Source of the DNA: Phycisphaeraceae bacterium
Lineage (GTDB): Bacteria > Planctomycetota > Phycisphaerae > Phycisphaerales > UBA1924
Length of the DNA stretch: 64,000 nucleotides
Direction: 5' to 3'
Assembly: GCA_019454185.1 (NCBI GenBank)
Contig: CP075368.1
Coordinates: 62,001 to 126,000 of the forward strand
Shown here: one piece after another, positions 1 through 64,000 of the stretch
Layout of the letters: each line of letters begins with the position of its first letter
How positions within the stretch are numbered: the first letter of the stretch is position 1
The notes under the pieces: generated by a model
Databases searched by the model: none
Told to the model about the DNA's origin: nothing
The model's input: the letters and a program-made list of their open reading frames with translations, nothing else
Made by a program: the position numbers and the translations under genes

Positions 1-143
1 CCGGATACGCACGACATCACCGAACGAACTCGTGTAGGATGGACCCTGCGAGGGCCGGTCTTCGGAAGGCAGACCTGGTTGCGGATCAGGCATGCGGCTC
101 GCCCCGGTCTGGCAGGCACAGAGGTGCCGCCGAAGACGCCCAG

Positions 144-149
144 TATAAT
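144..149 (+). promoter_or_regulatory. -10 box of a probable leaderless promoter
   Basis: A perfect TATAAT lies with exactly 7 nt between it and the ATG at 157. A transcript from this box would start at or next to the start codon. No good -35 hexamer is visible 16-18 bp upstream. It also favours 157 over the in-frame ATG at 79. Confidence 0.55.
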
Positions 150-156
150 CCCCGGG

Positions 157-798
157 ATGCAAACGTACACTGGCGACCAGCACTCTTCCTACGACGCTGC
201 CCTTGTGCGTGCGGCACAAGCCGGCGACGATCGCGCGATCGAGCGGTTGTTGGGCTCAGTCCACGACCGGCTGCTCGGGCGTGCCGCACGGAAGATCGGA
301 CCGGAGTGGCAGGGCCGGATCGATCCGGACGACCTGCTGCAGGAGACGTACATCCAGGCGGTCGCCGATCTGCCGGGCTTCACGGATCAGGGCGAGGAGT
401 CGTTCTACCGCTGGATCTCAACGATACTTGACCATCGCTTCATCGATGCGGTGCGCAGGCATCGTGCGAAGAAGCGAGGAGAGGGGCGAGTCGCCGTGAC
501 GCCGGGAGGAATGTCGCGCCACGAGTCGTTCCTCGGGCAGTGCATGCCCGACCTCCAGACGCCCAGTGTGCTGCCCCGCAGGCAGGAGGCGGTTGCCGCG
601 ATGATGGTGGCAATCGCGCGGCTGGACCCGGACCAGCGCACGGTGGTGCAACGCCTGCTGCTGGACCAGGAGTCGATCTCCGAGATCGCGCGGGACATGG
701 GGAGGTCCGAGGACGCGGTGAGGCGGTTGGGGTCGCGGGCGGTCGAGAAGCTGCGCGGGCTCATGGGAGATGCGGCCCGGTTCTTGAGCGTGGGGTGA
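157..798 (+). CDS. ECF-type RNA polymerase sigma factor
   Basis: A 213-residue sigma-70 family protein of the extracytoplasmic-function type, which would direct RNA polymerase to a small regulon. Region 2 is at about residues 57-104, with DPDDLLQETYIQA followed by the ISTILDHRFIDAVRRHRA helix. Region 4 is at about 152-205, with a helix-turn-helix around 172-195 (QESISEIARDMGRSEDAVRR). The glycine-rich linker and overall shape resemble the Planctomycetes-specific ECF groups. An in-frame ATG at 79 would add 26 residues, but the TATAAT box just before 157 favours the shorter form. No kinase or anti-sigma gene is adjacent; the next gene encodes an exported PEP-CTERM protein. Target promoters are unknown. 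Confidence 0.9.
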   Translation: MQTYTGDQHSSYDAALVRAAQAGDDRAIERLLGSVHDRLLGRAARKIGPEWQGRIDPDDLLQETYIQAVADLPGFTDQGEESFYRWISTILDHRFIDAVRRHRAKKRGEGRVAVTPGGMSRHESFLGQCMPDLQTPSVLPRRQEAVAAMMVAIARLDPDQRTVVQRLLLDQESISEIARDMGRSEDAVRRLGSRAVEKLRGLMGDAARFLSVG

Positions 799-945
799 GG
801 CGTCGCTCGCTCTCGCGTGAAACTTCTAGAGATCTTTCTCGATTTCGCGCCGGTCTTGGGTGCGGTCCACGCTGAGGGTCTGTCGGGATCACGGGCAGAG
901 GCCCGGAAAGACCCAGACTTTGCACCACCACTCAGGAGAATCACC

Positions 946-1743
946 ATGAACAACCCTCGCACCATCTTCGCGTCTCTTGCGGCACTGGCTCTTTCGTGCG
1001 GTTCCGCGAACGCGGATCTCACCTTGAACTTCGATCTCGACAACAACGGGATCAACGAGAGCTCGATCACGAGTTCGAGAACAGACGTTCCGTTCACGAC
1101 GCTGAAGTACTACAGCTGGACGATCAAGAACGGCAACAAGAACAAGGGCTACGACGTGAGCTGGGCGGGCCCTTCGCTCAGCGCCAAGATCATCGCCGCT
1201 CCCGCAGCGGATAAGCCCGCGAACATCATGTTCACGCAGGTATCCAACCTCGTGTCGAACGAGCGTCTGAGCGACTTCAGCATGAAGACACCGGGGCTCT
1301 CGTTCGAGAAGCGGGCCAAGTCGTATGTGCCGGCGGTTGACAACACCAAGCACGAGGACACCTACACGATGTTCAATGTGCTGTCCAGCAATGGTGTCGG
1401 CGAGTTCATTACCCACCTTGTCTTCAAGAGCACGGTGAAGGATGGGACCATCGTGTACACAGTCGAGAACAAGACCGATGCCAAAGTCACCGTCACGTGG
1501 CCCGGAACCGGAATCTCCGGGGACATCGATGCCGGCAAGACGCTGACCGAGAATCGCAAGGCGGCCAACGGCGCGACCGAACGGAAGAGTGTCGCCACGT
1601 TCAATCCCAAAGGGGGCAGCTTGGGCGACGGCGTCATCGGCTTCTCCGTGAGCTACCTCGCGCCGGCCGGCGGCGTCCCCACACCGGGAACACTCGCCCT
1701 CGCCGGGCTTGCGGGTCTCGCGGCATCGAGGCGTCGGCGTTGA
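946..1743 (+). CDS. PEP-CTERM-type exported protein, paralogue 1
   Basis: A 265-residue secreted protein of unknown function. It starts with a Sec signal peptide (about 1-23, cleavage after SANA) and ends with a sorting tail: VPTPGTLALAGLAGL followed by an Arg-rich end (RRRR). That tail is the planctomycete form of PEP-CTERM, which in other bacteria is processed by an exosortase; no exosortase is in this window. The start is set by AGGAG 8 nt upstream of ATG 946. The body is probably beta-rich. The segment around KDGTIVYTVENKTDAKV matches KNGTITYTVTNSGDQDAHV in the next gene, so the two are paralogues. A strong hairpin terminator follows at once. Ligand or structural role cannot be told from sequence. 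Confidence 0.85.
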   Translation: MNNPRTIFASLAALALSCGSANADLTLNFDLDNNGINESSITSSRTDVPFTTLKYYSWTIKNGNKNKGYDVSWAGPSLSAKIIAAPAADKPANIMFTQVSNLVSNERLSDFSMKTPGLSFEKRAKSYVPAVDNTKHEDTYTMFNVLSSNGVGEFITHLVFKSTVKDGTIVYTVENKTDAKVTVTWPGTGISGDIDAGKTLTENRKAANGATERKSVATFNPKGGSLGDGVIGFSVSYLAPAGGVPTPGTLALAGLAGLAASRRRR

Positions 1744-1769
1744 TCGCGAATCAAACCCGAAGCAACAAG

Positions 1770-1801
1770 AAGGGGCATCCGGCCTTCGCCGGATGCCCCT
1801 T
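1770..1801 (+). terminator. Hairpin terminator after PEP-CTERM paralogue 1
   Basis: A perfect 14-bp stem (1770-1783 with 1788-1801, AAGGGGCATCCGGC arm) with the loop CTTC, then TTGTTCATTT. It lies 27 nt after the stop codon. A nearly identical hairpin lies at 2911-2942. Confidence 0.8.
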
Positions 1802-1895
1802 GTTCATTTCGTGAAGAGATCGACTCTGCCTCACGTGCTCGGTGCGCCGGAGCCGACGGGGTGTCGGTGGGCGCCGAAGCGGGCGGCGTGTCGTA
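1802..1895 (-). pseudogene. Duplicated fragment of the clpC 3' end
   Basis: This segment matches the DNA just inside and after the end of clpC (2943-3030). It shares a 26-bp identical core (starting GTGCTCGGTGCGCCGG), and it also lies just after a copy of the same hairpin. Read on the minus strand it gives PPASAPTDTPS, similar to the ClpC tail [12 protein letters not shown]. It has no start or domain and is not a gene. It looks like the scar of a tandem duplication that created the second PEP-CTERM gene. Confidence 0.6.
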
Positions 1896-2047
1896 GACGC
1901 TGACCATGAGCGGCACGAGAAGCGAGAAAGAACTCGCGCGGCGCGCCGGTTCACTGTCGTTCTTTCGCTTGAGACTGCATGGGCGTGCGTCGGCGAGGTG
2001 CGAGTGACTCCCGCGGCAGCACACTCCAGAGAACACAAGGCGAAGCC

Positions 2048-2842
2048 ATGCACACCTCCCACACAGCAAGAAGCGTCCTCTGCGTCTCGACCGCGTTCCT
2101 GTGCAACACCGCGTGCGCGGAGATCAGATCGAGCATCTCCTTCGGGGGCGGTGGACCCGATGTGTTTCTCTACCAAATGACCGAGCCGCTCCATGGCAGT
2201 CAGTCGCTCATCTACCGCGAGGTGCAGGAAGGGACACGCAACATGCGGAGCGAGATCTCATGGGGAGATCCCGCGATGAAGTGGTCGATTATGAGCCGCG
2301 AGGGTTCTTTCGGCTCCGAGTTCGAGTCGTACCAGTCCACGACGCTCGAAGTGAAACGGAAGCGGAGCGAGCTGAAGTGGCTGTCGCCTGGGGGTGAATG
2401 GAAGACCTCTCGCGTCGATACCTACACGCCGCAAGTGTCGAACGTGGTCCTCGACGACGCCACCATCGACGCGAGTTTCACGGGCTTCGGCGGGCTCCTC
2501 GGCAGCATCACATCGCTGGGTTTCTCGAGCTCGATCAAGAACGGCACGATCACGTACACGGTGACTAACAGCGGCGACCAGGACGCCCATGTGAAGTGGG
2601 CCGCTGCCTCGATCGACATCCTGGTGCCCAAGAACAAGTCGCATTCGGTCAGCGTGCGTTCGCCCCGGAATGCGGTCGAGCGCTACGGCGTCGCGATTTT
2701 CAACTGGGATCCTGACGGAGTCGGGGCACTCCCTATGGAGTTGCCGCTCATGCACTTTGCACGCCCTGCAAAGGTCCCGACCCCCGGCACGATGGCGATC
2801 GCGGGCATCGCCGGATTGGTCATGGCACGGCGACGCCGGTGA
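2048..2842 (+). CDS. PEP-CTERM-type exported protein, paralogue 2
   Basis: A 264-residue secreted protein, one residue shorter than its upstream neighbour and clearly related to it. The signal peptide is about 1-24 (ends CNTACA). The body contains SSIKNGTITYTVTNSGDQ, matching the first paralogue. The tail is VPTPGTMAIAGIAGLVMA then RRRR, a PEP-CTERM-like sorting signal. The start at 2048 is preceded by AAGG with 7 nt spacing. The N-terminal halves are more diverged than the C-terminal halves. The function is unknown; the pair probably serves at the cell surface. It is convergent with clpC, with a shared hairpin between them. Confidence 0.83.
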   Translation: MHTSHTARSVLCVSTAFLCNTACAEIRSSISFGGGGPDVFLYQMTEPLHGSQSLIYREVQEGTRNMRSEISWGDPAMKWSIMSREGSFGSEFESYQSTTLEVKRKRSELKWLSPGGEWKTSRVDTYTPQVSNVVLDDATIDASFTGFGGLLGSITSLGFSSSIKNGTITYTVTNSGDQDAHVKWAAASIDILVPKNKSHSVSVRSPRNAVERYGVAIFNWDPDGVGALPMELPLMHFARPAKVPTPGTMAIAGIAGLVMARRRR

Positions 2843-2910
2843 ACTCAGCACCGCTTCTCCCGGATGACGCGGAGTTGTTCAACTTTCAACATGCGACGAG
2901 GTGAGAGAGA

Positions 2911-2942
2911 AAGGGGCACCCGGCGAAGGCCGGATGCCCCTT
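2911..2942. terminator. Bidirectional hairpin between PEP-CTERM paralogue 2 and clpC
   Basis: A 14-bp stem (2911-2924 with 2929-2942, one mismatch) with the loop GAAG, in the 130-bp gap between two convergent genes. It has almost the same sequence as the hairpin at 1770-1801. It probably ends both transcripts. Confidence 0.7.
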
Positions 2943-2972
2943 GTTCATGTCGTCAACAGCCGAGCGGCCGGT

Positions 2973-5525
2973 TCAGGTGCTCGGTGCGCCGGAGCCGACG
3001 GGCGTGTCGGTCGGAGCCGGTGCCGGAGCGGGTGGCGCCTCCGTCGGGACGAAGGTCAGCTTGTCCTCGCCCTCGAGGCGGGTCACCTGGACGGCGTTCT
3101 TGTTGTGCAGGTCGCCCGAGAGGAGCATCTCGGACAGCGGATCCTCGATGAACTGCCCGATCGCCCGGCGCAGTGGCCGCGCGCCGTAGTCCGGGTTGTA
3201 GCCGCGCTCGATCAGGAAGTCCTTGGCGAGCTGGTCGAGCGTCAGGTTGATGCCCTGTGCTGCGAGTCGCTTGCCGAGCTTGCCCGCCTCGTACTCGATG
3301 ATCTGGACGAGGTCCTCGCGGGTGAGCGGACGGAAGACGATGATGTCGTCGAGACGGTTGATGAACTCAGGCCTGAAGAACCGCTCGATCTCTTTCAGAA
3401 GGATCGTCTTGACGTTGTCGTGATCGACCGCGTCGGAGCGCTTCTGGAAGCCGAACCCGCCGCCACCCTTGATCAGATCAGCGCCGATGTTGCTCGTCAT
3501 GATCATGATGGTGTTGCGGAAGTCGACGTGACGCCCGAACGAGTCGGTGAGGCGTCCCTCCTCCATGATCTGGAGGAGCATGTTGAAGACATCGGGGTGC
3601 GCCTTCTCGACTTCGTCGAGCAGGACGACGCTGTACGGGCGGCGACGGATCTGCTCGGTGAGCTGGCCGCCCTCCTCGTAGCCGACGTAGCCGGGGGGCG
3701 CGCCGACGAGGCGGGAGACGTTGTGCTTCTCCATGTACTCGGACATGTCGAGGTGGACGAGGGCGTCCTCGTTCCCGAACATGAACTCCGCCAGCGCCTT
3801 GGAGAGCAGGGTCTTGCCCACGCCCGAGGGGCCGACGAAGATGAACGAGCCCATAGGACGCTTGGGGTCCTTCAGACCGGCGCGGGCGCGGCGGATCGCC
3901 TTCGAGACGGCCTTGATGGCCTCTTCCTGGCTGATGACCTTTTTGTGCAACTCTTCCTCGAGCTTGAGCAGGCGCTGGGCCTCGTCCTTCTCGAGCTTCT
4001 TGAGCGGCACGCCCGTCATCTTGCTCACGACCTCGGCGATGATCTCTTCATCGACGGTGCCGTCATACTCCTGAGAGCGCGTCCGCCACTGCTTCTGGAT
4101 GTCTTCCTTCTTCTTCCGCATCTGCTCGGCCTGATCGCGGAGCTCCGCGGCACGCTCGTAGTCTGCGGCCCGGACCGCCTCGTCCTTCGCGACCGTCAGC
4201 TTCTCGATCTCGGCCTCGAGCTCGGCGAGGTTCGGCGGCTTGGTCATGCTCTTGATGCGGACGCGGGCGCCGGCCTCGTCGATCACGTCGATCGACTTGT
4301 CGGGCTGCACGCGCCCCGTGATGTAACGCCCGGAGAGCTCGACGGCGGCCTTGATCGCCTCGTCGGTGATACGCACGCGGTGGTGCTGCTCGTACTTCTC
4401 ACGCAGGCCCTTGATGATCTCGAAGGTCTGCTCGCTGGACGGGGGATCGACGGGGATCGACTGGAAGCGGCGAGCAAGGGCCGCGTCTTTCTCGATGTAC
4501 TTGCGGTACTCGTCGAACGTTGTGGCACCGATGCACTGGATCTCGCCGCGGGCGAGCGCGGGCTTGAGCACGTTGGACGCGTCGATCGCGCCCTCCGCAC
4601 CGCCGGCCCCGACCAGGGTGTGGAGCTCGTCGATGAAGAGGATGACGTTCTTGGCGCGGCGGACCTCGGTCATGACGGCCTTGATGCGCTCCTCGAACTG
4701 GCCGCGGTACTTCGTGCCCGCGACCATCATCGCCAGGTCGAGCACGACCAGACGCTTGTCGAAAAGGATCTCAGGTACGTCGTTGGAGATGATCCGTTGG
4801 GCCAGACCCTCGACGATCGCGGTCTTGCCGACGCCCGCCTCGCCGAGCAGCACCGGGTTGTTCTTGGTACGCCGGCAGAGGACCTGGACCAGACGCTCGA
4901 TCTCGTTTGTGCGACCGATGACAGGATCGAGGCCGGACTCGCGTGCGAGCTCGGTCAGATCACGCCCGAACGAGTCGAGCGCGGGGGTCTGGCTCTTGCG
5001 CTTGCCGCCTCGTGCCTCGCCCGGACCGCCCGATGCCTGCTGGCCGGGGCCTGAGGGAGAGACCGATGAGGACTCTTCGCTCTCGGTGCCCGCGCCGAGG
5101 AGATTCAGGACCTCCTCGCGGACCTCTTCGAGCTTCAGGCCGAGGTTCATCAGCACCTGTGCCGCGACGCCGTCGTGCTCGCGCAGAAGGCCGAGCAGCA
5201 GGTGCTCGGTGCCGACGTAGTTGTGGTTGAGGTTGCGGGCCTCTTCGATGGCGTACTCGATCACCTTCTTGGCGCGGGGCGTCTGGGGGAGCCGGCCCAT
5301 CGTCACCATCTCGGGGCCTGCCTTGACGAGTTTCTCAACCTCAAGACGCACCTTGCGGAGGTCAACATCGAGGTTCTTCAGCACGTTCGCGCCGACACCA
5401 GAGCCCTCCTTCACAAGACCCAGAAGGATGTGCTCGGTGCCGATGTACTCGTGGTTGAACCGCTGCGCTTCCTGATTGGCCAACGCCATGACCTTGCGGG
5501 CTCGATCGGTAAATCTCTCAAACAT
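2973..5525 (-). CDS. clpC: ATP-dependent Clp protease ATPase subunit ClpC
   Basis: An 850-residue AAA+ unfoldase that feeds substrates to the ClpP protease. Two Clp-N repeats occupy about 1-145 ([15 protein letters not shown] and [15 protein letters not shown]). The first ATPase module has Walker A GEAGVGKT at 228-235. A UVR-like/middle domain follows ([12 protein letters not shown]), which is what separates ClpC from ClpB. The second module has GPSGVGKT and the ClpP-contact and D2-small regions. An Ala/Pro-rich tail ([12 protein letters not shown]) is unusual but short. The start at 5525 is chosen because AGGAG precedes it and the protein then begins [13 protein letters not shown] as in the family; an upstream ATG at 5579 lacks this. 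No CIRCE operator is visible upstream. Confidence 0.97.
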
Positions 5526-5956
5526 CGCGGTTCTCCTGCGGCTGTTCCCAGCCGTGGCCTGACACTCTCTTTGATGCATCCCACGTCGCGAATGGTCGCC
5601 GCACTTGCACTTCTTTCTCGCACAAACCGATCCGCAACGCGCTCTCTCGAACCCTACTTCCTTTCACCAACACGATTCGTGTCTTCCTACGTTTCGGATC
5701 AGCCCGAGTTCAGGAATCGTTGGGGTTGAAGCCAGCGAAGCCCACTCGACCAATCTGGATCGGTTCAAGTGCCGTGCCAGTTCGCCAAAGTCCTTCACGT
5801 ATCGCAAACGCCGTTCTGATTCGTCCGGATGCTGCCGAATCCGTCCGGGTATGCCAATTGGGCAGTCGCGCACATTGTGCGCCACGACTCTCCATACACG
5901 GGCACAGAGTGGCCCCAACTGGCCGTTTAGAGCCCATGTGGAACATCCCGCTCTGC
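5526..5956. other. Intergenic region upstream of clpC
   Basis: It holds the clpC leader with its AGGAG site next to 5525. No convincing gene, RNA gene or repeat was seen. Several short overlapping frames exist on both strands, but none shows domain-like composition. Confidence 0.5.
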
Positions 5957-8359
5957 TTACACGAGCCGAATCAGTTTACGACCAATCCATTCGGTGCACG
6001 CGAGCAACAGGAAGCAGATGAGCGCAAGTGGAGTGTCCCAAAGTGTTTGCACGGTGGGGGGGGTGACGATCCGCACCTGTCGGTTAGGGAGAACCTCTTC
6101 GAGATTCTCCAGATCCTGGAGTGTCAGCATGCGACCGCCCGTCTCCTGGGCGAGCACCGCCAGCAGGGCGTGATCGGTCTCTGGGGTGCGCATCTCGTTA
6201 TCTGGCAAGACAATAGAGAGCGGTTGCTGAAGCCCGATGCCGGCCAGCATCGGCTCGGATGCCTCGACTCGATACTCGCCCGGTTCAAGGGCGACCCAGG
6301 CGTCGGCATAGGTCCGGATCCCGCCCCGAACCACGCCGTCGGATTCCTGCTGAAGGCGCAGGTCGATAGGTGTGCGGCCGATCGAGTTCTCACCGATCGG
6401 CACGAGCCGAACGCGAATCGTGCTCGGCGCGGCATCAACCAGCGATTGATCCAGAAGGCGAACCGCGATCCGCACCGGTTGCTCAACCGGCACCACGGAT
6501 TGCGAGAGCTCAAGCACCGCCGGCAATCCCGTGCGTCCGACGCTGTCGCGTGCAAGCAGCCGCACGAGCGGCAGCCAGAACCGCTCCTGCAGCGTCTCGC
6601 CGCGCGCATACCGCCAACGCCAGGTCTCGTCCGTCGCCACATAGATCACGCGCCCCGCGCCGTATCGCATGGTCAGCACGAGGGGTGATGCTCCCCGCTG
6701 GCCGTCGGCCGCGTGCGCGAAGGCGAGCGTTTCCGCGCTCGGCTTCACGCTTCCCGGTTCGATTCGCTGAGCCCACCTGAGCAGCGACCAGCCGGTATCG
6801 GGGTCGGCCAGTTGTGCAGGCCAGCCGCGCGGCTGAGAGAGGTTGAGCAGGCCCAGCCGCTCCGATGCGGGCGCTGGCCTCACAACGACGGGTCGATCCC
6901 ATGCACGCACCGAGCCCGTCTGTCGCATGCCGGCACCGGAATCGCTCCCTATGGCGAACGGCAATAGGTCGGCCAGCGGCGTCTCGCCCCAGGCGTTCGG
7001 CGTTGAGCCGGGCCCGGCGATCCACAAGAGGCCGCCGCCGCGCATCGCGACGTGCTCGCGTATCTGCTGGAGCTGTTCGGTGGTGAAGAGATCGGGCCTC
7101 AGGTCGCCGAGCACCACAACGTCGAACGGAGCCCACTCCTCAGACGATCGGGGCAGCGAACGCAGCAGCTCGTCGCCCTCCTGAAGGAAGCGCTTCTCAA
7201 CGGCCAGAAGCAGATTCGACGACTTGATCGAGCCCTCGCGGATCAGCAGGTTCTTGACGTACCGGTACTCCCATCGCGGATACCCATCGAAGTAGACGGT
7301 GCGGATGGGGCGGTCGAGCAGGTCAACCGCGAATGACTTTGTGTTGTTCTCGGCGATCAGGTCGGCCCTTGTCGGGACGATGCGAACGCTCCAATCGCGT
7401 GAGCCCGCATCGGTATCGGAGCCGCTCAGCGTCAGCGTGACCGCCGCGGGGTCTGTCGGATCCGGCTCGGCATCGCTCAACGGCCGAGACTCGTACACGC
7501 GGCCCGTCAGTTGATCGATTAGTTCAACGGTCGCGTCGAGCCGATTCTCGGGGTCGCCTCTGCGCTCGATCCGCACCGACACGGGGATCGTGTCGCGCAC
7601 AAAGGCAACCGTCGGCGCGACGGCCTGTGTGACTGCCAGGTCGCCGATCGGTGTCGGGCTTCCGAGTGCAAGAGGGAAGACAGGCACGCGATCGCTCTGC
7701 AACCGGCGCAACAGCGTGCGATCGGGGGGCTCAGTCGTTCGGCCATCGCTCAGCAGGATCACGCCCGCGACGGGGCGTGCGGCGGTTCTCGCGAGCGCCT
7801 GCGAGAGCGAACTCGAGAGCGAGGTGCGCGAGCCGGTCGCGGGCGGAAGCGTGATCGGCGCGAGCCCGCGGTCGTCTTTGCTGGTTCTGATGGGAAACGC
7901 CGCGCCGTCGAAGCCCATGAGCAGCAGCTCGCGCTCCGCCGCGATCCGCTGGAGGGATGGGTGCGCACGCGACAACGCCTCGCGCAGCTGCTCGTCTCTC
8001 GTGATGCGATCCGTCGAGCGGCCCGGCACATCGACATCCGCGACCGACATCGACGCCGAGCGATCCGCCATCACGACCACCCAGTCCGGCTCGATGGTCT
8101 CGTTCTGTCTTTCGAGCCGCGGCCCGAGCACAAGCAGCACCAGAAACACGATCAGCATCGCGCGGACTGTCGCGAGCGCGACGCGTGCTCTTCTGCCCGA
8201 GTCGAGTTTCCAGTAGGCCCACATCGCGAGCAGGACCGCGCCGGTCACGACCAGAGCCCAGCCCCACGGTTCGAGCGGGCGCGTGAGCCCGAAGCGGACA
8301 TCCTGATCTCCGAATCGGAGTGTCTCGGTGGACAGAAGCCGGTTCAGCAGCTCGTTCAT
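5957..8359 (-). CDS. VWA/GATase-like membrane protein
   Basis: An 800-residue membrane protein, third gene of a DUF58-BatA-VWA operon. Transmembrane helices lie at about 33-50 and 62-80. A VWA domain with a metal-site motif DRSASMS (D99-x-S101-x-S103) follows. A Rossmann-like segment resembling a glutamine-amidotransferase fold (FDVVVLGDLRPDLF, then MRGGGLLWIAGPGS) lies in the middle. A last hydrophobic helix ends the protein (LALICFLLLACTEW). The start at 8359 overlaps the upstream stop as ATGA, which indicates translational coupling and rules out the longer frame to 8686. Related proteins sit beside MoxR-type ATPases; the role is probably envelope assembly or stress, but this is inference. 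A run of eight C occurs near the 3' end. Confidence 0.8.
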   Translation of the reverse strand: MNELLNRLLSTETLRFGDQDVRFGLTRPLEPWGWALVVTGAVLLAMWAYWKLDSGRRARVALATVRAMLIVFLVLLVLGPRLERQNETIEPDWVVVMADRSASMSVADVDVPGRSTDRITRDEQLREALSRAHPSLQRIAAERELLLMGFDGAAFPIRTSKDDRGLAPITLPPATGSRTSLSSSLSQALARTAARPVAGVILLSDGRTTEPPDRTLLRRLQSDRVPVFPLALGSPTPIGDLAVTQAVAPTVAFVRDTIPVSVRIERRGDPENRLDATVELIDQLTGRVYESRPLSDAEPDPTDPAAVTLTLSGSDTDAGSRDWSVRIVPTRADLIAENNTKSFAVDLLDRPIRTVYFDGYPRWEYRYVKNLLIREGSIKSSNLLLAVEKRFLQEGDELLRSLPRSSEEWAPFDVVVLGDLRPDLFTTEQLQQIREHVAMRGGGLLWIAGPGSTPNAWGETPLADLLPFAIGSDSGAGMRQTGSVRAWDRPVVVRPAPASERLGLLNLSQPRGWPAQLADPDTGWSLLRWAQRIEPGSVKPSAETLAFAHAADGQRGASPLVLTMRYGAGRVIYVATDETWRWRYARGETLQERFWLPLVRLLARDSVGRTGLPAVLELSQSVVPVEQPVRIAVRLLDQSLVDAAPSTIRVRLVPIGENSIGRTPIDLRLQQESDGVVRGGIRTYADAWVALEPGEYRVEASEPMLAGIGLQQPLSIVLPDNEMRTPETDHALLAVLAQETGGRMLTLQDLENLEEVLPNRQVRIVTPPTVQTLWDTPLALICFLLLACTEWIGRKLIRLV

Positions 8360-10668
8360 GCCGCGAGCCCTCCGGTGCCGGCCCGTGTCCCCGAAGCGAT
8401 CGTCGGGTCTGACGAGACGCGTGCGTGGCTGGACCATCGCGCGAGCACGAGTTCGGCAAGCGCGAGAGCCAGAGCCGCGAGGAGAAGCGCGAACGATCGA
8501 TCCTTCGCGCCGTCGACGGTGCCGATCGCCTCGGCGAGCCGACCCCGCCCTGTCTCGGCGCGCTCGGCGACCGCCAACTCCGCCGCTGGTGAATCGGGAG
8601 CGATCGCGCTCAGCCACGATCTGAGCGCTGCGGGCGCAACCGGGCTCGTGTCGCTGGCTCGTGGGTCGGGCGCGATCGAGATCCATGCGCGCGTCGAGCC
8701 CTGGGCGTCGAGCGCGCGAAAGACGCCCGAGCGTCTGATCGGCGGCGGAGCCGATTCGCGCCCCGCTATCGCGATCGTGATCGGGCTTGATGAGCCCGTC
8801 TCGATCACCTTCTCCGACGAGCGCAGCTCGCTCGTCCCCGCCGGCAGCGGGGGGAGCGTGCCGGCGGATGCGTGCCAGATCCCGCGCGCCACGCCGACAC
8901 CCTGACGCACGATCTCCTGCACGAGCGGCACGACCAGCGGCTTGGCCGGCAAGTCCGTCCAGCCCAGATCGAGCGAAGAGGCGAAGAGCACCACGAGCCC
9001 GCGCCCCGAACGCGGCGTGTCGCCGCTGGGCGTTCCGGCCACGAGGAAGGCCGAGCCATCCGCCAGCCCGAGCACGGCACGTTCGCGACGGTCCGGATCG
9101 ATCGCGAGCGGGAGTGCACGACGCACGCCGACTGCTCGCACCAGTTCCTGCAACTCCGGGCGAACGAGCGCGAGCAGGTCTTCACGAGGCGAGAGCGATG
9201 TCGAGGCATCGAGCGAGAGCGCGGGCTCAAACTCTTTCGCCTCGCGCCCGATCGTCCAGCCCAGATCGAGCGACGCGAGCTGGTCCGCCCAGAGGTGGAC
9301 AGAGACGCCCGCGGGCGGCACGATCATGAGCAGCCCGCCCTGATCGACAAACGACGAGACCGCACGCCACCCGGTCTGATCGAGCGACTGCGGCGCGCAC
9401 AGCGCGATCGCATCGAACCCCGCGAGCCGCGCCGAAGTGATCGCCCCCGGCTCGACGCGTGATGTCTCAATGTCCGCTCTCGGGCCCGTGACCTGCTGCG
9501 CGATCGGCTCGAGCGCGAGCGAGATCCAGTCCGCGGCATCGAATCGATCCAGCCCCGAGCCCTCGGTCGGTTGCTGGAACCTGCGCGGCGCGACGACCGC
9601 CACTCGGATGGAGTCTCGGAACTCGATCACGCGATGCACGCCATCGTCGCCGGGGAGCGCGTCGGCATCGATCGTCGCCGCGATCACGCGCGACGCACGC
9701 GAGCCGGTCTCGGGCGGCCCGATGTTCGCCTGCATGATGACCGACGCCTCTCTCTGCCCCGGCTCGAACCTCGCCTGCGCCTGTGCCAGCGTCTCGGAGC
9801 CGCCCCCCTCGCGTGTGGTCAAGACACGCACGACGCGGCTCGTTGCCTCGCCGACGCTCGGTCCGGACCTCATCAGTGTCACCCGGACCTGATTCGACGA
9901 AGCGAGCGAACGCCCGCCCGTCACGACCGAGCGGAGCGGCTCGACGCTCGTGATCGCCACGTTGTCGATGCCATCCGCTCTCGGTGCCGAGAAAAGCAAC
10001 GCGTCGGGCTTCGGCATGAGGGCCGCGAGAGGCGTCTGAAGGTCCACCGAGCCCGCGAGAAAGTCGGAGAGCACCGCGACCACAATACGGGGGCGGTCAC
10101 GCTCGTCGATCGCGAGCACGGACCGATTGATCTCGTTCAGCGCGCCCGCAAGGTCGGCGGAGGCGTCTGTCGGTGTCAGACGCTCGATGATGCTCCTCAC
10201 CGCTCCGATGTCGCTGCTCGGTGGCAGCACAACGCCCTCGGCCGGGCGAGAGAGCGTCACCAGCGCCGCCGTGTCTCCCGCGCCGGGATTCAACTCAGAG
10301 AGCAGGCGTGCCGCCTCGGCTTTGTGCCTTGCCAGAGCATCCCCGGCCCCCGACGTCAGCGAGTCATCGATCAGAAGGATGAGCGAGGTCGGGCGCGTGC
10401 CGGAGCCGAGCCCCGCGCCCGCGCTCCCCCCGAAGAGAAGCCGCCCCAGCGCGAGCGCGACACACGCGACGAGCGCACACCGCGCCAGCAGCACCAGGAT
10501 CTGCTCAAGCAGGAGACGCCTGCGGCTCTGCTTGTACGCATCCAGGAGGAAACGCATCGCCGCCCAGCGCAAGGGCTTGACACGCCTGCGGATCAGCAGG
10601 TGGATGATGATCGGCAGCGCGATTGCCGCGAGACCGACCAGCGCGAGTATTGGATGCACGAAGTTCAT
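8356..10668 (-). CDS. BatA-domain VWA membrane protein
   Basis: A 770-residue protein starting with the aerotolerance BatA N-terminal module: a helix at about 8-24 (VGLAAIALPIIIHLLI), the conserved IRRRVKPLRWAAMRFL stretch, and a second helix at 59-78. A VWA domain with IDDSLTSG as the metal-site loop follows. A large, mostly periplasmic region and a C-terminal helix (ALLLAALALALAELVL) complete it. In other bacteria such proteins act in a membrane complex with DUF58 and MoxR partners; substrates are not known. Its 3' end overlaps the next gene by 4 nt and it starts 48 nt after the DUF58 gene, so all three are probably one transcript. The start at 10668 fits the family N-terminus exactly. Confidence 0.85.
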   Translation of the reverse strand: MNFVHPILALVGLAAIALPIIIHLLIRRRVKPLRWAAMRFLLDAYKQSRRRLLLEQILVLLARCALVACVALALGRLLFGGSAGAGLGSGTRPTSLILLIDDSLTSGAGDALARHKAEAARLLSELNPGAGDTAALVTLSRPAEGVVLPPSSDIGAVRSIIERLTPTDASADLAGALNEINRSVLAIDERDRPRIVVAVLSDFLAGSVDLQTPLAALMPKPDALLFSAPRADGIDNVAITSVEPLRSVVTGGRSLASSNQVRVTLMRSGPSVGEATSRVVRVLTTREGGGSETLAQAQARFEPGQREASVIMQANIGPPETGSRASRVIAATIDADALPGDDGVHRVIEFRDSIRVAVVAPRRFQQPTEGSGLDRFDAADWISLALEPIAQQVTGPRADIETSRVEPGAITSARLAGFDAIALCAPQSLDQTGWRAVSSFVDQGGLLMIVPPAGVSVHLWADQLASLDLGWTIGREAKEFEPALSLDASTSLSPREDLLALVRPELQELVRAVGVRRALPLAIDPDRRERAVLGLADGSAFLVAGTPSGDTPRSGRGLVVLFASSLDLGWTDLPAKPLVVPLVQEIVRQGVGVARGIWHASAGTLPPLPAGTSELRSSEKVIETGSSSPITIAIAGRESAPPPIRRSGVFRALDAQGSTRAWISIAPDPRASDTSPVAPAALRSWLSAIAPDSPAAELAVAERAETGRGRLAEAIGTVDGAKDRSFALLLAALALALAELVLARWSSHARVSSDPTIASGTRAGTGGLAA

Positions 10669-10716
10669 GCGGCGTGTCTGCCTCGGTCACGATTCACGAT
10701 GCCCATTGCCCGTTCC

Positions 10717-11775
10717 CTATGCATGTTTCGAACGCTTGATCTGCGCGTTCCGTCGAGCGACAAAGGACGCGAGCGTCGGGCCGAGCCATTCATGCGTGCT
10801 CACAACTTGATGGTCGAAGCCGAACCCGCGGGCAAGCCGCTCGATGCCTTCCAGGTGCTTCCGCAGCTCGTCCAGATACGCCTCGCGGATCGCGCGCGGA
10901 TCAACGCGGACCTGCCCCTCGCCTTCGAGACCGATGAACGGTGCCTCGTCCTTGAGATCGAACAACAACTCGGCGCGGTCGAGCACTTGGAACAGGATGG
11001 CATCGTGGCCCCGATGGCGGACGCGGGCCAGCGTCGTCTTCAACTGCTCAAGATCCACGAACAGATCGCTGACGATCGCGAGCAGGCAGCGGTTCGTCAG
11101 CTTGCTCATCGCCTGCTCGACCGCGCGGGGAAGGTTGGTGGGGCGGTCCACGGGGTGCATCGAGAGTGCGCCGACGATCTGTCGCCACACACCTTGTGCG
11201 CTGGAACGCTTGAGCTGAGCGCGGACCTCATCGGCGTAGACGAGCAGGCCGACGCGGTCGCCCTGCTGGAGGGTGATGTACGCAATAGCCGCAGCAATCG
11301 CTGTCGCGTGATCGAACTTGCTCCAGTATGTCCGTCCATCCGGGCTGGTCTTGCGTCCGACGCCGGAGGCCTCTTCAAAGGAGCGTGAGCCGAAGTCCAT
11401 GGAGCCGGAGGAATCGACCAGGATCATCAGATCGAGGTTGGTCTCCTGCTGGTACTGCTTCAGGTGGAGCTTGTCGGTCCGCCCGTAGACCTTCCAGTCC
11501 AGGTGGCGGATGTCGTCGCCGGCGACGTAGGGCCGATGCTGCGCAAACTCCACGCTGAAGCCGTGGTAGGGGGAGCGGTGCGTGCCGCTCATGACGCCCT
11601 CGACGATCATCTTGGCGCGGAGCTCAAAGGTGCCGAGCCGAGCGAGGGTCTGGGGGTGGAGGTAAAGGGAGGCATCGCCCTCGGGGAGCACGCCGCGTCG
11701 GGCGGCGGGCGCGGGGCTTCCGGCACCCGCTGGGATCCCGCGCTCTCCGGCATCCGTGCTGGTGGGGGGGCTCAT
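10717..11775 (-). CDS. DUF58 domain protein
   Basis: A 352-residue cytoplasmic protein of the DUF58 family. It carries the family signature around 66-112: HRSPYHGFSVEF, then YVAGDDIRHLDWKVYGRTDK. A VWA-like metal site ILVDSSGSMDFG follows at 118-128. DUF58 proteins are normally coded between a MoxR AAA+ ATPase and BatA/VWA membrane proteins. Here the BatA and VWA genes follow, but no moxR precedes; upstream is a divergent TM2 gene. The start at 11775 has no Shine-Dalgarno but lies 7 nt after TACCAT, so translation is probably leaderless. The long N-terminal extension back to 11982 would run antisense into the TM2 gene and is rejected. Confidence 0.88.
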   Translation of the reverse strand: MSPPTSTDAGERGIPAGAGSPAPAARRGVLPEGDASLYLHPQTLARLGTFELRAKMIVEGVMSGTHRSPYHGFSVEFAQHRPYVAGDDIRHLDWKVYGRTDKLHLKQYQQETNLDLMILVDSSGSMDFGSRSFEEASGVGRKTSPDGRTYWSKFDHATAIAAAIAYITLQQGDRVGLLVYADEVRAQLKRSSAQGVWRQIVGALSMHPVDRPTNLPRAVEQAMSKLTNRCLLAIVSDLFVDLEQLKTTLARVRHRGHDAILFQVLDRAELLFDLKDEAPFIGLEGEGQVRVDPRAIREAYLDELRKHLEGIERLARGFGFDHQVVSTHEWLGPTLASFVARRNAQIKRSKHA

Positions 11776-11782
11776 GTGGGCA

Positions 11783-11788
11783 ATGGTA
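11783..11788 (-). promoter_or_regulatory. -10 box before the DUF58 operon
   Basis: TACCAT on the minus strand, 7 nt from the ATG at 11775. No ribosome binding site is present, so the mRNA is probably leaderless. It would drive the three-gene DUF58/BatA/VWA operon. Confidence 0.45.
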
Positions 11789-11969
11789 CCGACAGATCCC
11801 GATCGGGGTTCGGCGAGGTGCCGCTTCTCGTACCCATTCCGGGCGGCAGAGGCGGAAAGTGAAGCGCGAAGGGAGGGGTTCCGAATAAAGGGCTGGAAGG
11901 TCGCTCCGCAGCGTCCGGATTCGGACACCTCGCACACGCGGAGCGCACCTGTCAGGAGGGCCTTGGCCC

Positions 11970-12200
11970 ATGCGTTCGACACCTGTCTCCTACATCCTCT
12001 GGCTCTTCTGCTTCATCGGGCTCTGTGGGCTCCACCGGTTCTATCACGGGCGGTGGGTCACGGGCCTGATCTGGCTCTTCACGTTTGGGTTGCTGGGCTT
12101 CGGGCAGCTCATCGACCTCTTCCTGATCCCCGGCATGACGCGGATCAGCAATCTCGAGCAGCGCGTCGAGCGGATGGCGTGGCGACCGGCGCACGCGTGA
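11970..12200 (+). CDS. TM2 domain protein
   Basis: A 76-residue membrane protein. Two hydrophobic helices (about 7-22 and 30-50) are separated by a short turn with GLHRFYHGRW, and LGFGQLIDLFLIPGM follows. This is the TM2 domain pattern, including the conserved aromatic/Gly turn and Asp in the second helix. Function in bacteria is unknown. AGGAGG lies 13 nt upstream of the ATG. It is divergent from the DUF58 operon and lies 60 nt before the phosphofructokinase start; co-transcription with it is possible. Confidence 0.85.
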   Translation: MRSTPVSYILWLFCFIGLCGLHRFYHGRWVTGLIWLFTFGLLGFGQLIDLFLIPGMTRISNLEQRVERMAWRPAHA

Positions 12201-12249
12201 GTCTGTGCAGGCTTCACATCGGAGGAGATGGGGCTCCTCCATCACGCTC

Positions 12250-12255
12250 TATCAT
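12250..12255 (+). promoter_or_regulatory. Possible -10 box before pfkA
   Basis: TATCAT ends 5 nt before the ATG at 12261, slightly closer than in the other leaderless-type starts in this window. No Shine-Dalgarno sequence is present at that start. Confidence 0.3.
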
Positions 12256-12260
12256 TCCCA

Positions 12261-13394
12261 ATGCCATCCAACTCCATCTCCCGCATCGGGGTCCTCACGG
12301 GGGGCGGCGACTGCCCCGGGCTCAATGCCGTCATCCGCGCCGTTGTGAAGGACGCCGCGTCGCACGGCATCCAGACCGTCGGCATCGAGGACGGGTTTCT
12401 GGGGCTGATCGAGGACCGCGTCCGGCCGCTCACGCCGAGAGACGTCTCCGGCATCCTCCTCCAGGGAGGTACCATCCTCGGGTCGTCCAACAAGGCCAAC
12501 CCGCGGAAGTTCGCGTGCGGCGTCGGGGCGGACGGAAAGCCGATCATCGAGGATCGCACCGACCAGTGCATGGCGGTCATCGAGAAGCACGGGCTTCAGG
12601 CGCTCGTCGTCATCGGGGGCGATGGCACGATGTCGTGCGCGGATACGTTCGTCAAGCGGGGCGTGCGTTGCATCGGCGTGCCTAAGACCATCGACAACGA
12701 CATCTACGGGACGGACCTGACGTTCGGTTTCCTGACCGCCGTGCAGACTGCTACGGACGCGATCGATCGCGTGCGAACGACCGCCGCGAGCCATCATCGC
12801 GTGATGGTGGTGGAGGTGATGGGTCGGAACGCCGGGTGGATCGCGCTGCACGCGGGGATCGCCAGCGGCAGCGACATCATCCTCATTCCCGAGATTCCGT
12901 TCTCGGTCGATCGTGTCTGCGAGCACATCCGGAAGCGTGCCAGCGAGGGGAAGAAGTACAGCATTGTGTGTGCCGCGGAGGGTGCGAAGATGGCCGGCGG
13001 CAGCGCGTTCGTGGAGCGCGTGGTGGCGACGAGCCCGGACCCGATTCGCCTCGGCGGCATCGGCAAGGCGCTCTCGGGCATGATCGAAGAGAAGATCGGC
13101 GTAGAGTCGCGCTACGTCGTCCTCGGTCATGTGCAGCGGGGCGGAACGCCGGTCGCGCTCGATCGCGTGCTGGCGACGCAGTTCGGCGATCACGCGATGG
13201 AGTTGCTGAAGTTCGGCTGCGGGCCCGCGCGCGACATGGACCCGGAGCGCGGCTCACGCCTGGTCGTGTGGAAGGATGCGAAACTGGGTGACATTGCGCT
13301 GACGGAGGCGAGCAACAAGCAGCGGCTCGTGCCGCTGGACCATCCGCTGCTCGCGGCGGCGCGGAGCGTGGGGACGAGCTTTGCGGAGGGGTGA
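12261..13394 (+). CDS. pfkA: 6-phosphofructokinase
   Basis: A 377-residue glycolytic enzyme of the PfkA superfamily that phosphorylates fructose 6-phosphate. Visible signatures: GVLTGGGDCPGLNAVIR at 10-26 (nucleotide loop), GGDGT at 119-123, PKTIDND at 141-147 with the catalytic Asp residues, and MGRNAGWIALHAG near 195. Gly in GGDGT points to ATP as phosphate donor, because PPi enzymes usually have Asp there. Lys in PKTIDND, however, is typical of the PPi/group III branch, so donor specificity is not settled. The start at 12261 is preferred over 12228 because the family begins just before RIGVLTGGG. It ends 1 nt from the convergent argS stop. Confidence 0.93.
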   Translation: MPSNSISRIGVLTGGGDCPGLNAVIRAVVKDAASHGIQTVGIEDGFLGLIEDRVRPLTPRDVSGILLQGGTILGSSNKANPRKFACGVGADGKPIIEDRTDQCMAVIEKHGLQALVVIGGDGTMSCADTFVKRGVRCIGVPKTIDNDIYGTDLTFGFLTAVQTATDAIDRVRTTAASHHRVMVVEVMGRNAGWIALHAGIASGSDIILIPEIPFSVDRVCEHIRKRASEGKKYSIVCAAEGAKMAGGSAFVERVVATSPDPIRLGGIGKALSGMIEEKIGVESRYVVLGHVQRGGTPVALDRVLATQFGDHAMELLKFGCGPARDMDPERGSRLVVWKDAKLGDIALTEASNKQRLVPLDHPLLAAARSVGTSFAEG

Positions 13395-13395
13395 G

Positions 13396-15267
13396 TTACA
13401 TTCTTTCCAGCGTCGGCAGGCCGAGTGTTGTCAGGCCATCCTCCAGCACGCGTTCGGTGAGGGAGTAGAGGCGCAGGCGCGAGAGCATGGTCGCGTCGTC
13501 GGGGGCCTTGAGCACGTGGCACTGGTCGTAGAAGGTGCTGAACATGCCCGCGAGGTCGTACAGGTAGGTGCAGATGCGGTGGGGCTCGAGGGCATCCGCC
13601 GCGGACGCGAGCGTGCCGGGATACCGGAGCAGAGCGAGCGCGAGGGCCTTCTCGGCGGGCTCGGCAACGGTGATCGGCGCGTTCTGCCATGCCGCAGGGG
13701 TGAGGCCGCGCTCGGCGACGGCCTTTCGCTGCACGCTCCGCGTACGCACCAGTGCGTAGAGGAGGTAAGGGCCGGTGTTGCCCTCGAACGCGAGCATGCG
13801 ATCGAACGAGAAGACGTAGTCCTTCACGCGGTCGTTCGAGAGGTCGGCGTACTTGAGGGCGGCGACGCCGACGGCCTCGGCGATCTTCGCCTTCTCGTCA
13901 ACGCTCCAGTTCGGGGCGTCCTTCTGGGTCTCGACTACAGCCGCGGCACGCTTGAGCGCCTCGGTGATCACATCCATCAGTTTGACGTTCTCGCCGGAGC
14001 GAGTTTTGAAGGGGCGGCCATCATCGCCGAGCACCATGCCGAACCCGGCGTGGTCCATCTTGGCGGGCTTCCTGGTGGTGGGGTTGATGTCGTACCCGGC
14101 GCGATGGGCGGCGCCGAAGACCTGCTTGAAGTGCAGCGACTGGCGGGCATCGACGCAGTAGATGACGCGCGTGCCGCCGAGCTTCTGCACGCGGCGTTTG
14201 ATCGCGGCGACATCGGTGGTGGCGTAGAGGTAGCCGCCGTCACTTTTCCGGATGATGCAGGGTTCTTCGAGTCCTTCGACGCGGACGACCAGCGCGCCGT
14301 CGGAGACTTCGGCGATGCCGCGTGAGGTGAGGTCTTCGACGACGGGGCCGAGTTCGAGGGCGTAACTGGACTCGCCGGCGGAGTGCTCGGGCTTGACGTT
14401 GGCGTGCAGGGCGGCGCAGGTGTCGAGGCAGGCCTTCATGGTGATGTCGCTGATGCGCTGCCAGATGGCGAAGACGGCGGGCTCGTGGGCCTGCAGCTTC
14501 ACGAGGGTCTGCTTGGCGTGGGCGAGGGCTTCCTTCGCGCCCTCGACCTGGGCTTCGAGTTCGGCGATGGCCTTCGGGCCCATGCGGTACTTCCGCGCCA
14601 TCGCCAGGCCCCGCTCTTCCGCGGCGCACTCGAGCTGGGCCGCCTTGTAGAGCTTCTCCATCGAGTCGAGCGTGAGCGTGGCGAGGTTGATTGTGCCCGC
14701 GTCGGACAACTGCTTGAGCTTGGCCGTGACCATCGCGATGGGGAGGCCCCAATCGCCGACGTGGTTCTGGCGCACGGCGTTGTGGCCGAGGCGTTCGAAG
14801 AGCCGCGCGATGGCATCGCCGATGATGACGGCGCGGAGGTGGCCGATGTGCATCTGCTTGGCAAGGTTTACGCCGCAGAGATCGACGACCGCGGTCTCCT
14901 TCACCTCGGGGATGGGCACACCAAGGGAGGGCGTGTCCATGTTGGCGACGAGGGCGGCGAGGGCGTCGGAGCGGAGCTTGATGTTGATGAAGCCGGGGCC
15001 GGCGATGGAGCCGTCGGTCAGGGGTTCGGCGATGTCGGCGATGTTCACCTTGGCGGCGATCGCGGCGGCGACTTCGCGCGGGTTTTTGCCGAGCTTTTTG
15101 CCCAGGGCCATCGCGCCGTTGGACTGAAAGTCCGCGAGCTTGGCCATCTTGCTGGGGGTGATGAGGGGATCGCGGTCGGCCTCGGGGACCTCCGGGAATG
15201 CGGCGGCGATGGCGGTGGTGAACCGCTCATCGAGGATCTCGACCGGATCGAATCGTGCTGCTGTCAT
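13396..15267 (-). CDS. argS: Arginine--tRNA ligase
   Basis: A 623-residue class I aminoacyl-tRNA synthetase that charges tRNA-Arg. The N-terminal Add-1 domain covers about 1-115. The nucleotide-binding HIGH box appears as NLAKQMHIGHLRA (HIGH at 140-143). The family signature GDDGRPFKTRSGE replaces a classical KMSKS, as is normal for ArgRS. The C-terminal DALR anticodon-binding domain begins near YALVRTRSVQRK, and the protein ends with the family-typical LGLPTLERM. The start at 15267 lacks a Shine-Dalgarno and is preceded by TACGCT with 7 nt spacing. Its stop codon is separated from the convergent pfkA stop by one base. Confidence 0.97.
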   Translation of the reverse strand: MTAARFDPVEILDERFTTAIAAAFPEVPEADRDPLITPSKMAKLADFQSNGAMALGKKLGKNPREVAAAIAAKVNIADIAEPLTDGSIAGPGFINIKLRSDALAALVANMDTPSLGVPIPEVKETAVVDLCGVNLAKQMHIGHLRAVIIGDAIARLFERLGHNAVRQNHVGDWGLPIAMVTAKLKQLSDAGTINLATLTLDSMEKLYKAAQLECAAEERGLAMARKYRMGPKAIAELEAQVEGAKEALAHAKQTLVKLQAHEPAVFAIWQRISDITMKACLDTCAALHANVKPEHSAGESSYALELGPVVEDLTSRGIAEVSDGALVVRVEGLEEPCIIRKSDGGYLYATTDVAAIKRRVQKLGGTRVIYCVDARQSLHFKQVFGAAHRAGYDINPTTRKPAKMDHAGFGMVLGDDGRPFKTRSGENVKLMDVITEALKRAAAVVETQKDAPNWSVDEKAKIAEAVGVAALKYADLSNDRVKDYVFSFDRMLAFEGNTGPYLLYALVRTRSVQRKAVAERGLTPAAWQNAPITVAEPAEKALALALLRYPGTLASAADALEPHRICTYLYDLAGMFSTFYDQCHVLKAPDDATMLSRLRLYSLTERVLEDGLTTLGLPTLERM

Positions 15268-15274
15268 GCCGCCA

Positions 15275-15280
15275 AGCGTA
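15275..15280 (-). promoter_or_regulatory. -10 box before argS
   Basis: TACGCT on the minus strand with 7 nt to the argS ATG; no ribosome binding site in between. Probable leaderless promoter. Confidence 0.4.
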
Positions 15281-15355
15281 GGTGCGGCATGGGTTGGCGC
15301 AAGGCGGAGAGGGGCTGTGGGGAGGAGGCAATGGGGAGCGGGATCAGGATTCACA

Positions 15356-16336
15356 TTACGCCGGCATGACCAGGACTATGTGCCCGACCTTGTGACCGGT
15401 CTGTGCGTGGGCGTGTGCCGCGGCGATCTCCTCCAGCGGATACACCCTGTCGATCGGCGGCGTCAGATGTCCCGCGGCCGACAGATCGGCCAGGTGCTGC
15501 AGGTCTGCACGCTGCTCGGCGGTCACCCCGCCGATGACCCTCTGCCGCCCCAGTCGCGTTGTTATTGTTTGGCGCATCTCCGTCAGGGTCATTACCGCCG
15601 CGAGAAATCGCCCGTCCTCCGCCAGCAGATGCCTCGTCTGCGCGAACGCCACCTTGCCCACTGTCTCGAACAGGATGTCATACTTCCTCTCCACATGCAG
15701 AGACTCGAGCGGCGTTGCCTGATAGTCGATTGCTTCGTCTGCGCCCAACTCACGCATCAGTGCATGGTTTTTGGGGGTGCAAACCGCCGTCACATGCGCT
15801 CCGGCGTGGTGCGCCAACTGGACCGCGTGGGTTCCCAGCGACCCGCTTGCCCCGTTGATGAGCACCCGCTGACCAGCGCGCAGCCCGCCCCTTTGCAGGA
15901 AGTAGTTGGCCGCCAGCCCTCCGAAGGGAAGGCACGCTGCCTCTTCAAAACCGAGATTGTCCGGCTTTCTGACGATCACCCCGTCCGCAGGGAAAGCCAC
16001 GAACTGCGCGTTCGCCCGCCCCTTGGCGCTGGTCGACGCGATCACGAGATCGCCGACATTCCATTCGTCCACACCGTCTCCCACCGCCTCGATCACGCCG
16101 GACAACTCCGCACCCGGAATGGGGTTGCGCGGACCTCTCACGCCGAAGACCAACCGCACGATGGGCATGAAGACGGGTGAGGGCAGGTCCAGCGATCGCA
16201 CACGGACATCGCCGCTCGACACCGTTGACGCCCGCACCCGGATCAGAACCTCTCCCCGTCCCGGCGACGGCGTCGGCACTTCGGATATGGACAAGACCGA
16301 TGGCGGCCCGTAACAGCGATAGGTCGCGGCGAGCAT
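15356..16336 (-). CDS. NAD(P)-dependent MDR family reductase
   Basis: A 326-residue medium-chain dehydrogenase/reductase of the quinone-oxidoreductase type. The GroES-like N-terminal fold covers about 1-120. The cofactor-binding Rossmann loop is NGASGSLGTHAVQLA at about 146-160. The structural-zinc cysteine cluster and catalytic-zinc ligands are not visible, so it is probably zinc-independent and reduces a carbonyl or quinone with NADPH. It ends 88 nt upstream of argS, so the two could be read together. The start at 16336 has TACTCT 6 nt upstream and no Shine-Dalgarno. Substrate unknown. Confidence 0.88.
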   Translation of the reverse strand: MLAATYRCYGPPSVLSISEVPTPSPGRGEVLIRVRASTVSSGDVRVRSLDLPSPVFMPIVRLVFGVRGPRNPIPGAELSGVIEAVGDGVDEWNVGDLVIASTSAKGRANAQFVAFPADGVIVRKPDNLGFEEAACLPFGGLAANYFLQRGGLRAGQRVLINGASGSLGTHAVQLAHHAGAHVTAVCTPKNHALMRELGADEAIDYQATPLESLHVERKYDILFETVGKVAFAQTRHLLAEDGRFLAAVMTLTEMRQTITTRLGRQRVIGGVTAEQRADLQHLADLSAAGHLTPPIDRVYPLEEIAAAHAHAQTGHKVGHIVLVMPA

Positions 16337-16342
16337 GGCCAG

Positions 16343-16348
16343 AGAGTA
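16343..16348 (-). promoter_or_regulatory. -10 box before the MDR reductase gene
   Basis: TACTCT on the minus strand, 6 nt before the ATG at 16336, without a ribosome binding site. Probable leaderless promoter. Confidence 0.4.
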
Positions 16349-16619
16349 GCGAGAGGCAGGAAGTCAATTGCGATGGGTGACGGGGAACAGGGGAGAAGGA
16401 GGCCGCGCCGAGCCCGGCCCCGTGATTCGCACGGGGACCGGCGAGGTGCGGGGGTTGGGGGAGAGTCGGTGAAGGGGAATGCGGGGGCGTCCGGGCCGCT
16501 GGGAGATTCGCGATCGCTCTTGAGGGCGATCGCGAGGGGGAGGTTGGGGAGAGCGCCCGTCGGGTAAACCGCCGGGCTGGGGAGAGAAGAGGGAGTCGGG
16601 GGCGTCCGCCCCGCTCCAT

Positions 16620-17040
16620 TCAGGATGCGCCCTGCGGGCGGGCTTTCCACGGGTTCCGGTCGCGAAGCGCGACCTCCACCCGTGGCTACAAACGGGCGTC
16701 CCGCTGGGACGCTCAGAGAAGAGGAAAGACAAAGGCCGGTCGCCTTTGGCGACGGGGAGGCGTTCAAAGGAAGTCGCTGCGCGACGGGTTTCCGGGGGTC
16801 GCGGTCGCACTCGATCGCTGGGGGCGGTGCTCCCTTGACCCCCGGCTATCAACTTCCAGCCCTGCGGGCTGAAGAGGAGAGGTGCCGCCCTTGCAGGGCT
16901 CGGATCGGAATGGGAGGGGGTTGGTGGCGCGGCGTGATCCCCAGGGCTCACGCCCCCCCACCCCTGGGCTGGATTCTGTCGGCCGTGCCGGCCTCAAAGG
17001 CGCGCCGAAAGGCCTGCGTCCCGTTCGGGACGCTCGGACG
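16620..17040. repeat. Array of palindrome-rich repeat modules (array 1)
   Basis: Within a 737-bp gene-free stretch (16337-17073) lie about three diverged modules at about 16622-16717, 16739-16875 and 16884-16998, plus a final hairpin at 17016-17033. Each module mixes perfect micro-palindromes, such as GTCGCCTTTGGCGAC (16739-16753), GTCGCTGCGCGAC (16773-16785) and CAGCCCTGCGGGCTG (16858-16872), with fixed words. The word GAGGCGTTCAAAGGA (16757-16771) recurs in array 2 at 25.7 kb. No frame looks coding. Confidence 0.75.
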
Positions 17041-17073
17041 TGAGGCAGCGGGGGAGGTAGCGCTTCCAAGCCG

Positions 17074-17259
17074 TCAGAGCGGCGAAGTGTCATCGCGTGG
17101 GGCCGATGGACCATCGTTGCGGCTGTCCATGTCTTGGACGATTCGAAGAATCGTAGCTCGATCTCTCTCTTTTTGCTTCTTGCGAAGAACAACAGCCACG
17201 CCGCCTGCAATCCACAATGCGGCGACCCCTGCAAGTCCGAGCCAGATGCCTGAGTTCAT
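17074..17259 (-). CDS. Small single-helix membrane protein
   Basis: A 61-residue protein of unknown function. It has one N-terminal transmembrane helix (about 3-24, GIWLGLAGVAALWIAGG) followed by a basic segment VLRKKQKERDR and a polar tail with an acidic stretch. The start at 17259 follows the upstream stop as TGAGATG, so it is probably translationally coupled to that gene. No family is recognised. Confidence 0.55.
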   Translation of the reverse strand: MNSGIWLGLAGVAALWIAGGVAVVLRKKQKERDRATILRIVQDMDSRNDGPSAPRDDTSPL

Positions 17260-17260
17260 C

Positions 17261-17758
17261 TCAGCAGTATACTTGCTCCACCGAAGCACGTGCAGTTGCT
17301 TCGCGGCGCCACTCCTCGATCAACTGATAGGTCTTTCCTTTGGGATCTTGAAGTCGTGCGATCGTGTCGGTCATGGTGATGGGTTCCCACTTCTTGGCAT
17401 TGGTCATGTGATCGGCCCAGAAGAGAGTCTTCCGCGTGTCGATCCGGCGGAAGTGGCGGAACCAGACGCCCAAGCCGCGGTCGGGCGTGGCGATGTAGTT
17501 GTACTCTCCGCTTACCGTCACGAGCGCGACCTGGAAGTGGTGAGCCACCACGAGGACAAGGTCGCCGACCTGCATGGGCGAGACAAAGTCAAAGTAGTCT
17601 CGCTCGCCCGATGAGACGCTCTCGCGAGAGATCCGTCGCATGTCGCCCACATCGGACTCGAAGTCGAGGCCGATGAAGCCAGCGGAGACGCTTCGAATAG
17701 CGTGTGCTGCGGATCGGGCGGGGTCAGAGGGATGGAGTTGCATCCTCCAGTAGTTCAT
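17261..17758 (-). CDS. Conserved-looking protein of unknown function
   Basis: A 165-residue soluble protein. It is rich in aromatic residues and has clear ordered motifs: GFIGLDFESDVGD, VGDLVLVVAHHFQVALV, GEYNYI, GVWFRHFRRID and MTDTIARLQD. The pattern (a beta-barrel-like stretch with GDxVLV and an aromatic cage) reminds me of PUA/EVE-like domains found in restriction-associated proteins, but I do not recognise the family with confidence. GGAG lies 7 nt before ATG 17758. It is followed by the coupled 61-residue membrane protein and preceded on the same strand by a gene with a duplicated LPYTD motif. Base composition is less GC-extreme than nearby housekeeping genes. Confidence 0.6.
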   Translation of the reverse strand: MNYWRMQLHPSDPARSAAHAIRSVSAGFIGLDFESDVGDMRRISRESVSSGERDYFDFVSPMQVGDLVLVVAHHFQVALVTVSGEYNYIATPDRGLGVWFRHFRRIDTRKTLFWADHMTNAKKWEPITMTDTIARLQDPKGKTYQLIEEWRREATARASVEQVYC

Positions 17759-17785
17759 GGCAGGACTCCAGTGGCGCGAGGTGCG

Positions 17786-18217
17786 TTATGGTTTGAGCGG
17801 GGTCTTGGAGAGATTGGCGATTGCTCGCCACAGGTCGTGCCGCGGAAGGTCGATGCCCGTGGCGGCCTTGAAGCTGGCTGCGACGCGGTCAAACTTGTCG
17901 GTATAGGGCAACTGGTCGCGAGCGCCGACGGAGCCGACCTCGGCCACGACGGCTCTCGCCAATGCATCTTTCTGGTCCGGCTCCAGGTGGGGTGCGGGGG
18001 AGCCCGGCTTTCCGGATCGGGGCAGTTCCGCGGCCTTGCGGACGGTTAGGAGATAGTGGAAGACCTCCCGCTCCGTCTTGCTCGGGAAGGACTTGGTCAC
18101 CTCGGCGTATATCAAGTCGAAAGCATCCGTGTACGGCAAGTCGTCCAGAGGGAGTCCGGACTTGGAGTATGCTCTTTCGACTACGGCATCAAACGAATAC
18201 TTGTCCTCGTACAGCAT
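17786..18217 (-). CDS. Unknown protein with duplicated LPYTD motif
   Basis: A 143-residue protein containing two related segments: DDLPYTDAFDLIYAEVTKSF and DQLPYTDKFDRVAASFKAAT. Each is followed by a helix rich in Leu and Trp/Phe (EREVFHYLLTVRKA, HDLWRAIANLSK). This is an internal duplication of a helical module of about 45 residues. I do not recognise the function. The start at 18217 is chosen because TACGCT lies 6 nt upstream; an in-frame ATG at 18337 would add 40 residues of unlike composition. The gene is 27 nt upstream of the 17758 gene, so they probably form one unit. Confidence 0.6.
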   Translation of the reverse strand: MLYEDKYSFDAVVERAYSKSGLPLDDLPYTDAFDLIYAEVTKSFPSKTEREVFHYLLTVRKAAELPRSGKPGSPAPHLEPDQKDALARAVVAEVGSVGARDQLPYTDKFDRVAASFKAATGIDLPRHDLWRAIANLSKTPLKP

Positions 18218-18223
18218 GCGATC

Positions 18224-18229
18224 AGCGTA
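18224..18229 (-). promoter_or_regulatory. -10 box before the LPYTD gene
   Basis: TACGCT on the minus strand, 6 nt from the ATG at 18217. Identical hexamer to the one before argS. Probable leaderless start of the three-gene unit 18217-17074. Confidence 0.4.
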
Positions 18230-18350
18230 ACCGAATGGGGACCGCCTTTCCAGCGCTAGCGGGCGGAAGAGCACCGAGATTGGTCCAGAGCGACCAATCT
18301 TGGTAGCACGGGGAACGTCAAGAAAGGTTAGGGCCACCCGCCCACCTGCC

Positions 18351-19715
18351 TTATGCGGGTTGCGCCAGCCGCTTGTATCGGGGTCGATTTGCGTACAGTT
18401 GGCGCAGGGGCTTTCGCTCAGCGGATGCGTCTAGCCATGCTTCAAGCGAAGCGGTCAAGGTTGTGGGGATAGTGAAACCCGGAATAACTCCCCTATAGAG
18501 ACACTGAATAAAGATCGCGTTCTCATGCCCCATTTCTGACGCGACATCAGCAAAATCAATCAAATCACGCCAGTCTGTTTGAGGGGCGTCGGGACTCGAT
18601 AGATATCGGCGGAACGTGTCCGCCGCATCGACATACTTGTCCGTTAACAGCATCAGAACCGCATGGTTTAGTACAGCCTGAGATTCGTTAGGATCTATCT
18701 GAAGGCATTTGTTATTGCACCCGATTGACTTTTCGAGGTCGCCTGCAAAGAAGTAATTTCTGGCCTGTGTGGCATAGACCCACTTAAACTCCGAATCGCA
18801 TAGTTGGATCGCACGGTGGGCATCAGCGATTGCTCTTTGCAGTTGGTCGGTACCGCCGGGCCCGGTTCCGGGATACCAAGAAGTCTCCATCAGACATAGG
18901 CAACACATGTGACGGATGTATTGCCTCCGATCATCGTCGGCTGGCAGTCTCCTTGAAAGAGCGGAGTCCAAATATTCAAGAATGTTGCCGGCGTCAGCAA
19001 GGCGCCGTTCGCACACGGCGACCATCCCGAGCGTTGCGAGCACTGCTTCGTGAAGCCACTCCGCACGTCTCCGCAGGTCATTCATGACAGAAGAGGGGCC
19101 GGCGGGTTCAATTCCGAGGTGTTGAATAAGGCGAGTGATAGACTCTCGGAACTTTGCATCAAGTTTCTGACTGGCCACCATGGCGTCGACTGTGTAGTGG
19201 TAGGTCGCAGAGTCCTTCGTGATGGGTGATACGGAAACCCGTAGTGACAGCGCAAACTTATAGCGTGCGGCTATACGTTTCTGGTCAGCAGTGGTGCTCG
19301 ATGGACTCGTCGGGAACGCGCGGAACGACATATAGGTCGCGCAGCGCGACGAACGGCCTATGTTGTCAAACGTCTTGCGCACAATGAGCAGGTCACTCGG
19401 ATCCACATGATGCGACGCAAAGGAGACGGCAATGCGAGTGCCTCGTCCTGTACGCCAATATACCTCGCGTGCGACAATCCATGTGGCTAATAGGATTGTG
19501 AACCCTGCTGCATACCAAGCGAGCACAGTCAAAAGTGGGAACTCGGATTTGGGTGAATGCTGCGCAGACCAATCTACATAGAGCCATGCCGGTGCGAAGC
19601 AAGAGAGCAGTCCAACCAAGATGAGACCAGCCCGCCAAGTCAGCCAGCCTTCAGCTGTTCGGAGCAGCAGAAGCATTGGACGTGCGATGGCATGTGCGTC
19701 GGCCAGCCAACTCAT
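18351..19715 (-). CDS. Membrane protein with helical-repeat C-terminus
   Basis: A 454-residue protein. Two transmembrane helices are at about 28-48 and 60-82, followed by a soluble domain. The C-terminal half (about 210-440) is alpha-helical and resembles TPR repeats: LATLGMVAVCERRLADAGN, YATQARNYFFAGDLEKSIGC, AVLNHAVLMLLTDKYVDAAD. The middle domain (GRGTRIAVSFASHHVDPSDL) is not recognised. Codon use is visibly less GC-rich than in groEL or argS, which suggests later acquisition. No Shine-Dalgarno or TAnnnT box marks the start, so a downstream ATG is possible. Function unknown. Confidence 0.6.
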   Translation of the reverse strand: MSWLADAHAIARPMLLLLRTAEGWLTWRAGLILVGLLSCFAPAWLYVDWSAQHSPKSEFPLLTVLAWYAAGFTILLATWIVAREVYWRTGRGTRIAVSFASHHVDPSDLLIVRKTFDNIGRSSRCATYMSFRAFPTSPSSTTADQKRIAARYKFALSLRVSVSPITKDSATYHYTVDAMVASQKLDAKFRESITRLIQHLGIEPAGPSSVMNDLRRRAEWLHEAVLATLGMVAVCERRLADAGNILEYLDSALSRRLPADDDRRQYIRHMCCLCLMETSWYPGTGPGGTDQLQRAIADAHRAIQLCDSEFKWVYATQARNYFFAGDLEKSIGCNNKCLQIDPNESQAVLNHAVLMLLTDKYVDAADTFRRYLSSPDAPQTDWRDLIDFADVASEMGHENAIFIQCLYRGVIPGFTIPTTLTASLEAWLDASAERKPLRQLYANRPRYKRLAQPA

Positions 19716-19723
19716 GCAATGCG

Positions 19724-19749
19724 CTCGCGATCGCTTTCGCGGTCGCGAG
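19724..19749 (-). terminator. Hairpin after groEL
   Basis: CTCGCGATCGC (19724-19734) pairs with GCGGTCGCGAG (19739-19749) with one mismatch and the loop TTTC. It begins 16 nt after the groEL stop. There is no clear T-run, so it may stabilise the 3' end rather than terminate strongly. Confidence 0.45.
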
Positions 19750-19765
19750 GCGAGATGCCTTTATC

Positions 19766-21644
<1,879 letters not shown>

Positions 21645-21660
21645 TTCTTGTCTTGTTTCT

Positions 21661-21894
21661 TTACGAGACTTGTTTCTTGAGTTCGATTCGGATCCATGCG
21701 ATGCGTTCGGCATCGAGGATGTAGATGGACTTTCCGTCGGTGACTTTGACGAGGTGGTCTGGCTCATCGGGGATGAGCATGGCCTTTTTGATCTCGAGCC
21801 CGAGACTGGGCGGGTGGACATCGGCGAAGGCGACGCCGAGGTCGCGATGGCCGTCGAGTTCGGAGAGGGCTTGTCGGAGTTGGGTAGGGGTCAT
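21661..21894 (-). CDS. Small protein inside the groES-groEL operon
   Basis: A 77-residue soluble protein of unknown function coded between groES and groEL on the same strand. It begins MTPTQLRQALSELDGHRDLG and contains a beta-rich middle (LVKVTDGKSIYILDAERIAW) with alternating hydrophobics. No family is recognised. Its place between the two chaperonin genes suggests co-expression with them. The start at 21894 is the first plausible ATG; the in-frame ATG at 21966 lies inside the GTGAC repeat and is unlikely. No good ribosome binding site is visible. Confidence 0.55.
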   Translation of the reverse strand: MTPTQLRQALSELDGHRDLGVAFADVHPPSLGLEIKKAMLIPDEPDHLVKVTDGKSIYILDAERIAWIRIELKKQVS

Positions 21895-21902
21895 CGGAAA
21901 TC

Positions 21903-21992
21903 CAGTGACGAAGTGACTGAGTGACGAAGTGACGGAGTGGGGAAAGGAACGGGGACACTGTGTCACTGTGTGACTGTGTCACTCCGTCACTG
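21903..21992. repeat. Inverted repeat built from GTGAC words
   Basis: Left arm 21903-21939 (CAGTGACGAAGTGACTGAGT...) and right arm 21956-21992 are 37-bp imperfect inverted repeats, each made of four GTGAC-like words at 8-10 bp intervals. It lies in the spacer between groES and the 77-residue ORF and would form a long hairpin in the mRNA. Confidence 0.7.
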
Positions 21993-21996
21993 CCCA

Positions 21997-22305
21997 TCAG
22001 TCGATGACGGCGAGGACATCGTCCTCGGACATCATGAGGTAGTCGGTGCCGTCGAGCTTGATCTCGGTGCCGGCGTAGGAGGTGAAGATCACGCGATCGC
22101 CCTTCTTGACGGTGAGGGGGATGCGCTCGCCGGTCTCGGTGTTGAGGGCGCCGTCGCCGACGGCCTGGACGGTGCCGGTCTTGGGCTTCTCCTTGCCGGA
22201 CTCGGGGAGGTAGATGCCGGTGGCGGTCTTGGTCTCGGCATCGTCGCGGCGGACGAGGATCTTGTCGTGGAGGGGACGGATACCGGTGTCGGACTTCTTT
22301 GCCAT
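21997..22305 (-). CDS. groES: Co-chaperonin GroES
   Basis: A 102-residue co-chaperonin that caps GroEL. Recognisable features are IRPLHDKILVRRDDAETKTA at the N-terminus, the mobile-loop region around TATGIYLPESGKEKP, the conserved GDRVIFTSYAGTEIK strand, and the DYLMMSEDDVLAVI ending. AAGGAG lies 7 nt before the ATG. It is the first chaperonin gene of the operon; a receiver-like gene lies 107 nt upstream. Confidence 0.97.
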   Translation of the reverse strand: MAKKSDTGIRPLHDKILVRRDDAETKTATGIYLPESGKEKPKTGTVQAVGDGALNTETGERIPLTVKKGDRVIFTSYAGTEIKLDGTDYLMMSEDDVLAVID

Positions 22306-22374
22306 GGGAAACTCCTTCGAGGCAGTAAATGGATTGACGTGAGGGAATCAGCGAGACAGAGACAAGGGGAGAGA

Positions 22375-22401
22375 CATTCGGCATTGGCCATTCGGCATTC
22401 G
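22375..22401 (+). repeat. GGCCATTCGGCA word repeat, left copy
   Basis: CATTCGGCATTGGCCATTCG and a further repeat of CGGCATTC lie just downstream of the receiver-like gene. The core GGCCATTCGGCA reappears inverted at 23123-23154, upstream of the same gene. Confidence 0.5.
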
Positions 22402-22412
22402 CAGAATGGAGA

Positions 22413-22964
22413 TCAGGTGGGTGGTGAGTCGGGGATGCGGGGTGAATGCGGCCAGCGGCCTGCGTAGAAGCGTGAGAGGGCGCGGCGGAGGACTTCGAGC
22501 AGGAGTTCGAGGTCGCGGGTGCCGCTGGGGCGATCGATGACGGCGAATGCGCCGAGGCGGAGTGCATCGGAGAGTTCGCGTGAGTCGTCGCGTGTGGACT
22601 GTTGGCGTTTTACGGCGACGGTGGGGGGCGGGGCGTCGAGACGGGCGAGGAGTTCGAGGAGGCGGCTGCCACCTTCGGAGAGGTCTTGTGCGGCCGCGGA
22701 GCCGTCGAGGGGGAGCCCGAGATCGACGACGGCGATGTGGATGGGGTTTGCCTGTATGAGGTCTTTGGCTTCGCGTCCGGTGCCGGCGCGGAGGGACTGG
22801 ACGCCCATCGGTTCGAGGAGCCGCGGGAGTTGATCAACCCAGGACTCGGATCGCCAGCCGGCGTAGGAGAGGAGGAGGTTGAGCCGGCCGCCGGGCGCGG
22901 GGCGACCGCCGCGGGCGTCGGCCGGGGGTGTGCTGGCGTTGAACTCGTCGCGCACCGACATCAT
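22413..22964 (-). CDS. Degenerate response-regulator receiver-like protein
   Basis: A 183-residue protein resembling a CheY-like receiver domain. The pattern includes a first strand (RLNLLLSYAGW), an IHIAVVDLGLPLDG strand-loop with the Asp in the phospho-acceptor place, PTVAVKR, and ALRLGAFAVIDRPSGTRDLE matching the Ala/Lys strand region. The acidic pair normally at the end of strand 1 is missing, so phosphorylation may be lost or altered. The C-terminus has no DNA-binding domain. Two start ATGs are adjacent (22964, 22961). It ends 107 nt before groES and could be in the same transcript. Flanked by inverted GGCCATTCGGCA repeats. Confidence 0.6.
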   Translation of the reverse strand: MMSVRDEFNASTPPADARGGRPAPGGRLNLLLSYAGWRSESWVDQLPRLLEPMGVQSLRAGTGREAKDLIQANPIHIAVVDLGLPLDGSAAAQDLSEGGSRLLELLARLDAPPPTVAVKRQQSTRDDSRELSDALRLGAFAVIDRPSGTRDLELLLEVLRRALSRFYAGRWPHSPRIPDSPPT

Positions 22965-23122
22965 CGTGCCGATGCAGAGGCAAAGCGGGTGCCGGGCGAG
23001 AGGTGCGTGCAGGGTGTGATCTGACAAGGGTTTATGGTGGGGGGCGGGGCGGGTGTGGCGTGGGGTGCTGCCATGAGGTTGAGGGATGGGGGGTGCGGGT
23101 GCCAAGATGGCAGGCCGCGGAG

Positions 23123-23154
23123 AAATGGCCAAAGTGCCGAATGGCCAAAGGGCC
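23123..23154 (-). repeat. GGCCATTCGGCA word repeat, right copy
   Basis: AAATGGCCAAAGTGCCGAAT followed by GGCCAAAGGGCC. On the minus strand this contains GGCCATTCGGCA, the same core as 22375-22401 but in inverted orientation. Confidence 0.5.
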
Positions 23155-23196
23155 AGATGAAGACAGATGGCGTGTGCGGGGCGAGTTAGGGATGGT

Positions 23197-23202
23197 TAGG
23201 AT
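23197..23202 (+). promoter_or_regulatory. Possible -10 box before a 35-residue ORF
   Basis: TAGGAT with 6 nt to the ATG at 23209. It fits the TAnnnT spacing seen at other starts in the window. Confidence 0.3.
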
Positions 23203-23208
23203 GGGGGC

Positions 23209-23316
23209 ATGGAGATCATGCTGGGTGTTGTTGCGGTGCTGGGATTGGGGTTGGCTGCGGTGTGCGCGTGGTGGGGGATGAGAGCGCAGCAGGCGCGGGG
23301 GGAGGCGGTGGATTAG
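23209..23316 (+). CDS. Putative 35-residue membrane peptide
   Basis: A short ORF beginning MEIMLGVVAVLGLGLAAVCA and ending RAQQARGEAVD. It would be a single transmembrane helix with a polar C-terminus. Support is the hydrophobic pattern, the TAGGAT box 6 nt before the ATG, and GC-rich codons like those of native genes. It lies 34 nt before rmuC. Function unknown; it could be a chance ORF. Confidence 0.35.
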   Translation: MEIMLGVVAVLGLGLAAVCAWWGMRAQQARGEAVD

Positions 23317-23350
23317 CTTGTCTTTGTCTTCACTAAGGGATCAATAGCCC

Positions 23351-24805
23351 ATGACAAATGTGCTTTTGGTGGTCTTGGCTGTGACTCAACTCGTAACGGG
23401 CGTGCTCGTCATCGTGCTAGTCCGCAACCGGCGGGTTGATCTTTCACCAGTAATTGAGCGACTCGACAGGACTGAAGCGGCCACCGGCGCTGCATCGCAA
23501 GCATTGCGAGACGAGATATCGAGACTTCGCACCGACGGTGCGGAGCAATCTCGTCAACAGCGAGAAGAGATCAGCAACAGCCAGCGAGGGGCGTCAGACT
23601 CCCTCACGAGAAACTTGCGAGATATCGGTAGTCAACAGGCCGAAAGACTTGATGCTTTCGCCGACTTGATCGCGAGGGGAAACGCGGCAAATCAAGAAAC
23701 TGGCCGACTTCTTCGTGAGGAACTCGCGCAGTCAATCAGACTGTTTACCAGTACGGCGTCTGAACAGTCAAAGAACTGGGGGGAAGCGATTGACAGACGT
23801 ATGGAAGCACTCAGAGCCAGCGTTGAGCAGCGCCTCAAGGAGATTCAGGAGGATAACTCAAAGAAGCTTGAGTCGATCCGGCAGACCGTGGACGAGAAGT
23901 TGCACGACACTCTTGAGAGAAGATTGGGAGAGTCGTTCAAACTGGTGAGCGAACGGCTTGAGCTTGTGCACAAGGGGTTGGGCGAGATGCACACGCTCGC
24001 CTCAGGCGTGGGCGACCTCAAGAAGGTGCTTACGAATGTGAAAGCCCGAGGAACGTGGTCTGAACAGATGCTAGGCAATCTGCTAGAGCAAATGCTGACT
24101 CCAGAGCAGTACGAGCGAAACATCGCCACGAAGCCTGGCAGTGCCGAGAGAGTCGAGTTCGCGCTCCGCCTTCCCGGCAAGAACACGGACTCCGATGATC
24201 CCGTCTGGTTGCCGATTGACGCCAAGTGTCCAAAGGAAGACTACGAGCGAATCGTCGACGCATCCGAGCGTGGTGATCCCGACGCAGTTCGCGAGAGCGT
24301 TAAGCAGTTGGAGATTCAGATCAAGAATTGTGCGAGAGATATCGCGCAAAAGTACATCTCGCCGCCCGCCACGACGGACTTTGCCATCCTTTATGCACCA
24401 ACAGAAGGCCTTTACGCAGAGATTCTTCGATGCCATGGCCTTACGGAGTTCTTGCAGCGTGAGCATCGAGTTGTCGTTGCAGGACCAACTACTCTTGCCG
24501 CACTGCTGAATAGCCTTCAGATGGGCTTTCGAACGCTGGCGATTGAAAAGCGATCGAGCGAGGTCTGGAAGGTGCTATCTGCGGTCAAGACCGAGTTCGG
24601 CAAGTTCTCGTCGATCATCGAGAAGGTTAGGAAGAAGCTCTCTGAAGCGAGCAACACGATTGACGACGCTTCCGTCCGCACGCGAGCAGTTCAGCGAAAG
24701 CTGAAAGCGGTCGAAGAAATGCCCATCTTGGAGTCCTCCGCCGTGCTCGGAATCGATGCGGCGCATCTAGATGCAGACTCGGAGGCTGAGCCCGCGGAAG
24801 AGTAG
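23351..24805 (+). CDS. rmuC: RmuC family protein
   Basis: A 484-residue protein of the RmuC family, described in E. coli as limiting recombination between inverted repeats. An N-terminal membrane helix (about 3-23) is followed by a long coiled coil (about 35-230, many heptad-like Glu/Arg/Leu stretches such as ERRLGESFKLVSERLELVHK). The nuclease-like core follows: GVGDLKKVLTNVKARGTWSE, WLPIDAKCPKEDYERI and TTDFAILYAPTEGLYAEIL. The final region differs from the usual RmuC ending. Codon use is clearly less GC-rich than in flanking genes, and a remnant of a different, GC-rich rmuC tail lies directly downstream. This points to gene replacement by transfer. Confidence 0.9.
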   Translation: MTNVLLVVLAVTQLVTGVLVIVLVRNRRVDLSPVIERLDRTEAATGAASQALRDEISRLRTDGAEQSRQQREEISNSQRGASDSLTRNLRDIGSQQAERLDAFADLIARGNAANQETGRLLREELAQSIRLFTSTASEQSKNWGEAIDRRMEALRASVEQRLKEIQEDNSKKLESIRQTVDEKLHDTLERRLGESFKLVSERLELVHKGLGEMHTLASGVGDLKKVLTNVKARGTWSEQMLGNLLEQMLTPEQYERNIATKPGSAERVEFALRLPGKNTDSDDPVWLPIDAKCPKEDYERIVDASERGDPDAVRESVKQLEIQIKNCARDIAQKYISPPATTDFAILYAPTEGLYAEILRCHGLTEFLQREHRVVVAGPTTLAALLNSLQMGFRTLAIEKRSSEVWKVLSAVKTEFGKFSSIIEKVRKKLSEASNTIDDASVRTRAVQRKLKAVEEMPILESSAVLGIDAAHLDADSEAEPAEE

Positions 24806-24850
24806 ACGCAATAGCTATGTTTCTTGATCGTTTGTGCGTTGAGCAGCTCG

Positions 24851-25039
24851 ATGCTAAACAGCGCGGTGGAGCAGCACAACAGGTTCGCATCGAGCGTGGA
24901 GTCGCGGCTGTTGCCGACGATCCGGAAGTTCGAGGAGAGCGGCGTGAAGTCGGCGAAGGGGGTGGAGTCGTTGCCGGAGGTTGAGGTGAGGGCGAGGTTG
25001 ATTGAGGGGGTGGTGGAGGGGCCGGAGAGCCGGGGGTGA
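24851..25039 (+). pseudogene. 3' remnant of a second rmuC
   Basis: The frame reads NSAVEQHNRFASSVESRLLP then TIRKFEESGVKSAKG, a match to the usual RmuC C-terminus (Y/H-N-x-x-V-x-S-x-E-x-R-x-L-P-x-x-R-K-F-E-E-x-G). No RmuC core precedes it; the intact but compositionally different rmuC ends 46 nt upstream. Its stop overlaps the next gene as GTGA. This looks like the surviving tail of the native rmuC. Confidence 0.65.
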
Positions 25040-25659
25040 GCGACTCGGCGTTCATGCGTCATTGCGAGCGGGGAGGACGCGCGTTTCGGCGAGCCAGCGT
25101 GTTCGCGGTCGAGCCGAAGGCCACGAAGGATGGCACGGGCTGGATCGTGAAGGACAGCGGCGTGGTCTATTCGTGGGAACTGTTCATCGCGACGTTCTGT
25201 GTGCTTGCTTTTCTGCACACGATGTGGCTCTTTGCTCCGTACGGCGGCGTTTTGAGCAGGCCATGGATATTCGTGCTTGAGGCAACGATCGTTGCTTCGT
25301 ACGTGGCAGCGGCGACGTACACGAGTGCATGGACGGTGCGAGGGACTGAGGCGGTCGTGCGTCGCAAGGCGCTTGGCGTCACCTTCGTGAAGCAGAGCGT
25401 ATCGGATATTCGCCTCTGTCAATACCACGCGATCGTGCTGTATCGAAAGAAGATTGCGGGGTATACGCCAGTCACGCCTTTGCGGAATCGCGGTGCGGTG
25501 CTTGTCGTGCTCGATTCGTCGAGCCGGTTCCTGGTGCTGATGATGTCAGAGGGCGAGGAGGTGGAATCATACCGGGGTTGGAGTGGAGCTCGATACTCGT
25601 CCGTACTGGGGTTGCCGCTTGAGCATGCTGGTGTAATCGTCGTGCGAAACGCGTGGTGA
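25036..25659 (+). CDS. Membrane protein of unknown function
   Basis: A 207-residue protein with two transmembrane helices (about 48-70 and 78-100). The remaining beta-rich domain (GTEAVVRRKALGVTFVKQSV, GAVLVVLDSSSRFLVLMMS) resembles a small PH-like domain of bacterial membrane proteins, but this is a guess. The GTG start at 25036 overlaps the stop of the rmuC remnant (GTGA) with GGAG upstream, so it was probably coupled to the original rmuC. An internal ATG at 25054 is an alternative. A palindromic repeat array follows. Confidence 0.6.
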   Translation: MSDSAFMRHCERGGRAFRRASVFAVEPKATKDGTGWIVKDSGVVYSWELFIATFCVLAFLHTMWLFAPYGGVLSRPWIFVLEATIVASYVAAATYTSAWTVRGTEAVVRRKALGVTFVKQSVSDIRLCQYHAIVLYRKKIAGYTPVTPLRNRGAVLVVLDSSSRFLVLMMSEGEEVESYRGWSGARYSSVLGLPLEHAGVIVVRNAW

Positions 25660-25722
25660 GCAGAGGGCGTGTAGGGCGCGGATCTTCAGTCGCTCCTCGC
25701 ACTTCGTGCTCGTGCGCGACTC

Positions 25723-26101
25723 CGAGGCGTTCAAAGGATGCGCTGCGCGGGGGGCTTGTACCCAGGGCGACGCTCGTGGCTTCGCCACTCACTTGCCCTG
25801 GGCTCTGGCTAGGGCGGCCCGTTGGGCCTTGAAGGCAGCGGCGGCGCCTTTGGCGACTGGGAGGCGTTCTAAGGATGCGCTGCGCGGGGGAGTGTACCGG
25901 GGGCTGGCTTGTCGCTTCGCGACGGCGCTGCGCCCCCGGCAACGGTCGTGCGCCCTTGCGGGCGAAGAAGCGTCGCCGTTGGCGACTTGAAGGCGTTTAG
26001 AGGAAGCCGCTTCGCGGCGGAGTTTACCGGGGGTGTCGCTTATCGCTTCGCGATTGCGCTCCACGCCCCGGCTACGAGCGTACAGGGCTTCGCCCTGCTT
26101 A
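25723..26101. repeat. Array of palindrome-rich repeat modules (array 2)
   Basis: Three head-to-tail modules of about 110-130 bp (25723-25834, 25839-25968, 25970-26101). Each has the word GAGGCGTTC(A/T)AAGGA or a close variant (25724, 25861, 25989) and then a micro-palindrome such as GCCGCTTCGCGGC. A C-rich word CCCCGGC(T/A)A and a closing palindrome such as CGCCCTTGCGGGCG follow. Same family as array 1. No coding frame is credible. Confidence 0.75.
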
Positions 26102-26162
26102 GACATGCATGAGTGAAGGCGCGCGAAGAGGCGGGTGCTTTGTGTGGTGTGGAGATGCAACA

Positions 26163-27158
26163 CCCCGAGCTCGCGAGCTTTTTGCGTCATCGCTTCATTG
26201 CCTGTGTGTGTCGATCAAGGATGATGATGGCTTGGATCCATCGACGGACCCGCTCGATGCCGCGCACGTGCGGCGGGATAAGCCCCACATGGTGGGTCAT
26301 TTCCAGGCGTGCAAACACACGCTCGATCACGCGCCGGAGTGACAGCAGGCCCCTGCCGAAGCCCGTCATGCTCTGCTCCAGCATGTCGATGGCTCGACGG
26401 CGGTCCGGATGCGTTCCGGACCGCCGCACGCCGCGACCCACGCGGCAGTCCTTCCGCGGAACCACCAGTTGTCCGCCCTTGCACGCGCAGAGTTCATAGA
26501 GCTTCACGCTGTCGTAGTTCGAGTCGGCCAGCACATACCCGTTCAACTCCATGTCTCGCATCATCCGCTTGGCCATCACTGCTTCATGGCAGTGCATGGG
26601 CGTGAGACGCCAGGAGACGATCGAGCCCGCGAGATCGCAGATCGCATGGAGCTTGTAGCCGCGCAGTCCCCATGCGCCGAAGGTCGCGGTCCGGTCTCCG
26701 GAGTGCGAGGCGACGCGCAGGGCCTTGCCGTCAAGAGCCAGCACCAACGCTCCCGATGCAGAGACCAGATTCTCCGCCTCCGCCGCGGCAAGTAACGCCT
26801 GGACGCTGGTGGTTCTCAGCCGCCGGCTCATCCTGCTTGGCGAGGGCAATCGACCACGCCGCCACAACGGCCATGCATCGCGTCGGCACGCCCAGGAGGT
26901 GGGTCGTCGGTGCAAGACGGCCCAGAGAAAGGTCAGCACGATGTCCGCATCGGTGAAGGTGAAGCGACCGCCACGCGGGCTCCGATCCAGCTTCCGCACG
27001 CTCGCCGCCAACACCCTCCAACTCGCGTTGTCCATGCTCGGTCTCCTGTCTGGCAGCTCCACCAGTGGGACCGAGCATGGCATGAGCCATCAGATCGCGC
27101 AAGTCTCCACAATGGAAACCCTTGGAACACATGGCGCAAAATGCTCTCGCGCTCGGGG
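26163..27158 (-). mobile_element. Insertion sequence with DDE transposase
   Basis: An element of about 996 bp bounded by 24-bp terminal inverted repeats (26163-26186 and 27135-27158, 21 of 24 positions matching, outer end CCCCGAGC). It carries one transposase gene on the minus strand whose stop codon touches the left repeat. No target-site duplication is obvious. It lies between the last full module of repeat array 2 and a partial module at 27251, so it may have inserted into that array. Confidence 0.75.
26187..27035 (-). CDS. IS4/IS5-superfamily transposase
   Basis: A 282-residue DDE transposase. The three catalytic positions are readable: LALDGKALR (first Asp), YVLADSNYDS (second Asp) and the RVIERVFARLE helix (Glu). 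An N-terminal helical region (TFTDADIVLTFLWAVLHRRP) resembles the DNA-binding part of IS5-like enzymes. The start at 27035 has AGGAG 7 nt upstream; the in-frame ATG at 27083 would add 16 residues without a site. The gene is intact, so the element may still be active. Family naming beyond IS4/IS5 superfamily is not secure. Confidence 0.85.
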   Translation of the reverse strand: MDNASWRVLAASVRKLDRSPRGGRFTFTDADIVLTFLWAVLHRRPTSWACRRDAWPLWRRGRLPSPSRMSRRLRTTSVQALLAAAEAENLVSASGALVLALDGKALRVASHSGDRTATFGAWGLRGYKLHAICDLAGSIVSWRLTPMHCHEAVMAKRMMRDMELNGYVLADSNYDSVKLYELCACKGGQLVVPRKDCRVGRGVRRSGTHPDRRRAIDMLEQSMTGFGRGLLSLRRVIERVFARLEMTHHVGLIPPHVRGIERVRRWIQAIIILDRHTQAMKR

Positions 27159-27250
27159 CTCCCTTTTCGATGCGTCGTCTTCGGCGAGGAAGCGGGCGTT
27201 TCATTCTCAGACATGCTTGCTCTTCGAGCAGGCATGCCACACGAGTGAAG

Positions 27251-27289
27251 GAGGCGGTTGAAGGATGCCGCTGCGCGGGGGGTGCAGGG
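27251..27289. repeat. Partial palindromic module right of the IS
   Basis: GAGGCGGTTGAAGGATGCCG followed by CTGCGCGGGGGG matches the left half of the array 2 modules (compare 25861-25890). Only this half is present. Confidence 0.5.
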
Positions 27290-27292
27290 AGA

Positions 27293-28210
27293 TCAGTCTT
27301 CGCCGCCGCCGGCGCGGAAGGAGCCGGGCCCGATGAACCAGAGGAGGTGTTTGACCTCGGCTTCGTGGAAGTCGGCACCGGGTCCGGAGCCGGTGGTGTA
27401 GGTGTGGCGTGTGTCCTGCCAGTATGGGGCGGTGGCGGGGATGGCGGCGACGTGTCCATCGGCGAAGGCGGCGGGGCGGACCCTCAGCGAGTCGTGGGAG
27501 CCGCGGTTGTCGTAGGTGGATTCGTTTCCGGGGATGATGATCTCTTCGGCGCGTCCGAAGAACTCGCGTGCGTCGCGGTGGCCGTGCTCGATGACGAAGT
27601 AATCGACGTTGTCGATGAGCATGGCGATGTCGGAGGTTCGGACGACCTGATCGAGCGTGCGCCAGGCGCGTGAGCCGTAGCGGGGGGCCCAGGCGTCGGG
27701 GGCGGCGTTGGAGATGAGGAGCGAGCCGGTGCGTTCGTTCATGACGACTTCGGAGAAGAGCCAGTAGTTGGGGGCGTGGTGGAGGTTTCCGTTGTGGGTC
27801 TGGCGGAGGTCGTCGTCGTCGGGCTTGACGTTCGGGCAGCGCCAGATGTCTACGGGAGAGTCCCATCCGAACTCGCGGCGTCGGAAGTCGCGCCCTTCGT
27901 AGCGGGCGAGGAGGGCGTTGATGAGCCAGGGGTTGGACTCCCAGCCGGTGGGGTCGGTGGTGGAGGGTTCGGTGTGGTAGAGGATGCGGGGCGGGAGCAG
28001 GCCGCTGAAGTCGTTGGCGTAGGAGAGAACTGAGACGCCCTGCTGGCGGACGTTGGAGAGGCAGAGGGTGACGCGGGCGTTGGCGCGCGCGTGTCCGAGG
28101 GCGGGGAGTAAGATGCCGACTAGGACCGCGATGATGGCGATGACGACCAGCAGCTCGTTGAGTGTGAATGCACGCGGCGTGCGGGTTGGGCTCGGGCGCG
28201 GCGTGCGCAT
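27293..28210 (-). CDS. Pseudopilin-like protein with N-methylation helix
   Basis: A 305-residue protein of the planctomycete type II pseudopilin-like group. It starts with a short basic leader and then the prepilin motif AFTLNELLVVIAIIAVLVGI (Glu at +5 equivalent). The C-terminal part has AAFADGHVAAIP, the H-x-x-D-G-like signature that many planctomycete paralogues carry. Processing by a prepilin peptidase and a place in a pseudopilus or surface structure are expected from the family. The start at 28210 has TACCAT 7 nt upstream and no Shine-Dalgarno; the longer frame to 28348 is unlikely. Confidence 0.85.
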   Translation of the reverse strand: MRTPRPSPTRTPRAFTLNELLVVIAIIAVLVGILLPALGHARANARVTLCLSNVRQQGVSVLSYANDFSGLLPPRILYHTEPSTTDPTGWESNPWLINALLARYEGRDFRRREFGWDSPVDIWRCPNVKPDDDDLRQTHNGNLHHAPNYWLFSEVVMNERTGSLLISNAAPDAWAPRYGSRAWRTLDQVVRTSDIAMLIDNVDYFVIEHGHRDAREFFGRAEEIIIPGNESTYDNRGSHDSLRVRPAAFADGHVAAIPATAPYWQDTRHTYTTGSGPGADFHEAEVKHLLWFIGPGSFRAGGGED

Positions 28211-28217
28211 GGAGGGA

Positions 28218-28223
28218 ATGGTA
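28218..28223 (-). promoter_or_regulatory. -10 box before the pseudopilin gene
   Basis: TACCAT on the minus strand with 7 nt to the ATG at 28210; the intervening bases (TCCCTCC) cannot act as a Shine-Dalgarno. Same hexamer and spacing as at the DUF58 gene. Confidence 0.45.
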
Positions 28224-28334
28224 TCGGAACGGGCGGGTTGATGGAAGGGGCGGGGTGTTGCGCACCTGAACTGCGGCACACGGTGAGCGCAAGGAAGTGA
28301 TGGGCGTACGTGCGGAGTTGTGCGGGAGACTCGC

Positions 28335-28703
28335 ATGGATCGATTCAAGAGGGGCGCGGGGCGGTTCGTGGTCGAGTTCGAGTCGATGCTGTTGGGGATT
28401 GTCGCGTCCTATCTCGTTGCGGCGACGGCGATCGTGTGTGCGGTTGCGGGGTTGATGATTGCGGAGTGGGTTTGGCCGCGGGTGAGATGGATCGAGACGG
28501 CACTGGTGATCGTGGGGATTGTGTGCGGAGGCGGAGTCGGGCTGATGGCGTATGTGCAGGTGCATGAGCGGCTGACGGAGGAGAGGCGGTCGAAGTTTCT
28601 GTGGCTTCTGCTGTCGCTGATTCCGGGCGCGGGGTTGCTGATCGGGGTTTCGGAGCTGGTGATTCGGGTCCTGCGGGCGTGGGCGCGGTCGGGCGAGACG
28701 TGA
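28335..28703 (+). CDS. Three-helix membrane protein of unknown function
   Basis: A 122-residue protein with three hydrophobic helices (about 17-42, 54-74, 86-108) and basic ends (MDRFKRGAGR, RAWARSGET). A short loop VHERLTEERRSK faces the cytoplasm by the positive-inside rule. GGGAG lies upstream of ATG 28335; another ATG at 28320 is possible. It is divergent from the pseudopilin gene. No family recognised. Confidence 0.6.
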   Translation: MDRFKRGAGRFVVEFESMLLGIVASYLVAATAIVCAVAGLMIAEWVWPRVRWIETALVIVGIVCGGGVGLMAYVQVHERLTEERRSKFLWLLLSLIPGAGLLIGVSELVIRVLRAWARSGET

Positions 28704-29018
28704 ATGGGTTGAGTAGAGAGGTGTGGGATAAGAGACGTGGCCTTCGGCGAGTGGATGGCGATTGGCATGGGAGGCCGCTCGCGCTTCGGACTCTGTTCAA
28801 GGCGGGGCCTTGGGCGATGGGGAGACGGGTTGTCGGGTGTCTGGTTGGTTGGTCGCCTATCCTTAGAGTCTGTCGGTTGAACGTGAGTGTTTGGCGCTCT
28901 CGTGCCGGCTGCCGTCCTTTCCTGCCGCACACATAGCCGCTCGAGAGCGATGCACGCCAATGACTCGGTGCGAACCGAGGCGTGATCGTTCCCGGGTGAG
29001 TCGAATCCCAGAGTCCGT
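28704..29018. other. Gene-free stretch before typA
   Basis: A 315-bp spacer. No gene, hairpin or recognised repeat is evident. The base sequence just before typA (GAGTCGAATCCC) looks like a tRNA T-arm but has no surrounding tRNA. Confidence 0.4.
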
Positions 29019-30902
<1,884 letters not shown>

Positions 30903-31135
30903 TGAGTCGGGTTTCGCGCGGCTTCGACGCTGATCCGTCGGCGGCACAGGGCACGTTTGGAATGGGCGATACGTTCACTGCTGGTGAACGTGTGCTGTTG
31001 TTCGCGCCATGGGTTCGGTATGTATCGCGCCGAACGAGCTGCGAGCGAGGTGTTGTGTGCGATTCGCCACTCTTGGGCTGCTCCTTGTGGTATTCTGGCG
31101 CGGTACCACACGACATCAGCAAGGGATGGGCACCG

Positions 31136-31270
31136 ATGTCAATGACTGAGAGCGAAGCGATCCGCTACGGCTGATACGCGAGGAATACGAGAAGGAACTC
31201 CGTAAGCTTCAGGGCCGCCTGTGCATGCTGCAAGATTGGGTGAAGCACAAGGGGCTGCGGGTGATTCGGG
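31136..31270 (+). pseudogene. Decayed N-terminus of a polyphosphate kinase 2 gene
   Basis: After ATG 31136 (MSMTESEAIRYG, then a stop), a one-base frame change gives LIREEYEKELRKLQGRLCML then QDWVKHKGLRVI. That matches the start of PPK2 proteins (YEKELRKLQ...LQ.WV...G.RV). The following FEGRDAAGKGG Walker-like motif of PPK2 is absent, because the similarity ends at 31270. So this is a frameshifted, truncated remnant. Confidence 0.65.
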
Positions 31271-31281
31271 TTTCAACGCCA

Positions 31282-31306
31282 CGACCCCGGAGCGGTTCCG
31301 GGGTCG
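31282..31306 (-). terminator. Hairpin after the large PEP-CTERM gene
   Basis: CGACCCCGGA (31282-31291) pairs perfectly with TCCGGGGTCG (31297-31306), loop of 5. It lies 31 nt after the stop of the minus-strand gene 31338-33521 and probably ends its transcript. Confidence 0.6.
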
Positions 31307-31337
31307 CGGCCAACAAGGGAGCGATGGAAGCGTGGGC

Positions 31338-33521
31338 TCACACGCGACGGCGGCGACAGGCGATCAGGCCGCTGCAGGCGAGGAGGGCGACGCTGCCGGG
31401 TGCGGGCACGATGCTGTCCAGGCGGAGGATGACGGTGTGTGGAGCGTAAAGCACGGTCCACTCATAGGTCAGTGCTCCGGCGACGGTCACCGGGTCGTTG
31501 GTGAACGATCCGAGGACGCCATCCATGGCGATGAGGATGATGAACTGATCTCCGACGCGCGGCGCGATGGCACCTGGCGCGAGGTCTGCGAGTGTGACGT
31601 TGAGCACGCCACCGAGTGTCGCGACGGTGTCGACCAGCAAGAGGTCGTTGCTGACCATGTCGAGCGGGCTTCCGATATCGAGCTCCCATATGGCGTAGGG
31701 CGTGCTGGTGAACTGGTTGACGCTTGCGATGCCGACGATTCCGTCGCCGATCGTGAGCAGTCCATCGTTGACGAGGCCGATCTGGCTGAGCGACGCGCCG
31801 GGCGCGAGGTCCATGATGCCTCCGATGCCGTTGCGGAGGTTGCCTGTGCCGAGGAAGGCGGTCGCCTGATCGACGAGTGTGCGGCCTCGCATGCGGAGGG
31901 TTGAGCCGTGTGCGATGTCGACGGCCGCGCCGGAGAACTCGGTGTCGGCGGTGATCTGGACAATGCCGCCGGTGATGTTGAGACTGCCTTCGACGATCAT
32001 GCGTGAGCCGGCGAGGCGAGTGATGGGAAAGAGGCCCAATCCGCCGAGGTTCATCTGGCCTGCCATGTTCCAGGCAGCTTCTGGATCGGAGAGATTGAGT
32101 GTGAAGCGTCCGAGTGCCCCGCTTGAGACGTTGATGATTGAATGGTCGCGGTTGCCGTGAATCTCAGAAAGAGCGTTCGTATTCAAGACGAATGTACTGT
32201 TGATGTCCCACACGGTGGGTGTGCTGGGGAACGTGGTCATGTAGAACGTATCTGCATCGACGACGGTCGGGCCTGCAATGGTTGCGTGTCCGAAGATCTG
32301 GCTGACCCCGTCGATGATGATGTGGCCGTCCCAGGCCGATGTCTCGTAGAGTCGCAGCAGCCCTTTGTATCCTGCTGCGTTCGGCTGCATGATGAACTCG
32401 CCGCCGCGCATTCTGACATGGTCATAGAAACCCATGCTCGCGTTCTGGCCCATGTTGAAGACGCCGCCGTTGAAAGTGGTCTCGGTGAAACCAAGATGGC
32501 CCGCGCCGAGCCAGAAGCCAGGATCGATGTGGACGCGTGCGGAGGGCTCGAAGGTGAGCGAGCTGGAGTAGACCGCGAGAGCGGAATTCAGGTTCATCTC
32601 GCCCGCGACCGTCACCGGACCGCCGCGTATCGTGGCGGGGGTATTGGCGATGTTGTCGTTCAAAACGTTGATGGTGCTGTTTGCATCGGCGGTCCAGCCC
32701 TGAGTGAGGTCCATGTCGAGGCGCGATGATCGCGACATGATGATCTCGCCGCTGAACGAGTCGGCGAGTGCAGAGCCGATGAAGCGCATGTAGGAGTTGG
32801 CGCCTGCGCTGAGATCGACGATGCCGTTGCCGGAGACGCCGTCGAGATCGAAGAGGCCGCCCGCGTTCTGGCGGAAGGTGAGCCCAGCGCCGTCGAGCCC
32901 GCGGAGACGCCCATCGTTGAGCAGTGTGATGCCGGGGCCTGCGCCGGTGCCGTTGAGGTTGAAGAACCCGATGCCTCCCACACGAGAGTTTGCTCCCACG
33001 CTGAGGATGCCATTGACGCCTGCGAAGGCCTGGCCGACCATGTCGATGCGGGCGCCGTCGCTGAGCGAGAGATTGCCGGTCGTGAGCGATGAGCCCTTCA
33101 TCGGTTCGAGCAGCATTCGAGAGGCGTAGGTGGTGAGGAGGCCGAATGGGCCTGAGACGATGTTGGATCCGGTGAGGTTCGTGCTGCCCGCGACGTGGAA
33201 TGAACCCATGTTGTTGCGCACGGTCATGCCGTCGGTGATCAACAGGTTGGCCATCTGCTGTGATCCGAACCCATCGTGCCAGACGGTCGCGTTCTCGGCG
33301 TTGGCGCGGCTTCCGATGAAGACATTGTGGAATGGCTGCGGGACTCCTGCCGGTGTCCAGTTACCCGGGGTTGCCCAGATGCCGCTGGCGGTGTTCCAGT
33401 GAACGTTCTGTGCGAGCGCGGGCGCGGCGAGTCCCACGGCCATCGCGAGGGCGAGTGCGTGTGAGACGTGATGTGTCGGGCGAATGATGGATGCATCACG
33501 GACATGACGTATAGCGGACAT
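31338..33521 (-). CDS. Large PEP-CTERM beta-structure surface protein
   Basis: A 727-residue secreted protein. A long signal region (hydrophobic part ALALAMAVGLAAPALA) ends near 38. The start of the mature part, WNTASGIWATPGNWTPAGVP, resembles the first repeat of autotransporter-like/pectin-lyase-fold proteins. The body is a Gly/Asn/Thr-rich right-handed beta-helix type sequence. The tail VPAPGSVALLACSGLIACR followed by RRRV is the PEP-CTERM-like sorting signal. The start at 33521 is supported by GGGAG upstream. Function as adhesin or surface layer component is likely but unproven. A hairpin terminator follows. Confidence 0.8.
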   Translation of the reverse strand: MSAIRHVRDASIIRPTHHVSHALALAMAVGLAAPALAQNVHWNTASGIWATPGNWTPAGVPQPFHNVFIGSRANAENATVWHDGFGSQQMANLLITDGMTVRNNMGSFHVAGSTNLTGSNIVSGPFGLLTTYASRMLLEPMKGSSLTTGNLSLSDGARIDMVGQAFAGVNGILSVGANSRVGGIGFFNLNGTGAGPGITLLNDGRLRGLDGAGLTFRQNAGGLFDLDGVSGNGIVDLSAGANSYMRFIGSALADSFSGEIIMSRSSRLDMDLTQGWTADANSTINVLNDNIANTPATIRGGPVTVAGEMNLNSALAVYSSSLTFEPSARVHIDPGFWLGAGHLGFTETTFNGGVFNMGQNASMGFYDHVRMRGGEFIMQPNAAGYKGLLRLYETSAWDGHIIIDGVSQIFGHATIAGPTVVDADTFYMTTFPSTPTVWDINSTFVLNTNALSEIHGNRDHSIINVSSGALGRFTLNLSDPEAAWNMAGQMNLGGLGLFPITRLAGSRMIVEGSLNITGGIVQITADTEFSGAAVDIAHGSTLRMRGRTLVDQATAFLGTGNLRNGIGGIMDLAPGASLSQIGLVNDGLLTIGDGIVGIASVNQFTSTPYAIWELDIGSPLDMVSNDLLLVDTVATLGGVLNVTLADLAPGAIAPRVGDQFIILIAMDGVLGSFTNDPVTVAGALTYEWTVLYAPHTVILRLDSIVPAPGSVALLACSGLIACRRRRV

Positions 33522-33840
33522 GGGTTTCTCCCTTTGGTGACACGCGGCACCGGACGAGACGGACGTCTCGTCACTCACGGGCAGGTGTCTTGGCAGGAAG
33601 AGACGCGGAAGCCAAGGGAGGAGTGCGCCAGAGAAGCGCATGCGTGTTCTGCGCCAAACTCTGCGTCACACTGCGGCCGCCGGTGGTGACCTGCGCGTGG
33701 CTGGGGGTTCTCGCGCTGGTCATCATCAGGACGAGGACCGCTGTTCTGGTCAGGTCACCAACCCCGCCGACAAGGTGTTCCGTGTCGTGCTGAAGGAGGC
33801 GGCGCGGGTAAGGCCCAGCGTGCGGTTCCTAGCACCGCAC

Positions 33841-33995
33841 GCAGCCGCGTCCATCATCTGCTGCACCTGACGCGGCTCTCACCCGCCGCGATCCGTGCCG
33901 CGCTCACCGGCACGCTCAGCCCGCGGATCGCGCTCGAGGACCTGCACGACGCGGCGGACTCGCTCGACTGGTCGCTGCGGGCGGTCTGCCTGGGC
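33841..33995 (+). pseudogene. Recombinase-like C-terminal remnant, copy 1
   Basis: About 155 bp nearly identical to 55798-55952. Read on the plus strand it gives SRVHHLLHLTRLSPAAIRAA and LSPRIALEDLHDAADSLDWS, a helix-turn-helix-like tail similar to the ends of serine recombinases (a ParB-type HTH is the alternative). There is no catalytic domain nearby. It is the only recognisable content of the 734-bp gap 33522-34255. Confidence 0.5.
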
Positions 33996-34255
33996 TTGCG
34001 AAGCCATGTCGGTGCAAACCCCGCCCAGCGAGATTCTGGTTCTCACGTCATCATCGCGCGCCCGATACAAAGACGCCGCAGGGAAGAAACGGACTTCGCA
34101 CCCTCACCTGAAGCCGACTCATCAAGAGTTGGCATCATGTGTGATCTGGTCAGGGTTCGGATAAACCAAGCAAGAGGATGGGGTCGGCGGCACCACGGGC
34201 TTGGCCACTACGCAGCCGAACTCTGTGGACTGACACTTGGCGGGTCTCGTCGATA

Positions 34256-37200
34256 CTACTGCTCGATGGCGATGGAGGTGAGGTCCTCGACGGTCCAGGC
34301 ACTGCCGGGTCCGGGCTGCCAACCCATGCGGAGGACGTTTCCGTTCGCATCAGTGCCGTACACGCTGAGCGTGCCAGCGGTGGAACACGAGCTGGTGAGC
34401 GCGCCGGTCGGGACGTATACGGAGGGCGTGCCGGAAGGCAGCAGGGGGGAAACGGCCCACTGCCCACCGAAGCGGGGGATCCACCAGTAGACGTGGATTG
34501 TGCCCTCCGCATCGAGTCCCACGTAGTTGATTCCCCCCCATGGAGTGGTGTACGCGGTGAGGTTGCCTCCGATGAGTTGTGGTCCGGCGTAACGCGTGGT
34601 CAGGTTGCTTACGGCCCAGTGTCCGCCGAAGCGAGGGATCCACCATGTGGTGAGCATGTTGCCGGAGCTATCGATGCCCGTGATGTTGATGCCGCCCCAA
34701 GCGGTGAGTGTGACGGCGAGTTGGCCGTAAATGGCGGGGGCGCCTGTGATGGTGCTGAGGTTGTCGGTGCGCCACTTTGTGAACGCGGGATTATTGGTGT
34801 TGATCCAGATGGACTGGATGCGGCCGAGCGTATCGACCCCGGCGAGGTGCCATGTGTCCCATTTGGGGACGTAACTCGTCAGCCCGGTGAGGTTTGGCGT
34901 GGTCTGGCCCTGTGATTCGAGGTCGGCGGAGATATCGATGAAGTCGAAGTGGGGGCCGCCTCCGGAGGCGGTTGTGAGCGACTGCTTGAAGGCGACGATA
35001 CGGCCATCCTCTGTGATGCCCGCGATCACGACGATCTTCTGGCCTATTGAGATGAAGTGTGTGAGATTGCCCACAGGGGAGGCGGTCGCGCCCGTCTCGG
35101 TCGAGAGGTTGCGGAGGGTCCAATCGCCCGTGCTGGAGCGTGTGAAGAGGATGAGCCCCGAAGCCGAAGTCGCTGCCACATAGATAAGCCCGTCCTTGGG
35201 ATCGGCCCAGAGCACTGCGGGTGAGGTGGCGTAGGGCGCGCCTGTCTTCTCATGCAGGTTCTCGAGCACCCACCCCTGCTCGAAGACGAGGACGTGGCCG
35301 AGCGTGTTGACCGAAACGACGCGATGCGTGTCGTTGTCGTCAGCGGCGCCGGCGGGAGCGCCGATCGAGGGGGCTGCACCGATGATCGTGACAATCGCGG
35401 CGGAGACGGCGCTCGTAAGCCCGTCGTTGTCTGTGGCGATGGCGAGGAAGGGAGTTGCACCGGGTGTCGCGCCGGCGGGAACGGTGTACGCGAGCGTGAA
35501 GCCATCTGTCGGATCGGTGTCGCTGCCGATGAGCTCGCCCGTGTCGGCGATCCCGTCGTTGTTCGCGTCGAGGTAGAAGTCCACGCGGGCTACAGACCCG
35601 TCGATATCAGCGGCAGCATTGGCTGTGAAGGTGATGGGCTGCCCGCGAACAACTGACTCGCCCGATGATGTCAGTGAGCCGATGCTGGGGACGGCCCCTG
35701 TGATCGCGACACTCGTCGCGGCGGTGTCGCTCGCGAATCCATCGGTGTCGGTGGCGATCGCGAGGAAGGAGGTCGCGCCGAGGGGAGCATCAACGGGAAC
35801 GGTGTATGCGAGTGAGAAGCAATCGGCCGGATCGGTGTCGCTCCCGATGAGTTCCACTGTGTCGGCGATACCGTCGTTGTTCGCGTCGAGGTAGAAGTCC
35901 ACGCGCGCGATGGTTCCTCCGGCATCGGTGACGTCGTTGGCTGTAAGTGTGAAGGAGTGTCCACGGGCGGCTGATGGGCCGGAGGATGTCAAAGAGCCGA
36001 TGGTGGGGTCGGCGGGCAACTCGAAAGCGCCAATATCCGTGGCAAACCCTTGTGTGCGTGCGAAGCCACGCTGGTCGGTGGACAATCCCACTGGGTTGGA
36101 TCCGGCATCGATCGCCGGGCTGTCGGTGAGGATCGCGTGTGTCTGCGTAGAACCTCCGTTGAACGAGAGCGGCTCGAGGAGAGGGTTGCTCCCGACGACG
36201 TTGCCGCCGACACCGTTGACCAAACCTCCTGATTTCATCGCGTTCTGGATCAGGTTGTTCATCGAGTCTGCGGCGAGTATCCCGACAATGTCTCCGCCAG
36301 AGTTGCTGCTGACAATTGTGCTTTGTAGCAGCGCAGCAAATGCTCGTTCAAGATACAGACCCTGTCTGACGTTGAAAGAGACCGTCGAGTTATTGATCGT
36401 GAGCGCCGTGGCGAAGGCATCGTCGAAGATGCCGCCACCCGCTTGGTTTGCGGTGTTTCCTGAGACAGTCGAGTTGGTCAGCGTGAGAATGCCGTAGCTG
36501 CTGTTGTTGATGCCACCCCCTCGAGATGAAGAGTTCCCCGACACGGTCGAGCCAATCAGTGTTGCCGTGCCTTGGTTGTTGAGGATGCCGCCCCCGCTAG
36601 TGCTCCCGGTGTTTCCCGACACGGTCGAGTTAATCACCGACATCACATTGGAATTGTAAATGCCGCCGCCCCAATAGGCATAGTTTCCCGACACAGTCGA
36701 GTCGATCAGCGTCACGGTGCCCGCGCTGATGATGCCGCCGCCGCCACCGCGCGTGTCGTTTCCAGATACGGTGGAGTCGGCCAGCATCAGCGTGCCGACG
36801 CTCCAAATGCCACCGCCATCCTGCGCGTTGTTGTCCGACACGGTCGAGCTGGTCAGTGTGACGATGGCTTCGGTGCCGATCCATATGCCGCCAGCTTGAT
36901 AACCCGCGGCGTTGGCCGATACTGCCGACTCGTAGAGCGTCACGGTGCCGCGAACACTGGAAATGCCAGCAGCATTCCTCGCGGTGTTATCTGATACGGT
37001 TGAGCGTGTCAGCGTCAGCGTCCCGCTGTTGAGGATGCCGCCGCCAGTATGTGCGTTGTTCCCTGCGACTCGGGTGTCGGTAAGGGTCAGTGTGCCACCG
37101 TTCAAGATGCCACCTGCATCGTGGGCGTTTCCCGCCGTGATGGTCAGTCCGCTGATGGACACGTTTGCACCCGCCAGGATCTGGAAGACGCGAGACGCGG

Positions 37201-37486
37201 AGTTGCCGCTGACGGCGAGACGATCGGCTCCGAGGCCATTGATCGCTAGCTCGCCTGAGATATGCAACTGCGATCCGCTTAGAGTGATGATTCCGTCAGC
37301 CAGCGATTCGTGGAAGGTGACCGAATCCGGACCAGGATTGCTGTTGGCCAGCATGATGGCCTCGCGCAGCGTCGTCTGGCCCGGGTCGTAGTTGCCATCG
37401 ACGATATCGCCGATGTTGTCGACCAAGTAGCTGGCCAGCAGTTGACGTGGCTCTAGCGACTCGAACAGTGCGTAGTGCTTGGACAT
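34256..37486 (-). CDS. LEPR/CSLREA beta-helix surface protein with propeller-like tail
   Basis: A 1076-residue exported protein with several modules. Residues 5-19 contain the LEPR-xLL export-associated motif (ALFESLEPRQLLASY). A CSLREA-like segment follows (YDPGQTTLREAIMLANSNPG). From about 95 to 430 come many parallel beta-helix repeats of the form GGGILNSGTLTLTRSTVSDN. Two Ig-like/cadherin-like repeats with Ca-site features (YLDANNDGIADTVELIGSDT and its near copy) are next. The last 330 residues are a repetitive beta-propeller-like region with GNLTHFISIG, TAWGGINITGIDSSGN and WWIPRFGGQWAVS. Start at 37486 is chosen from the LEPR position; no clear Shine-Dalgarno. No PEP-CTERM tail. Confidence 0.82.
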   Translation of the reverse strand: MSKHYALFESLEPRQLLASYLVDNIGDIVDGNYDPGQTTLREAIMLANSNPGPDSVTFHESLADGIITLSGSQLHISGELAINGLGADRLAVSGNSASRVFQILAGANVSISGLTITAGNAHDAGGILNGGTLTLTDTRVAGNNAHTGGGILNSGTLTLTRSTVSDNTARNAAGISSVRGTVTLYESAVSANAAGYQAGGIWIGTEAIVTLTSSTVSDNNAQDGGGIWSVGTLMLADSTVSGNDTRGGGGGIISAGTVTLIDSTVSGNYAYWGGGIYNSNVMSVINSTVSGNTGSTSGGGILNNQGTATLIGSTVSGNSSSRGGGINNSSYGILTLTNSTVSGNTANQAGGGIFDDAFATALTINNSTVSFNVRQGLYLERAFAALLQSTIVSSNSGGDIVGILAADSMNNLIQNAMKSGGLVNGVGGNVVGSNPLLEPLSFNGGSTQTHAILTDSPAIDAGSNPVGLSTDQRGFARTQGFATDIGAFELPADPTIGSLTSSGPSAARGHSFTLTANDVTDAGGTIARVDFYLDANNDGIADTVELIGSDTDPADCFSLAYTVPVDAPLGATSFLAIATDTDGFASDTAATSVAITGAVPSIGSLTSSGESVVRGQPITFTANAAADIDGSVARVDFYLDANNDGIADTGELIGSDTDPTDGFTLAYTVPAGATPGATPFLAIATDNDGLTSAVSAAIVTIIGAAPSIGAPAGAADDNDTHRVVSVNTLGHVLVFEQGWVLENLHEKTGAPYATSPAVLWADPKDGLIYVAATSASGLILFTRSSTGDWTLRNLSTETGATASPVGNLTHFISIGQKIVVIAGITEDGRIVAFKQSLTTASGGGPHFDFIDISADLESQGQTTPNLTGLTSYVPKWDTWHLAGVDTLGRIQSIWINTNNPAFTKWRTDNLSTITGAPAIYGQLAVTLTAWGGINITGIDSSGNMLTTWWIPRFGGHWAVSNLTTRYAGPQLIGGNLTAYTTPWGGINYVGLDAEGTIHVYWWIPRFGGQWAVSPLLPSGTPSVYVPTGALTSSCSTAGTLSVYGTDANGNVLRMGWQPGPGSAWTVEDLTSIAIEQ

Positions 37487-38461
37487 CGTTTGCTCCAATG
37501 GCCGGGCAAGATGAAAGCCATGCGGACCCGGCAAGTGGGCAGCACCGCAAATCGAGCTCTGCTCAACATGTGGACGCAAGCCTCGACAGAGGCGTTATCT
37601 CGCCTGGCCGCTCGTACATTCGTTGCCTGACTTGCGAGTATAGATTGGCAAGGGGGTGCGATGCAACCACTTCTCACGGTTTCTGTGAGGGTCTTCGGTA
37701 TGCCATCTCCCGGTGCCGTGAGATTCTGTAGCCGGATGATGATCCGCAGTGATCGCGCGTTGGCACTCGACGATAGGGCAAGGTGAATTCGTCCCTCTGT
37801 AGGGCGACTAAAGACCGATTACAATGCCCTGATTCGCACAAACTGGCAGGAGAATGGTGACTCGGGGGAGTTGCAGAGTGTGTCGAAATGTCCAGAAATG
37901 TCGGGATCGGTGGGGTTAAGGGTCGCAGATTAGTCAGTGTCACGAGAGTGTGTGTCACTCGCATTTTTATGTTTTGCAAGTGCTTACAATCACATCGTCC
38001 GACGTGGTATGTCACGTTGCCTTGCGGTGCTGAGGGGCGAGTCAGGTCGCCGCTTGTGGAGGCGGGAGTATGGCAAACAGCGCCTCAGGGTCGAATCGTC
38101 AGCGGCCTTGAGTGTTGCGAGTGCGCTGCGGCCACGTGACCACCAGGGTTCGACATACACGTTGACCCGATTCCGGCGAGCAGGTATCTTCACGATCTAT
38201 TCATGATGAAAGTGTTGCGCAGCACGCGCGTGTGGTATTTGTTTGTATAGTTGTTGCAGGTTCGACGGTTGGGAGGCCTCGCATGCATGTGCTCCATACT
38301 CCGGCAGACACTGGTACCTCCGCTTACCCCTTTGCAGCGACACCGATCAGGTCTGTGCCTGACGCCGCGATCGTGCGAGAGCCGACGGGGCGTGGCTGCC
38401 GGGCCGATGCGGTGGTCTTTTCTGTGGGATGTGTGACAGCCAGTCACGGAGTGATGAGCAC
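37487..38461. other. Gene-free stretch between the LEPR protein and the sigma factor
   Basis: A 975-bp divergent region. Besides the repeat at 37810-37936, nothing is recognised. Base composition is visibly less GC-rich than the coding DNA. It should contain promoters for both flanking genes, but I see no convincing -35/-10 pair. Confidence 0.4.
37810..37936 (+). repeat. Three-copy intergenic repeat, copy i
   Basis: Contains GCACAAACTGGCAGG, then GCAGAGTGT, GAAATGTCCAGAAATGTCGG and GGCAGAT-like words in fixed order. The same order and spacing occur at 45166-45273 and 56537-56664. Confidence 0.7.
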
Positions 38462-39055
38462 ATGTTCTCAATGAGGACCACAACCGCGCTGCTGCACGGA
38501 CTCGGAGAGCCGGGCAACTCGTCTGCCTGGGAAGAGCTTGACGGCCGATGCCGGCCGATCATGCTGGCGGTCTGTCGGCGGATGGGTCTTACGCACGCCG
38601 AGGCGGAGGACGCGGTGCAAGCCGCGATGGTCTCGTTCGTCGAGGCCTATCGACAGGGCAAGTACGACCGTGAGCGGGGGCGTCTGAGCGCGTTCATTAT
38701 CACGATTCTCCGCCATCGCGCGATCGATCGCGTGCGGCAGGCGCGTCAACGTCGTGAAGCGAACGAGTGTGCCGCGGGGCTAGAGGCAACGAGCGAGCAC
38801 GAAGTCGAGCGATTCTGGCTTGACGAGCGGCAGAACCAGATCCTGCGAGAGGCACTTGCGCAGCTTCGCGAGGGCGGCACGGACGAGCGGATGATCGCGG
38901 CCTTCGAGCTGTATGGTCTGCGAGGGGTTGAAATCGACGAGGTTATCGCACAACTCGGTATGTCGCGTGAAGAGGTGTACAACGCGAAGTATCGTGTCAC
39001 AAAGCGGCTCCAGCCGATCGTTGCACGCCTCGACGAGTTGTACGAGGATGTGTGA
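38462..39055 (+). CDS. ECF-type sigma factor paired with a kinase
   Basis: A 197-residue sigma-70 family protein. Region 2 covers about 25-95 with AEAEDAVQAAMVSFVEA and the FIITILRHRAIDRVRQARQR helix. Region 4 covers about 130-190 with ELYGLRGVEIDEVIAQLG and SREEVYNAKYRVTKRLQ. It overlaps the next gene, a Ser/Thr kinase, by 4 nt (GTGA), so the two are translationally coupled. That pairing is the known layout in which a kinase, rather than a classical anti-sigma, controls the ECF factor. Start at 38462; an ATG at 38471 is an alternative. Confidence 0.88.
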   Translation: MFSMRTTTALLHGLGEPGNSSAWEELDGRCRPIMLAVCRRMGLTHAEAEDAVQAAMVSFVEAYRQGKYDRERGRLSAFIITILRHRAIDRVRQARQRREANECAAGLEATSEHEVERFWLDERQNQILREALAQLREGGTDERMIAAFELYGLRGVEIDEVIAQLGMSREEVYNAKYRVTKRLQPIVARLDELYEDV

Positions 39056-42000
39056 CCATGGCATGCCCCGAGGACTTCAGTTCAGCGCGTGACGGCCCTT
39101 CCTCGGACCCACGTTCTCGCGATGGTGACGGCGTGTGTCCGGGGCTTGAAGCATTGGAGGAGTACGCGTCTGCACTCGCAACGGGTGAGCCATGCACCGA
39201 TCATCACGCGACGATGGAGCACGTTCGGTCGTGCGGGACATGTGCCGATCTCCTGTCCGCGATGCGATCGGCAGAGGGGTTTCTGGATCGCTTCCGGGGG
39301 CCTGTGGCACGGAGCCGAGACGAGGTCGAGCGTGGTCTGAAGCCGGAGCACCAGCGAGCCATGGAGGGTGCGAGCCCGGTGGTTGTGGAGGGCTACTCGG
39401 TCGAGGGGCTGGTTGCCTTCGGCGGTCAGGGCGCGGTCTACAAGGCGGTTCAGCGCGGCACAGGCCGGCTCGTTGCGATCAAGCTGCCACTCGGGGACAC
39501 CCAGCGCCATCCTTCGACGCGGTACCGATTTGAGCGTGAGGTCGAGCTCGCAGCGCGGCTTGATCATCCGGGCATCGTGAGGATCATCGAGGCCTGCCGC
39601 GTGGAGGACGGGCGACTTGGATACGTGATGGAGTATGTTGAGGGAGAGACGATCGACCGATGGTCGATGCGGACGCGAGCCGATGGTGCGGCAGGGATGC
39701 GCCGGATCGTTGCGGTGATGGCGGAGGTCGCGGATGCGATTGCCGCGGCGCATCAGCGTGCGGTGCTGCATCGAGACATCAAGCCGAGCAACGTGATCGT
39801 GGCCGGTGATGGAAAGGCGCGTGTGTTGGACTTCGGTCTGGCGAAGTCGCTCGATGCCTCCGGATCATCTTTCGTGACGATGACGGGCGCGTTTCTCGGG
39901 ACGCTCGCGTATGCCGCGCCAGAGCAGATCGATGGGGGCGCGGAGGCGGTCGACATCCGGACGGATGTGTACGCGATGGGCCTGCTGCTCTTTCTGTGTC
40001 TGACAGGGAGATTGCCGTACGCGACGGACGTGCCGACGGCGGAGCTGCTGAGACAGATCCGAGAGTGCGACCCGGTGCGACCGTCGACTGTCGTGAATCA
40101 GATTCCGGCGGACCTTGACGCGATCGTGCTGAAGGCGCTCGCGAAGGTGAGGGAGCGGCGGTACACGACCGCGGGGGAGTTTCGTGACGATCTTCGCGCC
40201 TGGCTCGCGGGGCAAGCGGTGCGAGCGCGGTTTGACAGCAGGTGGTACGTGGCGAGGAAGACGATCCGGCGGCATCGGCGGGTTGTCGCCGCGGGGCTTG
40301 TGATGGGGCTATTGGTGGCTGCGGGTGTGGGCTTGGTTGCATACACGATCGCCAGCACGGATGCGGCACGGGCACGAGAAGCGTATGAGCGCAGCCGCGC
40401 GACAACGGAGTCGGCCAGGGCCGATGCGGTGCGGCAGTTGATCGATGAGTTGCTGCCGATCGCGAGCATAGAGGCCGGTAACCCGCTCACTGCAGCGTCG
40501 GTGCAGAGTCTCAATCTGCTCGATCGCAAACTTGAGTCTGGCCAATTACGCGATCAACCCATGCTTGAGGCGGCGCTCCGTGGACTCTTGGCTGCTCTCT
40601 ATAACGACCGCGGAACGCTTGGACGGGCAGAACTCCACGCACGTCACTCGCTTCGGTTGCATCAGATCACGATGGGCGAGGCCCATACCGAGACCTTGCG
40701 AGCCGCGGACACACTCGCGGGGATCCTGCTTCAGCGTCGGAAGTTGGGGGAGGCCGAGTTGCTCGCTCAGCGTGCGTACCAGTCAAGATCGCGGGTTCTG
40801 CCCGCATCACACCACGACGTGCTCACGAGTCTCTACACCCTGGCACGGATAGAGCTTGAGCGGGGCAGATTCAGAAGTGCCCAATCCCTTGTAAACAAGA
40901 TCGAATCCGACGGAAGTGCGAGCGTGGAGGCACATCCCACGCTTACATCATCGCTCATTGCGATCAATACGGATATAGCGCTGGCTGAAGGTCGAGTCAC
41001 AGACGCACTGCCTCTGGCGCAGCGTGCGGCGATCGCGTCGTTCCGCCTTCGCTCGGACGATCATCCAGAGGTAGCCCGTGCCATCCGGCGGCTGGCGCGT
41101 GCCGAGCGTGCCGTGGGTCAGGACGAGCTTGCGAAGCGCAACGAGATGCTCGCCGAGCTGATGGAGGGCACGCTAGGATCCAATCGCCCCGCAGAGACGT
41201 GGGCCATGCTTGTGGAACTCAAAGAGCGGCTGCTCGGACCGGATGACATCCAGGTATCGGGCACGTTGATCCTTCAGGGACTCGCTCAACAGGCCGCACG
41301 AGAGTGGAGCGAGGCACTTGTCACGCTGGATCGCGCTGTTGAGATACTTCAACGCGAGGAGGGGCCAGACTCTCTGACCGCGATCGATTGCATCAACCAG
41401 TTTACGCAGTCAATGATGCGTGAACATCGGCTTGATGAGATCCGTGAGCATTCTCAGCATCGATATGAAGTGTATAAGCAGAAGCATCCAAATCGCCTCA
41501 GCATCATGATTGTTGTGGCACACCGTGAGTGGGCATCTTGGCTCGGTGTGATGGGACGCGACGAGGAGGCGTTTGCCGAGCTTGATCGGGTTCTCGTGGA
41601 GTTGCAGGACATTGCGCACAACGATCCGATCGAACGAATCCGCGCAGAGATTGAGATCGCGGAGTTGCATGCGGCCAGAGGGGAATGCGATCTTGCGGAG
41701 CCGCTCGCTCGCTCTATCCTTGATGCCATCGGTTCGGATATGCAGTTCTGGTGGGAAGCCCACCGGGCAGAACGCGTGCTTGTCGAGGGCCAGATCACCA
41801 GGCGTGAGTTTGCTTTGGCAGAGCACACGATCAACGAGGTTGCGCGGTACAGGGTCCCAATGGGTGCGGGCTTCGTTCCTGAGGCTCAACCCGAGAGGCG
41901 AATGGCAGGTCGATGGATTGCCGCTTATCGCGAGGTCGATCGGCCGGAGCCGCCCGCTTTCGCCGACCTCAGGTTGGTGTATGGCCTCATGGATGAGTAG
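39052..42000 (+). CDS. Ser/Thr protein kinase with zinc-finger and TPR-like regions
   Basis: A 982-residue transmembrane kinase. The N-terminus has a zinc-binding anti-sigma-like motif H57-x3-C61-x2-C64 (MEHVRSCGTCADLL). The kinase domain covers about 115-385: glycine loop AFGGQGAVY, Lys144 in VAIK, HRDIKPSN with Asp242, DFGLA with Asp260, and APEQ. A transmembrane helix follows at about 411-433 and then a long extracytoplasmic helical region with TPR-like repeats (LHARHSLRLHQITMGEAHTE, LAGILLQRRKLGEAELLAQR). The GTG start at 39052 overlaps the sigma stop; ATG 39058 is an alternative. It probably senses an outside signal and controls the coupled sigma factor. Confidence 0.92.
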   Translation: MTMACPEDFSSARDGPSSDPRSRDGDGVCPGLEALEEYASALATGEPCTDHHATMEHVRSCGTCADLLSAMRSAEGFLDRFRGPVARSRDEVERGLKPEHQRAMEGASPVVVEGYSVEGLVAFGGQGAVYKAVQRGTGRLVAIKLPLGDTQRHPSTRYRFEREVELAARLDHPGIVRIIEACRVEDGRLGYVMEYVEGETIDRWSMRTRADGAAGMRRIVAVMAEVADAIAAAHQRAVLHRDIKPSNVIVAGDGKARVLDFGLAKSLDASGSSFVTMTGAFLGTLAYAAPEQIDGGAEAVDIRTDVYAMGLLLFLCLTGRLPYATDVPTAELLRQIRECDPVRPSTVVNQIPADLDAIVLKALAKVRERRYTTAGEFRDDLRAWLAGQAVRARFDSRWYVARKTIRRHRRVVAAGLVMGLLVAAGVGLVAYTIASTDAARAREAYERSRATTESARADAVRQLIDELLPIASIEAGNPLTAASVQSLNLLDRKLESGQLRDQPMLEAALRGLLAALYNDRGTLGRAELHARHSLRLHQITMGEAHTETLRAADTLAGILLQRRKLGEAELLAQRAYQSRSRVLPASHHDVLTSLYTLARIELERGRFRSAQSLVNKIESDGSASVEAHPTLTSSLIAINTDIALAEGRVTDALPLAQRAAIASFRLRSDDHPEVARAIRRLARAERAVGQDELAKRNEMLAELMEGTLGSNRPAETWAMLVELKERLLGPDDIQVSGTLILQGLAQQAAREWSEALVTLDRAVEILQREEGPDSLTAIDCINQFTQSMMREHRLDEIREHSQHRYEVYKQKHPNRLSIMIVVAHREWASWLGVMGRDEEAFAELDRVLVELQDIAHNDPIERIRAEIEIAELHAARGECDLAEPLARSILDAIGSDMQFWWEAHRAERVLVEGQITRREFALAEHTINEVARYRVPMGAGFVPEAQPERRMAGRWIAAYREVDRPEPPAFADLRLVYGLMDE

Positions 42001-42042
42001 GTCCTTCGCCCAGCACAAGTTTCCGAAAAGTGCCTGCGAGAT

Positions 42043-42117
42043 CCCGCCCTGTACCACGAAGTGTCTCTGAAGCCCCTGTTGTTGGGCGGCTTCGGGCGAC
42101 GTTCGTGGCAGGGCGGG
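42043..42117 (+). other. 75-nt long-stem hairpin
   Basis: CCCGCCCTG (42043-42051) and CCACGAA (42054-42060) pair with TTCGTGG (42102-42108) and CAGGGCGGG (42109-42117). An inner stem GAAGCC/GGCTTC (42069-42074, 42088-42093) adds to it. It lies between the kinase and the next PEP-CTERM gene. It may be a terminator, though no T-run follows, or a structured RNA. Confidence 0.5.
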
Positions 42118-42175
42118 TATCCCGCCGCGTTCGCCGTCCTCGTGGTCCTTGTCACATCACAGAGGAGGCATCGCT

Positions 42176-43459
42176 ATGGCTCGTTCGATCACTGTTTCTC
42201 GTGCGCTCGCGCTGGTCGCCGCGGCTGGCTTGACGTCAACGGCGTCGGCGCAGTGGGGGCCCCCGTCCTTCCTGGCGTTCGACTTTCTTCCCGACATGCT
42301 GGAGATGACTCCTGTTGATGTCGTCGGTTCAGGTGAGACGACGGTCGTGGCGTACAGGGCGATCAGAGAGAGGGGTGTTCAGAACCAGGTCTTTGACTCT
42401 GGTCTCTGGCACGCGGGCGAGCACTTCCCGATGCCCGAGCGGTTCGACGCGAACGGTGAGTTGTATGAGACGCAGATGACGCTCTTCCGGCAGTCGCCGC
42501 AGCGCGGGCCGGGAGACCCGATCAAGGGCATTCCGATTGTGGTGGTGACGAAGCCGGTGGGTCAGTTTGGTCAGGGTGCGTTCTGGGACACGCGGGAGGG
42601 AGTCGCCGATGCAACGCTGAACTTTCTGGGCGTTGGCTCCTATGACTTGTCAGCAGCACACTCGGCGGACCTTCACGCCTCGACGATCGTCGGGACAGGG
42701 TACACGGATCTCAGTGGTTCGGTGGTCTCTCGGCGCGCGGTTCGCTGGGACACAGCGAGCGGTGTCGGCACGGAGTATCCGATGTCGATGCTGATGGTGG
42801 GCGCGGAGGCCCGCGGCATGTCGGCCGATGGACAGGTCACGGTCGGCGTTGCGCACGTCGGATTCCAGAACATCTCGTTCGATTATTCTGTGGGCATCGC
42901 TTGGTTCGGGAATGGCCTGTACACCATCTTCGATCACGTGGAGGGGCTGACCCATGTCTCCGGCGATGGGATCGCCCTTGCGGGATACAGCACCACGCGG
43001 TCGAACACGAAGGGAAATCTCAACCGGACGTCGACCGGACAGAACTACACCCTCGATGCGGGCGACATCAACGACGACGGCGTGATCGACATTCTCGACG
43101 ATCACGACTCGGTCATCAACGACCTCTCGTTCGATGGGAACGTTGTCGTGGGCTCGGTCACGCTTCCTGGAGCTGACGAGCGGGCCGCGTTCTGGGTGTT
43201 CGACGGAGCCGGGTACAACTTCTTCGACCTTTCCGCGTATCTGGAGATCAGCGGCGTGGCAAACCTCGAAGGGTGGCACCTGAGCAGCATCACCGCCGTC
43301 TCTGATGATGGCACGATGTTCGTGGGATCGGGCATCGATCCGCTGGGTCGCACCGCGGGCTGGATGGTCACGGTTCCTGTTCCCACGCCGGGCACGGTGA
43401 CACTGCTCGCACTGGGTGGGGTCATGGCGTCGCGGCGGCGCAGACCCAGCGCCTGCTGA
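42176..43459 (+). CDS. PEP-CTERM exported protein with HAF-like repeats
   Basis: A 427-residue secreted protein. The signal peptide is about 1-25 (ALALVAAAGLTSTASA). The body has repeated short segments of the type GMSADGQVTVGVAHVG, LSFDGNVVVGSVTLPG and VSDDGTMFVGSGIDPLG, as in extracellular HAF-repeat proteins. A Ca-binding dockerin-like loop (GDINDDGVIDILDDHDSVIN) sits in the second half. The tail VPTPGTVTLLALGGVMAS then RRRRP is PEP-CTERM-like. GAGGAGG lies upstream of ATG 42176. Function unknown. It follows a sigma/kinase pair, so it may be a target, but this is inference. Confidence 0.85.
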   Translation: MARSITVSRALALVAAAGLTSTASAQWGPPSFLAFDFLPDMLEMTPVDVVGSGETTVVAYRAIRERGVQNQVFDSGLWHAGEHFPMPERFDANGELYETQMTLFRQSPQRGPGDPIKGIPIVVVTKPVGQFGQGAFWDTREGVADATLNFLGVGSYDLSAAHSADLHASTIVGTGYTDLSGSVVSRRAVRWDTASGVGTEYPMSMLMVGAEARGMSADGQVTVGVAHVGFQNISFDYSVGIAWFGNGLYTIFDHVEGLTHVSGDGIALAGYSTTRSNTKGNLNRTSTGQNYTLDAGDINDDGVIDILDDHDSVINDLSFDGNVVVGSVTLPGADERAAFWVFDGAGYNFFDLSAYLEISGVANLEGWHLSSITAVSDDGTMFVGSGIDPLGRTAGWMVTVPVPTPGTVTLLALGGVMASRRRRPSAC

Positions 43460-43507
43460 GACGCTGAGGGCCGCGGGATTGCCTCCCCCGCTGCGACGTG
43501 CGTGGAA

Positions 43508-43536
43508 CCCCGGCCGAGCTCAACGGCCGGCCGGGG
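43508..43536 (+). terminator. Hairpin after the HAF-like PEP-CTERM gene
   Basis: CCCCGGCCG (43508-43516) pairs with CGGCCGGGG (43528-43536), 48 nt after the stop codon. The rest of the 336-bp gap to the next gene shows only a repeated 14-mer TGAGACGCTGAGGG (near 43458 and 43634). Confidence 0.5.
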
Positions 43537-43795
43537 GATTCAGGAAAGATGTCTTGTGTGCTGCTCACGAACAGTCAGCAAGACAGCCACGGGCTTGACG
43601 TTTGTTTGATGCGGCGTTGCCCCAGCTCACGCTGAGACGCTGAGGGTTACCAGAACCCTTGAGACCTGCTTCAGAGCCAGTTGGAGCGAGGTGAGTCATG
43701 CTGAACATGTTCTCTCTAGGGGCACAGATACCTGCGGATGTCCAACGCTATCTGTCACCCAGCATCGATCCTGTACGCAACAGAGGAGAAGCATC

Positions 43796-44560
43796 ATGAA
43801 CCATGTGGACGTCTATTCAGATCTGCGGCCGCGCATCGCGCGTAGTCTTATGGTATGTGCAGCCCTTGTGGCCAGTACGTTCGCGGTTGTGGCACATGCG
43901 GGGCCGCTCACGCTCAGGGGTGGGTACGAATCCGTTTACGCGGGGTGGTCAGGCGGCGACCCGATCTACAGCACGCACTCATGGTGGGCGACCACAAACT
44001 CGGTTGAGAGCGGATCGCTGGGCTATCAGTTGCTCGCGCACTCTCGTGTGACTGCGACAGCACACACGCAGTTCTCTCAGACGGTCGACTCCTCGATGGT
44101 CGCCGAGAACAACTCGTACGCGTATAACGGAGAAACGGTGCCAGGAGTTCCGGACACCAGCACACGCTCGTTCGTGATGGGTGCCGAGAAGTGGTACGTC
44201 TTTACGGTCACGCGTCCTGTGCTCTTTGCGAACCAGATAGCACCAACGACACACATCGGAGACTGGTCATACTGCTTCATCGAGCACGGGAGTTACTCGG
44301 GCGGCGTGTTCACACCCTCGGGTGACTTCGTTGTGGATCTGCTGACGTTCGAGCCGCTTACAACGATGATGTGGCCGGCGGGCGCGTACCGATACCAGAG
44401 CAAGTACGATGGTATCTTTGAGGACAACCAGTCCTTCGTGCGCACACAGAGCACAACCTGGAGCGTGTTTGACGTCGTCCCTTCACCTGGTGCTCTCTCA
44501 CTTCTCGGCCTCGGCGGACTCCTCGCGACACGCAGGCGACCCCGAGCCGCGACCGGCTGA
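43796..44560 (+). CDS. PEP-CTERM exported protein
   Basis: A 254-residue secreted protein. The signal peptide covers about 1-40, with the hydrophobic part SLMVCAALVASTFAVVAHA. The body is rich in Ser, Thr, Tyr and Trp and shows no domain that I recognise. The tail VVPSPGALSLLGLGGLLAT then RRRP is PEP-CTERM-like. The start at 43796 is supported by GAGGAGA upstream. The protein is probably surface-associated. It is followed by a gene-free region with phage-like and repeat remnants. Confidence 0.8.
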   Translation: MNHVDVYSDLRPRIARSLMVCAALVASTFAVVAHAGPLTLRGGYESVYAGWSGGDPIYSTHSWWATTNSVESGSLGYQLLAHSRVTATAHTQFSQTVDSSMVAENNSYAYNGETVPGVPDTSTRSFVMGAEKWYVFTVTRPVLFANQIAPTTHIGDWSYCFIEHGSYSGGVFTPSGDFVVDLLTFEPLTTMMWPAGAYRYQSKYDGIFEDNQSFVRTQSTTWSVFDVVPSPGALSLLGLGGLLATRRRPRAATG

Positions 44561-44710
44561 CTCTCTTCCACCCTCTCACCCTCTGTCCGCCTCGGTGTCT
44601 CTCCAGATGCCGGGGCGGCTTCGCGTAGCTGGCATGCGAGACTTCTTGATTCGTCTGCCTCCTGTAAGTGCCATGCATGTGCTCGGCTCTTGCACCTGTG
44701 TGCGGCGAGC

Positions 44711-44880
44711 TCATTGACAGCTCTGCTGCTCCCGATCGTGGCTCACGCCCGCGCAATCTCCCTCCACGTCGGTTTCGAGGACGTACAGCACGCCGGTCGC
44801 CCCGTCCCGCACCAGCACGATGATCGCCGTGTCTTCGTAGTGCCGCCCGGCGCGGCCGAGACTCGGGTCGCACGCGGCTT
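44711..44880 (-). pseudogene. Phage terminase-like remnant
   Basis: Between in-frame stops, the minus strand reads ACDPSLGRAGRHYEDTAIIV then LVRDGATGVLYVLETDVEGD. This has the look of the C-terminal nuclease part of large terminase subunits (DPSxG...DysAivvl...dG.lYv.dadie). About 55 codons remain, with no ATPase domain. It abuts the repeat region at 44890. Confidence 0.45.
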
Positions 44881-44889
44881 AGAACGTGA

Positions 44890-45273
44890 ACGGCCCTAAC
44901 TCACGACATCAACATCCCTCCGCGACGCCTCCGTCCCGCTTCGCGCCACTCACGTGAGCACTCACGCGCCTCGGCTTCAGAAGCATCGCCGCTCCGGCCC
45001 GAGACACTGCCAACCTCGCCGACTCAGAATCCGGCCCCCAAAGGGGCCGATCCGGCGCGACGCACTGGGTTCTGAGAATCGAGGCACGCCGGAGTCTCGC
45101 GAAAGTCCGCGAAGACAGAAGGCGTGGACCTCGAAGGGTGGATCCCAGACCAGCCAGAACGCCCAAGTCGGCACAAACTGGCAGGAATCGGCAATTCCTG
45201 AAAGTCGCAGAGTGTCATGAAATGTCGCGAAATGTCGGTATCGGGGGGAGTGAGCGTGGCAGATTTGTCATGA
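44890..45273 (+). repeat. Composite intergenic repeat region, shorter copy
   Basis: It aligns along its length with 55972-56664. Shared words in order include ACTCACGACATCA, GCGCCTCGGCTTCAGAAGCA, CCGAGACACTGCC, GACTCAGAATCCGG, CTGGGTTCTGAGAATC and TCTCGCGAA. It ends with the three-copy repeat (copy ii at 45166-45273). No coding frame is credible. Confidence 0.65.
45166..45273 (+). repeat. Three-copy intergenic repeat, copy ii
   Basis: GCACAAACTGGCAGGAATCG, GCAGAGTGTCATGAAATGTC, GAAATGTCGG and GGCAGATTTGTCATGA in the same order as copies at 37810 and 56537. The GAAATGTC word occurs twice, 11 bp apart. Confidence 0.7.
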
Positions 45274-45413
45274 CTCCGGCACGCCAAATGTGCTCTAATA
45301 TTCTATTTCCCAACACATTATGCAACACGCTCGATCCGAGGTGTGCCACGCCTGACGTGTCTCGAACCTCACTTCATCATCACACGCCGCAAGAGCATGG
45401 CTTCTCAAACGAG

Positions 45414-47348
45414 TCAGAAAGCCCAGCAGGAGCATCCCGCGCCGCCGCCCAGTGCATCGCGACCAAGGGGGGCGGTGGTCAGCCCGTGAGGACAGCACAC
45501 GGGCAAGGGTGGCAGCGATGCTCCCGCGGCGACGCGCCAGTGCCCGCCGAACTTCCCGACAGGTGACCATTCCGGCAGCACGGGTATCGGAGTCGGTGCG
45601 TGTGGCGTGAAGGCGCCCGCGGCGTGGACAACCCGGCCGCCCATCACCGTGAGCACGCTCTCGATGCCACGGATCTGATGTGCCGGCACGGAGAAGTAGT
45701 CGTCACTCAAGAGGGTGAAATCGGCAAGCTGTCCGGGAGCGATCCGGCCCTTCCGGGCTTCTTCGCGGCTGAACCACGCGCTGCCGCCCGTGTAGAGCCG
45801 GAGGGCTTCTTCACGGCTGAGGAGATTGGAGTCCGGATACATGGCCGTGCCGCCGACTGTCCGGCCTGTGACCAGCCACGAGAGGCTGGTCCAGGGGTTG
45901 TAGCTGGCGACGCGGGTCGCGTCGGTTCCTGCGCCGACGGGAACGCCCATCTCGAGCATTCGCCGCACGGGCGGCGTGCGTTCCGCGGCCTGCTTGCCGT
46001 AGCGCTGGATGAAGTACTCGCCTTGGAAGGCCATGCGGTGCTGGACAGCGATACCGCCTCCGAGGGCTTTCACACGCTCGATGTTGCGGTCGCTGATGGT
46101 CTCGCAATGGTCGAAAAACCAGCGCAGGTCGGAGATCGGCGCCTCGCGGTTCACTCGCTCGAAGACATCGAGTGCGCGTGTGATGGTCTCGTCGTAGGTG
46201 GCGTGCAGGCGGAAGGCCCACTTGTTGCGTGCCAGCAGGCCGACTACGGCTTCGAGCTCTTCCTCCATTGAACCAGGCATGTCGGGGCGAGCGACTATGA
46301 AGTCTTCGAAGTCCGCCGCGGAGTAGACGAGCATCTCTCCCGCGCCGTTGAGGCGGAGCAGTTCGTCGCCCTGGTACATGCGGTTGTTCGCGGCCCACGC
46401 GGCGAAGTCCTCGCGCTCCTTCTGCGGGCGCTGGGTGAAGAGGTTGTACGCAATGCGCACGGTCATCTCGCCGCGATTGTGCAGCTCGTTGATGACGGCA
46501 TAGTCATCTGGGTAGTTCTGGAAGCCGCCGCCCGCGTCGCACACGCTGGTAACGCCCAAGCGATTCAGCTCCCGCATGAAGTGCCGGGTCGAGTTCATCT
46601 GGTGTTCGGGCGGGAGCTTTGGCCCGAGAGAGAGCGTCTTGTAGAGAATCCAAGCGTTCGGGTCAGCAACCAGCAGACCGGTGGGGTTGCCGTCGCGATC
46701 GCGCTCGATGATGCCGCCGGGGGGATCCGGAGTGTCTTTGCCGTAGCCGACGGCCCGCAGTGCTGCGCGGTTCAGCAAGGCCCGATCGTAGAGGTGGAGG
46801 ATGAACACGGGCGTGTCGGGTGCGGCGGCATTGAGTTCATCGAGCGTGGGCAGACGGCGCTCGGTGAACTGGAGTTCGGCGAAGCCGCCGACGACGCGGA
46901 CCCACTGTCCCTGTGGCGTGCGGGCGACCTGTTCGCGCAGCAGGCGCATAGCGTCTGCAAGGGATGGGACACCATCCCAGCGGAGTTCCAGGTTGTAGTT
47001 GAGCCCGCCGCGGATGATGTGCACGTGCGAGTCGTTGAGCCCGGGGATCAGACGACGGCCGCCAGCGTCGATGACGCGGGTCTGAGGCCCCTTCAGGGCG
47101 AGAACTTCCTTGTCATCACCGGCGGCGACGAACTGTCCGGCGTCGACGGCCAGCGCACGCACCTCATGCCCGGGCCTCTGCATCGTTGTGATGCGAGCGT
47201 TGTGGACGATGAGATCTGGGACCAAGGAGTCGATGCCGCTTGCTGTGGGGCGTGTCACGGTGCATCCTCCGGTAAGCAGACCCGTCGCGGCGACGGCCGC
47301 CACGCTGATTGCTTCGCGTCTGGTGATGTGGTCGTGTGAGCGCGTCAT
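45414..47348 (-). CDS. Exported amidohydrolase of the YtcJ type
   Basis: A 644-residue metal-dependent hydrolase. It begins with a twin-arginine-like signal (TRREAISVAAVAATGLLTGG) ending at Cys29, so it may be a Tat-exported lipoprotein; the lipobox is imperfect. The amidohydrolase fold is seen from the first strand (DLIVHNARITTMQRPG) and the metal motif LIPGLNDSHVHI, through FDHCETISDRN, to GAGTDATRVASYNPW and the closing RIAPGQLADFTLL. YtcJ-like enzymes act on amide or related bonds; the substrate is unknown. The last 50 residues are Pro/Cys-rich and unlike the family, so the 3' end may have been extended by loss of the original stop. First of a cluster of small-molecule enzymes. Confidence 0.88.
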   Translation of the reverse strand: MTRSHDHITRREAISVAAVAATGLLTGGCTVTRPTASGIDSLVPDLIVHNARITTMQRPGHEVRALAVDAGQFVAAGDDKEVLALKGPQTRVIDAGGRRLIPGLNDSHVHIIRGGLNYNLELRWDGVPSLADAMRLLREQVARTPQGQWVRVVGGFAELQFTERRLPTLDELNAAAPDTPVFILHLYDRALLNRAALRAVGYGKDTPDPPGGIIERDRDGNPTGLLVADPNAWILYKTLSLGPKLPPEHQMNSTRHFMRELNRLGVTSVCDAGGGFQNYPDDYAVINELHNRGEMTVRIAYNLFTQRPQKEREDFAAWAANNRMYQGDELLRLNGAGEMLVYSAADFEDFIVARPDMPGSMEEELEAVVGLLARNKWAFRLHATYDETITRALDVFERVNREAPISDLRWFFDHCETISDRNIERVKALGGGIAVQHRMAFQGEYFIQRYGKQAAERTPPVRRMLEMGVPVGAGTDATRVASYNPWTSLSWLVTGRTVGGTAMYPDSNLLSREEALRLYTGGSAWFSREEARKGRIAPGQLADFTLLSDDYFSVPAHQIRGIESVLTVMGGRVVHAAGAFTPHAPTPIPVLPEWSPVGKFGGHWRVAAGASLPPLPVCCPHGLTTAPLGRDALGGGAGCSCWAF

Positions 47349-47366
47349 GGTGTGTCCGATTGCTGC

Positions 47367-47987
47367 TTAGATCGTCGGTCCCGCGTGAAGCCATCCCCGC
47401 AGCACTCTGCCGAGCAAGGGGCCGACGACATATGCGACGAGCGGCACGATGATCCCGGTCAGAACGAGGGCCGCGAGGGGGATCGGCAGCTTCACTCCCA
47501 GCTTCTGCATGATGTACGAGAGCGCGACGACGAGCACGTAGATTGCCGCCCACGACATGAGCGTGGTCTTCCATTTCGGGGGCGCGAAGTCCGGCGGGAG
47601 ATCGAACCACGTCTCGAGCCCAGGATACTCCTCGAATCGATCACTCCTGACCAGCTCGGCAATCGGTGCGAAGAGCTCTGCCCGCGTCTTTGACGAGTGC
47701 CACGCGAGGAGGTTGGAACGCTTGTCGAACTTGTAGACGAATCGATACGCGCCGCGGTCAACGCCATCGACACCACCGACCGGTCGCAGGACAGTCGCAC
47801 CAAGGTGTCCGGGCTGACTGGTCGCCTCGGCGATGAGCGCACCCATCAGCAGTTCGAATCGACCCTCCGCCCCGGGGCGCACGCGTATGTCCCGGATAAC
47901 TGTCACCGGAGGATCGGTCGCGTCGGTGCGGAGGAACCGGAGCGCAGGCGAATCGGGTGAGGTTGGGATCTCCGAAGCGTTCGACAC
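47367..47987 (-). CDS. ABM-domain protein with two membrane helices
   Basis: A 206-residue protein. The N-terminal part (about 20-120) is an antibiotic-biosynthesis-monooxygenase-like ferredoxin fold: VTVIRDIRVRPGAEGRFELL, GHLGATVLRP, YRFVYKFDKRSNLLAWHSS. Two transmembrane helices follow (about 140-160 and 168-195). Such fusions occur in proteobacterial clusters with isochorismatase-like hydrolases. The GTG start at 47987 is chosen because GGAG lies 8 nt upstream; no good ATG exists. It lies 18 nt before the amidohydrolase start, so they are probably one operon. The reaction is unknown. Confidence 0.78.
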   Translation of the reverse strand: MSNASEIPTSPDSPALRFLRTDATDPPVTVIRDIRVRPGAEGRFELLMGALIAEATSQPGHLGATVLRPVGGVDGVDRGAYRFVYKFDKRSNLLAWHSSKTRAELFAPIAELVRSDRFEEYPGLETWFDLPPDFAPPKWKTTLMSWAAIYVLVVALSYIMQKLGVKLPIPLAALVLTGIIVPLVAYVVGPLLGRVLRGWLHAGPTI

Positions 47988-48121
47988 TTCTCGTACTCCA
48001 TCCGGCCGTGAGCAGAAAGCCGCCAACGATCGACACGCTCTTGAGAATGGGCGCAGCGATCCAGAAGGCGTGGATCACATGGGTCACGCTGATCAGGAAG
48101 ACCGCGAGGATCCTCGAACGC
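47980..48121 (-). pseudogene. C-terminal remnant of a DoxX-family gene
   Basis: Directly after the isochorismatase stop, the minus strand reads RILAVFLISVTHVIHAFWIA and SVSIVGGFLLTAG. This matches the last helices of DoxX-like membrane proteins (H-x-F-W then a GGLLL-type helix). There is no N-terminal half, and the frame runs on into the ABM gene without a stop. DoxX genes are frequent partners of the neighbouring enzyme types. Confidence 0.6.
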
Positions 48122-48841
48122 TTAGTGCCCGCCGGCTGCCGGCACCTTGTACTCGGGATACGTCGTGGGCGGTGCCTTGTGGACCATCGTGTAGGCATAC
48201 TCCACGCCGATGCCATAGGCACCGAAGTGTGATTTGGCGATATCCATGACTGCGTCGTATGTGCCGCGGTGCGCCCAGTCGCGTTGCCACTCGAGCATGA
48301 CCGAGAGCGCGGTGACGGGCCTTGCGCCCGCCTGGATACACCGCTTCATCGCGTTGTCGTGGGCGAGCTGGCTGATATCGCCGCAGCAGTCCTCGACGAT
48401 GAAGACTTCGTATCCGTCGTGGATGGCCTGAATCGTGGGGAGCGCGACGCAGGTCTCGGTCCAGAGACCAGTGAGAACGATCTTCTTGCGGCCGCCTCCC
48501 CCAGCGTCCTGAATTGCCTTCACGAAGTTAGCGTCGTCCCAGGAGTTCATTGAGGTGCGTTCAATTGGCTCCTGACCGCCCAGGGCGGCGATCACCTGTG
48601 GCCAGGTGTTGCCGCTGAACGACTTGGACTCCACGGTTGAGAGAACCGTCGGCACGCCGAAGACCCGGGCTGCCTTGCAGAGTGCGACATTGCGGTTGAT
48701 GATGCTCTGGCGGTCGAACTCGCCGCTCATCCCCACGCCGAAGAGCATCTGCGGCTGCAGATCGATCATGGCCACGACGCAGTTGTTGGGGGTAAGGAGG
48801 CCCTTCTCGGAGAGCTTGGGACGGTTGGAAGCGGATGACAT
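48122..48841 (-). CDS. Isochorismatase-family hydrolase 1
   Basis: A 239-residue cysteine hydrolase of the isochorismatase/YcaC group. The putative catalytic Asp is in VVAMIDLQPQ, the nucleophile Cys in LWTETCVALPT, and a basic pair GRKKIVLTG lies between. It shares with the second hydrolase at 51391 the stretches AARVFGVPTVLS, SVMLEWQRDWA and NSWDD, so the two are paralogues. These enzymes hydrolyse small amides or enol ethers; the substrate is not predictable. AGGAG lies 8 nt before ATG 48841. It is followed at once by the DoxX remnant. Confidence 0.88.
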   Translation of the reverse strand: MSSASNRPKLSEKGLLTPNNCVVAMIDLQPQMLFGVGMSGEFDRQSIINRNVALCKAARVFGVPTVLSTVESKSFSGNTWPQVIAALGGQEPIERTSMNSWDDANFVKAIQDAGGGGRKKIVLTGLWTETCVALPTIQAIHDGYEVFIVEDCCGDISQLAHDNAMKRCIQAGARPVTALSVMLEWQRDWAHRGTYDAVMDIAKSHFGAYGIGVEYAYTMVHKAPPTTYPEYKVPAAGGH

Positions 48842-49112
48842 GGCGGTGTGCTCCTGAATGAATGCGAGGATCAAGGCCGAGCCCTCGGGTGCGTCCGAAG
48901 GGCTCCCACTGTTACTGAGCGCGGGGCCGGGACAGGGGAAGGCGGGACGCTCCACGGTCGTGGATAAGAACGGGCCGCCCAAGTCGATACTGGAGTTGGC
49001 GATGAGGGGCGTCCTGCCCCCGGGCTTCTCGTGGGCTTGAGCATCCGCGGAAGACGCACGTCCGAGCGCGGCTGACCGAAGCGATCATCGCCCGGGCATC
49101 TGGAGCGCTCCG

Positions 49113-50120
49113 CTACGAGACGCGCGGCGGGAGCGCAACCGTTTCGCCCGCTACATCGATCGCGACCTTGCCGCGGAGTGCATACGACCGTCTGCTTTCA
49201 AGGAGCTCATGGGCCTCGCCCATTCTCGCGAGCGGAAGAGTCGCGCCGATGACCGGCTTCACGAGACCGCGCTCGACCAGCGTGGTGAGCGCGTCCAGCT
49301 TTCCTCGGTTCTGTCGTGTGAAGACGAAGTGGTATGCGGCGTTCCTGCCCCACGCCTCGATGAGGTTCTGCGGCTGTGCGATGTCGACGATGCTGACGAC
49401 GCGTCCGAAGTCGGCGAGTGTGAGCGGGCTTCGTGTGAGCGTGTCGCCGCCAATGGTGTCGAAGACGACATCGACCCCCTTGCCTCGCGTCAGTTCGGCG
49501 ACGGCATCGACGTAGTCCGTCGAAGTGAAGTCGATCGCCGCATCCGCTCCGAGCGAGCGCACAAAGTCATGGTCGCCGGCTTTCGCTGTGGTGATCACTC
49601 GAGCGCCGATCGCCTTCGCGACCTGGATCGCGATCGTGCCCAAGCCGCCCGCGCCTCCATGGATGAGAATCGTCTCCCCCACGGTGAGCACAGCTCGCGT
49701 CACCAGTGCCTCCCATACCGTACCGCCGACGAGCGTGAGACTCGCCGCCTCCAGGTGGCTGAGGTTCTCCGGCTTGCGGCCGACGAGTTCGACATCGGCA
49801 ACATGCTGCTCGGCGTAAGAGCCGGGGCCGCCGAAGATTCGCGGCGTGTAGTACACCGCATCGCCGACACGAAACTCGGTCACACGGGATCCAACTTCCT
49901 CGATGACGCCAGAGACGTCATGCCCGATGATCGCCGGGAGCGGCACATGATCCTTGTAGTCTCCGCGTCGGATCTGATAATCGAGCGGGTTGACGGCGGT
50001 CGCATGGACGCGAACCCGAACCTGTCGGGATTCGACTCGCGGAACAGGGACATCGAGCAGCTCAAATGCATCGGTCCCTCCGAAGCGGGAGAGTACAACG
50101 GCTTTCATCTGATCAGTCAT
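49113..50120 (-). CDS. NADP-dependent MDR oxidoreductase
   Basis: A 335-residue medium-chain reductase of the quinone oxidoreductase/zeta-crystallin branch. The GroES-like part covers about 1-130 with [16 protein letters not shown] and [15 protein letters not shown]. The NADPH loop is [17 protein letters not shown] at about 152-168. No zinc ligands are evident. It may reduce a quinone or enone made or used by neighbouring enzymes (pirin, ABM protein). The start at 50120 is supported by GAGGAG upstream; the longer frame to 50351 overlaps the pirin 3' end and is rejected. Confidence 0.9.
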
Positions 50121-50170
50121 GTCGGTGCTCCTCATTGTGGTTGCGTGTGCGCGCCGGGACGGGCGGTTCT

Positions 50171-50233
50171 TTCTCAACGTTGTGCACACGGCCCACCCAC
50201 TCCGGTAGCGGCAATGCCCGTAGCCGTTGAGAA
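50171..50233. other. Inverted repeat between pirin and the MDR gene
   Basis: TTCTCAACG (50171-50179) and CGTTGAGAA (50225-50233) form perfect 9-bp arms around 45 nt. It may be a weak terminator or processing signal between the two genes. Confidence 0.35.
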
Positions 50234-50298
50234 GCGGCCGCCTTCTTCGCACCGAACCGCGACTGAACGACTCGAGTTCGGTACACCCTTGCATCGTG

Positions 50299-51231
50299 TC
50301 AGCCAGAAGGAGAGGGTCCGTCCGGCAACGGAATGAAATCGTTGGCATCACTGGGGATAATCGGGAAGCGACGCTTTCTCCAGTCCTCTTTCGCTTGCAC
50401 TAAGCGCTCCTTGGAAGAGGACACGAAGTTCCAGTAGATGTAGCGTGGTCCGTCCATCACCGCGCCTCCGAGGACCATCAAGCGCGCCTCATCGTGGGCG
50501 ATGACCGTCACTTCGTCGCCGGGGCGGAGGACGAGCATCTGTTGCGGCGGAAAGCGGATGCCGCCGATCTCGATGTGACCAAGAAGCGTGTAGATGGCGC
50601 GTTCCTCGGTTGTCGCGGGGATGCCGAGTTTCGCGCCCGGTTTCATGCAGACGTCGACGTAAAGAGTCGGCCACTGCGTGGCCACGGGCGACCGGATACC
50701 CATGAACTCGCCGAGAATCAGGCGGCCCGAGATTCCCGGCTCGTCGAAAGTCGGTAGGTCTTGCCGACGAGCGCGGGTGAACTCGGGGTCGCCTTCTTCT
50801 TGGGTTCGTGGTTGTGCCAACCAGCTCTGCACGCCGAAGAGTCTTGATGGCTGCTCGCGAACGTCCTTACCAGTGCGTTCAGAGTGGACGATCCCGGCGC
50901 CTGCTGTCATGAGGTTCACGTCGCCAGCGTGGATGCGGAGGTCATTGCCCAAGGAGTCCCGATGGTCGATCGAACCGTTGAGCAGGTAGGTCACCGTCGC
51001 GAGCCCGATGTGCGGGTGCGGGCGAACGTCGATGCCCTTGCCGCTTAGGAACTCGCCCGGGCCCATCTGATCCCAGAATATAAACGGACCCACCATTCGC
51101 TTCGAACGGAAAGGAAGAGCCCGACGCACCTCGAATCCGCCGATATCGCTCGCGCGGGGGAGGATCACCATCTCTAAGCCAGCGGGACATTTCAGATCGC
51201 TGTCGGCATCGGCTGTTGGCAACCAGCTCAT
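50299..51231 (-). CDS. Pirin family protein
   Basis: A 310-residue bicupin protein. The metal motif of the first cupin is seen as [17 protein letters not shown] (His pair) and [11 protein letters not shown] (third His and Glu). Pirins act as quercetin-type dioxygenases or regulators; which one applies here is unknown. The second cupin ([30 protein letters not shown]) lacks the His set, as usual. GGAAGGAAAG lies upstream of ATG 51231. It stands in a cluster with an MDR reductase and two isochorismatase-type hydrolases on the same strand. Confidence 0.92.
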
Positions 51232-51390
51232 TGGCTTTCCTTCCGCGGGGCTCCCGCTGCACGATCGCTCGCGCCCAGTCTACCTCGTGGTATGTCCATG
51301 CGGTCGTGCTTTCTCGTACCAACGCGACCGCGTGGCCGCGAGTGTGGCGGCGGATACGAAGGTTGCCAGCAGACCCACTTCCGGCCGACA

Positions 51391-52044
51391 TCAGCCTGCT
51401 GCGTCGGGCACCGGAGTGTTGAGCAGTTGCTGCTCCCACAGATAGGCGATCCCGCTCCCGGCAAGGTTTTGGATGACGACTGCGTTGATCGCCGCGGCAG
51501 TTTCAGCCCGCGCCCAATCGCGTTGCCATTCCGATGCGAGCGCCACCCATGTCATCATGTTGATGCCAGCTGCAATCATGCGCTGGATGGCCACCTGATG
51601 CCCCTCGACCGATATGCCCCCGCACGCGTCGGTGATGACTGTCACGTCCCAGCCCTCCCCCGCAGCCTGGATCGCCGGCATCGCGACACAGATCTCGGTC
51701 CACAGTCCCGCGATGATCAGTTGCTTGCGCCCGGTCGCTTTGACTGCATTGACGACTTTCGGATCCTCCCAGGTGTTGATCAGGGTGCGGTCGATCACCG
51801 CTTGGCCGGGAAACACATCCGTGATCTGTGGGAAGATGCGGCCGCCGCGATCTTCGACCACACTCGTCAGAATGGTCGGGACGCCGAAGACCTTGGCGGC
51901 CTTCGCCAATCCCGCCGAGTTGTTGACCACCATGTGGGGATCGTGGCTGTTCAAGTTTGCCAGCTGGTAGGGCTGATGATCGATCAGAACGAGCACTGAC
52001 TCTTCGGGGCGGAGAAGTGAGGACAGTCCGCTTCTGATACTCAT
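51391..52044 (-). CDS. Isochorismatase-family hydrolase 2
   Basis: A 217-residue cysteine hydrolase, paralogue of the one at 48122. Catalytic landmarks: VLVLIDHQPYQ (Asp), TGRKQLIIAGLWTEICVAMP (Lys region and Cys). It shares KVFGVPTILTSV, NTWEDPKV and LASEWQRDWA with the paralogue. The C-terminus is shorter. AAAGGAAA lies upstream of ATG 52044. It is the first gene of the minus-strand enzyme cluster, and a divergent sigma factor lies 127 nt away. Substrate unknown; YcaC-like enzymes are the closest group I recall. Confidence 0.88.
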   Translation of the reverse strand: MSIRSGLSSLLRPEESVLVLIDHQPYQLANLNSHDPHMVVNNSAGLAKAAKVFGVPTILTSVVEDRGGRIFPQITDVFPGQAVIDRTLINTWEDPKVVNAVKATGRKQLIIAGLWTEICVAMPAIQAAGEGWDVTVITDACGGISVEGHQVAIQRMIAAGINMMTWVALASEWQRDWARAETAAAINAVVIQNLAGSGIAYLWEQQLLNTPVPDAAG

Positions 52045-52157
52045 AGTGATTTCCTTTGCTGATGTGCACTGATGGGACCACTCGGCCTCGCTCAACTCTT
52101 CTGAGCGTGGGGCTGGGTCACCGCGCTCCAGATGTGCCGGGTTGCTGCTGCTTGAGG

Positions 52158-52163
52158 TACAAT
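52158..52163 (+). promoter_or_regulatory. -10 box before the second ECF/kinase pair
   Basis: TACAAT with 8 nt to the GTG start at 52172. There is no good -35 hexamer and no ribosome binding site at usual spacing. Confidence 0.4.
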
Positions 52164-52171
52164 CCGGAGCC

Positions 52172-52798
52172 GTGGACCAGCAGAACACCACTCTCGCAGT
52201 TCAGGGGTATCTGGATGAACTCGCCGGGCTCCAGGGCGATTCGCTGGCCGAGCCGTTGGTGCGAGATCTGCTTGCCCGCTCGGTCGGACGCCTGGAGTTG
52301 CTCTGTGGGGCCCTTCTGTTTCGGAGCTATCCCCGGCTTACACGGGCACCCTTGAATCTCCAGACTGAGGAGATGCTTGGGGCCGTGGTTGAGCGTTTGC
52401 TGAAGGCCATGCGGAAGGCAAGGCCCGGGAACGTGCGTCAGTTCTTCGCCATCGCCAACCAGCACATGCGCTGGGAACTGAATGACCTGGCCCGACGCTT
52501 AGATGAACAACCGCCTGCAGCGCAGATTCCCGACGGCCATGCGGCCGCCGCGGAATCGACGGGATCCCAGGTCAGCCCCGTAGCTCGTCGGCTCTTTCAG
52601 GCGATCGACGACCTTCCTGAAGAGGAGCGCGAGGCGTTCAGTCTCATTCGCATTCAAGGGCTCACGCGAGGCGAAGCCGCGGAGATCCTTGATGTTTCGG
52701 TGAAGACTGTCCAGCGGCGAGTGAACCGTGCGGTGCTTCTCCTCAGTCACACTGTCGGCGATCTTCGGCCCGTGGACTCGCTGCCGAGTGAACCGTGA
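52172..52798 (+). CDS. ECF-type sigma factor paired with a kinase
   Basis: A 208-residue sigma-70 family protein. Region 2 (about 50-115) is seen as LNLQTEEMLGAVVERLLKAM and FFAIANQHMRWELNDLARR. Region 4 (about 140-195) has LPEEEREAFSLIRIQGLTRG and AAEILDVSVKTVQRRVNRAV. It lacks a separate anti-sigma gene; a Ser/Thr kinase starts 21 nt after its stop. The GTG at 52172 is chosen because TACAAT lies 8 nt upstream; a TTG further up at 52142 would read through that box. This is the second ECF/kinase pair in the window and is distinct in sequence from the first. Confidence 0.87.
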   Translation: MDQQNTTLAVQGYLDELAGLQGDSLAEPLVRDLLARSVGRLELLCGALLFRSYPRLTRAPLNLQTEEMLGAVVERLLKAMRKARPGNVRQFFAIANQHMRWELNDLARRLDEQPPAAQIPDGHAAAAESTGSQVSPVARRLFQAIDDLPEEEREAFSLIRIQGLTRGEAAEILDVSVKTVQRRVNRAVLLLSHTVGDLRPVDSLPSEP

Positions 52799-52819
52799 AG
52801 CGGAGCCGCTGGAGCTTCT

Positions 52820-55636
52820 ATGTCGGTGCACGAATCACGCATCCAGTTTCTCCTTGAGGAGATTCTCGGCTCCGATCTGACGGCCGAGGAAGCCTGCCGG
52901 GAGTACCCGGATCTATTGCCCGAAGTCAGAGAGCGACTCGCGCGGGCGCGGGCGATGGAAGACCACTTGGATGCCGTCATGCCGTCGGGGGACACTCGCG
53001 CTGGTCGACAAGCTCGGCAGGCACCGGCAAACGAGCTCCCGCAGTTGCCGGGGTATCACATCGAGGGCGTCGTCGGCACCGGAGGTATGGGGATTGTCTA
53101 CAGGGCACGCCATCTGAAGCTCAATCGCCACGTCGCGATCAAGATGCTGCTCGCAGGGGGATACGCCGGGCCGCTCGAACTTGAGCGATTCAGGCGCGAA
53201 GCGGAAGCTGTCGCTGCCCTCTGCCACCCGAACATTGTGCAGGTGTTCGATGCGGGGGAGTGTGACGGTCGCCCGTATTTCGTCATGGAGCTTGTCGAGC
53301 GAGGGAACCTCGCACAGCAACTCGACGGCCGCCCTCGCTCATCCCGAGAGGCGGCGGCCTCTATCTCGATCCTCGCGAGAGCCGTTCACGCCGCGCACGC
53401 CGGCGGCATCATGCACCGCGACCTCAAACCGGGAAACATCCTGGTGGCAACCGATGGCACCTTGAAGATCGCTGACTTTGGTCTGGCGCGGCGCTCGGAT
53501 TACCCGGGCCAGAGCACAGCGATCACCATCACGGGCACACATCTGGGCACACCGAGCTACATGGCGCCCGAGCAGGCCTTAGGAGCCGCCACCGAGTTCT
53601 GTCCCCTCATAGACATCTATGCTCTTGGAGCGATCCTCTACGAGCTGCTCACTGGGCGTCCCCCGTTCCGCGGCGAGACCGCAGCCGAAACACAGCGTCA
53701 GGTCATATCCGACGAGCCCGTTCCCCCGACCCACCTCAATCCCGCCGTGCCGCGCGACCTGCAGACCATCTGCCTCAAGTGCCTTCAGAAGGACCCGGCG
53801 CGGCGTTACGGCAGCGCGGCAGATCTCGCGAATGACATCGAACGCTTTGGTCGGGGCGATCCCATCCTCGCACGGCCGGTTGGCATCGCTGAGCGTTCCG
53901 TGAAATGGTGTCGGCGGCGGCCAACGGCGGCTGCAGCGATCGCGTTCTCAGTTGTCACGCTCGCGGCCATGATCGCGGGAGGAGTCTGGTTCCAACGCGT
54001 GGAGAACGCTCGTCACACTGAGCGTGTCGTCCGTCAGGTGAGCGCCCGCATTGCCATCGAATCGGAGTTGCCGCTGCTCGAGCGGCTGGTGCGGAGCCGT
54101 CAATGGGCCGAGGCAGCGGTGGTGCTCAGTACCGCACGCTCTCACCTCAAGGATGCCGAGTCGCCGGAGCTCGAGTCGCGTCTGGCGTTGGCCGCGGAGG
54201 AGTTCGAAGTTGCTCGCGAACTGGACCGAATCCGAGAGAGCTTCCCGGAGCCCGCCACCGTCGGATACACCTTCTTTCCTGCGCGCGACGCGTATACGAG
54301 CGCTTTCATAAGGATCGGCATCGGGCGTGAAGTCGACCCGACGACGGCCGCGACCCGAGTACGCGCGTCGCCACTGCGCGATGTCCTCCTGCCGGCGCTG
54401 GACCACGCCGCGTTCATCGAGCTTTTCAGCAGCTCCGACGATGAGTTGCGGCGACTGCTCGCGGTTGCGCAAGCGGCCGCATCCGACCCGTGGCAGGATC
54501 GCTTTCACGACCTTGCGACGTGGCACGACCTGACGAGTCTCCAGCAGCTCGTGCGGGACGCTCCGACCGCGGTCCCCGCGCCGCCTGTGCATCAACTCGT
54601 CATCGTCGGTCTTCGGCTCAGCGATCTTGGCTCCAATGACGCGACCATCGAGATCCTGCGCGACGCTCAGTTGCGCGATCCGGCGGACTTCTGGGTGAAC
54701 CTTGAACTAGGCAACTCGCTTCGGCGGGCTGAGCGATATGAGGAGGCGATCCAGTTCTACCGGACAGCCGTCTCGCTCCGGCCAACGCACTACGCCGCAT
54801 GGACGACACTAGGGTGGACTCTCATCCACCACGGCGCCCCGGAAGCGGCCATCGGACCACTCCGCAAAGCTGTGGCGCTTCAACCCAAGTATGTGAGGAG
54901 CTGGGTGAGCCTGGTGCTCGCGCTGGCGAACTGCGGCCGGTTGGACGAGGCTCAGCAAGTGAGCCGCGAGGCGCTCGCGGCCATTCCCGGCGATACCGAA
55001 ATTGCCTCATATCAGGACTGGCTTCACTTCGGTCAGGCCCGTTCCGCGGCCGGGCGGCGCGACTGGTGCAGTGCCGCGGAGCACTACGCTCAAGCTATAG
55101 CTGGTCTCTATGCCAGCGCGGGCGAGGCGTGGTTCGAGCTTGCCGCGGTTCTGATTCTGGCGGGAGACGTGGCTTCGTACCGCGACGTGTGCCGCTCGAT
55201 GCTGGAGCGGTGCGAGCCGTTGGAGCTACGGAAGTACCTCGTCGCAAGGGCCTTCACCCTCGGGGCGATGAGTGAGGACGAACTGGCGATTGCATCACAT
55301 ATCGGTCGTGTCGGGATTGAGGGCTCTCTGCAGTCACACTGGGCCTTGACGCTGCGCGGCGCGTTGCTCTGCCGCGAGGGCCGACCGGGCGATGCCGTGC
55401 CGGTCTTTATGCAGAGCATCCAGATCGACTCGGACCCTGTGAGAGCTGTCATCAACTGGGTGTGGTTGGCACGGGCGCACGTGAGCCTCGGCCAGCGCGA
55501 TGAGGCGAGGCAGTGGCTCGCCAAGGCCGCCGACTGGCTCGACCAGAGCGAGGGCATGCCCGAGCGGATGCATCTTCACAACTGGCTTGAAGCCCAGATC
55601 CTGCGTCGCGAAGTAGAGCACGATCTCGCACAATGA
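52820..55636 (+). CDS. Ser/Thr protein kinase with TPR repeats
   Basis: A 938-residue transmembrane kinase. An N-terminal segment of about 75 residues (FLLEEILGSDLTAEEACREY, PDLLPEVRERL) is of a type common before planctomycete kinase domains. The kinase domain covers about 80-345: GTGGMGIVY loop at 86-94, Lys108, HRDLKPGN with Asp201, DFGLA with Asp219, MAPEQ. A transmembrane helix follows (AIAFSVVTLAAMIAGGVWF). The outer part carries TPRs, for example FWVNLELGNSLRRAERYEEA and AWTTLGWTLIHHGAPEAAIG. It is 21 nt after the ECF sigma gene and probably controls it. No N-terminal H-x3-C-x2-C is present, unlike the 39-kb kinase. Confidence 0.93.
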   Translation: MSVHESRIQFLLEEILGSDLTAEEACREYPDLLPEVRERLARARAMEDHLDAVMPSGDTRAGRQARQAPANELPQLPGYHIEGVVGTGGMGIVYRARHLKLNRHVAIKMLLAGGYAGPLELERFRREAEAVAALCHPNIVQVFDAGECDGRPYFVMELVERGNLAQQLDGRPRSSREAAASISILARAVHAAHAGGIMHRDLKPGNILVATDGTLKIADFGLARRSDYPGQSTAITITGTHLGTPSYMAPEQALGAATEFCPLIDIYALGAILYELLTGRPPFRGETAAETQRQVISDEPVPPTHLNPAVPRDLQTICLKCLQKDPARRYGSAADLANDIERFGRGDPILARPVGIAERSVKWCRRRPTAAAAIAFSVVTLAAMIAGGVWFQRVENARHTERVVRQVSARIAIESELPLLERLVRSRQWAEAAVVLSTARSHLKDAESPELESRLALAAEEFEVARELDRIRESFPEPATVGYTFFPARDAYTSAFIRIGIGREVDPTTAATRVRASPLRDVLLPALDHAAFIELFSSSDDELRRLLAVAQAAASDPWQDRFHDLATWHDLTSLQQLVRDAPTAVPAPPVHQLVIVGLRLSDLGSNDATIEILRDAQLRDPADFWVNLELGNSLRRAERYEEAIQFYRTAVSLRPTHYAAWTTLGWTLIHHGAPEAAIGPLRKAVALQPKYVRSWVSLVLALANCGRLDEAQQVSREALAAIPGDTEIASYQDWLHFGQARSAAGRRDWCSAAEHYAQAIAGLYASAGEAWFELAAVLILAGDVASYRDVCRSMLERCEPLELRKYLVARAFTLGAMSEDELAIASHIGRVGIEGSLQSHWALTLRGALLCREGRPGDAVPVFMQSIQIDSDPVRAVINWVWLARAHVSLGQRDEARQWLAKAADWLDQSEGMPERMHLHNWLEAQILRREVEHDLAQ

Positions 55637-55658
55637 CGAGGTCCGAGTTTCGGCACGC

Positions 55659-55973
55659 GTGCGTCAGTTCGATGATTCCACTTTGCCGAATGCGTCACGA
55701 CTCGTCCCGGACCCACCCCGGACTGCCCCCCGAGTGGCGCGGGCGAACCGATCTGGAGGCCTTGTGAAGGTCGTATCGGGTCAGCACGGCATCCACCGCA
55801 GCCGCGTCCATCATCTGCTGCACCTGACGCGGCTCTCACCCGCCGCGATCCGTGCCGCGCTCACCGGCACGCTCAGCCCGCGGATCGCGCTCGAGGACCT
55901 GCACGACGCGGCGGACTCGCTCGACTGGTCGCTGCAGGCGGTTCGACTGGGCCTGCCAACGCACGGCAGCTGA
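55659..55973 (+). pseudogene. Recombinase-like C-terminal remnant, copy 2
   Basis: An open frame of 104 codons. Its 55798-55952 part is nearly identical to 33841-33995 and reads HRSRVHHLLHLTRLSPAAIR and LSPRIALEDLHDAADSLDWS. The upstream part RTAPRVARANRSGGLVKVVS resembles the segment that precedes the helix-turn-helix in the tails of serine recombinases. No catalytic domain is present. It may be a truncated gene; a ParB-like HTH is the alternative reading. Confidence 0.5.
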
Positions 55974-56078
55974 GCGGCCCCAACTCACGACATCACCACC
56001 CGCCCGACACGCCAGCATCCCGTCTCACGCCAGTTGCGTGAGAACTCATGCGCCTCGGCTCCAGAAGCATCGCGGTTC

Positions 56079-56265
56079 CGGCCCGAGACACTGCATGCCT
56101 CCGTGCCCGAGCCGCGGCTCACGCGAAAGTGGGCGACTCAGAACAATCGGAGCTCGCTATGCGGCCCGAGACACTGCATGCCTCCGTGCCCGAGCCGCGG
56201 CTCACGCGAAAGTGGGCGACTCAGAACAATCGGAGCGCGCACCGCGGCCCGAGACACTGCCAAAC
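56079..56265 (+). repeat. 83-bp tandem repeat, 2.2 copies
   Basis: Units start at 56079, 56162 and 56245 (exact 83-bp period). Each begins CGGCCCGAGACACTGC; the first two are nearly identical and the third is cut after about 20 bp and continues like the single-copy version at 44996. Confidence 0.8.
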
Positions 56266-56536
56266 TCGCCGACTCAGAATCCGGTCCCCAAAGAGGCGGA
56301 ACCGGCGCGACATTCTGGGTTCTGAGAATCCGGCCTCGCGGGAATCTCGCGAACGTCCGCGAGGAACTGGCCGCGGATCCGCAGCGACGGAGTCACGGCC
56401 CGGAGAGTCCGGGTTTGGAACGGGGAGAGCGCCGGCGTGTCAGAATCGGCCTGTGTTTGAACTGGTCCTGCCGGAGTCGCAGATCGTGCGAGACTCGGCG
56501 CGAAGACAAAGTGGATTCGGACCCCGGTTGGGCGAT

Positions 56537-56664
56537 CAGAGACCGATCAACAACGTCCAGATTGGCACAAACTGGCAGGAAATGGCAACTCAGGGGAGTT
56601 GCAGAGTGTGATGAAATGTCCAGAAATGTCGGGATCGGTGGGGTGGAGGGTGGCAGATTTGTCA
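56537..56664 (+). repeat. Three-copy intergenic repeat, copy iii
   Basis: GCACAAACTGGCAGGAAATG, GTTGCAGAGTGTGATGAAAT, GAAATGTCGGGATCGGTGGG and GGCAGATTTGTCATG. It is closest to copy i over its left half (GACCGAT...) and to copy ii at its right end. Confidence 0.7.
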
Positions 56665-56943
56665 TGTGTGTCTACGCACAAAAGGCGCATAAAGGGTTGT
56701 CATAAAGCAGGTTACAGCACGATCGATCTGCAATGCAAGACACGATACAGGTGGAGAAGTGCGGCACGGCCACGAGATACATGGGAACCTGCGGCCGCTC
56801 AGGCCTTGGCACACACCCATGCCACCACTCATGGCGTTGCCGTTTCGCCTTCTAGGCATTTGGTCCGTCGAATGGGATTCCGAGTGAACCTCGCTCGCAC
56901 GATACAAATGAAAGGGCTGGTGTCATTCGGTTCCCGGCAACGA

Positions 56944-57099
56944 TCAGCCGACGCGTCGAAAGAAAGATCGGAAGCCCCGCCCCAGAGCGCGCAGGGCCAG
57001 AAAGGTGAGCACCGCATTGACCGAAACGCCGTATGTCGCGCCCGTAGCGAATGGGTACCACCGGAACGGTGGTCCGCAGGTATCGTGTGCTGGGAACAC
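56944..57099 (-). CDS. Possible 51-residue membrane protein after copA
   Basis: An open frame on the minus strand 21 nt after the copA stop. It reads VFPAHDTCGPPFRWYPFATG then ATYGVSVNAVLTFLALRALG and ends FFRRVG. One hydrophobic helix with basic flanks makes it plausible as a small membrane protein or as the tail of a lost gene. The start (GTG) is uncertain, with no clear ribosome binding site. Confidence 0.35.
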   Translation of the reverse strand: MFPAHDTCGPPFRWYPFATGATYGVSVNAVLTFLALRALGRGFRSFFRRVG

Positions 57100-57120
57100 G
57101 CTTTCGTTCGACGACGGTCG

Positions 57121-59622
57121 CTACCGGACACGCTTGAGTCGAAGGCTGTTCAGCACCACACTCACGCTGCTGAAGGCCATCGCAGCGCTCGCGATCATCG
57201 GCGAGAGCAACCACCCGGTAAGCGGATAGAGCACGCCCGCCGCGACGGGGATGCCCACCACGTTGTAGATGAACGCCCAGAAGAGGTTCTGACGAATCGT
57301 CCGCATCGTCGCGTGCGAGAGGGCGATCGCCTGCGGCACCGCGCGGAGATCGCCCCGCATGAGCGTGATGTCCGCCGACTCCATCGCGACGTCCGTCCCC
57401 GTACCGACAGCGAGCCCGACGTCCGCCCGCGCGAGCGCCGGCGCATCGTTGATGCCGTCGCCCACCATGCCCACGACATGGCCCTCCTCCTGCAGCGATC
57501 GAACCTTGTCGGCCTTGTCCTTCGGCAGCACCTCGGCAAAGACCTGATCGACCCCCACCTGCGACGCCACGGCCTCCGCCGTGAGCCGGTTGTCGCCGGT
57601 CATCATCACCACCCGCAGCCCCAGCCCGCGCATCGTCTCGACCGCCTCCTTTGACTCCGGCCGGATCGTGTCAGCGACAGCCACGATCCCCGCCTCACGC
57701 CCATCGATCGCAACAAACATCGGCGTGCGCCCCATCGCCGCCAGTTCCGCGCCCTTGTCCGCGAGGGTGATCGCGATACCGCGCTGTTCGAGCAGCGCCG
57801 CCTTGCCCACGAGCAGCCGCTTCCCATCCACGCTCGCCTCGACACCATGCCCGACGATCGCGCCAAACTCCGTGGGCTCGACCAGTCGCGCGCCCCGGGC
57901 AGTCGCCTCGCGCACGATCGCCGCGGCGAGCGGGTGCTCGCTGTGACGCTCCGCCGAGGCCGCCAGCCGCAGAAGTTCCTCAGCGTCAACGCCCGAGTTC
58001 GCGGCAGGGACGACATCCGTCACCGCGGGCCTCCCGTGTGTGATCGTCCCCGTCTTATCGAACACGATCGCGGTCAGTTTGTGCGCAGTCTCCAGGGCTT
58101 CGCCGTCCTTGATGAGGATGCCTTGCTCGGCCCCGCGTCCCGTGCCGACCACGATCGCCGTTGGCGTTGCCAATCCGAGCGCGCACGGGCACGCGATGAT
58201 GAGCACCGACACCGCCGTGACCAGAGCCATGCTCAACCGGGAGTCTGGTGGCGACACGTACCACCACACGATGAAGGTCGCCAGAGCGATGCCGATCACG
58301 ATGGGCACGAAGACGCCGCTGATCCTGTCGGCAAGGCGGGCGATCGGGGCCTTGCTCCCCTGGGCCTCCTGCACCAGCCGCACGATCTGCTGGAGTGCGG
58401 AGTCGGCCCCCACCTTGGTCGCGATGAGCCGCAGGGCTCCGGTCGTGTTCATCGTCGCGCCAAAAACGCTGTCGCCGGCCTTCTTCTCGATGGGCAAGCT
58501 CTCGCCGGTCAGCATCGACTCATCGACCGCCGACTGCCCGCTCTCGACCGTGCCGTCCACGGGGATCTTCTCGCCGGGCCGCACCAGCACGCGGTCACCG
58601 ACCACAACGGCCTCGATCGGCACGTCGCCCTCGACGCCGTCCCGCAGCACCCGGGCGGTCTTGGGTTGCAGGCCGATCAGCCGCTTGATCGCTGCGGTGG
58701 TTCGGCCGGAGGCCCGGGCCTCGAAGTACTTGCCCAGAAGGATGAGCACGATGATGACCGCGGCGGCTTCGAAATAGACGGGCACCATGTGCGTCCCGCC
58801 CGTTACGTCTGCGGCGTGCGCAACGTGTGCCGCTCCGCCCGCCCCCGCAGCGCCGCCCGCCACACCCGCGAAGAACGACGGCCAGACCGTCGCCGCCAGC
58901 GAGTAGACGTACGCCGCGCCCGTGCCCATCGCGACCAGCGTGTCCATGTTCGCGCTGAAATGCCGGAGACCCTTCCAGGCCGAGCGGAAGAACTGCCACC
59001 CGCACCAGAAGAGCACGGGCGTGGTCAGCGCGAGCTGGAGCCAGTTGATCCAGGGAACATTGAACGCGTCGATCGTGCCGTGCGACATCGCGATGACAAG
59101 CACCGGCAGCGAAAGGGTCGCCCCAACGATGATCTTGACCAGCAGGCGCTGTGCCTCGGCCTCGCCCACGCTCATGTGGGCCGAATGGTCGTCTCCGCCA
59201 GCCGCCGCATGCTGCCCGTGGGCGTGTGGCCGAAGCCGTGTCGAGTCCGTCTCGCGCAACATCGCCGCGTGATCGTGGCCGCTCTGTCCATGCGGTGCTC
59301 GAGGGCCGGCAGATCGGGCCGCGGGCACGATCGCCCTGTACCCGATGTCGTCCACGGCCTTGGCCAGGGCCTCCGGGCCGGTAGCCACCGGATCGAACTT
59401 CACCGTTGCGACCTTGGTGGCGAAGTTGACACTCGCGGAGGTGACGCCGGGCTGCTTGGCCAGGCGTTTCTCGATGCGCATGGCGCACGAGGCGCACGTC
59501 ATGCCCTCGATCGGCAGATCGCACCGCTCCGACACGGGCTGCCAAGGGTGCGATGGCGTGGAGCCGTGCGAGGTATCGCCGTGCGCGGGCGCGCGGTCAT
59601 CGCCAGCGTTCTTGGTAGTCAT
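57121..59622 (-). CDS. copA: Copper-translocating P-type ATPase
   Basis: An 833-residue P1B ATPase that pumps Cu(I) out of the cytoplasm. One HMA domain has GMTCASC with Cys43 and Cys46. A His-rich linker follows ([30 protein letters not shown]). The membrane metal site is [14 protein letters not shown] (CPC), the phosphorylation site [10 protein letters not shown], the nucleotide motif ERHSEHPLA (HP locus), and [16 protein letters not shown]. All key residues are intact. The start at 59622 is preceded by AAGGG. It lies 42 nt after csoR and is the last recognised gene of the copZ-like/csoR/copA operon. Confidence 0.96.
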
Positions 59623-59664
59623 GGCTCTTGCCCTTGTGCGTTGACGCGTGGCGCACCGTCGCGC

Positions 59665-60117
59665 TCAACGTGCGATCCTTCCGACCAGTTCAATCAGCTC
59701 CTCGACCATCGCGTCCTGCTGTTGCTTGTCGCCGTGCATGGCGCGGCTGGCGCAGTGCCCGAGGTGGTTCCTCAGCAGGTTCTTCGCCACGGATCGCAGC
59801 GACTCCTGCACCGCCGCGCACTGCTGGATGATGTCCGCGCAGTAGCGGTCCTCCTCGATCATCGCGGCGATGCCGCGGACCTGGCCCTCGATGCGCCTGA
59901 GGTGCCGGAGGTTGGCGGCCTTGAGACCGGCGTCGACGCCCGCGGCGTGCGCGCCGGGGCCGAACCCATCCAGCGTCGATGCTGTCACGTCTGTCGCCGC
60001 GCAGCCGCAGCAAGCGGCGGCCTTCGCGCCGGTCCCCGAAGCGCCGTCAGCAACGTGTCCGTTGCGGGATGGGCTCGCAGTCTCGCTCTTCGATCCGGAC
60101 TTCTTGCGTCTCTTCAT
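59665..60117 (-). CDS. csoR: CsoR-type copper-sensing repressor
   Basis: A 150-residue metal-sensitive repressor of the CsoR/RcnR family. The all-helical core begins near 66 (LKAANLRHLRRIEGQVRGIA). Copper ligands fit Cys93, His118 and Cys122 (RYCADI; NHLGHC). A non-conserved N-terminal extension of about 60 residues carries a Cys cluster (CCGC at 36-39), which is unusual and may bind metal as well. AAGGAT lies upstream of ATG 60117. It lies 54 nt after the HMA chaperone gene. It probably binds the operator at 60506-60522 and is released by Cu(I). Confidence 0.92.
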   Translation of the reverse strand: MKRRKKSGSKSETASPSRNGHVADGASGTGAKAAACCGCAATDVTASTLDGFGPGAHAAGVDAGLKAANLRHLRRIEGQVRGIAAMIEEDRYCADIIQQCAAVQESLRSVAKNLLRNHLGHCASRAMHGDKQQQDAMVEELIELVGRIAR

Positions 60118-60171
60118 GACTGATCATCCTTCAGACAAAGACCCTCACAGGGACCCGGCGCATGCGCTCAC

Positions 60172-60486
60172 TCAACCACAGCAGCCACGCCGGATGTTGC
60201 CGGGATTGCCCGAGTCACAGCACGCACTTTGGGTGGCCGTGCCATTTGAGGGGCTGGTCTCCCTGATTCGCACCGGATATCCCGCCTCCTCGACGGCCGC
60301 CAGTGCCGCCGCGACGCTCAGCCCATCGGGGGCTTCGATCTCCGCGTTGCCCACGGCGACCGAGCGGACAGTGACGCCGGGAACCCGTCCGAGCGCTCCG
60401 GAGACCGCCCGGACGCAGTGGCCGCAGCTCATGTCGTCGATGGCGAGGGTGTATCGAGCCGGCTGAGATTGGGTCGTCGTGGTCAT
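60172..60486 (-). CDS. HMA-domain copper chaperone
   Basis: A 104-residue protein with one HMA fold: RYTLAIDDMSCGHCVRAVSG with Cys21 and Cys24, then GVTVRSVAVGNAEIEAPDG. The C-terminus adds a second Cys-rich patch (SACCDSG and RRGCCG), unusual for CopZ and possibly an extra metal site. It would carry Cu(I) to CopA or CsoR. The start at 60486 is the ATG after the promoter at 60503-60531. First gene of the copper operon. Confidence 0.88.
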   Translation of the reverse strand: MTTTTQSQPARYTLAIDDMSCGHCVRAVSGALGRVPGVTVRSVAVGNAEIEAPDGLSVAAALAAVEEAGYPVRIRETSPSNGTATQSACCDSGNPGNIRRGCCG

Positions 60487-60502
60487 GTGAAGCACCTGTT
60501 CA

Positions 60503-60531
60503 AATATACTCCCCCAGAGTATGTGATACAA
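60503..60531 (-). promoter_or_regulatory. Copper operon promoter with CsoR-like operator
   Basis: On the minus strand: -35 TTGTAT (60526-60531), 17-bp spacer, -10 TATATT (60503-60508). The spacer holds an inverted repeat ATACTC-TGGGG-GAGTAT (60506-60522) of the type bound by CsoR. The repressor would cover the -10 and spacer. Transcription would start near 60497, 11 nt before the chaperone ATG. Confidence 0.75.
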
Positions 60532-60656
60532 CTCTGATGCTCTCGTTCTTCCGACGTTTCACCGATTCGCTCATCCCAGCGCCCTTCGATGGACGCGTTC
60601 ACATGCCGAACGACATCGAGTTCTCGGCCGGCGGGCGTCCCTCGGCGCCGCGGATG

Positions 60657-63600
60657 TCATGCCGCGAGCTGCCTGCGGCGGGCACGGCTCCATTTCCATT
60701 CCTCGACGGCACAGAAGACGCACGGCACGATGAACAGCGTGATGAGCGATACGGACATGCCGCCCATCATCGGGATGGCCATTGGCCGCATGACATCGGC
60801 ACCTCTACCGGTCGCCCAGAAGATGGGCATGAGTCCAAAGAAGGTCGTAGCGGTAGTCATGAGGCACGGGCGGATGCGTTTGAGACCGGCCACGATCACG
60901 GCTTCACGGACTTCTCCGATGGAGTTGAATCGACCTCCTTTGAAGACCCCTTCGAGATAAGTCGAAACGACAACTCCGTCGTCGTCCACGACACCGAAGA
61001 GCGCCAAGAAGCCGACCCATACCGCCACCGAGAGGTTCACGCCCCAGAGCGCGAGCATGATAAACCCTCCGCACGCCGACACGAGCACGCCGAAGAAGAT
61101 GATCGGGGCGATCCACCAGCGTGAGAAGCCGAGGTACAGCATCACGAACATGATGCCCAGCGTGATCGGAACGAGGATCTGCATCCGCTTGGTGGCTCGC
61201 ACCTGGTTCTCGAACTGGCCGGACCACTCCCAGTAGGTGCCGGGCGGGAGCGTCAGCCGCCCGTCCTTGAGGGCCTGCTGGAGCACGCGCTCCGCGTCCT
61301 TCACAACCGAGACCTCGTCGCGGTCGCGCGTGTTCATCGTCACGTAGCCGACGAGCAGCCCCCGCTCGCCCTTTATCTCCTGCGGGCCCAGCACCGTTGA
61401 GATCGACACCAGTTGCGCGAGGGGCACCTGCGCTCCAGTGGAGGAGGGGACGTTGATCCGCTGAATCGCATCCATATCCTCGCGGAAGTCGCGGGCCAGC
61501 CGGACGCGGATCGGATAACGCTCGCGGCCCTCGACCGACTCCATGAGATTCATGCCGCCCAGCGCAACCTCGATCACATCCTGCACGTCGCGGATGTTGA
61601 CGCCGTAGCGGGCAATCCGCTCTCGGTCGATCTCGATCTGGATGTAGGGCTTGCCGACGATGCGGTCGGCGACGATGTCCGTAGCGCCGGGCACCTCCCG
61701 AAGAAGCTGCTCGATCTGCAGGCCCACCCTCTCGATCTCGCGGAGATCACTCCCGTAGATCTTGACGCCCATCATCGCCCGGAAGCCCGTCTGCAGCATG
61801 ACCAGCCGCGTCTGGATCGGCTGCAGCCAAGTGGGAAGCACGCCCGGGATCGCGGTCTTCTCCTGCAGTTCGGCGAGGATCTCCTGCTTGGTGATGCGAC
61901 GCTCTTCCGGCCAGACCCAGGAAAGCGGCGTGCGGAGCGCAGCGGGCCAGTCGGAGAACACACGCTCGACGGGGCGTGTCCGCCACTGGCTCTCCGGCTT
62001 GAGGATCACGATGGACTCCATCATCCCGATCGGCGCGGGGTCCAGCGCGGACTCGGCCCGCCCAATCTTGCCGACCACGCTCTCGACCTCCGGCACGCTG
62101 GCGATGGCCAGGTCCTGCTTGCTGTTGACCTCGACCGCCTGCGAGAGCGATGCCTGCGGCAAGAGCGACGGCATGTAGAGCAGCGAGCCCTCATCCAGCG
62201 GCGGCATGAACTCACGTCCCAGGCCCGGGAGAATGCGGCCCTCCTTGAGCACGGCGAGGCCTGCGGCCGATTCGGCATCTCTCTCCGCAGGGTCCTGGCG
62301 ACGCCACAGAAGCCGCGTGCGCTCGGAGCCGTCGGCCAGACCGATGCGCTGCCACCGGAGCTGGTCGAGCTCCATCAAGGGACGCGTCAGCTCCGAGTCG
62401 GGGTCGACGTACATGAGACGCTTGAGTTCGGGCGAGGCCGGCTCGTGCGCAAACGCGTTCACGCCCCACTCCAGCGGCGCGAGCGTGCGGTGGATGCCCA
62501 GCCAGACCGAGAGCCCGACGAAGAGGATGAGGACCGGAGCCACCAGGAACGACTTCTTGTGGTTGAGGATCCAGCGGAGCGTCGGGACGTATGCGCGGGC
62601 GATGACCCGCGACACCGGGTTCTGCTCCAGCGGCAGGAACTTCTCCCGCGTCATCCGGATCACGCACAGCGCGACGCCGATCCCCACCGCGGCCGCGACC
62701 AGCCAGCCGCGATCGGGCGCTCCCCCGAGACCCCACATGAACGCGAACTGAGTCGCGAACGCCGCCAGCACGCCCACTCCGGCGGCCAGGGCGAGCGTCG
62801 TGCGGAGCTTCCAGTTCACGGGCCGGAAGAGCAGGTAGCACAGGAACGGCACCACCGTGATGGCGAGGACGACCGATGACCCGATCGCGAAGGTCTTGGT
62901 GAACGCCAGCGGCTGGAACAGCTTCCCTTCCTGGTCGGTCAGGAAGAAGACCGGAATGAACGAGACGATCGTGTTCGTGACCGCCGTGATGATCGCGCCC
63001 CCGACCTCCGTCGCGCCCTCGTACACCAGCCCGAAGTGGCCCTTCTCCCGTCGTTCCTCGGGCGTCGCGCCCGCGATGCGGCGGTAGATGTTCTCCGTCA
63101 TGATGATGCCCATGTCGGCGATGTCGCCGATGGCGATCGCGAGCCCGGCGAGCGACATGATGTTGCTGTCGACGCCGAACGCGTACATCAGGATGAACGA
63201 GCCGGCCAGAGCCAGAGGCAGCGTCGGGAGCACGGTTGCCGTCGAGCGCAGGTGCATGAGAAAGAACAGCACGACGAATCCCGCGATCAACGCCTCCTCG
63301 AACAGCGCCTCCTTGAGCGTGTCGATCGTCTCCTGCACGATGGTCGTGCGGTCGTAGAAAGGCACGAGTCGAACGGCCGACACCCGGCCGTCGGCCAGCG
63401 TCTTGCGGGGCAGGCCCGCCTCAAGCTGGGCGATCTTCTCGTTGACGCGCGCCACCACCTCACGGGGGTTCTCGCCGTAGCGCATCAGCACAACGCCGCC
63501 GACGGCCTCGACCCCGCCCTTGTCCAGCGCCCCACGCCGGAAGTCCGGGCCCAGCTGGACCGTCGCCACGCTCCGCAGATAGAGTGGCGTGCCGCCCTCT

Positions 63601-64000
63601 TGGCGGATCACCACCCGCTCGAGGTCCTCCACCGATTTGACGAACCCCAGGCCGCGGATGAAGTACTCAACGCCGCTCTGCTCAATGACCTTCGCGCCCA
63701 CGTCGATGTTGCTCTTGCCGACGGCCTCGACGATCTCCATCATCGTCACGCGATGGGCCCGCATCTTGTCGGGGTGGATGTCGATCTGGTACTGCTTGAC
63801 GAAGCCGCCGATGCTGGCCACCTCGCTCACCCCGGGCACGGTCTGGAGCTGGTAGCGGATGTACCAGTCCTGGATCGATCGCAACTCCGCAAGATCGAAC
63901 CCTTCGCCCTCGACCGTGTACCAGTACACCTGACCGAGGGCCGTTGCGTCCGGCCCCAGCACCGGCGTCACGCCCTCCGGCAGACGCTGCTGAGCGACAT
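60657..64000 (-). CDS. Heavy-metal efflux RND transporter, CusA/CzcA type (5' end cut)
   Basis: The reading frame stays open to the window edge, so about 120 N-terminal residues lie outside. The visible part begins VAQQRLPEGVTPVLGPDATA, as in CusA. Features include GGFVKQYQIDIHPDKMRAHR, the central membrane block AGLAIAIGDIADMGIIMTEN (Asp in the proton-relay helix), and a C-terminal half with MVILKPE-like and GRERYPIRVRLARDF stretches. Compared with the usual CusA, an insert with two extra hydrophobic helices and a Glu/Arg-rich loop lies after the first membrane block (GVGVLAAFATQFAFMWGL). The end is CVFCAVEEWKWSRARRRQLA. Partner cusB/cusC genes are not in the window; they may lie upstream. 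Confidence 0.93.
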   Translation of the reverse strand, partial: VAQQRLPEGVTPVLGPDATALGQVYWYTVEGEGFDLAELRSIQDWYIRYQLQTVPGVSEVASIGGFVKQYQIDIHPDKMRAHRVTMMEIVEAVGKSNIDVGAKVIEQSGVEYFIRGLGFVKSVEDLERVVIRQEGGTPLYLRSVATVQLGPDFRRGALDKGGVEAVGGVVLMRYGENPREVVARVNEKIAQLEAGLPRKTLADGRVSAVRLVPFYDRTTIVQETIDTLKEALFEEALIAGFVVLFFLMHLRSTATVLPTLPLALAGSFILMYAFGVDSNIMSLAGLAIAIGDIADMGIIMTENIYRRIAGATPEERREKGHFGLVYEGATEVGGAIITAVTNTIVSFIPVFFLTDQEGKLFQPLAFTKTFAIGSSVVLAITVVPFLCYLLFRPVNWKLRTTLALAAGVGVLAAFATQFAFMWGLGGAPDRGWLVAAAVGIGVALCVIRMTREKFLPLEQNPVSRVIARAYVPTLRWILNHKKSFLVAPVLILFVGLSVWLGIHRTLAPLEWGVNAFAHEPASPELKRLMYVDPDSELTRPLMELDQLRWQRIGLADGSERTRLLWRRQDPAERDAESAAGLAVLKEGRILPGLGREFMPPLDEGSLLYMPSLLPQASLSQAVEVNSKQDLAIASVPEVESVVGKIGRAESALDPAPIGMMESIVILKPESQWRTRPVERVFSDWPAALRTPLSWVWPEERRITKQEILAELQEKTAIPGVLPTWLQPIQTRLVMLQTGFRAMMGVKIYGSDLREIERVGLQIEQLLREVPGATDIVADRIVGKPYIQIEIDRERIARYGVNIRDVQDVIEVALGGMNLMESVEGRERYPIRVRLARDFREDMDAIQRINVPSSTGAQVPLAQLVSISTVLGPQEIKGERGLLVGYVTMNTRDRDEVSVVKDAERVLQQALKDGRLTLPPGTYWEWSGQFENQVRATKRMQILVPITLGIMFVMLYLGFSRWWIAPIIFFGVLVSACGGFIMLALWGVNLSVAVWVGFLALFGVVDDDGVVVSTYLEGVFKGGRFNSIGEVREAVIVAGLKRIRPCLMTTATTFFGLMPIFWATGRGADVMRPMAIPMMGGMSVSLITLFIVPCVFCAVEEWKWSRARRRQLAA

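Follow-up and report, generated by a model that had tools for sequence, protein, structure and literature searches.

The question raised by this locus is how a complete rmuC gene came to stand directly ahead of a separate, GC-rich RmuC tail in the genome of a Phycisphaeraceae bacterium. The window, i.e. the whole stretch of 64,000 nucleotides that was analysed, had previously been interpreted from its letters alone, and this sequence-only reading held that the native rmuC was displaced by an incoming homologue, with the break near the 3' end of the old gene. Displacement is supported by the separate ancestries of the two gene types involved, by a head and a tail of the native gene that are both still in place, and by the intact native gene of same-genus genomes. 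The tail was indeed left behind, but the old gene is broken near both ends, and its head at 23209-23310 had been missed. In the following, A denotes the native RmuC type of the genus and B the type of the complete gene. We consider it very probable that the native A-type rmuC received, in matching orientation, a piece of ~1.55 kb that carries one complete B-type rmuC, and that native codons ~35 to ~431 were lost. The joining would be a case of illegitimate recombination at short homology, and the newcomer would have assumed the RmuC role and be expressed from the native upstream signals. The features on which the argument draws are the following.

22413-22976, minus strand: response-regulator-like gene (Pfam Response_reg at E 0.009, under the cut-off), which natively adjoins rmuC on its upstream side in the family.
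23166-23208, plus strand: native upstream region before the native start codon, conserved with G001 and G002.
23209-23310, plus strand: native rmuC head, which comprises 34 codons and includes the membrane-anchor stretch, recognised by identity to G001.
23305-23312, plus strand: 8-bp direct repeat GCGGTGGA, copy at the left junction.
23311-24860, plus strand: insert 1, ~1.55 kb, in place of native codons ~35 to ~431, seen as a colinearity gap relative to G001, G002 and G003.
23351-24805, plus strand: complete B-type rmuC, 484 aa, assigned by PF02646 (6.5e-72), the B clade, invariant residues and a predicted model.
24861-25039, plus strand: native rmuC tail (last ~60 codons) with the native stop at 25037-25039, recognised by identity, colinear DNA and a tree.
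24863-24870, plus strand: 8-bp direct repeat GCGGTGGA, copy at the right junction.
25041-25684, plus strand: insert 2, ~644 bp, with an ORF ending at 25659, seen as a colinearity gap relative to G002 and G003.
25685-25751, plus strand: return to native DNA beyond rmuC, with an identity of 97% to G002 and of 81% to G003 directly behind the rmuC stop of each.

Three same-genus genomes were found (G001, G002 and G003), and all of them contain an intact A gene whose two ends correspond to the head and the tail in the window. The head encodes MEIMLGVVAVLGLGLAAVCAWWGMRAQQARGEAV, of which 29 of 31 residues match the start of the intact G001 gene, and its DNA is 93% identical to that of G001 across 102 bases; its reading frame runs into insert 1 as a 35-codon ORF with a stop at 23314-23316. 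The tail, correctly identified at the outset as a GC-rich RmuC remnant behind the complete gene, is 74-83% identical to the terminal part of native RmuC in the three genomes, and its ORF covers PF02646 positions 255-290 with an E value of 0.042, which alone is below the cut-off. Neither the head nor the tail contains a frameshift. In all three relatives the tail continues the reading frame of the coding sequence upstream of it, an arrangement that had been named as an argument against displacement, but that sequence is of the A type and not of the B type. Colinear DNA links window positions 22301-23310 with positions 2460-3542 of the G001 locus, 24861-24989 with G001 4735-4863, and 25685-25751 with 4921-4987 of the G002 locus; the G003 contig starts just ahead of its rmuC. 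The complete gene therefore occupies the ancestral rmuC place, with native head, native tail and colinear flanks on either side. About 1.19 kb of the native gene is missing and ~1.55 kb stands in its stead, the borders of insert 1 being uncertain by several bases, and the ancestral A gene is lost, fragments of it being all that this genome has left.

The ORF at 23351-24805 encodes a full RmuC: in a profile search its product scored 242.5 bits against PF02646, above the curated family cut-off of 26 (E 6.5e-72), and it is the only full RmuC in this 3.80-Mb, one-contig genome. As the sequence-only reading had noticed, its codons are less GC-rich, with a GC3 of 0.631 against 0.919 in the tail, 0.80 in the head and 0.86-0.89 in the native genes of G001, G002 and G003. 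BLASTP gave at most 27% identity to the native types that were matched at E<=1e-5, and 50% identity to the RmuC of G021, another member of the family. Its ending, at first considered unusual, differs from that of the A type in lacking the A-type tail motif, but the B subfamily does without this motif and the ending is normal for B. The NCBIfam model of the E. coli-type RmuC is matched by the native A type (1e-25, below the cut-off), whereas the B type gives no match. The difference in codon usage could also be explained by an assembly error that fused the native gene with a B-type gene from a different organism, and the junctions are known from the assembled sequence alone; we find this scarcely credible for a one-contig genome in which native sequence flanks the insert in its proper order and no other full RmuC occurs.

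The phylogeny of the two pieces, proposed at the outset as a check on displacement, bears it out. In a tree of 102 rows, which used every second locus of the best 80 B loci, a starred branch with a value of 100 parts all 48 A rows from the complete gene and the B rows. In a tail tree of 105 rows and 63 columns, which left out the two divergent B rows L065 and L066, the tail groups with the A genes of G001, G002 and G003 at 100 (starred), and with all A rows at 99 (starred). The complete gene is thus of separate ancestry, and the claim of a foreign origin stands as far as the separate B clade is concerned, but its nearest sampled kin are B genes of the same family, although B spans many phyla. 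In a core-domain B tree of 56 rows, from which the A rows, L065 and L066 were left out, the window gene groups with those of G482 and G545 (98/89, starred; the bootstrap is unsettled), which represent two other genera of the same family and have their B genes at other loci. With the coiled coil included, the 102-row tree puts the complete gene loosely near Betaproteobacteria and another such tree leaves its placement open, and the place of the newcomer within B is therefore not firm in these trees. A profile scan of public genome contigs with an alignment of five B proteins, from which the best 80 loci were taken, yielded B loci from many phyla with a top identity of about 58-63%; among these 80 loci there was no close donor, the best sampled kin reaching about 69% over the core domain. 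Because no close donor was found, the direction and the source of the transfer rest on the trees. Based on the grouping with G482 and G545 in the core-domain tree, as set against the loose coiled-coil trees, a donor within the same family is possible, and the incoming piece of ~1.55 kb may perhaps have come from another of its members.

The junctions are compatible with more than one way of joining the DNA. In G001, GCGGTGCG stands at the native left end and GCGGCGGA at the native right end, and in the window both borders of insert 1 carry a copy of the 8-bp direct repeat, which fits joining at short homology as well as an 8-bp target duplication. It should be noted that at least 8 bases are shared by 3 of 1000 random pairs of window positions within 10 bp and by 77 of 1000 within 30 bp, and because the latter equal it so often, the repeat is weak evidence for the junctions. 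The flanks of insert 1 and any of the fetched B loci have no DNA in common beyond 20 native bases on the left, and attachment sites around the insert were judged by eye only. In the reading that we prefer, the repeat would mark both junctions of an illegitimate recombination at short homology, which may have proceeded in one step or as an insertion followed by a deletion. The repeat at both borders is also what would be expected if B had arrived as a mobile element, either a transposon-like unit or an integron-type cassette, that duplicated 8 bp of its target, the middle of the native gene being deleted later. Such an origin would suit the composition of insert 1, which is a single ORF with short flanks, as well as the second single-ORF insert 180 bp away and the transposase nearby (26187-27083). 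We nevertheless judge it unlikely, given that no inverted repeats were found flanking insert 1, that the insert has no second ORF of note, that native DNA is missing besides the foreign DNA gained, and that the nearest B genes, judged by their neighbours only, are not known as mobile.

The B type has a patchy distribution among the relatives of the window genome. It was found in 11 of 392 genomes of the phylum (E<=1e-30, own genome counted) and in 6 of 163 genomes of the family (E<=1e-25), and the three same-genus genomes are without it; PF02646 of any type is present in 166 of the 392 phylum genomes and in 53 of 61 near relatives. All six family genomes with B are without A. When B-carrying genomes were checked more widely, 15 of 17 had B alone, a divergent match in G244 (30% identity) being excluded from this count, and strict exclusivity of the two types was dropped because the other two, G055 and G056, carry both. 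These two genomes (loci L149 and L152 in G055, L150 and L009 in G056) belong to the same taxonomic order as the window genome, and the presence of both types in them is possibly an intermediate state. An A-type fragment in G054 (L147) was considered as a second remnant and rejected, as it sits at a contig end. Four genomes of genus g24 of the family (G026, G093, G153 and G229), which are 98-100% complete, gave no PF02646 match, and RmuC for this reason seems dispensable in part of the family.

The position of B in other family members bears on whether the window is a single case. Among the 32 A-type loci fetched from the family, 20 have the response-regulator-like gene, beyond which lie genes that we take to be groES and groEL, upstream of rmuC and divergent from it; in the remaining 12 it falls outside the fetched flank, which is short in several of them. 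In G458 and G442 the sole RmuC is B, which adjoins the same response-regulator-like gene but reads towards it. G441, a congener of G442, has A in the usual arrangement, and the DNA match between the stretches of G441 and G442 is confined to the groES-groEL side; for G458 and G442 the correspondence to A's place is read from the side of the shared neighbour. G482, G545 and G021 have B elsewhere, and the stretch fetched at the usual place is without rmuC (in G482 the contig there measures 6.1 kb). A search for A remnants beside B in these five genomes (E<=0.01) matched the B genes alone. Thus, three of the six family carriers of B have it at A's own place. Because B stands at A's place in G458 and G442, one of them with an A-carrying congener, we conclude that A was changed for B more than once in the family, at A's place in some cases and elsewhere, with loss of A, in others. 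A further-reaching idea, to which we give limited weight, is that the spot beside the chaperonin-linked response-regulator-like gene is an RmuC swap site, where B has landed at least two and perhaps three times, above what random insertion would give; either the two types together would be harmful or the position of RmuC would be required, and a single event would then bring B in and remove A.

The same data may be viewed in another way, namely that an ancestor of the family had A and B side by side and that its lineages lost one or the other. The adjacency of B to the usual neighbour of A in G458 and G442 would then follow, as would the presence of both types in G055 and G056, which are of the same taxonomic order. 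It is difficult to reconcile with the B gene of the window, which lies between the two ends of A and not beside A, with the absence of B from the same-genus genomes, and with the opposite orientation of B in G458 and G442. Moreover, the family B rows form a single clade in 0 of 200 bootstrap trees, and the starred branches do not force this. We hold this explanation to be very improbable.

As to the role of the newcomer, passages of the description of the RmuC family (COG1322/PF02646) give it an N-terminal membrane helix, a coiled coil and a small alpha/beta core that bears residues of the PD-(D/E)XK type, and present E. coli RmuC as limiting inversions at short inverted repeats and as a predicted cutter of recombination structures (PMC1189080). 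The predicted model of the complete RmuC (mean pLDDT 69.5) has an N-terminal helix at residues 2-25, an extended helical coiled coil and a small alpha/beta core with two strands at 270-274 and 285-290, and would thus have helix, coiled coil and core in common with E. coli RmuC as those passages portray it. Residues E269, D290 and K292 are invariant across 16 B sequences and are taken as the predicted PD-(D/E)XK-type site of the B type. A fold search with the model gave nothing significant in the PDB, its weak matches including the Shedu nuclease (E 0.065), and in a profile search of PDB chains the matches were limited to coiled-coil or helical proteins, e.g. apolipoprotein A-I. ShdA of the Shield system is described in passages of PMC10270631 as a membrane-anchored anti-phage nuclease with an RmuC domain, and a membrane-anchored RmuC domain, predicted in the case of the window, would be common to both. 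With respect to a defence role, PADLOC, in a library of 2023 that may lack Shield, returned weak or cross-family matches alone (RTasRmuC, 1.8e-7, and ZorA), and no defence-island context was seen around the window rmuC. Because the two types belong to a shared family and 15 of the 17 checked B genomes are without A, we infer that the incoming gene now performs the RmuC role, its product being a predicted membrane-anchored nuclease of the PD-(D/E)XK type.

The B gene would be read from the retained native upstream region (23166-23208), in which a scan found no sigma-70-like promoter, and the native head would now be part of a 35-codon leader ORF. One may then ask whether the head and the tail were retained for a function, the former as a leader peptide and the latter as a small tail protein, instead of being leftovers. 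Their frames free of frameshifts and the close identity of the head to G001 are in keeping with this, but the changes that each genome has of its own over 50 tail codons point in the direction of relaxed constraint: 4 amino-acid changes and 1 silent change in the window against 0 and 3 in G003, although these numbers are low and the corresponding values for G001 are 2 and 1. We give little credence to such a function.

Gene displacement in situ was reportedly treated by Omelchenko et al. in 2003, and the known cases of displacement have usually been inferred from trees, in general long after the event. In contrast to these cases, the window keeps both ends of the displaced gene in place with readable borders, and the preserved junctions show directly how large the transferred piece is, what was lost, in which orientation the piece lies and which native start was kept. 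The process itself is xenologous displacement in situ, in which the resident gene is of another lineage than the gene of the relatives, as is found here with the starred A/B split at 100 and A in the three same-genus genomes. This is a known kind of event, also in the terms used in passages of PMC1274311; what makes it of interest is that head and tail have survived and that the change recurs at one locus, and the double remnant together with the repeated change from A to B lifts the case somewhat above routine. A literature search, covering listings and selected passages, found no report of a displacement of rmuC. What the nucleases of the RmuC family do in the cell is still little understood, and the recurrence within one family makes the coexistence of two RmuC types in one cell testable, as well as selection on gene position.

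Directly behind the tail, insert 2 separates the native stop from the native downstream sequence; in G002 and G003, the rmuC stop leads almost directly into the equivalent of window position 25685 onward. The ORF ending at 25659 probably has its true start inside insert 2. It has a GC3 of 0.71 and is without a match in Pfam, NCBIfam or PADLOC; no relatives were found in 162 other genomes of the family, and among 391 other genomes of the phylum there were two weak partial matches alone (E 2e-4 and 6e-4). The GTGA overlap of the tail with the next gene, which had been regarded as inherited, is formed at the edge of insert 2, and the 162 other family genomes lack the next ORF. Further downstream, the DDE transposase at 26187-27083 (DDE_Tnp_1, 4.3e-17) apparently lies within one unit of a ~282-bp repeat, of which G001 has several tandem units (L036, about 5184-6314). 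On the other side of the locus, a 454-aa ORF at 18351-19715, which adjoins the presumed groEL, shows weak TPR matches and a GC3 of 0.563, which is low for this genome.
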